From IMG/VR virus record IMGVR_UViG_3300031391_000282, positions 1 to 28,903 of that record: a stretch of 28,903 nucleotides of DNA. One strand, written 5' to 3'. Positions 1 through 28,903 of this stretch are shown in pieces (position 1 is the first letter of the stretch; every line of letters begins with the position of its first letter). Origin of the DNA: a virus. Made by a program: the position numbers and the translations under genes. Under the pieces are notes generated by a model. The model made no database searches. It saw only the letters and a list, made by a program, of their open reading frames with translations, and was not told the origin of the DNA.

Positions 1-47
1 GTGCGAATTTCCCGTGTGCGATAGGTGCCTGGGAAGGACCCGCGCCG

Positions 48-668
48 TTATTTGCGGGCCGAAGCCTGCGCCTGCTTCAGTCGCGTGACCAAGTGGCCTT
101 CGTAAACCGCACGAGCAGACCTCATCGCCACTGGCTGGAATTCGAACCGCTTTTTATAATGGGCGCGCGGCTTGAATGAGACTAGCATTTTAATCGAGGG
201 AGACTGCCCGCGCGCCTTGACGCGCTGGTAGATACCCGAAGCAAGATGCGAACCGGGACCGCGATTTCTCGCCACAAAGGTCTTTCCTTTTACCTCTGCC
301 CGCTTGACGGCACCCCTCGGCAGGTTGCCGTATTTATTGCGGCGAAGTCCCGCCCCGATCACCAGCGCCCGCCGCTTGGGAAGGCGCACACCGCCTTTAG
401 CCTGCAGCTTGAGATAGCCTGCCTGCACAGGCTTCATGCCGACTGTTGAAGTCAAAGTGGATTTGTTTGCCCGCTTGACGTACACTCCCCGCTTCGTGAA
501 AGGCGTTGGCCGGTCAAATGTTCGATCGATGCTACGTTCCTCAGCCTGCTTGACTTCACTCGCCGTGTCATTCAGCGACAGCATCATCGCAAAAGGCAAC
601 TGGCGCCTCATCACGTCCGTCAGCGCCCGCTCCAGCTGCTTGAAGTCTGCGCTGAAATCCAAATCCAT
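48..668 (-). CDS. Phage minor tail protein Z-like / head-tail protein
   Basis: A basic 206-residue protein. It resembles the phage minor-tail-Z / HK97 gp10-like group, whose members act at the head-tail junction or in tail completion. The supporting features are an N-terminal helical segment (about 5-50), a DRPTPFT motif at residues 52-58, a very basic middle, and a C-terminal region rich in aromatic and basic residues (YKKRFEF). There is no signal peptide or membrane segment. It starts at an ATG just downstream of a strong hairpin (687-717), so it is separated from the early operon and may belong to a different, late transcript. The assignment rests on recalled family resemblance, not an alignment. 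Its presence next to replication genes rather than beside the tape measure suggests that the rest of the structural genes lie beyond the window. Confidence 0.6.
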   Translation of the reverse strand: MDLDFSADFKQLERALTDVMRRQLPFAMMLSLNDTASEVKQAEERSIDRTFDRPTPFTKRGVYVKRANKSTLTSTVGMKPVQAGYLKLQAKGGVRLPKRRALVIGAGLRRNKYGNLPRGAVKRAEVKGKTFVARNRGPGSHLASGIYQRVKARGQSPSIKMLVSFKPRAHYKKRFEFQPVAMRSARAVYEGHLVTRLKQAQASARK

Positions 669-686
669 GCCGCCCCCAAACGCAAA

Positions 687-717
687 GCGCCCGCCGAGGT
701 TAATCCTTGGCGGGCGC
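687..717 (-). terminator. Hairpin terminator after the early operon
   Basis: A perfect 9-bp stem (GCGCCCGCC at 687-695, GGCGGGCGC at 709-717) with a 13-nt loop. On the minus strand it is followed by a short, imperfect T-rich stretch (TTTGCGTTT). It lies between the end of the early gene at 762 and the start of the gene at 668, a natural place to end the early transcript. The weak T-run leaves some doubt. Confidence 0.5.
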
Positions 718-761
718 GAAAATGGTGCTGGTACTCTGTCTAGGGGGGGCAGAATTATTCG

Positions 762-1427
762 TCAAACACTATTTTGCCATGGCGCAGTAAGCGGCAGCCG
801 ATCAGACAGCGACCATCGTGACAGATTGTTATGAATTACAAAGGTTTGACGCAATTCCATGAGTGCCAAGCGCCACTGTAAATAATTTCGACGCGCCCGC
901 GCGATATCGGTGGCTGTGTGCGTGTAGGTCACCGGACAGACCAGCACCTCGTAACGGCGAACCTTACGTCCACTGCAATCGATGCCATGGCCCAAGACTT
1001 GCGTTGCAGCGCGCGGGCCATGCTGGTTTTGGCGCAAACCCACAGGCACACATCGCACCGAGGCTTTGACCATCGCATCCGGCACACGACGCGCGCGCGC
1101 AAGCTCCGCAATCTGCACCGCCATGCCGCGCCCACCACAGCCTATCGGCAGCACCGCCACCGCAGCAGCCACCAGATCCGCGTCCGCATCCGGATAAGAT
1201 CGCCCGCCGCCATCGATCCGGCAACCAAGTAACCCGCGATCCGCCATACGTTGGGCATTGCCGATGTGGCCATATCCCGGAGCAAGGGTGCCTTCGTCTT
1301 CAAAATCAACCGATGCACACTCATCAGCAAACGCCCACTCCAAAAGCCGCTGGATGCCGATCTCCTGTCGCACCCTGCCTCTTGAGTCTGGTTTTTTGGT
1401 AATCTCGCCCATCTTGCCCATGCTCAT
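762..1427 (-). CDS. Conserved phage protein of unknown function (end of early operon)
   Basis: About 221 residues. No known domain is recognised, but the protein looks like a conserved Rhodobacterales prophage protein. The N-terminal half has the pattern GIQRLLEWAF, then GYG, then GLLGCRIDGG. This half is clearly paralogous to the protein at 11468-11881, which has GVQALLEWTF, GYG and ALGCKVDGG. The C-terminal half (CPVTYTHTATDIARARRNYL and a final PLTAPW) has no counterpart in that paralog. It is the last early gene before a terminator, the position of a late regulator in lambda, but nothing in the sequence demonstrates such a role. The start is uncertain: ATGs exist at 1457, 1427 and 1421. 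1427 is chosen because the paralog also begins Met-Ser-Met, and AAAGGGG lies just upstream. Confidence 0.7.
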   Translation of the reverse strand: MSMGKMGEITKKPDSRGRVRQEIGIQRLLEWAFADECASVDFEDEGTLAPGYGHIGNAQRMADRGLLGCRIDGGGRSYPDADADLVAAAVAVLPIGCGGRGMAVQIAELARARRVPDAMVKASVRCVPVGLRQNQHGPRAATQVLGHGIDCSGRKVRRYEVLVCPVTYTHTATDIARARRNYLQWRLALMELRQTFVIHNNLSRWSLSDRLPLTAPWQNSV

Positions 1428-1530
1428 CGCCCCTTTATCCATATTTAGTGCCGCCATTCACCGAAATAACTACCCGTTGTTTTCCGACTTGAGCCAACGG
1501 GAAGGTGGGGAGGGTAGGTATCCGCAATTG

Positions 1531-1545
1531 AATTACCCTCCCGCT
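1531..1545 (+). repeat. 15-bp direct repeat, copy 1
   Basis: AATTACCCTCCCGCT, identical to 1773-1787. It is the reverse complement of the GGGAGGGTA-type tract found nearby. Possible iteron. Confidence 0.55.
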
Positions 1546-1772
1546 GTTTTCCATCTTTTATTTTACTGTTTTCATTGGTCTTTTTCTTTTTAACGGGAAG
1601 GTAGGGAAGGTGGGGAGGATAGATAGAACAATGCCATATAAATCACTGAAATTACCCCTAACCCTGACCCGTTTGTTATGGAGTTCGCAGAACCCTCCCT
1701 ACCCTCCCCAGCCTCCCACAGCGCCCTCTATCAGATTGTATTTGTTCAACTTTGCCCCGCACCCTTTAAAGT

Positions 1773-1787
1773 AATTACCCTCCCGCT
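1773..1787 (+). repeat. 15-bp direct repeat, copy 2
   Basis: AATTACCCTCCCGCT, identical to 1531-1545. It is followed at once by CATGGGAGGGTA, so that it forms one arm of a 9-bp inverted repeat just past the end of the helicase gene. No T-run follows on the minus strand, so it is a poor intrinsic terminator. Confidence 0.5.
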
Positions 1788-1824
1788 CATGGGAGGGTAT
1801 CCTCCCTAATCATCGACATGACCG

Positions 1825-3714
1825 TCAAACGGGGTCAGGGGGCATGTCTGCGGCGACCCCAATCACCCTGCCCGAGCTGTCTTTCGGCGCGGCTTCTAAG
1901 CGATATTTGAAGGCGTCGGTGAACCGCAGGCCCGTGTATTGCGACAGAGAGGCCTTGCCCTTCTCAAATTGCTTGGCAGTCTCTGGGTGCTTCCAGTGCT
2001 TGGCTTTCGAGGAAATCTGCTTGGCAAAGGTGGTGGGCTTCCATGTCGTCTCCCCGCGCTCCATCAGATAATAGTTGAACGCTGATCCCAAATCCTTCGA
2101 TAGGATCTTGTCGTCATGATCGCCGGTGATATTGCAGCAGTTCATCAGGAACGCACCGATCGGGTCGGAGTCTCGCCGGTATTCCGCAGTAGCATCTACA
2201 ACGCTTTGCGGGATATGAAGCCCACCTTCAAGGTAATCAATGAGCCCCTCTACCATCCAATTGAAGATCCCGTCGCGCTCGAGCCAGAGCTTATCGCCCA
2301 GCTTGTCGTCACGCTCACTCTCGGGGATCTGGACGTCGAAGGGGATCAGCATCACACGACGCCAGATGCCATCATCTCCACCGTGGATCTCGGGCTTGTA
2401 GTTTCCGGACATGGTCAGCTTGAAGAAGGGCTCCATCTCGATCTGATCACCATAATTCGGGCGCACGGCTATCTTCTCTCCACCAGTCAGCTGCTTGATC
2501 AAACCCTCTTGCAGGCGCTCGCCTTGCTCTGGCTCTGATGTGCGAACTGACCGGCCACCCAGCATTGGTATCAGGTCAGGTGTTGCTTCGGCACCTGACC
2601 GCCGGTTCACCCCAGTAAGGCTCTCAATCTTGATCGAGGCTGAATACCCCGCCATGATGCGTGCGAGTATGTCGTTGAGCACTGACTTACCGTTGGCACC
2701 CACGCCATAAAAGAACGCCAGCTTTTGTGTCTTGAGCGCTGTCAGGTTTAATCCATACCAGCGCTGCAGGAATGCCCGCATCTCGATATCTGGCTGCACC
2801 CGATCGAGAAATGCCTCAAACATCGGCGCCTGAGACTTTGAGTTATAAGATACAGGCATCAGTTTCGTGAGCAGTTGATCACGTGCGTGCGGCAACAACT
2901 CACAGGCCGCAATCTTCCCAGCCCCCTCTTCGGTCATATCAATCACAGAAAAGCGCAAAAGGCCCGAGTCGGTGTTCACATCGAGAGGGTTGGCGTCCAG
3001 ATCCTCAAAATCTACAGCAAGGTCAGTGGTACTCTCTGTGAGCATGTGCCCCAACGGCCCGTTGTTGCCCGCGTTTTTCGCATGGGTCAATCGTCGACCG
3101 ATCAAGGATTTACGATCCTTGAGCATGCCCTCGAGGGCGCGCAGCCGCCCGATGATCTTACCGATCTCGGCATCGTGTGTTTCGGCGCGCTCGGCTGCGG
3201 GCGTTTCTTCAAGCGCCTTGAGATCTTGCGTAAGCTGCCGCTCTTCGGCGAGCTGCTTTTCCTCTCGCTTGGTCGGATTGATGAACTCGACCTCCTGCTC
3301 GATGAGCTTCCAGATCTGCTGTGCCTTTGATCGCACCGCAATTCCACCCGAAGTGATCCCATTTTTGGAGTTGAGCGATGGATCGAATTGCCAGACCTTC
3401 CCAGTCCAGATGTGCCAGCCAATACGCGGCACAAAAATGACGTCCTTGCCAAAATGGATTACGAACCGTTGGCCGTTGCCATAATCGTTCAAGGGCTGTT
3501 CGGACGCACGAAAGAAAGGGTTTTCGGATAGATCCGGAACGGGGGTGCGGGGGCCACCGCCGCGAACCGCATCATCACCTGACATCGGCGCGACGTTCTC
3601 GTCCATCCCAATGCTTCCACCGGACTCGTTTTGCACAGCGGCAAGTGAGGCGACGGGCTCAACATCTTCGGCTGCGTCGAAACGCATGCGGACGTGCTGC
3701 AGGGGATCAGACAT
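1825..3714 (-). CDS. P4/D5-type phage primase-helicase (SF3 helicase)
   Basis: A 629-residue replicative helicase of the phage/plasmid primase P4-family C-terminal type, presumed to unwind DNA at the phage origin. Residues 337-344 form the Walker A loop (GVGANGKS). A region ending in SEPEQGE (about 393-399) fits the acidic Walker B area. Residues 435-459 (MSGNYKPEIHGGDDGIWRRV) match the conserved sensor/arginine segment of this family. The N-terminal 60 residues are Pro/Gly/Asp-rich and probably disordered; a charged, helical stretch at 140-210 looks like a coiled coil. No primase catalytic centre is obvious, and that role falls to the upstream gene. ATG start with AAAGGCGAGG upstream. It follows the primase with an 11-base gap. 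The repeat block downstream may be its target. Confidence 0.93.
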   Translation of the reverse strand: MSDPLQHVRMRFDAAEDVEPVASLAAVQNESGGSIGMDENVAPMSGDDAVRGGGPRTPVPDLSENPFFRASEQPLNDYGNGQRFVIHFGKDVIFVPRIGWHIWTGKVWQFDPSLNSKNGITSGGIAVRSKAQQIWKLIEQEVEFINPTKREEKQLAEERQLTQDLKALEETPAAERAETHDAEIGKIIGRLRALEGMLKDRKSLIGRRLTHAKNAGNNGPLGHMLTESTTDLAVDFEDLDANPLDVNTDSGLLRFSVIDMTEEGAGKIAACELLPHARDQLLTKLMPVSYNSKSQAPMFEAFLDRVQPDIEMRAFLQRWYGLNLTALKTQKLAFFYGVGANGKSVLNDILARIMAGYSASIKIESLTGVNRRSGAEATPDLIPMLGGRSVRTSEPEQGERLQEGLIKQLTGGEKIAVRPNYGDQIEMEPFFKLTMSGNYKPEIHGGDDGIWRRVMLIPFDVQIPESERDDKLGDKLWLERDGIFNWMVEGLIDYLEGGLHIPQSVVDATAEYRRDSDPIGAFLMNCCNITGDHDDKILSKDLGSAFNYYLMERGETTWKPTTFAKQISSKAKHWKHPETAKQFEKGKASLSQYTGLRFTDAFKYRLEAAPKDSSGRVIGVAADMPPDPV

Positions 3715-3725
3715 GCCTCGCCTTT

Positions 3726-4847
3726 CTATGAAATGGGCGACGTGAGGACGTCATTCAGGTCGACACCCTCACCCGAATGAACAATCTGACCACGCAGACC
3801 GGGGCGCAAAGCCATCGCGCGCCGCAATCCAGCCTGGAGTTTTGCGCGGGTCGCCTTTGGATCGCTGTCTCCGTCCTGAATGAAAACAAGACGCTTTACC
3901 CAAGATGGCGGAACGAATGCGGCGACATCAGTCATGTCAGGCAGCCCAGAGTGACGCGTGCCCTCTACTCGCTGCATGCGACCGGCCATATTGCCCAGGT
4001 CGACCCCGGCCCAATAGGCGGCACCGGTGACCCCATCGGCGGCAAGGGCTGTCAAAGTAGTCTCGATGCCCTCCCCCATCACTAAGGTGTCAGTGTTTTT
4101 CGGAGTGTGCAGGCGGATAGCGCCGCCTTTCTTAGAGCCGCGCACCAGCTTCGCAGGCATCGCTGCGCCTTCATGCTGGATCATCGCCTTGCCTTTTGGA
4201 GCCGTTGGGTCAATCCACGTCTGGTGCACGGCTTCGAGCATTCCGTCGCATGCCTGCACGGCGGCAACCATGCAGGCGCCCCGATGGCAGGTAACCAACT
4301 GTCCACCAACTTTCTTGACATAGGCATGATCGCTCAACACCCTGAGCGCGACGGGAAGATCTAAAACCATCTCTTTGGTAATGCCGCGCGCGGCGAGGTA
4401 AGCCCGGACTAATGTGAGGTCGCCACCATCCGCTCGCTGCCAGATTGACTTTGCATCCGAAATGGCGCGCTGCCGGTAGCGCTCAGCATCGTCCGCCTGG
4501 GCCTTTGCATCGGCATCCGCCTTTTGACGTCGCCGCGCCATTTCTTCCGGATTTATCTCTGCTGGGGCAGCGCCACACAACCAAGTCAACGCAGCAGGAA
4601 AGGTCATATTCTGGATCTGCATGACCAAAGCGATCTGGTCACCACCGGCCACGTCATCGCACTTGCGACACTGGAAAAGATTGGTGCGCAGGTTGATCGC
4701 AAACCGGTCTTTACCGCCGCACAATGGACAGGGGCCAACCATTTCACCGCCCTGAATGATCAATCCCGCGATTCCAAGGCGGAACACGACTTCGGTCATG
4801 GGAATGCTTTTCGCGTCCATGACACGCGGATCTGTCGTAAAACTCAT
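3726..4847 (-). CDS. DNA primase with zinc finger and TOPRIM domain
   Basis: A 373-residue primase expected to make RNA primers for phage replication. Near the N-terminus is a CHC2-like zinc finger: CPLC at 40-43 and CRKC at 60-63, with GGKDRFAIN between. The middle (100-135) is a charged helix. The C-terminal TOPRIM domain shows VMGEGIETTLTAL at about 256-268, containing the catalytic Glu, and QDGDSDP at 324-330, containing the metal-binding Asp-x-Asp. This is the gp4/alpha-type primase fold. The start overlaps the preceding stop as ATGA (4847-4844), implying coupled translation. Together with the P4-type helicase downstream it forms the replication module. The motifs are unambiguous; the exact division of labour with the helicase is inferred. 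Confidence 0.92.
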   Translation of the reverse strand: MSFTTDPRVMDAKSIPMTEVVFRLGIAGLIIQGGEMVGPCPLCGGKDRFAINLRTNLFQCRKCDDVAGGDQIALVMQIQNMTFPAALTWLCGAAPAEINPEEMARRRQKADADAKAQADDAERYRQRAISDAKSIWQRADGGDLTLVRAYLAARGITKEMVLDLPVALRVLSDHAYVKKVGGQLVTCHRGACMVAAVQACDGMLEAVHQTWIDPTAPKGKAMIQHEGAAMPAKLVRGSKKGGAIRLHTPKNTDTLVMGEGIETTLTALAADGVTGAAYWAGVDLGNMAGRMQRVEGTRHSGLPDMTDVAAFVPPSWVKRLVFIQDGDSDPKATRAKLQAGLRRAMALRPGLRGQIVHSGEGVDLNDVLTSPIS

Positions 4848-5149
4848 ACGACCAGCTCCATCCGAGCGGCCGCTTGCAGCCCGTAATAGTCGCGCACCAC
4901 GATGCGCAGGCGCGCAAGCGGCCCCGCCCGATCGGCAGGATGCGCATCACCTACGTTGGCCGCGGCCACGACAAAAAGCGTCATTGTCTCAGGTGCTCCA
5001 GCGCACAGCTTCACAAGCTTGCGAATCTCCGCCGACCAAAGGTCCAGATCACGGGAACCCAGACCCGCTAGGCTTATATATGCGCAGGTCGCGACCAGCG
5101 CTTGCTCGGCAGGTAGGTTGCGCGGTGGGGGGGTGAGGCGATTACCCAT
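4844..5149 (-). CDS. Small early protein of unknown function
   Basis: A 101-residue protein with no recognised domain. It is Ala/Leu-rich and mostly helical in character (RNLPAEQALVATCAYISLAG), with no clear membrane segment. The ATG at 5149 is preferred over a GTG at 5155 because GGAAGG lies 9 bases upstream of it. It overlaps the preceding gene by a few bases, and its stop overlaps the primase start as ATGA, so it is translated with the replication genes. A role as a replication accessory factor is possible from position only. Confidence 0.65.
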   Translation of the reverse strand: MGNRLTPPPRNLPAEQALVATCAYISLAGLGSRDLDLWSAEIRKLVKLCAGAPETMTLFVVAAANVGDAHPADRAGPLARLRIVVRDYYGLQAAARMELVV

Positions 5150-5483
5150 GCCCACAGTCCTTCCTCATCGCCCAGCCATTCTCGACGGCATCGTTCTCTA
5201 GTTGCTTAAGAACGGGCATAGGGTCACTCAGGTCCACGCCAACGGGCATCATATTGCGCGCAGCGTCCATAAGACGGTCTGAGGCGAACATGGGGTACGC
5301 GTCCACAGCTTCCAAGAAACACGCAACATCTTCCGGTGCAGATGGAAGATACCCTTTGTGAAAAGTACCGGACGCCTCCAAGGCGATGCAATCGCGCTTT
5401 TCCAATGTTCCGGTGCGAGCCTTAAGTGCGGCGGTCATCGCCAACAGTCCGAAGGCGACGACCGGATTGCGCAACCCACTCAA
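5142..5483 (-). CDS. Small early protein of unknown function
   Basis: A 113-residue protein, not recognised. The first 20 residues are hydrophobic (NPVVAFGLLAMTAALKA) but too weak to call a signal or membrane segment with confidence; the rest is acidic and helical. Its ATG overlaps the stop of the upstream HTH protein as ATGA (5483-5480), and its own end overlaps the next gene. Position in the replication operon is the only clue to its role. Confidence 0.65.
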   Translation of the reverse strand: MSGLRNPVVAFGLLAMTAALKARTGTLEKRDCIALEASGTFHKGYLPSAPEDVACFLEAVDAYPMFASDRLMDAARNMMPVGVDLSDPMPVLKQLENDAVENGWAMRKDCGHG

Positions 5484-6679
5484 GGCTTCACCCCAGCGCG
5501 CAGTCGCAAAACCTCAATTAGGCGCTCAAGGTGGCGATTGTCACCATGCGCAGGATTGATTTCCTTCCAGCGCGCCATGACGACCGACAGCTGCTCCTTC
5601 AGGTGCACAGCAGCCTTTGATCCGCCGCTGTCAATCTTCATTGCAAGCGCCAGGTCCAAATCCCGCAGAGGTGTCCATAAATCAGAACAACCAACCGCAT
5701 CGAGATGCGCATGAATATGTGGCCAGCCTGCCTTTGGGACCTCCTTTAAAGTAGGCTCATCGAGCTTGGGCTGTGAAACAGGCGCAGGCGCCCGCCGCTT
5801 GATCGGAGGCGGCATTTTCAACCGCGGTGATTCATGTGCCGGTTCCGCCGATTTCTGACTGACTGGAAATGCGTTTTGTGTGTCAGCGGTAGACTGCGCA
5901 TGTTCTGGCGCACCCCGCGTGTTTATAAATTCGACGCCAGCCCGATGCGCAAAGGGAACACTGCCCCGCGGCGCTGCAACGTTTCGAGGTGCCTCCGTAG
6001 CCTTGGGTGTCGGAACGCCCGCATCCCTTTCGCCTGCATCCACCGCCTTGCGCAAATCCTCGTTGAGAGCAGGTCCGGCAGTTTTTGCGCGCGTCTTGCG
6101 GATACGGGCCAAAGACATACCTATAGTCTTGGGATTACGACCCAACGCCGCGGCGATTTCCCCCCCCTTTGCACCGGCATCGAGCATCCGGTGTATCGTC
6201 GCCATTTCATCGTCTGAGAATTTTCCAGACACGCTGCCGGGCTTGGGGCCTTTTGCCCTCGCAGGCTTTGCCGCGTTTGGTGCCGCACGAGTGACCGGCT
6301 CAACGGGCGCGGTGACAGGCACTTGCGCGACTGACACTGAATTGTCTTCAATTTCCCGATCGAGATCCGCAACGGCATCGGCCGGAAAATCTGGGGCGGG
6401 CGCGCTCTCGGCTTCACTCTGCGCACCGCAAACTGGATCGGGCGCGGATGCAGCATGAACGAACGGTCCCAACGCTGCGCGAACGCCGGGATCTCCCACG
6501 CGACCGATCACCACGCTGATCTCGATGCGGTCACTTTCCAGCTGCAAGACCTCGAACGGCACGTTCAATTGATCCATGCGGTGCCCGAACTCTGCTATTT
6601 GCCCCAGCACATCCGCCTCAAGTTGCGCCATTGACAGCCGCCTGCTTGCCGCTTCACGCATTTCGTTCAAATCAAACAT
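5480..6679 (-). CDS. Early HTH-containing protein, possible replication or regulatory protein
   Basis: A 399-residue protein in three parts. Residues 1-75 are a helical N-terminal domain beginning with FDLNEMREAASRRL. Residues 80-150 form a Pro/Ala-rich linker. A helix-turn-helix at about 156-196 contains FSDDEMATIHRMLDAGAKG and then EIAAALGRNPKTIGM, the recognition-helix pattern of an HTH that chooses DNA by step-wise 'grow/kind' logic, as in resolvase or sigma-70 region 4-like HTHs. After a second low-complexity stretch (200-310), a helical C-terminal domain of about 80 residues follows. The first eight bases (ATGTTTGA) overlap the end of the methyltransferase. The layout with a central DNA-binding domain just before the primase suggests an origin-binding or regulatory role, but this is inference only. 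Confidence 0.75.
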   Translation of the reverse strand: MFDLNEMREAASRRLSMAQLEADVLGQIAEFGHRMDQLNVPFEVLQLESDRIEISVVIGRVGDPGVRAALGPFVHAASAPDPVCGAQSEAESAPAPDFPADAVADLDREIEDNSVSVAQVPVTAPVEPVTRAAPNAAKPARAKGPKPGSVSGKFSDDEMATIHRMLDAGAKGGEIAAALGRNPKTIGMSLARIRKTRAKTAGPALNEDLRKAVDAGERDAGVPTPKATEAPRNVAAPRGSVPFAHRAGVEFINTRGAPEHAQSTADTQNAFPVSQKSAEPAHESPRLKMPPPIKRRAPAPVSQPKLDEPTLKEVPKAGWPHIHAHLDAVGCSDLWTPLRDLDLALAMKIDSGGSKAAVHLKEQLSVVMARWKEINPAHGDNRHLERLIEVLRLRAGVKP

Positions 6680-7385
6680 CGATTTTCTCCTTCGTTTCCA
6701 CTGCCGCCCGCACACGCGCACAGGCCGCCTCAAAGTGATCTGCATTTTTCTCGATCCCGATCACCTGCCGCCCCTCCTGCACCGCAGCCACAAGAGTGGT
6801 GCCCGAGCCCATAAACGGATCGAGGACCATCTGGCCCGGCTCACTCGAATTTCGGATATACATCGCCATCAGCGGCACCGGCTTTTGCGTATTGTGCACC
6901 GCCCCTTTCGGTCGCGGCATGGTCTGCCCCCGCTTATCACCACCGTGATTAATGTCGCGGGCGCGACCCTTCCAAAGGTACAGCGTGAACTCCTGATGCT
7001 TCATGTAAAAGCGGGTGCGTGAAGGGCTGATTTTATCCCAGGTCAGCAGACCGTGATATTTGAAGCCAGCACCCATAAAGCCGCTGATCGCGGCGGGCAG
7101 GTTCTTGTCGTCGCTCATGACATAGCAATCGCCGTCCCGACCCAGCGCGCGCAACATCGGCCCGCCAATCTCGGCCCAATGCACCACATCCATCAGCAAG
7201 CCCGTGTTGTCGTAAACCTCATCGGAAAATTTACCGCCCATGGCGCCCGATCCTGTCCCACCAGAGGTCAGCGGATACGGCGGATCGGTCACGATCAGGT
7301 CCGCACAGCCACCCATGTCCGGCAAAACCGCCAGCGCATCGCCGTGAATCAACGTGCACGGCCCGATGGTCACGACGCGGGCCAT
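6672..7385 (-). CDS. DNA methyltransferase, N6-adenine/N4-cytosine type
   Basis: A 237-residue amino-group DNA methyltransferase using S-adenosylmethionine. The catalytic DPPY motif is at residues 34-37 and the cofactor-binding FMGSGTT motif at 191-197. Catalytic motif first and cofactor motif last is the beta-class arrangement, with the putative target-recognition region in between. NTQKPVPL ahead of the cofactor motif is typical of the family. No restriction endonuclease is adjacent, so it is probably an orphan enzyme that protects phage DNA or modulates replication or expression. The ATG at 7385 overlaps the stop of the upstream ORF as TGATG. Only 15 bases upstream of the start is the T-run of a strong terminator-like hairpin (7400-7438), which could attenuate its expression. 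Confidence 0.92.
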   Translation of the reverse strand: MARVVTIGPCTLIHGDALAVLPDMGGCADLIVTDPPYPLTSGGTGSGAMGGKFSDEVYDNTGLLMDVVHWAEIGGPMLRALGRDGDCYVMSDDKNLPAAISGFMGAGFKYHGLLTWDKISPSRTRFYMKHQEFTLYLWKGRARDINHGGDKRGQTMPRPKGAVHNTQKPVPLMAMYIRNSSEPGQMVLDPFMGSGTTLVAAVQEGRQVIGIEKNADHFEAACARVRAAVETKEKIDV

Positions 7386-7744
7386 CAAGCAGCCAAAACA
7401 AAAAAAGCCCCGAATGGGCAAGCAGGCACATCCGGGGCAAGTTCAACAGGGAGGTGTCCGGCACGCATCCCTGCGCGCACCGGACGGTTATTTCCGCAAA
7501 TTCGACCCTGTGAGGTTAAAATGCTGCGGAAATCTCTGAGGGGCATTGCCCCGTGTAAACGGGTGGCGCGCGCTGACAGGCGCACGCCACCCTGTGCGAT
7601 GACGTCACGGGGGCCACCCGAAACATCACCGCTGCACATCAGACAGGCACAGCGAAGCGGGGGGCCTACGCGCGCCACGGGGGCGGCGTCAACCCTAGCA
7701 GAACAAACCGCAACCCCCTCCTGATGTTGCATTTGAATGTTCAT
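7385..7744 (-). CDS. Putative small early protein bridging two coupled genes
   Basis: A 119-residue reading frame without a recognised domain. It is supported by context: its ATG overlaps the preceding stop as ATGA (7744-7741), and its stop overlaps the methyltransferase start as TGATG (7387-7383), so it exactly fills the space between two convincing genes. It is rich in Arg, Gly, Ala and Cys and has no membrane segment. The C-terminus (DVPACPFGAFFVLAA) is encoded by a terminator-like hairpin with a T7 run, and a second strong hairpin (7561-7592) lies mid-gene. Those structures leave open that the region is a structured leader rather than a gene. Confidence 0.45.
   Translation of the reverse strand: MNIQMQHQEGVAVCSARVDAAPVARVGPPLRCACLMCSGDVSGGPRDVIAQGGVRLSARATRLHGAMPLRDFRSILTSQGRICGNNRPVRAGMRAGHLPVELAPDVPACPFGAFFVLAA
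7400..7438 (-). terminator. Strong terminator-like hairpin before the methyltransferase
   Basis: On the minus strand GCCCCGGATG pairs with CATTCGGGGC (10 bp including one G-T pair, 12-nt loop), followed directly by seven T residues. This is the sequence of an intrinsic terminator. It sits inside the early operon, 15 bases before the methyltransferase ATG, so it would cut transcription of the replication genes unless bypassed by antitermination, translation or an internal promoter. Confidence 0.65.
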
Positions 7745-8034
7745 GCCAGGTAAAACCACATCAGCGGCCAAAACCAAAAAATCAGACCGACCCCGCACAA
7801 GATTGCGGCACTGCGCTTGTGGCGGCGCGCGTCCCTCCGGAGGGCAACGCACTGCGACGTCAGATCGAGCGCCTCTGCCTTGAGTTCTTCCGCCCTTTCG
7901 TTGGCGTCCTCGATAGCAGCCGCAAATTCAAGAAGCTGCTCACCTGAAATATTCAAAACAACTCCAGCTGCGGCATGGGCCCGAAGAGACTGCGAAAATG
8001 TCAGCTTCGACCCTTTGAAACGTGCATTGATCAT
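7741..8034 (-). CDS. Small membrane-anchored early protein
   Basis: A 97-residue protein. Residues 1-70 form a largely helical, charged segment with a coiled-coil look (EQLLEFAAAIEDANERAEEL). A C-terminal hydrophobic segment (SAAILCGVGLIFWFWPLMWF) is likely one membrane span. This arrangement puts most of the chain in the cytoplasm if inserted tail-first. Function is unknown. The start overlaps the stop of the preceding HTH gene as ATGA (8034-8031). Early membrane proteins of temperate phages are often linked to exclusion or host takeover, but no motif here supports a specific role. Confidence 0.65.
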   Translation of the reverse strand: MINARFKGSKLTFSQSLRAHAAAGVVLNISGEQLLEFAAAIEDANERAEELKAEALDLTSQCVALRRDARRHKRSAAILCGVGLIFWFWPLMWFYLA

Positions 8035-8315
8035 GCCGCCACCGCCTGCACGGGCGCGTCGCCCAGCAAATATCCCGGCGCAGTCTCGGGGTGCATCCGC
8101 AACGCGATCGCAACAAACGCGCCCCGCGGGCCAGAACCATCCCACCAGCGCCGCGCGGCACGCTCGGTGACACCAAACGCCAGCGCCGCATCCGTGATCG
8201 AGGCGAAATGCGCGCGCAGGTAGGCCTGCCACTGCACCCCGAAATCCCGCAGCACGCGGTACGGTTCCAGCTTGACCACCTGTCCGGACAATTGTTCAGG
8301 TGACAGCGGAGCCAT
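8031..8315 (-). CDS. Small HTH DNA-binding protein
   Basis: A 94-residue protein with a probable helix-turn-helix at about 36-60: FASITDAALAFGVTERAARR then WWDGSGPRG. This 'conserved helix - turn - recognition helix - Trp' pattern resembles small phage HTH regulators that read DNA through an AARRW-type recognition helix. The ATG at 8315 is the only suitable start near the conserved part; no strong Shine-Dalgarno is seen. It lies in the early operon downstream of cro and could be a second early regulator (a CII-like slot). Binding target unknown. Confidence 0.6.
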   Translation of the reverse strand: MAPLSPEQLSGQVVKLEPYRVLRDFGVQWQAYLRAHFASITDAALAFGVTERAARRWWDGSGPRGAFVAIALRMHPETAPGYLLGDAPVQAVAA

Positions 8316-8353
8316 GCGTGGGGCAGAGTGGGGGAAGATGAAAACCTGCGCGG

Positions 8354-8431
8354 TCACAACACCGCCCCCGAGATCGCCCAGGCGAACGCCAGCAAGAACA
8401 GAAAGCCGAAACACAATGCCAGATACCCCAT
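8354..8431 (-). CDS. Putative 25-residue membrane peptide
   Basis: A short frame encoding an almost entirely hydrophobic peptide (begins MGYLALCFGFLFLLAFAWA), long enough for one membrane span. It lies in the early operon, 38 bases before the HTH gene at 8315. Support is composition only; no clear Shine-Dalgarno. It could be chance. Confidence 0.3.
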   Translation of the reverse strand: MGYLALCFGFLFLLAFAWAISGAVL

Positions 8432-8493
8432 CACGCCGCCCGGTCCTTGTTGCAAGCCGGGAGAGCCCCAAGACTAACCAGAGCAGCACTTCG

Positions 8494-8859
8494 ATGGAAC
8501 GAAATCCGGAAAGAACCGGCACGGTCACGCGCCAAAGCACCTGCCCAAGCTGCAATGGCACAGTCTCGCCGAAGGCCTATGATTGCCCCAACTGCGGCCA
8601 TCCGATCCGAAAACCCAAACGCGGCATTTTTGGCAAACTGATCAAGCTGCTGTTTATTGCCTTCAACCTGCTTATGCTCCTGTGGGTGCTCACGTCGCTG
8701 GGTGCAATCGCGGACCTCGCAGGGACCGCAACAAGTGACGCTGAAATGATCGGCGCCGCTATTGGAACGACGCTCGGTTTTGGCCTGATCGGCAGCATCT
8801 GGGTGATCGGCGATGTCATTCTGGGTCTGCTGGTCCTGCTGACCCGCCCCAAGAAATAA
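8494..8859 (+). CDS. Zinc-ribbon two-span membrane protein (probable moron)
   Basis: A 121-residue protein with an N-terminal zinc ribbon (CPSC at 17-20, CPNC at 31-34), a basic linker (RKPKRG) and two hydrophobic segments (about 46-68 and 92-115), ending in LLTRPKK. Small zinc-ribbon membrane proteins with this exact layout are common in bacteria and prophages; their function is not known. It is the only plus-strand gene inside the leftward early operon, lying between cro and the HTH gene, which is the arrangement of a phage moron with independent expression. The ATG at 8494 places the ribbon close to the N-terminus as in relatives; upstream in-frame ATGs (for example 8416) are possible. No clear promoter was found. 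Confidence 0.75.
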   Translation: MERNPERTGTVTRQSTCPSCNGTVSPKAYDCPNCGHPIRKPKRGIFGKLIKLLFIAFNLLMLLWVLTSLGAIADLAGTATSDAEMIGAAIGTTLGFGLIGSIWVIGDVILGLLVLLTRPKK

Positions 8860-8868
8860 CGACGCGAC

Positions 8869-8900
8869 GCGGCATGAGGTGTCTGAATACTTCATGCCGC
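8869..8900. terminator. Hairpin between convergent genes
   Basis: A perfect 9-bp stem (GCGGCATGA at 8869-8877, TCATGCCGC at 8892-8900) with a 14-nt loop, just past the zinc-ribbon gene stop and overlapping the last codons of the convergent cro-like gene. It may limit read-through on either strand, but lacks a T-run. Confidence 0.3.
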
Positions 8901-9134
8901 TCGATCCCGCGTTGCGTGCATGCGGACCATCTGTTCGGCAGTAATGTCAAAGCCACGCGCTTTTGCAGCAGCCAAAACATGGAAATGATATTTTGCTGGG
9001 ATCGAAGAACTCTCTGACCACTTGTTGACTTGGTGGATCGTTACAGAATTGCCTACAGTATCCATGTCCGACACAAGATCAGAGCGCTTGGGCCAAAGTG
9101 CGATCATTTCGCGGATATCAGAAACATCTATCAT
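8892..9134 (-). CDS. Cro-like early repressor
   Basis: An 80-residue DNA-binding protein. The pattern IREMIALWPKRSDLVSDMDT, then VTIHQVNKWSESSSIPAKY, followed by a helical tail, matches the small Cro/YdaS-type HTH proteins in which a short sensor helix is followed by a VNKW recognition helix and a 'SIP' turn. It is transcribed divergently from the repressor at 9241 with operators between, as in lambda-like switches, and is first in the early leftward operon. A -10 element (TTTACA) ends only 8 bases before the start codon and no Shine-Dalgarno exists, so the mRNA is probably leaderless. It likely shuts off repressor synthesis in lytic growth. Confidence 0.75.
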   Translation of the reverse strand: MIDVSDIREMIALWPKRSDLVSDMDTVGNSVTIHQVNKWSESSSIPAKYHFHVLAAAKARGFDITAEQMVRMHATRDRAA

Positions 9135-9142
9135 AGCGGCAA

Positions 9143-9171
9143 TGTAAATCGACGTTTCATCGATCCGTCAA
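9143..9171 (-). promoter_or_regulatory. Promoter of the cro/early operon
   Basis: On the minus strand, TTGACG (9171-9166) is a -35 element and TTTACA (9148-9143) a -10 element, with a 17-base spacer. The spacer is almost exactly the operator at 9148-9164. The predicted start of transcription falls at about the ATG of cro. Confidence 0.6.
9148..9164 (+). promoter_or_regulatory. Operator O1
   Basis: ATCGACGTTTCATCGAT, an imperfect palindrome with ATCGA/TCGAT arms. It occupies the spacer of the cro promoter, so a bound repressor would block it. It shares the 17-bp consensus with sites at 9189, 9659 and 9690. Confidence 0.7.
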
Positions 9172-9173
9172 TA

Positions 9174-9190
9174 GCTGATGAAACTTCGAT
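9174..9190 (-). promoter_or_regulatory. Degenerate operator
   Basis: Read on the minus strand, ATCGAAGTTTCATCAGC matches 13 of 17 positions of the operator consensus. It lies between O1 and O2 and overlaps O2 by two bases; it would make a three-site switch as in lambda. Confidence 0.4.
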
Positions 9191-9205
9191 AGACGTTTTT
9201 TCGAT
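9189..9205 (+). promoter_or_regulatory. Operator O2
   Basis: ATAGACGTTTTTTCGAT, the operator consensus with two or three changes. It is 36 bases upstream of the repressor start codon, so it may mediate autoregulation of the repressor. Confidence 0.6.
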
Positions 9206-9240
9206 TTTTCTGTTCAAGAGTAAGAAAAACGAGGACCCAC

Positions 9241-9525
9241 ATGGAACGGACCAGCCCTTTTCACCCAGAAGCCGTCGGGCAACGCCTAGAGGCGCTACGA
9301 CTGCATCATGCGCTGAATCAGTCCGAGTTCTCAAAATCCGTAAATATTGACCAAACGAGCTACGGTCGGATCGAAAAAGGCCTCAAGCCCCTCAAAGCAG
9401 ATATGGCTTTTCGCATTGCGGAGCGCTGGGGTGTCAGTATGGACTACCTCTACCGTGGTCGCTTGACTGAACTGCCGCCAGCTCTGGCAGACAAGTTCAT
9501 CATGAACCTCACAAAAGCCGACTGA
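9241..9525 (+). CDS. XRE-family phage repressor (CI-like)
   Basis: A 94-residue HTH_3/XRE protein. Residues about 14-66 form the five-helix domain: VGQRLEALRLHHALNQSEFS, then IDQTSYGRIEKG as recognition helix and following turn, then a helix before WGVSMDYLY. There is no C-terminal peptidase or dimerisation domain of the LexA/CI type, so RecA-dependent self-cleavage is not expected; induction must work differently, perhaps through an antirepressor or Cro. ATG start with an AGGA-type site 6-7 bases upstream. It is divergent from the cro-like gene, and four matching 17-bp operators flank it. This pairing makes it the most likely lysogenic repressor. Confidence 0.85.
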   Translation: MERTSPFHPEAVGQRLEALRLHHALNQSEFSKSVNIDQTSYGRIEKGLKPLKADMAFRIAERWGVSMDYLYRGRLTELPPALADKFIMNLTKAD

Positions 9526-9658
9526 TAAAGCGAATCAATCGACTTTCCTGTAAGCTTTGCGATCGCAAACAGCACACGCTCCTCGACATCATACCGCATC
9601 TGTTCACCCTAAGTTCTGATATTTAATTTCTTAGACCACAACCCTGACTATCAATACA

Positions 9659-9675
9659 ATCGACATTTCTTCGAT
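9659..9675 (+). promoter_or_regulatory. Operator O3
   Basis: ATCGACATTTCTTCGAT, one base different from O4. It lies just upstream of the -35 element of the rightward operon, 31 bases centre-to-centre from O4 (about three helical turns), a spacing that would allow cooperative binding on one face. Confidence 0.7.
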
Positions 9676-9683
9676 CTTATTTA

Positions 9684-9714
9684 TTGACAATCGACGTTTC
9701 TTCGATAGTTGTAT
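9684..9714 (+). promoter_or_regulatory. Promoter of the rightward (int) operon
   Basis: A consensus -35 (TTGACA, 9684-9689) followed by operator O4 in the spacer and a weak -10-like TTGTAT at 9709-9714 (19-base spacing) or overlapping hexamers closer in. Its arrangement copies the cro promoter, where the operator also fills the spacer. The -10 is imperfect. Confidence 0.5.
9690..9706 (+). promoter_or_regulatory. Operator O4
   Basis: ATCGACGTTTCTTCGAT, the best match to the operator consensus. It begins directly after the TTGACA -35 box, so repressor binding would silence the whole operon from 9738 to the integrase. Confidence 0.75.
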
Positions 9715-9737
9715 CTCCATCAACATGGAGAACGTCA

Positions 9738-10079
9738 ATGCAAATCAACTCATCCCCCGAACAGACCGCCCTCGAAATTCTGCGCGACCCTAATGCCTGC
9801 GCCGCTGACGCCATCCGGCAAGCCGCCGCATGGGTCACGCTAAAGCAAGCGCGCGGCCAGACCGTCGTCATTGAGCACATCGCCCTGCGCCTGCTCGAAG
9901 AGCGCGGCATCCCTGCCAACATGAGCACCCTCGCCGCGACCGAGCGCAAAATTCACCACACCGTAGAGGACGCAAACCGCCACAGCCCCGACCAGATGGC
10001 CCGCATCCGCGCCGCCGCACGCACCACCCTCCCCTGCCACGCCCACAGCTCCGGCCCCTACGGCGGAGACGCGGCATGA
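9738..10079 (+). CDS. Small phage protein, first gene of the rightward operon
   Basis: A 113-residue protein of unknown function, alpha-helical and Ala-rich. The middle (VTLKQARGQTVVIEHIALRLLEERG) is amphipathic; it shows no membrane segment. The C-terminal 40 residues (DQMARIRAAARTT ... GPYGGDAA) are homologous to the C-terminus of the protein at 11468-11881, and the last part is shared at DNA level through the 208-bp repeat. ATG with GGAGAA about 7 bases upstream. It is immediately downstream of a repressor-controlled promoter, the slot used for early regulators in other phages, but no DNA-binding motif is evident. Its stop overlaps the next tiny frame as ATGA. Confidence 0.7.
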   Translation: MQINSSPEQTALEILRDPNACAADAIRQAAAWVTLKQARGQTVVIEHIALRLLEERGIPANMSTLAATERKIHHTVEDANRHSPDQMARIRAAARTTLPCHAHSSGPYGGDAA

Positions 10080-10259
10080 GCATTTACGCAGCACCGACAG
10101 CGCTCGCATCCGAAAGGAAACTGAGATGAGACAATTTGCCGATATGTTCAAATACCGTTGCAACCCGCCGCCCGCACGCACCACGCAGGTCGAGGTCCGC
10201 TTGCTCTGTTCAGATGCCACGGTGAAAACGCTGACGGTACACATTCCCGAGACAACACC
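10052..10259 (+). repeat. 208-bp direct repeat, copy 1
   Basis: 205 of 208 bases are identical to 11854-12061 (offset 1802). It covers the end of one gene (GPYGGDAA), a 17-codon frame and the first 44 codons of a small gene. The copies flank the cytosine methyltransferase and one chimeric gene. Weaker homology extends about 90 bases upstream of both copies. Confidence 0.95.
10076..10129 (+). CDS. 17-residue coupled peptide, copy 1
   Basis: MSIYAAPTALASERKLR. Its ATG overlaps the upstream stop (ATGA) and its TGA overlaps the next ATG (ATGA), so it forms a translational bridge between two genes. The Shine-Dalgarno of the next gene (AAAGGA) lies inside it. It is identical in both copies of the repeat. 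It may act only as a coupling element. Confidence 0.35.
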   Translation: MSIYAAPTALASERKLR

Positions 10260-10299
10260 GGCCCGCGCGCCAGCAGCTCCATGTGCAAGGCGATGCTGA
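10126..10299 (+). CDS. Small phage protein, copy 1
   Basis: A 57-residue protein. The first 44 residues (MRQFADMFKYRCNPPPAR, then a beta-strand-rich part VEVRLLCSDATVKTLTVHI) are shared with the copy at 11928, apart from two residues. After the end of the repeat at 10259 the two copies differ completely: this one continues 13 residues (ARAPAAPCARRC). The good Shine-Dalgarno (AAAGGAAACTGAG before ATG) and duplication argue that it is expressed. Function unknown. At least one copy must have lost its original C-terminus through recombination at the repeat boundary. Confidence 0.5.
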   Translation: MRQFADMFKYRCNPPPARTTQVEVRLLCSDATVKTLTVHIPETTPARAPAAPCARRC

Positions 10300-10349
10300 C
10301 GCGCGGGCTGGTGACAATCGAGCGCCTGCGGATCCGAGGGGTGCTGTGA
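10260..10349 (+). pseudogene. Possible gene remnant at the repeat junction
   Basis: Immediately after the repeat boundary, one frame reads SSSMCKAMLTRGLVTIERL and stops at 10349 (TGA), directly before ATGG at 10350. The pattern looks like the last helix and wing of a winged-HTH regulator missing its beginning. It is too short to be sure. If real, it marks where the repeat truncated an older gene. Confidence 0.25.
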
Positions 10350-10354
10350 ATGGC

Positions 10355-11455
10355 ATGGTGTCACGTCCCCGGCACGGATTGTCCCTCTGCGCAGGCGGCG
10401 GAGGCCTTGATCTGGGCCTCATGCTCGCCGAGCCCGGCTATCACACCCGCGCATTTGTCGAATGGGATGACTGGCCCCGAACTGTGCTCATCGCCGCCCA
10501 GCGCGCAGGGTATTTCGCCCCGGCACCGATCTGGGATGATCTGCGCAGCTTCGATGCCCGGCCCTTCCGCGGTGCCTTCGACATCGTCCTCGCCGGATAT
10601 CCCTGCCAGCCCTTCAGCGGCGCCGGAAAGCGCGCCGGTGCCGACGATCCCCGCCACCTCTGGCCCGAGGTCGCCCGCGTCATCCGGGAATGTACCCCCG
10701 AGTGGGTCTTCCTCGAAAACGTCTCCGGACACGTCAGCCTCGGCCTTGAGACCGTGCTGCGAGAGCTTTGGAGCATGGGCTACACGCCTGCGGCGGGCCT
10801 GTTCAGCGCGGCAGAAGTCGGCGCGCCGCACCAGCGGCTCCGGATATTCATCCTGGCTCACACCGATGAGCCTGCATCCCGGCACCCCACCCCTGCCAGC
10901 ACAGGCGGCCCAATGGCAAGCGCCGGTGGCGGACGATCAGGTCGACCGGCTGCGCGGCAAGATCAACAGCCGGGGCGAGCCCAAGCTGAGTGCACAGGCG
11001 ATCCGGTGGCCGACACCGGCGGCGCAGAACTGGAAGGGCAGCAGCCCGGCCAGCATCATCCGCGCCGATGGCAAGAGCCGGATGAATATCCTGCATTACC
11101 GGGCGGAGCAGGGCTTCACCCACCCGGACCCGGTGATCGGGATGCATGGGCGGCAATCCTCGCCGCACGCCCCGATCTCGCGCCCGCTCTGGGCCTATCT
11201 GATTGCCTCGCATGGGCGGGTCGTCTCGCGGCGCATCCTGAAAGCCCGGGCACGGCGGCGGCTGAACCCACTCTTCGTCGGATGGCTGATGGGCTGGCCC
11301 ATCGAGCACGCGCTCTGCGCCTGCTCGGCAACGGAGTTCACCCACTGGCAGCAGCGCATGCGTGGCGCACTCTCGCAGCTGCCCATGGCCTCAGGCCCGT
11401 GGATCTGGCGACCGAGCCAGGAGCAGGAGGGCCCCGCGCAGATGAACCTCTTTGA
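10355..11455 (+). CDS. C5-cytosine DNA methyltransferase (frame A)
   Basis: A 366-residue Dcm-type enzyme. Motif I is LSLCAGGGGLDLGL (9-22), motif IV the catalytic GYPCQPFSGAGKR (Cys84), motif VI ENV (121-123) and motif VIII QRLRIFILA (160-168). A variable region with VADTGGAELEGQ follows. The C-terminus has GDRDAWAAILAARPDLAPAL, then RRMADGLAHRARALRLLGNG (motifs IX-X). The enzyme would methylate cytosine C5, probably for anti-restriction. From about 10866 the same DNA also encodes a second recognisable methyltransferase C-terminus in the +1 frame. The start is unsure: GAGGGG (10336-10341) is 4 bases from GTG 10346 and 13 from ATG 10355, but 8 from an ATG (10350) in the other frame. Confidence 0.85.
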   Translation: MVSRPRHGLSLCAGGGGLDLGLMLAEPGYHTRAFVEWDDWPRTVLIAAQRAGYFAPAPIWDDLRSFDARPFRGAFDIVLAGYPCQPFSGAGKRAGADDPRHLWPEVARVIRECTPEWVFLENVSGHVSLGLETVLRELWSMGYTPAAGLFSAAEVGAPHQRLRIFILAHTDEPASRHPTPASTGGPMASAGGGRSGRPAARQDQQPGRAQAECTGDPVADTGGAELEGQQPGQHHPRRWQEPDEYPALPGGAGLHPPGPGDRDAWAAILAARPDLAPALGLSDCLAWAGRLAAHPESPGTAAAEPTLRRMADGLAHRARALRLLGNGVHPLAAAHAWRTLAAAHGLRPVDLATEPGAGGPRADEPL

Positions 11456-11471
11456 AGGATTGCAGCCATGA
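10866..11471 (+). CDS. Overlapping frame B: second methyltransferase-type C-terminal domain
   Basis: 201 codons in the +1 frame relative to the methyltransferase. It has repeated W-x-x-P units (WLTPM at the start, WQAPVADDQ, WPTPAAQNWKGSS), then ADGKSRMNILHYRAEQ and LNPLFVGWLMGWPI, CSATEFTHWQQRMRGALSQL and a final QMNLFEGLQP. These are the hallmarks I recall from the C-terminal half of many phage 'DNA cytosine methyltransferases'. Its stop overlaps the start of the next gene as ATGA (11468-11471). The frame stays open upstream to 10350, but the upstream part looks like a shadow of frame A. Either it is a separate overprinted gene starting near ATG 10866, or it is reached by a +1 frameshift from frame A, giving two isoforms. 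No clear Shine-Dalgarno or slippery site was found. Confidence 0.55.
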   Translation: MSLHPGTPPLPAQAAQWQAPVADDQVDRLRGKINSRGEPKLSAQAIRWPTPAAQNWKGSSPASIIRADGKSRMNILHYRAEQGFTHPDPVIGMHGRQSSPHAPISRPLWAYLIASHGRVVSRRILKARARRRLNPLFVGWLMGWPIEHALCACSATEFTHWQQRMRGALSQLPMASGPWIWRPSQEQEGPAQMNLFEGLQP

Positions 11472-11881
11472 GCATGCAGGGACGGATCAGCCGCGCCTAT
11501 GGCAAAAAGGTAAAACGCGCGCTGGGCGTGCAAGCGCTGCTGGAATGGACGTTCCGGGTGGAAAAGGCACAGCTTGAACTGCCACCGCCGAAGGATGTGG
11601 TCGAGGAAGGCTATGGGTTTGGTCTGGAGTACGTCTTGATGCAGCGTGCCGCGCTGGGCTGCAAAGTGGATGGTGGCCAGCACAAGATGGGAAGTTACAC
11701 CCATGCAGATGCCGAGGTCATCGCCGCCATCGTCGCCACCGCGCGCTGGCAGATCGAGCACGCTCTGGGTGAGGCCCACCCGCACGGCCCGGCCCAAATG
11801 GCCCGCGTCCGCACCGCCACCCGCACCATCGCACAGGCCAAAGGCTATCCTCACGGCCCCTACGGCGGAGACGCGGCATGA
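11468..11881 (+). CDS. Chimeric small phage protein
   Basis: A 137-residue protein whose two halves have different relatives in this window. Residues 1-95 (GVQALLEWTF ... ALGCKVDGG ... DAEVIAAIVAT) match the N-terminal half of the protein at 762-1427. From about residue 97 (AQMARVRTATRT ... GPYGGDAA) it matches the C-terminus of the protein at 9738-10079, the last 9 codons lying in the 208-bp repeat. It lacks the CPVTYT...PW C-terminal half of its longer paralog. It looks like a recombination product formed together with the duplication. Strong Shine-Dalgarno (GAAGGA, 7 bases upstream). Function unknown. Confidence 0.75.
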   Translation: MSMQGRISRAYGKKVKRALGVQALLEWTFRVEKAQLELPPPKDVVEEGYGFGLEYVLMQRAALGCKVDGGQHKMGSYTHADAEVIAAIVATARWQIEHALGEAHPHGPAQMARVRTATRTIAQAKGYPHGPYGGDAA

Positions 11882-12061
11882 GCATTTACGCAGCACCGAC
11901 AGCGCTCGCATCCGAAAGGAAACTGAGATGAGACAATTTGCCGATATGTTCAAATACCGCCGCAACCCGCCGCCCGCACGCACCACGCAGGTCGAGGTCC
12001 GCTTGCTCTGTTCAGATGCCAAGGTGAAAACGCTGACGGTACACATTCCCGAGACAACACC
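11854..12061 (+). repeat. 208-bp direct repeat, copy 2
   Basis: 205 of 208 bases identical to 10052-10259. The three differences are a two-base change in codon 12 (Cys to Arg) and a one-base change (Thr to Lys) in the small gene inside the repeat. Downstream sequences of the two copies are unrelated. Confidence 0.95.
11878..11931 (+). CDS. 17-residue coupled peptide, copy 2
   Basis: Identical in DNA and protein to the frame at 10076-10129, again with ATGA overlaps at both ends, here linking the chimeric gene to the small gene at 11928. Confidence 0.35.
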   Translation: MSIYAAPTALASERKLR

Positions 12062-12137
12062 CGCAACATTTGGAGCGCGAAATGCAGACACCATCAAACA
12101 TCCCCGGCGCATCGGCGGCCCTCATCGCTGCCCTTGA
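11928..12137 (+). CDS. Small phage protein, copy 2
   Basis: A 69-residue frame sharing its first 44 residues with 10126-10299 (Cys12 to Arg, Thr33 to Lys). After the repeat it continues 25 residues (TFGARNADTIKHPRRIGG...) while overlapping the next gene by 56 bases in another frame, so that tail is probably not an evolved sequence. The same AAAGGA ribosome-binding site is present. Confidence 0.45.
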   Translation: MRQFADMFKYRRNPPPARTTQVEVRLLCSDAKVKTLTVHIPETTPATFGARNADTIKHPRRIGGPHRCP

Positions 12138-12372
12138 TGCGCGCGATAGATTTCTGGCGAACAACCGCGACACCGAGGCGCGCGATATGATGAGCCGCGC
12201 ATTCCTCAAGGTTCCAGCCCATGAGGCCCGCGCCTGCGCTGTGGCTATTATCAAGAGTGACACGGCAGACTCCGCCGAGTGTCTGGCGTTCACCCTTTGC
12301 ATTGATACCATCGCCACCCTTGAGGGCGCGCGCCGTGATGATGTGCTGGCATCTCTTGAGGCGGCGGCATGA
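12082..12372 (+). CDS. Small helical phage protein of unknown function
   Basis: A 96-residue, alpha-helical, Ala-rich protein beginning MQTPSNIPGASAALIAALDA, with two conserved-looking Cys (ARACAVAII, LAFTLCIDTI). No known domain. The ATG at 12082 has GGAG six bases upstream; a TTG at 12070 is an alternative. The stop overlaps the next start as ATGA. It is part of the operon leading to excisionase and integrase. Confidence 0.65.
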   Translation: MQTPSNIPGASAALIAALDARDRFLANNRDTEARDMMSRAFLKVPAHEARACAVAIIKSDTADSAECLAFTLCIDTIATLEGARRDDVLASLEAAA

Positions 12373-12626
12373 GCGCGCCCATGACCGCCGGGCGCCACAC
12401 CGGCCTCACCAGCGTGGCGCACCTTGATTTGCCGCGTGAACTGGCGCAAGAATGGGCGCGCGGTTTGGTGCAGGCTGCCAACGTCCACAAGCAAAGCTTG
12501 CACTGGGATTTCCCCGATTACATCCGCGAGCGCATCGAGCAACTGCGCGGCAAGGATCTGGTCTGCTGGTGCGCGCTGAATAATCCCTGCCATGCCGATG
12601 TGCTGCTGGAACTGGCGAACCAATGA
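12369..12626 (+). CDS. DUF4326-like protein, apparently missing its N-terminal half
   Basis: An 85-residue protein ending with RIEQLRGKDLVCWCALNNPC and then HADVLLELAN. The 'LRGKDL-CWC-PCHADVL' pattern is the C-terminal signature of DUF4326, a phage/bacterial family of unknown function whose two clustered cysteines and His suggest metal binding. The usual N-terminal part with the 'VGRP-GNPF' type motif is not present; the first 30 residues here are unrelated. Coupled on both sides by ATGA. Either a short variant or a decayed family member still translated for coupling. Confidence 0.75.
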   Translation: MSAPMTAGRHTGLTSVAHLDLPRELAQEWARGLVQAANVHKQSLHWDFPDYIRERIEQLRGKDLVCWCALNNPCHADVLLELANQ

Positions 12627-12850
12627 GCAGACCCCCTGAATATTGCTCAATCAAGACCGTGGCAGAGCAGCTGGACTGCTCTGTCAGCACGGTCACAGAG
12701 TACACAAACAGGGGGCTCTTGCCGCAACCCTATAAAAAGGGCAGCCTGACACGGTGGCGGTGGTCAGAGATCGAGGACGCAATGAACAACACAGCAGCGG
12801 CGGAACAATCAGAACAGGATCCGATCCTGCGCGCCATAAATGGCGGCTGA
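12623..12850 (+). CDS. xis: Excisionase-like HTH protein (MerR/HTH_17 type)
   Basis: A 75-residue protein with a winged helix-turn-helix: YCSIKTVAEQLDCSVSTVTE (recognition helix around 20-30), then TNRGLLPQPYKKG and TRWRWSEIEDAM. This is the AlpA/HTH_17-type fold used by phage excisionases (recombination directionality factors). It immediately precedes and overlaps the integrase gene by 11 bases, the classic xis-int arrangement, which is the basis for the symbol. Its ATG overlaps the previous stop as ATGA. A transcription regulator is the alternative. Confidence 0.75.
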   Translation: MSRPPEYCSIKTVAEQLDCSVSTVTEYTNRGLLPQPYKKGSLTRWRWSEIEDAMNNTAAAEQSEQDPILRAINGG

Positions 12851-13937
12851 CATTCACCTAGAGCGATACGTCCAGCGAAAGCTAAGCCGCGGTCGCGAGC
12901 ATTTTTACTTCAGGGTCGTGCGCAAGGGCGCGCCAGAGTTCAGGCGACCGCTCCCCCATCCGTTCGAAGCTGAATATCGCACCCGCTACGATCAGGCCCA
13001 CGCAGAATGCTTTGGTAATGCGCCTATGGACCTGTCAGACTCTTTTGGCTTTTCAGCTTTGATCAAAAGACACAAAGCGCACCCCAAGTACCAAGGGCTT
13101 TCAAAAGACAGCAAGCTGTTGCGTGATCTGGCTTGTGATCTCATTCTTTCTAAATTCGGCGCTTTCTCTCCGGCCGACATCAGACCTCTGCACATGCAAG
13201 CGCTGTATGACAAGCTGGCCAGCCGACCCGCAACTGCTAACCGACGCATGGATGACATGTCGGCCCTCTTTTCGTGGGGCCGCACGCGCGGCTTTTGTGA
13301 CACAAACCCCTGCGCCCGGATCGAGCGCGTGAAAGGCGGCACAGGGTACGAGCCATGGCCGGAATGGGCGCTTGAAAAGCTGTTCACCGAAGGCCAGCCG
13401 CATGTGGTGCAGGCTGCGCTTGTCGCGATCTACACCGGCCAGCGGCGCGGAGACTGCCTGACGCAGCTGCGCCCGTCTCAGGTGTCCGATGGCATATGGA
13501 CAGTGCGCCAAGGCAAGACAGGCACACCGGTGCCGGTGCCCCTGCACCCGGTCGTCATGGCGATGCTGGATGCACACAACGAGTCGATGCGCCACGCGGG
13601 CCGTATTGATCCCAATGCACCGGTCCTGAAGACATCGCACGGCAGGCCATGGAAGACGGGGTTCGGAGCAACCTGGGGGAAAGAGATGGAGAGGCTGAGG
13701 TTGCACAATGTGGAGCCGAGCCTGACCTTCCACGGGTTCCGAACCACAAATGCGACGATGATCGCCAGTGCTGTCGCCAAGAGCCCGGACCTTTACGGAG
13801 GCATCGAGCGCGTCCAGTCTATGCTGGGCCATCTATCAAAGCGCATGTCAGAGCACTACGCGCGGCGCGCGGTGACTGAGCACACGAATGCCGAAACGAT
13901 CATGCTGCTGCCGACTTTTGGGAACCAGACAAATTGA
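12840..13937 (+). CDS. int: Tyrosine-type phage integrase
   Basis: A 365-residue site-specific recombinase. Residues 1-60 are an arm-binding-like basic N-terminal domain, about 65-165 a core-binding domain (SAM-like), and 170-350 the catalytic domain. Catalytic residues are visible: Arg202 (YTGQRRGD), Lys226 (GKTGTP), His298 and Arg301 (HGFR), His331 (LGH) and nucleophile Tyr340 (HYARR). It integrates and, with the upstream excisionase, excises the phage. The att region with tRNA 3'-end sequence begins about 65 bases past its stop. It is the last gene of a repressor-controlled operon, so transcription from the promoter at 9684 should accompany induction; no separate promoter was identified. 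Confidence 0.95.
   Translation: MAADIHLERYVQRKLSRGREHFYFRVVRKGAPEFRRPLPHPFEAEYRTRYDQAHAECFGNAPMDLSDSFGFSALIKRHKAHPKYQGLSKDSKLLRDLACDLILSKFGAFSPADIRPLHMQALYDKLASRPATANRRMDDMSALFSWGRTRGFCDTNPCARIERVKGGTGYEPWPEWALEKLFTEGQPHVVQAALVAIYTGQRRGDCLTQLRPSQVSDGIWTVRQGKTGTPVPVPLHPVVMAMLDAHNESMRHAGRIDPNAPVLKTSHGRPWKTGFGATWGKEMERLRLHNVEPSLTFHGFRTTNATMIASAVAKSPDLYGGIERVQSMLGHLSKRMSEHYARRAVTEHTNAETIMLLPTFGNQTN
13918..13933 (+). repeat. TTGGGAACCAGA repeat, copy 1 (putative integrase arm site)
   Basis: TTGGGAACCAGACAAA, within the last codons of int. It is repeated at 13939-13955 with one inserted base, and its core TTGGGAACCA recurs at 14146-14155, flanking the tRNA-like core. Such flanking repeats are expected for integrase arm binding. 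Confidence 0.4.
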
Positions 13938-13938
13938 A

Positions 13939-13955
13939 TTGGGAACCAGAACAAA
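13939..13955 (+). repeat. TTGGGAACCAGA repeat, copy 2 (putative integrase arm site)
   Basis: TTGGGAACCAGAACAAA, 21 bases after copy 1 (two helical turns), just beyond the int stop codon. Confidence 0.4.
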
Positions 13956-14003
13956 CGGAAACCAAAAGCAAGAGCAAAATCGTTATATAATTAAGGGAGT
14001 TTA

Positions 14004-14052
14004 TGGTGGGTCGTGAGAGACTCGAACTCCCGACATCTTCGGTGTAAACGAG
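14004..14052 (-). other. att core: 3' half of tRNA-Val(UAC)
   Basis: Read on the minus strand: anticodon loop TTTACAC (anticodon TAC), 3' anticodon stem starting CGAAG, variable loop, a perfect T-arm (GGGAG TTCGAGT CTCTC), acceptor strand ACGACCC, discriminator A and CCA. Similarity to a tRNA stops just before the anticodon loop, and no 5' half is present. It is thus not a gene but the segment of a host tRNA copied in the phage attachment site, as is usual for tyrosine integrases. Confidence 0.8.
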
Positions 14053-14170
14053 CCTGACTTTGACCTAACACGCTGTCGTATATTGCAAAGCGCTTCCCAC
14101 TGTAAAGAGCAATACTGAGGTATTTACCTACTGATTTAGGCCACTTTGGGAACCATCGTAGCACCATCAG

Positions 14171-14193
14171 TTCGATTCCAGGGTCGCCCACCA
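14171..14193 (+). other. Second tRNA 3'-end fragment
   Basis: TTCGATT (T-loop), CCAGG (T-stem), GTCGCCC (acceptor), A and CCA follow tRNA geometry exactly. The upstream bases (ACCATCAG) cannot form the other T-stem strand, so only the end of a tRNA is present. It is a different tRNA from the Val fragment and points in the opposite direction. A remnant or alternative attachment core is possible. Confidence 0.5.
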
Positions 14194-14302
14194 TTTCCGC
14201 AAATTATTAAGCGTTTTCAATGGCGCAATGTCCCGCAGATCGTGAATAAGCTCTAAATCATATCAATAGGTTACTGCACGCTTGTCCCGCAGAACAGCTA
14301 AC

Positions 14303-14334
14303 AAAAAAGCCCGCCCTGACTTAACAGAGCAGGC
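14303..14334 (-). terminator. Late-operon intrinsic terminator
   Basis: On the minus strand GCCTGCTCTG pairs with CAGGGCGGGC (10 bp with two G-T pairs, hexaloop TTAAGT), followed by six T residues. It lies about 100 bases past the last spike gene and ends the leftward structural/lysis transcript before it can run into the att/int region. Confidence 0.9.
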
Positions 14335-14432
14335 AAGGTGTTTGCACAGGCAAGTGCGGTGTAAATAGGTAACTGTATTATGGACCTTTCTTTAGTTTAG
14401 GAAAATGCGGCGCACCCCGCCGCCGGGTCGTT

Positions 14433-16898
14433 TTAGCCACTCAGCCAGGATGGGCCTTGCGGTGCAATGGCTGGATCTCTGTAAAACCGCGCCTCGCTGG
14501 CAACCCCAAGTCGAGGGTCATTAAAAGTGGGTGCGGTGTAGATATTTGGTAGCAGAGTAGGCACGATACTCGCATTTTCTTCAAGCACCAGATTGCCCAC
14601 CAGCGTCCAAGGGTTTCGAGGCGCTCCGTCAAGTGCGAAATCTGACAGAAGGCTATCTGACATAATCGCACTGGACGCTTCCTGTAGCCGTATCTTGTTT
14701 GTGCTCAAACCTGTTAATGGGTTTGATAGTGTGGGGTCCGGCAAAAATGCACATCGGCGGATTTCCCCGAGAAAGCCGGGGGCGTTTAAAGCGTTCACCA
14801 GCGTGACGACGAACAGACTGTCCTCGATCAACCAATCGACTGCCCAAAGGTTTGGCGGGTCTTGATCGTCATAGCTGCCAGCGCTGCCCATGTTTAGCTG
14901 AATACCTTGAACACCGGGCTGCTGCATGCCGTTCATGAACAGGTCCTTGACCCACACGCGGTGACCTACTGAGCGGCCGGAGTTTGCAATCGACTGCATC
15001 ATATCTTGATGTTCTGACTGCTTTGAGTTGAGAAACGGTACATCTGTCGCCCGATCACCCACGCGATGTCCATGTACAACGCAATCGAAAGCCTGCTCAA
15101 ATCTGAGCTGGTCTGTGCGGGTCTGGTTTGCGCTTGTGTTGAACAGCCCCACACATGGACCTGCCAAGGAGAAGGGGAAGACGGACCCCTCAACATGGGT
15201 GTCCTGAATGATACCAAACCCTTGCAAGTTGAAACCCGCGCCGTAAGCGGTTGTTGCCCATCGGCCTGTTGTCGGGAGAGTTCCCGTAGAAGCGTAGATA
15301 GGTTTACCATTCTCACCTTCACGGGTGAACCATACGTCTGCATCACCGTTTGACCCTATCTCTGTTTCGTTGGTCAAGTCCGTGACAAACCCGCGAGAAA
15401 GGCAGTTTGTCCATCGGTTAAAACTGGGTGGTATTGGGAAGTGATCTATTTCAGAAATGAGTGTTTTCGAGCGCATGTCTGGCCGTGACCTGTCGCTCAG
15501 GCTATTAGTGTTATCAATGCCCGTCAGGTCCACCCGCTCAAATACAACCTTTTCAAACCATATGCCGAAGCTTCTGTTTAAAACGACTACGTTGCGGATG
15601 CGTGCCTCACCCGTTGCAGGCCCCATGATTATGACCGGCTTGTCATGGTCTCGGCCTACCTCGAAAATATTCCCCATCGCCGTATAAATACCATCTGTAA
15701 GCTGCACGACGGTGGGGCCGTTTTGATTGAGGCTGATTGCGCCCCAAAGGTTATTCCCAGCCAGTGCTGGTGTAATGACCTGCGGCGCTGCTCGGTCGAT
15801 AGATCCAATGGTGATAGGGACAGTGACTGTTACCGACTGACCTTGGCCGTCTGTCACGGTCGCAACAACACTCTGCTGCACGCCTGACCCCGACGCAATT
15901 CCTGCAAGCAGGCCGTTTGGCCCTTGATCCAGCCACGCAGGCTTTTGCGTCACGATACAAGTATATGGCTCTGTACCACCCGCCACGTAGCTCACAGGGC
16001 CGACGACTTGCGCGTGCCCCTCTTCGAGCAAAATTGTAGGCGGTGTTGTTTTTAGACGCAGCGGGGTGGCCTCTTGCGCGTAGGCAAAAAACTGGATCAC
16101 GGCAAAGGTCTGCATCCCGTTGCGTATGCCACGCACTTGCAGGGTGTCCTCAAGGCCCTCTGCTGCCGACTGAGGCAAGGCAATCCCGTCCAGCGGGTTG
16201 AGCACGAGAACACTGCCCCGCGTTGTCGCCCTGTAGTTTGCAGGCGAGGAGACGATTTCCAAGGCTGTAATCGGCGGATCAAATGATGATGCAAAATCAA
16301 GCTCGGTTGCGACACCCTCAGACGTGAGGACCGAAAACTGGTAGGGCCGTTCTGCGCGCAGCACAGGCGTTTGTCCGCTTGCTGTGGTGTCCAGAATTTG
16401 CAGCTTGTAGAGGGTCAGCGCCCACAGGTCCGTGCGCCGCTCAAAAATGATGCGAAGCTGTGTTGCGCCCGCAGGCTTGGTGGCGACGTAGCTGCTCACC
16501 CCGGTTTCCTGATTAGAAATATTATCAGATCGAACTCCCACAAGATCGCCGGAGAAATTAAGCCACTCAACATAGGTTCGCAGTACCGGGGTGCCGGTTG
16601 CGCCCGAAGCCGCATGATCGACCCCTTGCATGAGCCAGTATATTTCAACCTCGTTCCCGCTCACAGCCCGCGTGATGGATTGCTGAATGATACCAGTCTG
16701 GCCTTGCCCGAAATACATGGCTCCCACGCTGTCTGCGCCAAGGCTGGCGTCGTTCTCATCATATGCCTGTGCAATATGGCTCCAAGCTGTCGGAGCGTCA
16801 AAATCCGCGCTTCGATTTGAGGCGAAATCGTTGACGTAGATTTCAGCCGCAGAAGCGCCCGGTGTGCGGACTGTTGTTGAGAAGTTTAAGGTGATCAT
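14433..16898 (-). CDS. Tailspike-like protein with Ig-like and beta-helix regions
   Basis: An 821-residue beta-rich protein. Residues 1-175 look like a beta-sandwich/carbohydrate-binding module (repeated aromatic-rich strands; YVEWLNFSGDLVGVRSDNIS). About 280-365 form a putative Ig/cadherin-like domain (GTEPYTCIVTQKPAWLDQGP, VVATVTDGQGQSVTVTVPIT). From about 375 onwards are short strands with stacked turns (QLTDGIYTAMGNIFEVGRDH, RNVVVLNRSFGIWFEKVVF), as in right-handed beta-helix tailspikes that bind or degrade surface polysaccharide. No catalytic residues can be assigned. The start overlaps the preceding stop as ATGA (16898-16895); it is the last gene of the late operon. Probable host-recognition protein. 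Confidence 0.65.
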   Translation of the reverse strand: MITLNFSTTVRTPGASAAEIYVNDFASNRSADFDAPTAWSHIAQAYDENDASLGADSVGAMYFGQGQTGIIQQSITRAVSGNEVEIYWLMQGVDHAASGATGTPVLRTYVEWLNFSGDLVGVRSDNISNQETGVSSYVATKPAGATQLRIIFERRTDLWALTLYKLQILDTTASGQTPVLRAERPYQFSVLTSEGVATELDFASSFDPPITALEIVSSPANYRATTRGSVLVLNPLDGIALPQSAAEGLEDTLQVRGIRNGMQTFAVIQFFAYAQEATPLRLKTTPPTILLEEGHAQVVGPVSYVAGGTEPYTCIVTQKPAWLDQGPNGLLAGIASGSGVQQSVVATVTDGQGQSVTVTVPITIGSIDRAAPQVITPALAGNNLWGAISLNQNGPTVVQLTDGIYTAMGNIFEVGRDHDKPVIIMGPATGEARIRNVVVLNRSFGIWFEKVVFERVDLTGIDNTNSLSDRSRPDMRSKTLISEIDHFPIPPSFNRWTNCLSRGFVTDLTNETEIGSNGDADVWFTREGENGKPIYASTGTLPTTGRWATTAYGAGFNLQGFGIIQDTHVEGSVFPFSLAGPCVGLFNTSANQTRTDQLRFEQAFDCVVHGHRVGDRATDVPFLNSKQSEHQDMMQSIANSGRSVGHRVWVKDLFMNGMQQPGVQGIQLNMGSAGSYDDQDPPNLWAVDWLIEDSLFVVTLVNALNAPGFLGEIRRCAFLPDPTLSNPLTGLSTNKIRLQEASSAIMSDSLLSDFALDGAPRNPWTLVGNLVLEENASIVPTLLPNIYTAPTFNDPRLGVASEARFYRDPAIAPQGPSWLSG

Positions 16899-17980
16899 AA
16901 GAAGCTCCCGTTTACCGTAAAGCCCGAAAGGCTGCCAAGGTTGCTGCCCGACTGCCAAGCATCTCTGTCGCCCGTCATGTAGAATAACGGCTGTGAGCCT
17001 GTCACGCCGGAACCATTTGCACCGATCTCCGTCGCGTCGAACCGATTGCGGTTTGAGGCTTGTGAAAAGTCAATCACACTGGAGGGCCGGTCAAAATAGA
17101 GAAAGTTGATTGCCCCGTTGAATATGCGGCCCCGCTGATTGTCGCTCTCAAGAATACTGAAAACACCGGCTGCATCAAAATCAGGAATAAGGTTTTGCCC
17201 CCATGTTTGACTTGTCAACTCCGTAGCTACTCCGTCCACATAAAGCTGCACTCCTGCGGCGAAGGTTGCGGCGCTTAAGTCAACCGCCATGATGAATCGT
17301 GACATTTGCGGACCGGTGCTTGGAACGATAGTCGCCCTCCCGCCAAAGTCACTCGTGACCCCACCACGAAACTGCCCGTTGCTGTCAGTGTAGATAAATT
17401 CAAAATCCACCACTGAGTTCCAGGTTAGCAGCGTGTGGAATGAAGCGGCATCCGGTGTTCGGAGCAATTCACCAGCTATAATAATGCGCGGGTTTGAGGG
17501 GTTCCCCATCGACCCACTGCGGGTCCAGTATGCACCCTTGTCGGCAATCAGCGTCGTGTAGGCGTTTGCCGCGATTGCAGCAGAACCCAAGCTGATAACC
17601 GCTGCAAGATTTCCGCCTGTGTCTTGCGCGGTCAGCCAGAAATAATACGTCCCGACCGCTGTGATATCCAGCTCAACGCTATCCGTGTTGGCACCGCTCT
17701 CGGCCTGAAAGGAGGCGGAGGCGACCCCGGTGACAGACGTGTGATCCTGCCCCGCTACTACCTGCGCGGGCGAGGGCATAGTGTTTTGCGTGGTCGCCAC
17801 GACATAGACGGTGCCCGCTCTGCTCAGTGTCAGGGAGACATTAGCGGTCCCGCCTACAAAGCTGCCTGCCGTGTGGTCAAGGATCTCTATAGGGTCCAGA
17901 AGGTCGAGAGAGGTCGTGCCGAGTAACTGGGAACTCGTCAGCCGAGATCCGATCAGGGGTGACGACGTGAGCCTGCTCAT
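16895..17980 (-). CDS. Fibre/spike-like virion protein with LamG-like domain
   Basis: A 361-residue beta-rich protein. Residues about 30-140 look like an Ig-like domain of the type predicted in phage surface proteins (GTVYVVATTQNTMPSPAQVV, DITAVGTYYFWLTAQDTGGN). The C-terminal 220 residues (DLSAATFAAGVQLYVDGVAT, INFLYFDRP) have the pattern of a concanavalin/LamG sandwich, which binds carbohydrate. The ATG at 17980 overlaps the previous stop as ATGA; an in-frame upstream extension is less likely. It lies between two other putative fibre components and is presumably a receptor-binding or decoration protein. Confidence 0.6.
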   Translation of the reverse strand: MSRLTSSPLIGSRLTSSQLLGTTSLDLLDPIEILDHTAGSFVGGTANVSLTLSRAGTVYVVATTQNTMPSPAQVVAGQDHTSVTGVASASFQAESGANTDSVELDITAVGTYYFWLTAQDTGGNLAAVISLGSAAIAANAYTTLIADKGAYWTRSGSMGNPSNPRIIIAGELLRTPDAASFHTLLTWNSVVDFEFIYTDSNGQFRGGVTSDFGGRATIVPSTGPQMSRFIMAVDLSAATFAAGVQLYVDGVATELTSQTWGQNLIPDFDAAGVFSILESDNQRGRIFNGAINFLYFDRPSSVIDFSQASNRNRFDATEIGANGSGVTGSQPLFYMTGDRDAWQSGSNLGSLSGFTVNGSFL

Positions 17981-18255
17981 GCCGGGTCCGATGCGTAAAC
18001 GGTCAAAACTGTGCCCGCTGGAGCCTTGATCCAATACCGTTGGCCATCAGAAATTTCGCTGGAATGCTGAAAAACATCGTAGCTGATGAAATCAGCGTAA
18101 TGCCCGCGAAACGCTGCTGGAATTGCGTCAGACGTTGGCCGGAAAGCGTATTCAAAACGCCCGATCGCTGAGACCAGAACGGTGCCGCCTATAGCGATGA
18201 GCGTCCATGTGCCGTCTGCCGTGAGTGCCTCACTTGAATTTGCTGTTACAGGCAT
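17977..18255 (-). CDS. Small virion-associated protein
   Basis: A 92-residue protein beginning MPVTANSSEALTADGTWTLI, with a compact beta-rich pattern and a final VLTVYASDPA. Small proteins with this beginning occur near phage fibre genes, but no function is known to me. The ATG at 18255 has AAAGGA seven to nine bases upstream and removes an unlikely N-terminal extension. Coupled by ATGA to the next fibre gene. Confidence 0.6.
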   Translation of the reverse strand: MPVTANSSEALTADGTWTLIAIGGTVLVSAIGRFEYAFRPTSDAIPAAFRGHYADFISYDVFQHSSEISDGQRYWIKAPAGTVLTVYASDPA

Positions 18256-18321
18256 CGTGCATTCCTTTCGTGGCTGCGCACTCCGGCGCATATTGTGTTA
18301 ATTTATAAATTTCGGTCGGAC

Positions 18322-18528
18322 CTAAAGGTCATCGCCCTTTTCGCAACGGGCCTTCACAAACAGCACAGGCGCGCCCAGATCTGCTGCTAAACCTTCCAGG
18401 TAGATCTCCAGCGGACGCTCCAGATCACGGCAAGCTTTTCGATCGAGATACGGCCCGCGCAGGTAGGGGCGGCACTCTGCGTCAGTCGGGCTGGTTTGAA
18501 GACAAAGTGTGACAAACAACATGAACAT
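18322..18528 (-). CDS. Small exported protein in the lysis region
   Basis: A 68-residue protein starting with a hydrophobic stretch (MFMLFVTLCLQTSPTDAEC) that looks like a short signal peptide or anchor, followed by a mature part with Arg/Asp/Glu and three more potential disulphide cysteines (AEC, RKAC, ARC). The ATG at 18528 has GGAGAA ten bases upstream. It follows the holin and may be a periplasmic lysis accessory (a spanin-like role is possible), but no lipobox or coiled-coil is evident. Confidence 0.55.
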   Translation of the reverse strand: MFMLFVTLCLQTSPTDAECRPYLRGPYLDRKACRDLERPLEIYLEGLAADLGAPVLFVKARCEKGDDL

Positions 18529-18619
18529 CAGAGTTTTCTCCAGTGGATTGTCAGATTGGAAAAAGACCAAAGGTGCGCCAAACTGGATTTATCGGCGCAA
18601 CCCACCAGCCAAAATGGTA

Positions 18620-18991
18620 TTATTTGGTCGAGGTTTGCTGCCCAATTTTAGCCATCGCCTCACGGCTGTACCGTTCAATCAGTCGGTCCAGCACACCATC
18701 ACCCGGCGTCAGCGCCGTCAGCGCGTCTGGCACACTCTCTCGAAGGTGGTTCATGACATGCGCGCGCAGCATCTGCCCACTCTGCCCGGCGTTGCCTTGC
18801 AGCGCACTCTCCACAGCAGTCAGGATACCTTGGTGAAGCGCCCGCTGGTGCTTCTCCTCGATCCTGATACCGGTTGCGGCTTGGAACGCACCCACGGCCC
18901 GGTTCATGATCCACGTCAGCAGGATACCGAAGATCGTGAGGATGCCGGTTTGCACCTGATCGTTGGCCAGCAGGCCGGTCAGAAATTCCAT
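18620..18991 (-). CDS. Holin, LL-H superfamily 6-like
   Basis: A 123-residue protein with a short N-terminal head, one membrane span (TGILTIFGILLTWIMNRAV, about 14-33) and a long charged helical tail. This is the layout of the phage holin LL-H type family, which has one N-terminal transmembrane helix and a cytoplasmic helical domain. Preceded by GAAAGGA seven bases before the ATG. It follows the endolysin gene and a tiny membrane-peptide gene, completing a lysis cassette. The call is based on topology and context rather than on a specific motif. Confidence 0.7.
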   Translation of the reverse strand: MEFLTGLLANDQVQTGILTIFGILLTWIMNRAVGAFQAATGIRIEEKHQRALHQGILTAVESALQGNAGQSGQMLRAHVMNHLRESVPDALTALTPGDGVLDRLIERYSREAMAKIGQQTSTK

Positions 18992-19009
18992 GTCGTGTCC
19001 TTTCGAGGG

Positions 19010-19081
19010 TTAGTCGCGCGTCAGCGCTAAGATCGTCACCACCACGGCAGCGATCAGAATGAGAAAATCGACAGCCGTCAT
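19010..19081 (-). CDS. 23-residue membrane peptide coupled to endolysin
   Basis: ATG overlaps the endolysin stop as ATGA (19081-19078). The peptide starts MTAVDFLILIAAVVVTILAL and ends with a short charged tail (TRD), enough for one membrane span. It lies between endolysin and holin. This position and composition suggest a small lysis-regulating peptide (a pinholin- or antiholin-like role), which remains inference. Too short for ordinary gene finders. Confidence 0.5.
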   Translation of the reverse strand: MTAVDFLILIAAVVVTILALTRD

Positions 19082-19905
19082 GTGACTGCCCGGTCCGTCC
19101 AGTCGCGGTCGACCACCTCGAAGCCGGGGCACAGCTTGGCGGCCACCTCACGGTGCCCCATGAGCCGCCGCAGCGGTGTTTGCTTCGCGATCAGCTCGAT
19201 ATGTGCCTTGGTGCCGTCGAGGGTTGCCGGGGTGAAATAGGCCTCGGGCAGCGCGATGCGCGTGATGGTGCCGACCTCAATCATCAGGTGGTGATATACC
19301 CCGCGGTTGTAGCCGATCGCGCCTGCGCCGTAGCGCGCCCAGGGCCGCGCGTCGAAGCGCTCACCGTCCGGGCATGTGATCGAGTGATAGCCCGTATCTG
19401 ACCAGCCCCTTCCGCCCCTGCTCTCCGGGTCTGTGTGCATCCGGTGGACGGCCGAGATGATCTCGTTGTTGGTTTTGTAGACGTGCCAATCGCCCGGCAC
19501 CGCCGCGCAGTGGATCATGAAGCTGTTGATCACCGTGCCTGCAGATCCCTGCCGCATTGCCAGAGAATGGTCGATCTTTTGGATTAATGGCTTGGATGGC
19601 ACCAGCACTTCGGTTTCAGGGGCTGCGCTGGCGGCGTGCGCGCCATCGGCGTCAAGCAGGCCACGCAGCGCCGCGCGCGTGGCGGCTCCGTAAGTGCCCT
19701 CAATCCCCTCTTGCATGTAGCCAAGACCCTTGAGGCCACGGTGCAGCGTCTGGACGGCCCAGTCCGACTGGATAGCAGGCCCCTCGAGCAGCAGCGCGGC
19801 CACGGCAGCTCTGGTTTTTCCGCCCCACCAGCTGTCGATTATGCCAGGGTCAAATCCTAGCGAGCGTGTGCCCAGCTGGATCAGGCGGTGGGAGGGGTGC
19901 TGCAT
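19078..19905 (-). CDS. Endolysin: N-acetylmuramoyl-L-alanine amidase
   Basis: A 275-residue endolysin that would cleave the amide bond between muramic acid and peptide in peptidoglycan. Two weak peptidoglycan-binding-type repeats are seen at about 6-40 (GTRSLGFDPGIIDSWWGGKT) and 50-84 (LKGLGYMQEGIEGTYGAAT). A linker leads to an Amidase_2 domain (about 125-265) with zinc ligands His132 (MIHCA), His251 (GHRE) and Cys259 (KLCPGF); Lys257 and the GYHS segment match T7-lysozyme-type active-site positions. No signal peptide, so it depends on a holin. ATG at 19905 preceded by GGAG; a TTG twelve bases upstream is less likely. The stop is coupled by ATGA to the membrane peptide. Confidence 0.92.
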   Translation of the reverse strand: MQHPSHRLIQLGTRSLGFDPGIIDSWWGGKTRAAVAALLLEGPAIQSDWAVQTLHRGLKGLGYMQEGIEGTYGAATRAALRGLLDADGAHAASAAPETEVLVPSKPLIQKIDHSLAMRQGSAGTVINSFMIHCAAVPGDWHVYKTNNEIISAVHRMHTDPESRGGRGWSDTGYHSITCPDGERFDARPWARYGAGAIGYNRGVYHHLMIEVGTITRIALPEAYFTPATLDGTKAHIELIAKQTPLRRLMGHREVAAKLCPGFEVVDRDWTDRAVT

Positions 19906-19965
19906 AGGTTGCTCCAATGCTTGAGGCCCCGCGTGCGGGGCATGTCGGTCAAATTCTGAGAGATT

Positions 19966-20394
19966 TCAGTCTGTCGGAATTGGGTGAAGAACGGTGTGGA
20001 CTATATTAACCGGCCCGAGCTTGACCCGGCCAAGATGCCAGAACCACTGCGCGGACCAGCGGTATCCGGTCGGATCATTGAGGCAGTCAGAGGCCCAGGC
20101 AATTGACCAGGTTCTGACCGGCTCAGCGTTACCATACTGAAAAGGCCCGCCACGATCAGCGCAAGGATGGCCACCATTATGCGACTGCGTCAGAGGACGC
20201 ACCGTTTCGATGTAGGACAGCCACGGGCGCGGCATTCCGAGCGCGTCAAGCGGGAATGATCGAATTAACGCAACCTGCTCGCCCACAATGGTGACCGTCT
20301 GCGGCGCGTAGGCGATGCGCGACAGCGGCGCGGTCTGGAATATCAGCACGATCACAGTTGCCCATCCGATCCAGAGCACGGGCCTGCCTATCAT
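19966..20394 (-). CDS. Membrane-anchored protein of unknown function
   Basis: A 142-residue protein with an N-terminal membrane segment (PVLWIGWATVIVLIFQTAPL) and a probably periplasmic remainder containing two cysteines and several Trp (TWSIAWASDCLNDPTGYRWS). The ATG at 20394 overlaps the stop of the preceding small membrane protein as ATGA, so the two are a coupled pair. It is not recognised. Position before the endolysin gives lysis accessory or superinfection exclusion as options. Confidence 0.6.
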   Translation of the reverse strand: MIGRPVLWIGWATVIVLIFQTAPLSRIAYAPQTVTIVGEQVALIRSFPLDALGMPRPWLSYIETVRPLTQSHNGGHPCADRGGPFQYGNAEPVRTWSIAWASDCLNDPTGYRWSAQWFWHLGRVKLGPVNIVHTVLHPIPTD

Positions 20395-20651
20395 CGCGTC
20401 GGACCAACGTAAAAACCGGCCAGCCAGTCGGCGAAGTTGGACCCATAGGCATACAGCCCCCAGAATATTCCAAGGGGAGCGGCCAGATACTTTACAGTGC
20501 CATTGGTCAACCACAGGGTCGTGCGAACGGACCGCACGATCTTGCGGATAAATTCGTCCAGCTCCCTGTCTTCCGTCGTTAAGCACTGTGCCTCCAATTC
20601 ATTTAGCCGTTTTTCGTACCGTCTGAGCGTCTCATCATTGTAATGTGCCAA
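20391..20651 (-). CDS. Small membrane protein, pair partner
   Basis: An 86-residue protein. The N-terminal half is a charged helix (ETLRRYEKRLNELEAQC); the C-terminal half is hydrophobic and aromatic (YLAAPLGIFWGLYAYGSNFA), probably one membrane segment. It begins with TTG at 20651; GGAAGG lies nine bases upstream and no better in-frame start exists. The stop overlaps the partner's ATG. Function unknown. Confidence 0.6.
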   Translation of the reverse strand: MAHYNDETLRRYEKRLNELEAQCLTTEDRELDEFIRKIVRSVRTTLWLTNGTVKYLAAPLGIFWGLYAYGSNFADWLAGFYVGPTR

Positions 20652-20704
20652 TCTTTGAGGCCTTCCATTTTGCAGCAGTGTTTTTTGGGCAGCCTACGGC
20701 CCTC

Positions 20705-21040
20705 TCAGTCTTTCCAAACCGCCCACAGGGCAACAGCCATAAAGCTGGCCTTCGCTTTCCACGCAGGAGCATGTGCAGCCCTTGCCCCATCGTACCATTC
20801 TGCGGCCGCTTGCGCTTTGCCGTAGGCGCCTGTCTCCAGCAGGTAATCGTGGACAAGCGCGGCGAGCAGGAAGTGGGGATCGTCTCGCCCGATGAGCCAG
20901 CGCCCCCACCAGGGCACGCTGATTTCGAACTCAGTTCCGGCGGGGATTGCGATCAGGTTACCGCTCCCCTTTGCGCCGACTTCCCATTCAATGGGCACAG
21001 AGGTGCGCCAACGACGACGAATGCCCCGCTCAAGCATCAT
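20705..21040 (-). CDS. DUF1353-family phage protein
   Basis: A 111-residue protein showing the DUF1353 pattern: a central 'IPAGTEFEISVPWW' segment followed by DDPHFLLAALVHDYLLETGA, in which the His-Asp pair is conserved, and a C-terminal hydrophobic Trp-rich helix (AVALWAVWKD). The family is common in tail/lysis regions of phages and has no established function. ATG at 21040, one base after the preceding stop; a TTG at 21055 is an alternative that would overlap the upstream gene by 14 bases. Confidence 0.75.
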   Translation of the reverse strand: MMLERGIRRRWRTSVPIEWEVGAKGSGNLIAIPAGTEFEISVPWWGRWLIGRDDPHFLLAALVHDYLLETGAYGKAQAAAEWYDGARAAHAPAWKAKASFMAVALWAVWKD

Positions 21041-21041
21041 A

Positions 21042-21380
21042 TCAGGAGATGCCAAATAGAGCGTCGATCTCTGTGTCGGTCAGCGATAGCCATGATCCCA
21101 TTGTCAGAACAAAGGGGTGCAAGCGTTCGATGGTTCCTGTCGCGGCCCACTCGATCTGAGCATCAGCGGCCTGCTCGGCAGTGAGCAGGGTGAGGAAAGA
21201 CGTCATCGTAGGGGGCCATTCCCCCTTCGCCACCTGAATTGCATCCGCTTGCGTGAGAATACCCGACGTGGCGAGGCCGAGGCAGAACGCCCGACGTGTG
21301 AGAGAGACCTTGCGCTTTGACGCAAGCTCGGACGCCGCCCGCTCCTGCGCCGTCATCTTTTGGCTCCAGTCGATCGTCAT
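21042..21380 (-). CDS. Small phage protein downstream of the tail fibre
   Basis: A 112-residue, mainly helical protein (MTAQERAASELASKRKVSLT near the start, TDTEIDALFGI at the end). It resembles the small accessory proteins placed after tail fibre genes (fibre-assembly or virion proteins), but no signature was recognised. ATGA overlap with the preceding gene (21380-21377). Confidence 0.55.
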   Translation of the reverse strand: MTIDWSQKMTAQERAASELASKRKVSLTRRAFCLGLATSGILTQADAIQVAKGEWPPTMTSFLTLLTAEQAADAQIEWAATGTIERLHPFVLTMGSWLSLTDTEIDALFGIS

Positions 21381-21691
21381 GGTGCGGCCTCCGGTGTGTC
21401 ATATGGGGGAAGGGTGATGGGCCCGTTTTCGGTGACCGTGATTGGCGATGGAAAGCGGGTCTCGGTGGGCGCGCCTCCACCGTGGGGAAAGACCACCCTG
21501 AAGTGCAGAACGCCACTGGTCCGCGTCACGTCGGAGGCCAGCCAGTTACCGGTGACAGCCTCGCGCGGAAGTGTGTCGCCTTCTGCGATCTGGCTGAAGT
21601 CAAACGGCTCGCCATCTACAGTAATGATATCGCCGCTTCGGTTCAGTGTGCGCGGTGCATCGCCGCGCGTCGGTGAAAGTGTAATCTGCAT
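21377..21691 (-). CDS. Small tail-associated protein
   Basis: A 104-residue beta-rich protein starting MQITLSPTRGDAPRTLNRSG and containing ITVDGEPFDFSQIAEGD and an alternating-hydrophobic VLHFRVVFPHGGGAP region. Proteins like this often follow the tail fibre in Rhodobacterales prophages (recalled context only). Strong AAGGGGG ribosome-binding site upstream; ten bases from the fibre gene. Probably a fibre chaperone or minor component; unproven. Confidence 0.55.
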   Translation of the reverse strand: MQITLSPTRGDAPRTLNRSGDIITVDGEPFDFSQIAEGDTLPREAVTGNWLASDVTRTSGVLHFRVVFPHGGGAPTETRFPSPITVTENGPITLPPYDTPEAAP

Positions 21692-21701
21692 GATTGCCCC
21701 C

Positions 21702-22871
21702 TTAGAACCATCGACCGATTGCAGTCAAAATGTAACTTGTATTACTATGGAACCCGACGACATCTGCGCGCACACGCCAAACCGAATTTGCTGCTGCGAC
21801 GGCAGTATTCAGGAAGTCGGTCACTCTCGTATTAAACACACTATCGCTAAGCGAAATAGACGCTGACGGGTTAGAGCCGACAAACGCCGCCGGAAAGCTG
21901 TAGTCGACGGGTTCCGTAGACGTATTGTCATGAACAACAATTCTCGTGCAAATCTGTGTGCCGTCAGCGAAACGAACATACTCTCCATTCGCGTTATCAC
22001 CTCTCTCAATTAGCCCACCTGTCGGAATACCAGACGCCTGCGAGACATTGTTCAGAATGTTGCGGGTGTGGAACAGCCTGGCCCACGGACCGAAAGTTGT
22101 GTCTTTGACCCGCACAGATACAATCGGATTGCCGCTTGAGCCTTGAAGCTGAGTAAGCATCTGCATCAAACGCGTCGAACTGGCAGATATCTGAATGCCC
22201 GCCGACCCGTTGTCATCGGGGCCGTTCACAGGGTGGCCGCCGCTATTTGTAGACCAGCTCATAAATCTCGAAACAGGATCGATAGTGTCTATGTCCTCAT
22301 TGGTGTTTAAAGTGTCGCTTGAAAGAAGAAGACCGCCAGCACCCACGGCCATCAGCTTGCCAGATGTTGTATCAAAAATGCTGGATTGCACGGCGCTGCC
22401 CGTTATCGGCACGTCAACCTGCATAGCGCTTGTAGAAAGCAGCAAGCGCCGCACGGCACCGGTTGAAACGCCGATCTGATTTGCACCACTTAGATAGAGC
22501 CCGTTGTCTAGGTCGCCCTCGAACGTCATGCCGGGAAGAGCTGCCGTGCCATTCTGAAACCGACCAATCCCGGCACCCGTGGCAATGCTCTCATAGTCCG
22601 TCAGGAGCGCGTCCAGGCGCTGCTGGAATTGCAGCAATTGGGCGTATGTCGGGTAGATCCCGTAAGACGCAGAAGCCTGCGTGCTGCCCAAATAAGACGT
22701 GGCAAGGGTAAGCTGCGAAGCGCTGACAACTGCGCCCACTTCGTAGGTCCGCCCATCCGGCCCAACAAACCCATGACCAGCCGCCACAGCGCCGACAAAG
22801 TCAGTGCCCACCCCAGTCACTGTGGTGCTGCCATTGGTCACCGTAACGGTGCCCACTCTATACCAGCTCAT
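21702..22871 (-). CDS. Tail fibre protein
   Basis: A 389-residue fibre. The N-terminal 75 residues (VGTVTVTNGSTTVTGVGTDF, then GPDGRTYEV and SYLGSTQASASYGIY) form the phage-fibre N-terminal beta domain typical of virion attachment. A short coiled coil follows (LLQFQQRLDALLTDYESIA), then a shaft (GNTAALPGMTFEGDLDNGLY-like) and a C-terminal knob with WARLFHTRNILN and ADGTQICTRIVVHD. Start ATG with AGGAG eight bases upstream. It follows the tail tip gene and is a likely receptor-binding protein. Confidence 0.8.
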   Translation of the reverse strand: MSWYRVGTVTVTNGSTTVTGVGTDFVGAVAAGHGFVGPDGRTYEVGAVVSASQLTLATSYLGSTQASASYGIYPTYAQLLQFQQRLDALLTDYESIATGAGIGRFQNGTAALPGMTFEGDLDNGLYLSGANQIGVSTGAVRRLLLSTSAMQVDVPITGSAVQSSIFDTTSGKLMAVGAGGLLLSSDTLNTNEDIDTIDPVSRFMSWSTNSGGHPVNGPDDNGSAGIQISASSTRLMQMLTQLQGSSGNPIVSVRVKDTTFGPWARLFHTRNILNNVSQASGIPTGGLIERGDNANGEYVRFADGTQICTRIVVHDNTSTEPVDYSFPAAFVGSNPSASISLSDSVFNTRVTDFLNTAVAAANSVWRVRADVVGFHSNTSYILTAIGRWF

Positions 22872-22905
22872 ATAAAATCTCCTGATTTTAGTGAATATAT
22901 GCGGC

Positions 22906-25900
22906 TCATCTGTTCAGCTGCTCCATTTTTACAGACAGGTCTTTGATCTGCACCTCTGTGGTGCCGCCTGAAATTATTCTCGCAGCGAGCTTGAACCGCG
23001 TTGTGCTTGGTATGCTGCCCTCAGCATTTGATGTGCTAGGATCGAGCAACATCGCTGTGAACGTCTGGCGTCGGTTGTCACTTCCGGCTGGCCACTGAAA
23101 ATTTCGAGCCAGGTTGAAAGAGAAATTTCGCGTCGTGAAACTTCCAGAGGAAGGGTTCCAGCCCAACAGGCCGATTTGAATAACACCCGCGACAGCCTGC
23201 TGGGGTATGATTTCCATCGAAAAGGTCACGCACACCGGATTGTTTGCCATCGCCGCGCCGGAGGCGCTGACGTAATTTTCAAAATCAACGACGACCTCGT
23301 CTGTGATCGGGGTAAATGTCGTGGAAGTTAAACTCTGAGTAGTCCAGTCGGCTGTAAAGCCTGTCCGCGATGTCGCACCGTTGACAATAAGGTTTCCTGT
23401 GATCTCCACATCGCTAAAGAACTGAGCCAAATCGCCGACAAACTTGAAACGATCTGCCCGCACCGAGAAAACTGCCGCCACACCATTGCTGACCAGCTCG
23501 ACTTCGCCCGTCACCCCGCCTGCGCGGGCGCGCCACAGGTAGCCCGCCAGCAGTCCATCAACGCCTGCCGACGCCACAGATGTCGCACTGGCCATCGCAT
23601 CGAGGCTGCCATAGCTCGCGCTGATCTGCTGCTCCACAGCCGCAACCGCACCATCCGCAGTAACCCGCGTGGACTCGACACTTTTAATTAGGCCGCGCGT
23701 AGCGGCCAAGCCCGTGTTGCCGTTATTGACCGTCGCCTCTAAATTGGTTGCGCGCTGCGCCAGTGCCGCATCCCCGTCGGCGCGCGCCGTCTCAGCGGTC
23801 TCGACATCCGCGCGCGTTGCGGCCAGCCCCGTCGCGCCATTGTTTACTGTAGCCTCCAGCGTGCCCGTCCGCTGGGACAACGCTTGATCTGCATCAGCCG
23901 AGGTGGTTTCGAGATTGCTCAATGCTGCGGCTGTCGCAGATACATCCGCCTCCAGATCGCCTGCCTGCGCCTGCAGCGTGCTCACACTTTGCGCCAGCGC
24001 GCTGTCAGCATTCGAGGTCGCCGTGGCAAGAGCAGAGACGGACGCCGAGGTGACCGCAGCACCCGTCTCCAGATTGCTCACTCGGGCTGTAACCGCCTGA
24101 CGGGCGCTGGCCTCTGCCGAAAGCGCATCCGCCCGCGCGTTTTGCTCGGTCAACACGAGCGCTTCGCTTGCCTCGATCGCTGCCGCCAGCTCGATCTCAA
24201 GATCCGCCTGTGCCTCGCGCCCCTCACTCACTTTGGCTTCCAAAGAGAGGGTAGCGGATGCCAGATCGGCGCGCCGCGCCTTGCCTTCTTCATGGGTGCG
24301 CAACAGGCCGCTGAGGTCCGCAATGGCCAGCGCCTCACCCTCGTCGACCAGGCGGCGCACATCGCGGGTCGCAAGCACTATCGACCCACCATCAAGAGCG
24401 GACAGCTCCGCCTCTGCGGTAGTCACACGGGCAGCCACTTCATTGACCTCGGTTGCACTTGCCTTGAGATCTATCGCAGCCTGCAAGCCGTCGATCGTAA
24501 GCTCAGCGCCCGTCAGGCGCACCTCCTGCGCCGCAACGGTCAGCACATCCGCTTTGGCCGTGATCGCAGCATTTGCAGCGGCAAGATCGAGCTGCACGGT
24601 GTTCAGCTGCGTAACGATGTCGTCCAAAAGCGGAATCTGAGACGGATCAAGGATTGCGCCTGCTACCTCCGAGCGCACGAACTCCTGCGTTGCCGTAAGA
24701 CTGATCTGTCCCGCAATCTCGTTAATCGCAATCTGCGTCTCAAACAGCGCGCCCTCAATGCTTTTGACGCCCTCGATCCGCACGCTGCCATCGGCCTCGT
24801 CCACATATATACCCGCCCGCGCGATGCGGCTGCGCGTGTCATTCACCCGCAACATCAGCGAAGTAACACGCGCCCCGATCTGCTCAAGGGCTTCCTCTAC
24901 GATCCGATCTGCGGGCACTCGCGCCCGCGCATCGGCCTCAACCGTGTTTTGCGTTTGCAGCGCAAAAGTCTCAACTTGCTCAATCCGCTCTGCGGTATCA
25001 ACAATCTTCTCAGACAGCAGCGCATCAAGGTCTGCCAGATCGAGACGGATGTCGGGAGTTGTCGCGCCGATCCATGCAGTCCAGATCGACCGCTGTGGGG
25101 TGTTGATCCGCCCGCGCGCCTCATAGGCCACTCCGGGCAGCAATGCGCCCGAGATGAGGTCAAAGCCCACTCCTGTTTCCGCGATCAGACCGCTGCTGAT
25201 GATCCGCTGGTCTGCCGTAAGGCGCACTTGATAAGAGATGCCCGTAAACTGATCATTGCTTTGCGGCCTCCAACTGAGCTGCAATGCCGGACGCAGCATG
25301 TCATCGACCCCTACGCTGACACCCTCGACACCCCAATCCAAAAGCTCGACCGGCTTTGCCGCAACACCCGAAAGAGATCCCGCAATAACTGGACGAAATT
25401 CGGATTTAGCATCGCGGTCATAATCGTCAGGATCAACCTCGGTCAGATCAACGGCCAGATCACCGTTTTTCAAATCCGAAAGCCCGTCTACGCGCCAGAG
25501 CTTGGCGCTGTAGCCGTGCCGTGCAGAACTCCACTCGATGAAATCCCCAGGTTCCAACCGCCACAGACGCGCAGGCAGCACGCCCGAGTGCCGCCGGGCG
25601 CGGCGCGCCTCTGCCAGCGCGGAGGTCATCAGCCGTTGCACCTGCTCAGGATAGGGCACGGCATCGAGCTGAACGCCCGTCGGCAGACGCCGGTTTCCGT
25701 CATCCACCTCAAGATCGGGGCGGTAAAGCGGCGGTGCATCCTGTGACTGCCAGCCTTCGGCAGGAGCCGGATAGGTTGCAGTGATCGCGTTTACCGTCTC
25801 CGCCAATGGGAAAAACGGCGCAAAGCTTTGACCCTGCGTCGACCTGAAATTGGCATCAGTGATCGACAGCACTGCAATTTCGGGGTCACCCACCTGCACG

Positions 25901-26967
25901 CGGTAGCGGGTGCCGACTTCGGAGATCCGCCCGTTGCAGGCGCTGATGATGTCTTCCAGGACATCCGCAACAGGCCTGTCGAGCCTGACCTCCATACTGG
26001 AACGGTAGCGCGCAGGGATCGTGGCACTGCCAAAGGCCTCGACGCGCTCTGCGGTAGTCATCGCCGATGCTCCGGGCACCGGCGCATTGCACTTTGCAAT
26101 CTCGGCAGAGATCTCGGAAACGTTTAACCGCGTGCCGGTTTGCGGACCGTAGAACCACTGACCACCGTAGCTCAATCCAGACAACAACGCATCGGCCTGG
26201 ACGATCGGGTTGTTGGAATGTGTGGTCAGCCCGGTTGAGCGGTCCAGCAATGGGATGCCGTTGCAGACAAACAGGATCTGAGGCAGGCCCTGGAACAGCG
26301 TGCGGTTTATCTTGAAGGTACTGACGGCATAGGCGATACCGAAACCGACCTCGCTTGCGCTCCAGGGTCGCTCTTCGGTGGCCACCTGAGATGTGACAAA
26401 GCTGTCGGCGACGGTCTGGTTGCCATCATAGAACTTGACCCATCCGTAGGGCTCCTCGGACTCGGTATCGACCAGCCTAAACCGCGGCTGACCCCCTGCT
26501 CGGCCACCTTCGACAAAACCATCCGCAACTCTCTGCGTTGTCGTGATGGTTTCGGACATGCCGATGATAGGCCATCCGTAATCCGGATGCGGATTAGCCT
26601 TGTCAAGCTGATATAGCTTTCCCTCGATCCAGACCTCCACCAGATCCGCGATTGGCAGATCGGAGAGGACTGTGATGCGCGTGTAGAACTCATTTTCTGC
26701 GCCGCCCCATTGGTTATGGTAGGCCAGAGATCCTGCTGTCGCTCGAAAACCCATCAGGAAAGAGCGCGGCAAGTCAGCGCCCTGCTGAAGCTCACCTACA
26801 ATTCCCGGCTCTCGGGGCGCGTCCGGCTTCCCGGCCAATGCCTTCGACAGCGCGTTGAACGCGAAACCTGCAGCGAAACGAACCCCGATCTGCGCCACAA
26901 CAGACAACGTACCGAACCAGGTAGTAACGGCCCCTATGGCGGCAACAGCTGCTGAAAAAATTGCCAT
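22906..26967 (-). CDS. Tail tip / host specificity protein (gpJ-like)
   Basis: A 1353-residue protein at the distal end of the tail. The N-terminal 40 residues are hydrophobic (AAVAAIGAVTTWFGTLSVV), typical of these proteins. A hub-type region follows (about 50-450; RITVLSDLPIADLVEVWIEG, ADVLEDIISACNGRISEVG), then a fibronectin-like segment (about 560-650). The 700-1150 region is predicted long coiled coil rich in A/E/D/T, containing two nearly identical 39-residue units (LEATVNNG(A/N)TGLAATR) at DNA positions 23701-23880, offset by 117 bases. A beta-rich C-terminal domain (FKFVGDLAQFFSDVEITGNL) ends the chain. Overlaps the previous gene as TGATG. It determines host binding and may trigger DNA release. 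Confidence 0.85.
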   Translation of the reverse strand: MAIFSAAVAAIGAVTTWFGTLSVVAQIGVRFAAGFAFNALSKALAGKPDAPREPGIVGELQQGADLPRSFLMGFRATAGSLAYHNQWGGAENEFYTRITVLSDLPIADLVEVWIEGKLYQLDKANPHPDYGWPIIGMSETITTTQRVADGFVEGGRAGGQPRFRLVDTESEEPYGWVKFYDGNQTVADSFVTSQVATEERPWSASEVGFGIAYAVSTFKINRTLFQGLPQILFVCNGIPLLDRSTGLTTHSNNPIVQADALLSGLSYGGQWFYGPQTGTRLNVSEISAEIAKCNAPVPGASAMTTAERVEAFGSATIPARYRSSMEVRLDRPVADVLEDIISACNGRISEVGTRYRVQVGDPEIAVLSITDANFRSTQGQSFAPFFPLAETVNAITATYPAPAEGWQSQDAPPLYRPDLEVDDGNRRLPTGVQLDAVPYPEQVQRLMTSALAEARRARRHSGVLPARLWRLEPGDFIEWSSARHGYSAKLWRVDGLSDLKNGDLAVDLTEVDPDDYDRDAKSEFRPVIAGSLSGVAAKPVELLDWGVEGVSVGVDDMLRPALQLSWRPQSNDQFTGISYQVRLTADQRIISSGLIAETGVGFDLISGALLPGVAYEARGRINTPQRSIWTAWIGATTPDIRLDLADLDALLSEKIVDTAERIEQVETFALQTQNTVEADARARVPADRIVEEALEQIGARVTSLMLRVNDTRSRIARAGIYVDEADGSVRIEGVKSIEGALFETQIAINEIAGQISLTATQEFVRSEVAGAILDPSQIPLLDDIVTQLNTVQLDLAAANAAITAKADVLTVAAQEVRLTGAELTIDGLQAAIDLKASATEVNEVAARVTTAEAELSALDGGSIVLATRDVRRLVDEGEALAIADLSGLLRTHEEGKARRADLASATLSLEAKVSEGREAQADLEIELAAAIEASEALVLTEQNARADALSAEASARQAVTARVSNLETGAAVTSASVSALATATSNADSALAQSVSTLQAQAGDLEADVSATAAALSNLETTSADADQALSQRTGTLEATVNNGATGLAATRADVETAETARADGDAALAQRATNLEATVNNGNTGLAATRGLIKSVESTRVTADGAVAAVEQQISASYGSLDAMASATSVASAGVDGLLAGYLWRARAGGVTGEVELVSNGVAAVFSVRADRFKFVGDLAQFFSDVEITGNLIVNGATSRTGFTADWTTQSLTSTTFTPITDEVVVDFENYVSASGAAMANNPVCVTFSMEIIPQQAVAGVIQIGLLGWNPSSGSFTTRNFSFNLARNFQWPAGSDNRRQTFTAMLLDPSTSNAEGSIPSTTRFKLAARIISGGTTEVQIKDLSVKMEQLNR

Positions 26968-27398
26968 CAGGTAAGATCTTTCATCATGCTGGTGTCGGCG
27001 TAGCGGTAGCCGCGCCGCTCAAAGTATTTGCGCGCACTTTTGCCGGTGAAGTTCGCCCCGATGCGCGCGGCACCTAAGCTCACAGCCCAACCCTCAAACG
27101 AATCCATCATCGCAGATGCGGCGCGCGATCCGCGCAGCTCCGGCGCAACCCACCACAGCACCACCTGAGCACTTGGGTCAGGCCACCACAGCGAGTTAGC
27201 CATCTGCGCCAGGAGAACACCGCGCGGGGGTCCATCATCTGCAACAATTGCGCAGCCCTGCGGCTGTTGGATTATTCTCCGCACGCTGGAGGCGGTGCAC
27301 CCTGCATGCATTTTCAAATCCGGGCGCACCTCGCGCTGATAAGCCCAGACCATCCCCACAATGGCCGCAATGTCATCTACCGTGGCAGGGCGGATCAT
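26967..27398 (-). CDS. GNAT-like protein in the tail module
   Basis: A 143-residue protein with GNAT acetyltransferase features: MIRPATVDDI start (beta1-alpha1), VVLWWVAPELRGSRAAS (79-95) as the beta4 strand and degenerate acetyl-CoA loop (usual R/Q-x-x-G-x-G/A, here RGSRAA), and NFTGKSARKYFERRGYRYAD near the end, the typical 'ARKFYEKRGF' helix. It sits between two tail genes, coupled by ATGA and TGATG, in the slot where a NlpC/P60 tail peptidase often lies. Whether it is catalytic or a structural derivative is unknown. Confidence 0.6.
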   Translation of the reverse strand: MIRPATVDDIAAIVGMVWAYQREVRPDLKMHAGCTASSVRRIIQQPQGCAIVADDGPPRGVLLAQMANSLWWPDPSAQVVLWWVAPELRGSRAASAMMDSFEGWAVSLGAARIGANFTGKSARKYFERRGYRYADTSMMKDLT

Positions 27399-28015
27399 TC
27401 CTCAGCTTGGCCCCAGGTAATGGTCCACTGCCCAACAGTGGCGGCGTGTCGGAGAAATCCATCTGACGCGGAACGTCTACGCTGATCGGCATCAGATCGC
27501 TTTGCCGAGCTGCTGCGCGTAAGGTCCTGCGTGTGACTGGCACAGACCAGCTCGATGCTGCCTGCAGCGCCCTCTGCCGGGGTCGAGATCGGTCCTTCAT
27601 CCACAAACCCTGAAACCCGGGGCACCGCGGGCGCGGCCAGCCGCATGGACACCGGATCTAGAAACCCCCGGTGCAGCTCGACTGGGGCCCGGCGCAAATC
27701 GTAGTTTTGCATCAGCAGAAGAACATCAGGCTCAAGATGATTTATCGTGATCGTGAATGTTTGCACAGTGAGTCCAGACACGAGCGCAACAGGAGACACT
27801 TCGATCAGTGCTCCGACCCCGCGGTAAAGCCGATTGACCTGCTGGCCAGTAACCGGATGCAGAACAGGCGCAGTGACGCTGCCCAGATCCGACCACACCC
27901 CATATTCAAAAGGCAAAGATGTCGCCCTATCCCGCACCGTCAACCACAGAAAATCCCGAGGGACCAGCGTGCCCGCCTCCAGTGCATCCTGCAAAACAGG
28001 GTCTAGCGCCCTCAT
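27395..28015 (-). CDS. Tail hub-like protein (DUF2163-like position)
   Basis: A 206-residue protein beginning MRALDPVLQDALEAGTLVPR and with the rhythm of hub proteins: YRGVGALIEVSPVALVSGLT, FTITINHLEPDVLLLMQNYD, RRAPVELHRGFLD, ending with RRSASDGFLRHAATVGQWTI. This beta-barrel pattern, together with gene order (second gene after the tape measure), resembles the DUF2163 proteins of phage and gene-transfer-agent tails. The family assignment is tentative. Coupled on both sides by ATGA. Confidence 0.6.
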   Translation of the reverse strand: MRALDPVLQDALEAGTLVPRDFLWLTVRDRATSLPFEYGVWSDLGSVTAPVLHPVTGQQVNRLYRGVGALIEVSPVALVSGLTVQTFTITINHLEPDVLLLMQNYDLRRAPVELHRGFLDPVSMRLAAPAVPRVSGFVDEGPISTPAEGAAGSIELVCASHTQDLTRSSSAKRSDADQRRRSASDGFLRHAATVGQWTITWGQAEE

Positions 28016-28641
28016 CGGATCACCTGCGTGGCGGTGAAGCTGATCTGCCGGTGCGTTAGGCCAACAAAAGGATCATCGAGCGCGCCGGGCTGTAGGATAA
28101 ATTCTGCAACAGGTTCGACCAATTTGACAGCGTTTCCCACATCGACAGCAGGCCGGACAAACGGCACCACTTCCAACTCTGGAGACAAACCACCGATGCT
28201 CGCCTCGCCACCCCGTACCAGCTGCAGAAACTCTATCCCGCCTGACCCTGTTTCGATCGAGACGTAATCTCCAGCAGTCATGACAAAAAGCGATGGAAGA
28301 CCGGAGAGCCGTATGGCGCTCGCGTCATTGCGCACAGAATGGACGGTCACTGTCGAGCCGGACAAATCGCCGGATGCGGCCGGGCGGGGCCGCGTGGGCG
28401 GATGCAAGAGAAAGCTGCGCACACTGCCCCGCAGGCTGCGGAAATCTGCAATCACTGCGTCTGCGTTCGAAAGACGCAAAGGGACCGATGTGAACGATGC
28501 GCGCCATAGTGCCGGACCAAGATCCTTTGCCTGCGTTGGTCCACCTGCGTCGCGCGCCAACTCTTGACGATACATCAGCTCGAATGATGGCTCTGTCCAT
28601 CTTGCAAGGCCGGTCATGTTGCGGGGAAATGTCAGGGGCAT
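28012..28641 (-). CDS. Distal tail protein-like
   Basis: A 209-residue protein starting MPLTFPRNMTGLARWTEPSF and containing ASFTSVPLRLSNADAVIADF and FRSLRGSVRSFLLHPP, which fits the first gene after the tape measure in siphoviruses (distal tail / DUF2460-type). The rest is beta-rich (GDYVSIETGSGGIEFLQLVR). Its ATG overlaps the tape measure stop as TGATG. Function is inferred from gene order and the general pattern. Confidence 0.6.
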   Translation of the reverse strand: MPLTFPRNMTGLARWTEPSFELMYRQELARDAGGPTQAKDLGPALWRASFTSVPLRLSNADAVIADFRSLRGSVRSFLLHPPTRPRPAASGDLSGSTVTVHSVRNDASAIRLSGLPSLFVMTAGDYVSIETGSGGIEFLQLVRGGEASIGGLSPELEVVPFVRPAVDVGNAVKLVEPVAEFILQPGALDDPFVGLTHRQISFTATQVIR

Positions 28642-28903
28642 CAGCGGCTACCTAGCGAACTGATTGTCCGGCGGTTCCCGCCATTTCTGATAATATTCCT
28701 CACGTTGGCTTCCAGATTTGCCGCCTGCGCTTCAAGCTGGGCCTGCAGTCGGGATACCGCTGCCTGATCCGCGCCGCGCGCATCTATGACGGGCGCATAA
28801 GTGATTTGTACGGTATTCCCGCCCCCACTCCCGCCCATGCCGTCGGCGCGCACACCAAGACTGCCGTCAGATCCACGGCTAAGCGGCATGATAGCCTCTG
28901 AAC
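28641..28903 (-). CDS. Tape measure protein, C-terminal end (cut by window edge)
   Basis: The frame is open through the right edge, so only the last 87 or so codons of a longer gene are seen. The visible end has a glycine-rich segment, then NTVQITYAPVIDARGADQAA, an amphipathic helix (VSRLQAQLEAQAANLEANV) and a basic tail. 'ITYAPVIDARGAD' near the end is typical of phage tape measure C-termini. An internal ATG at 28889 should not be taken as the start. Confidence 0.75.
   Translation of the reverse strand, partial: SEAIMPLSRGSDGSLGVRADGMGGSGGGNTVQITYAPVIDARGADQAAVSRLQAQLEAQAANLEANVRNIIRNGGNRRTISSLGSR

Follow-up and report, generated by a model that had tools for sequence, protein, structure and literature searches.

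The window, by which we mean the whole 28,903-nt stretch analyzed (positions 1 to 28,903 of the IMG/VR virus record IMGVR_UViG_3300031391_000282), carries a C5-cytosine methyltransferase gene whose coding strand is open in two frames over almost its entire length: frame A, which holds the catalytic domain, and frame B, which lies +1 to it (Table 1). The ATG of B follows immediately 3' of a TGA at 10347–10349 and lies 5 nt from the ATG of A. Of the flanking genes examined, one encodes an integrase and the other has no known function. A pair of 211-bp direct repeats (10052–10262 and 11854–12064, 98% identical and 1802 bp apart) brackets the methyltransferase, and the ORFs terminating within the repeats (9684–10079 and 11468–11881) resemble paralogues. 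The methyltransferase may be part of a cassette that has been duplicated or can be exchanged.

Table 1. Features of the overlapping methyltransferase locus, in window coordinates.
Feature	Position	Strand	Basis
Frame A, open 10283–11455; catalytic start ATG 10355 or alternative GTG 10346	10355..11455	+	reading frames
Frame A as putative alpha subunit, C5-cytosine methyltransferase with motifs I–VIII and X	10355..11455	+	PF00145, phrog_363, codon shuffling
Frame B, proposed beta subunit, 373 aa, +1 to A and covering almost all of it	10350..11471	+	phrog_27243 (E 3e-109) and phrog_1008; +1 frame stop-free and start conserved in relatives
Shine-Dalgarno-like GAGGGG, could serve both the A and B starts	10336..10341	+	sequence
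Start cluster GTGAATGGCATG: A GTG 10346 or ATG 10355, B ATG 10350	10346..10357	+	sequence
A catalytic motif IV, Pro-Cys-Gln	10601..10609	+	P83, C84 and Q85 invariant in alignment A2
B unit WPTPAAQNWKG...RADGKSRMNILHYRAEQGF, part of the proposed target-recognition segment	11007..11117	+	W68 and P69 invariant
B motif IX-like LNPLFVGWLMGWPIEH	11262..11309	+	+1-frame z; profile match to canonical motif IX
A motif X block RRMADGLAHRARALRLLGNGVHP, on bases common to B motif IX and SATEFTHW	11276..11344	+	G313, N326 and P330 invariant in alignment A2
Downstream gene, phrog_9306 (function unknown), whose ATG shares ATGA 11468–11471 with the stop of B	11468..11881	+	

Database matches differ between the two frames. 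PF00145 matches A over residues 9–172 only (E 1e-32), ending at motif VIII, phrog_363 extends over residues 9–344, and the best PDB match is HhaI (E 5e-29). Frame B has no match in Pfam, NCBIfam or the PDB. Family-wide, A contains motifs I–VIII and X and lacks motif IX; the absent motif is found in B, as LNPLFVGWLMGWP, and shares bases with the motif X block of A, which over this region reads RRMADGLAHRA from 11276 and then LGNGVHP at 11324–11344. Both frames evolve slowly over A residues 305–340, the motif X block. An earlier note on the window had pointed to such double readings, and they are reproduced here: VADTGGAE in A from 11006 and WPTPAAQN in B from 11007, LNPLFVGWLMGWPIEH in B over the motif X bases of A within 11262–11330, and the ATGA with which B runs into the next gene. 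That note had confined B to 10866–11471, whereas in relatives it is open over the whole gene, from a conserved start that in the window is ATG 10350. It had also assigned RRMADGLAHRARALRLLGNG of A to motifs IX and X, which is correct for the motif X block but not for motif IX, which sits in B instead.

In C5 enzymes the recognition domain lies between motifs VIII and IX. This is also where B carries its PTP segment, whose length varies in multiples of three bases. The number of PTP units differs among relatives, again in multiples of three, and the window is without one unit (~156 nt) that is common in close relatives (window 10866–10910 compared with L001:2840–3000).

Searches of viral and bacterial contigs gave a first round of 222 loci. 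B is +1 to the catalytic domain in 210 of the 211 loci that have both parts (the window counted), and both frames are open and +1 to each other in 209/210 first-round loci. With four more scans and a few annotated records the set grew to 488 loci, with some contigs entered more than once, and in 465 of these B overlaps the catalytic ORF in +1. One scan queried frame A alone, so that B was not directly selected for in it, although one of its two patterns (RMADGLA) falls in the dual-coded block. The exceptions inspected are contig ends (L359, L381 and L386), single indels, or loci in which B is present but was overlooked by the profile, as in L347, L360 and L367, where the B motif IX appears when the DNA is read in +1. 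B is found without an overlapping catalytic ORF at 13/488 loci, those inspected being contig ends or broken copies, and among the complete genes checked no catalytic-only member without B was found. The overlap is common to relatives whose A proteins are less than 50% identical, and members of 45–50% G+C retain B.

The starts are conserved as well. In most representatives the N-terminus of B reads M(x)W[LIY][YI][VI]P and its ATG adjoins the start of A; of 81 representatives, 27 have the junction NTGAATG and 23 have ATGTG. A Shine-Dalgarno-like motif precedes the ATG of B in 45/81 relatives, compared to 21 in shuffled sequence. In some members, including Paenibacillus phage Diva and L369, L376 and L379, the start of B is internal to A.

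Several loci show individual peculiarities. The only nucleotide match between a metagenomic phage and Escherichia coli prophages is a 69-nt stretch (L369:3403–3471) in the dual-coded IX/X region. A prophage copy in E. coli PCP07014 (L491:2001–2790) has stops at the same place in both frames and is annotated as a pseudogene. At four loci (L390, L389, L399 and L397; B ORF from 2501) an insert with an HNH endonuclease-like ORF in the third frame splits the dual-coded motif LNPxWVEWLMxWP, and beyond it motif X of A and the C-terminus of B resume; an out-of-frame HNH insertion of the ShiLan type in a phage methylase is similar (PMC11855218). An Rfam search of the loci with the insert matched no intron model. 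Near the methyltransferase, L397 also has matches to RT-15 RNA (RF03018) and Proteo-phage-1 RNA (RF03044), at 472–648 and 3958–4036.

Selection on both frames is seen by several measures. Across the catalytic domain, the +1 frame is stop-free in 78 of 86 divergent relatives, compared to 8.6 expected when codons are shuffled with A preserved; the corresponding count for the +2 frame is 2. Stops per gene in +1 number 1.33, versus 5.30 after shuffling, and no other frame is depleted. Canonical one-chain methyltransferases from related genomes, which match PF00145 to the end of the profile, have 10–17 stops in +1, as shuffling predicts. Among 128 close relatives, substitution at A codon positions 1, 2 and 3 is.08,.045 and.28 in the catalytic part but.20,.09 and.115 in the overlap, so that the fastest position shifts from A3 to A1 (which is B3) in the C-terminal half; in the same relatives four-fold sites of A differ at 0.28 in the catalytic part and are ~3x slower in the overlap, at 0.086. 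We also compared distant pairs (A less than 60% identical) after shuffling codons with either A or B kept. In the C-terminal half, shuffles that preserve A destroy the similarity of B (median z 5.3; 91% of pairs beyond all shuffles), and those that preserve B destroy the similarity of A (median z 4.1; 71% of pairs beyond all shuffles). In the catalytic half the median z is 10.3 for A given B but only 0.6 for B given A; since B here has little amino-acid conservation beyond that owed to A, this stretch of it may be mainly spacer. Position by position, B is conserved along the gene in 86 representatives, with peaks at the WPTP block (z 30) and at LNPxFVEWLMGWP (z 69), but these z values are inflated, as control frames also give positive z, and we therefore rely on stop depletion and the wobble switch as the clean signals.

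As judged from these comparisons of sequence, A and B both code for protein and both evolve under purifying selection, an arrangement found throughout the family. The earlier note's observation that both frames are open is confirmed, and one of its two proposals, that B is a hidden, overprinted second protein, gains strong support: frame retention at 209/210 loci, frame-specific stop depletion and the wobble switch are far beyond chance, and the purifying selection for which it had suggested testing both frames of homologous loci is borne out by shuffling and by the switch. Equally well supported is its suggestion that, across the family, a single DNA read in two frames accounts for both textbook types of C-terminus. 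A sequencing indel is rejected, as hundreds of loci agree, and a chance ORF arising from high G+C is rejected by codon shuffling, by the canonical-enzyme controls and by the low-G+C members.

What the two proteins do together is suggested by how the motifs are divided between them. The locus is very probably a split, heterodimeric C5-cytosine methyltransferase with both subunits read from the same DNA in two frames. The alpha subunit (frame A) would supply the cofactor-binding and catalytic core (motifs I–VIII) and motif X; the beta subunit (frame B) would supply a variable PTP-repeat target-recognition segment and motif IX, and would thus act as the recognition subunit. As their starts lie a few bases apart behind one ribosome-binding region, A and B are presumably made together, and they would pair to form a complete enzyme for methylating phage or prophage DNA, possibly protecting phage DNA from restriction. 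The assignment of alpha to A and beta to B is the best reading of motif IX in B, motif X in A and the likeness of the B block to canonical motif IX: a profile of LNPxFVEWLMGWP scores 20.9 against the canonical motif, compared to a maximum of 14.0 over 200 column permutations, although the match is short (HH-suite probability 15–20%, E 0.001–0.002) and speaks for similarity, not function. AlphaFold2 models of B are of low confidence (mean pLDDT 55–57), and we counted these models and the shortness of the motif IX match against this explanation. Variants in which the pieces are joined differently support the split-enzyme reading. In L325 and L282 the B frame carries motif IX and then X in one frame, and Gordonia phage Float294, Mycobacterium phage Lunsford and Streptomyces phage Euratis have PTP units and motifs IX and X on a gene of their own downstream of the catalytic gene.

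B could instead be a true overprinted protein that is no methyltransferase subunit, such as an anti-restriction or regulatory protein. Its lack of matches in the domain and structure databases would fit, as would PHROGs, which places the B-type phrog_27243 under unknown function, apart from the A-type families. We consider this unlikely, given that motif IX is missing from A throughout the family while a motif IX-like block occurs in B, that in the variants a single frame, or a neighboring gene with the annotation DNA methylase, holds the PTP units together with IX and X, and that B rarely occurs without an overlapping catalytic ORF. Less probable still is programmed +1 ribosomal frameshifting, the earlier note's other proposal, in which the catalytic domain would be fused with B alongside A. 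B is in the +1 frame, its strongest constraint starts near the end of the catalytic domain, and one contig of a metagenome-assembled genome (MAG; L213) has the catalytic domain and B in a single frame; however, this single case may be an indel error, B retains its own conserved N-terminus and start beside that of A, and it is stop-free across the catalytic domain, which frameshifting would not need. The two isoforms that the note had envisaged are likewise replaced by what are probably two subunits of one enzyme. That only A is real, with B held open by high G+C and conserved DNA, is barely conceivable: high G+C does make long spurious ORFs common, and antisense frames of the window also contain long ORFs, but A-preserving shuffles of equal composition yield stops, four-fold sites of A slow down in the overlap, members of modest G+C keep B, and canonical methyltransferases do not keep their +1 frame open.

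The overlapping arrangement has a wide distribution. Members occur in phages, prophages or plasmids of Alphaproteobacteria, Escherichia, Klebsiella, Pseudomonas, Synechococcus, Paenibacillus, Mycobacterium and Leptospira; B profiles match 29 of 149 genomes of one host bacterial family and 14/200 across its phylum. One bacterial genome (G001, the source of L144) has four separate B-frame copies. Databases put the two frames in unrelated families (phrog_363 versus phrog_1008 and phrog_27243), and usually one of them is annotated: in two related cyanophages one record has frame A and the other frame B, Mycobacterium phage XFactor has B only, and Diva and Escherichia phage fKuEco01 have both. We found no paper describing the overlap family-wide in the sources searched. 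On present sequence data, it is probable that phage C5 methyltransferases of Proteobacteria, Cyanobacteria, Firmicutes, Actinobacteria and Spirochaetes (in phages, prophages or plasmids) include a very large family of obligate heterodimers, fully overprinted from neighboring starts, with motifs X and IX on the same bases. Their specificity could change by exchange of PTP modules, which, being multiples of three, would keep both frames.

Long, nearly complete same-strand gene overlaps are regarded as rare in bacteria and their phages, and most of them as recent. The overlap described here is old, with both products probably serving one enzyme. Since almost all complete relatives examined have the arrangement, the second half may be missing from many phage methyltransferase genes as annotated. 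A cloned alone would probably be inactive, a point of possible importance for orphan phage methyltransferases whose activity or specificity is unknown. As a natural and deep data set, the family could also be used to test methods of overlapping-gene detection.

Among known systems, single-chain C5 methyltransferases (M.HhaI, Dcm type, PF00145) have the same catalytic domain as A, but they carry IX and X in one frame and have stops in +1. They hold all ten motifs in one chain, and those in related genomes match PF00145 to about position 322, whereas the match of A, which has no motif IX, reaches only motif VIII. M.AquI consists of a catalytic subunit with motifs I–VIII and a second subunit with IX and X (PMC3404938). 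Here that arrangement occurs only in L325 and L282 and in the actinophages (those of Gordonia, Mycobacterium and Streptomyces); the window family, in contrast, keeps motif X on the catalytic subunit, and its genes overlap almost completely. The same overlapping B frame has been annotated by depositors in Diva (an internal gene of gp49) and fKuEco01 (Mte8-like protein), where the nested genes are labeled hypothetical protein or putative methyltransferase case by case, with no role given and, in the sources searched, no recognition of the family as a whole.

The closest precedent is M.EcoHK31I (YGGCCR, E. coli HK31; sequence X82231), in which a large subunit has motifs I–VIII and X and a small subunit has motif IX alone (PMC3404938). 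As published, this distribution of motifs is that of A and B: A has I–VIII and X without IX, and B has motif IX by profile similarity and by the order IX then X in L325 and Float294. Lee, Kam and Shaw (1995) reportedly describe the small subunit of M.EcoHK31I as encoded in another frame, which overlaps the gene of the large subunit. A small-subunit frame overlapping the large gene is also what the A/B family has. A distant blastn search of E. coli genomes for the EcoHK31I sequence did not find the restriction-modification locus but did find prophage members of the family. The two differ in setting, as M.EcoHK31I belongs to a restriction-modification system, whereas the loci here are in phages and prophages among phage genes, and in the placing of recognition, as the predicted recognition domain of M.EcoHK31I is described as part of its large subunit, whereas the recognition-like segment here is in B. 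Unlike in M.EcoHK31I, B here usually starts beside the start of A and covers the whole gene.
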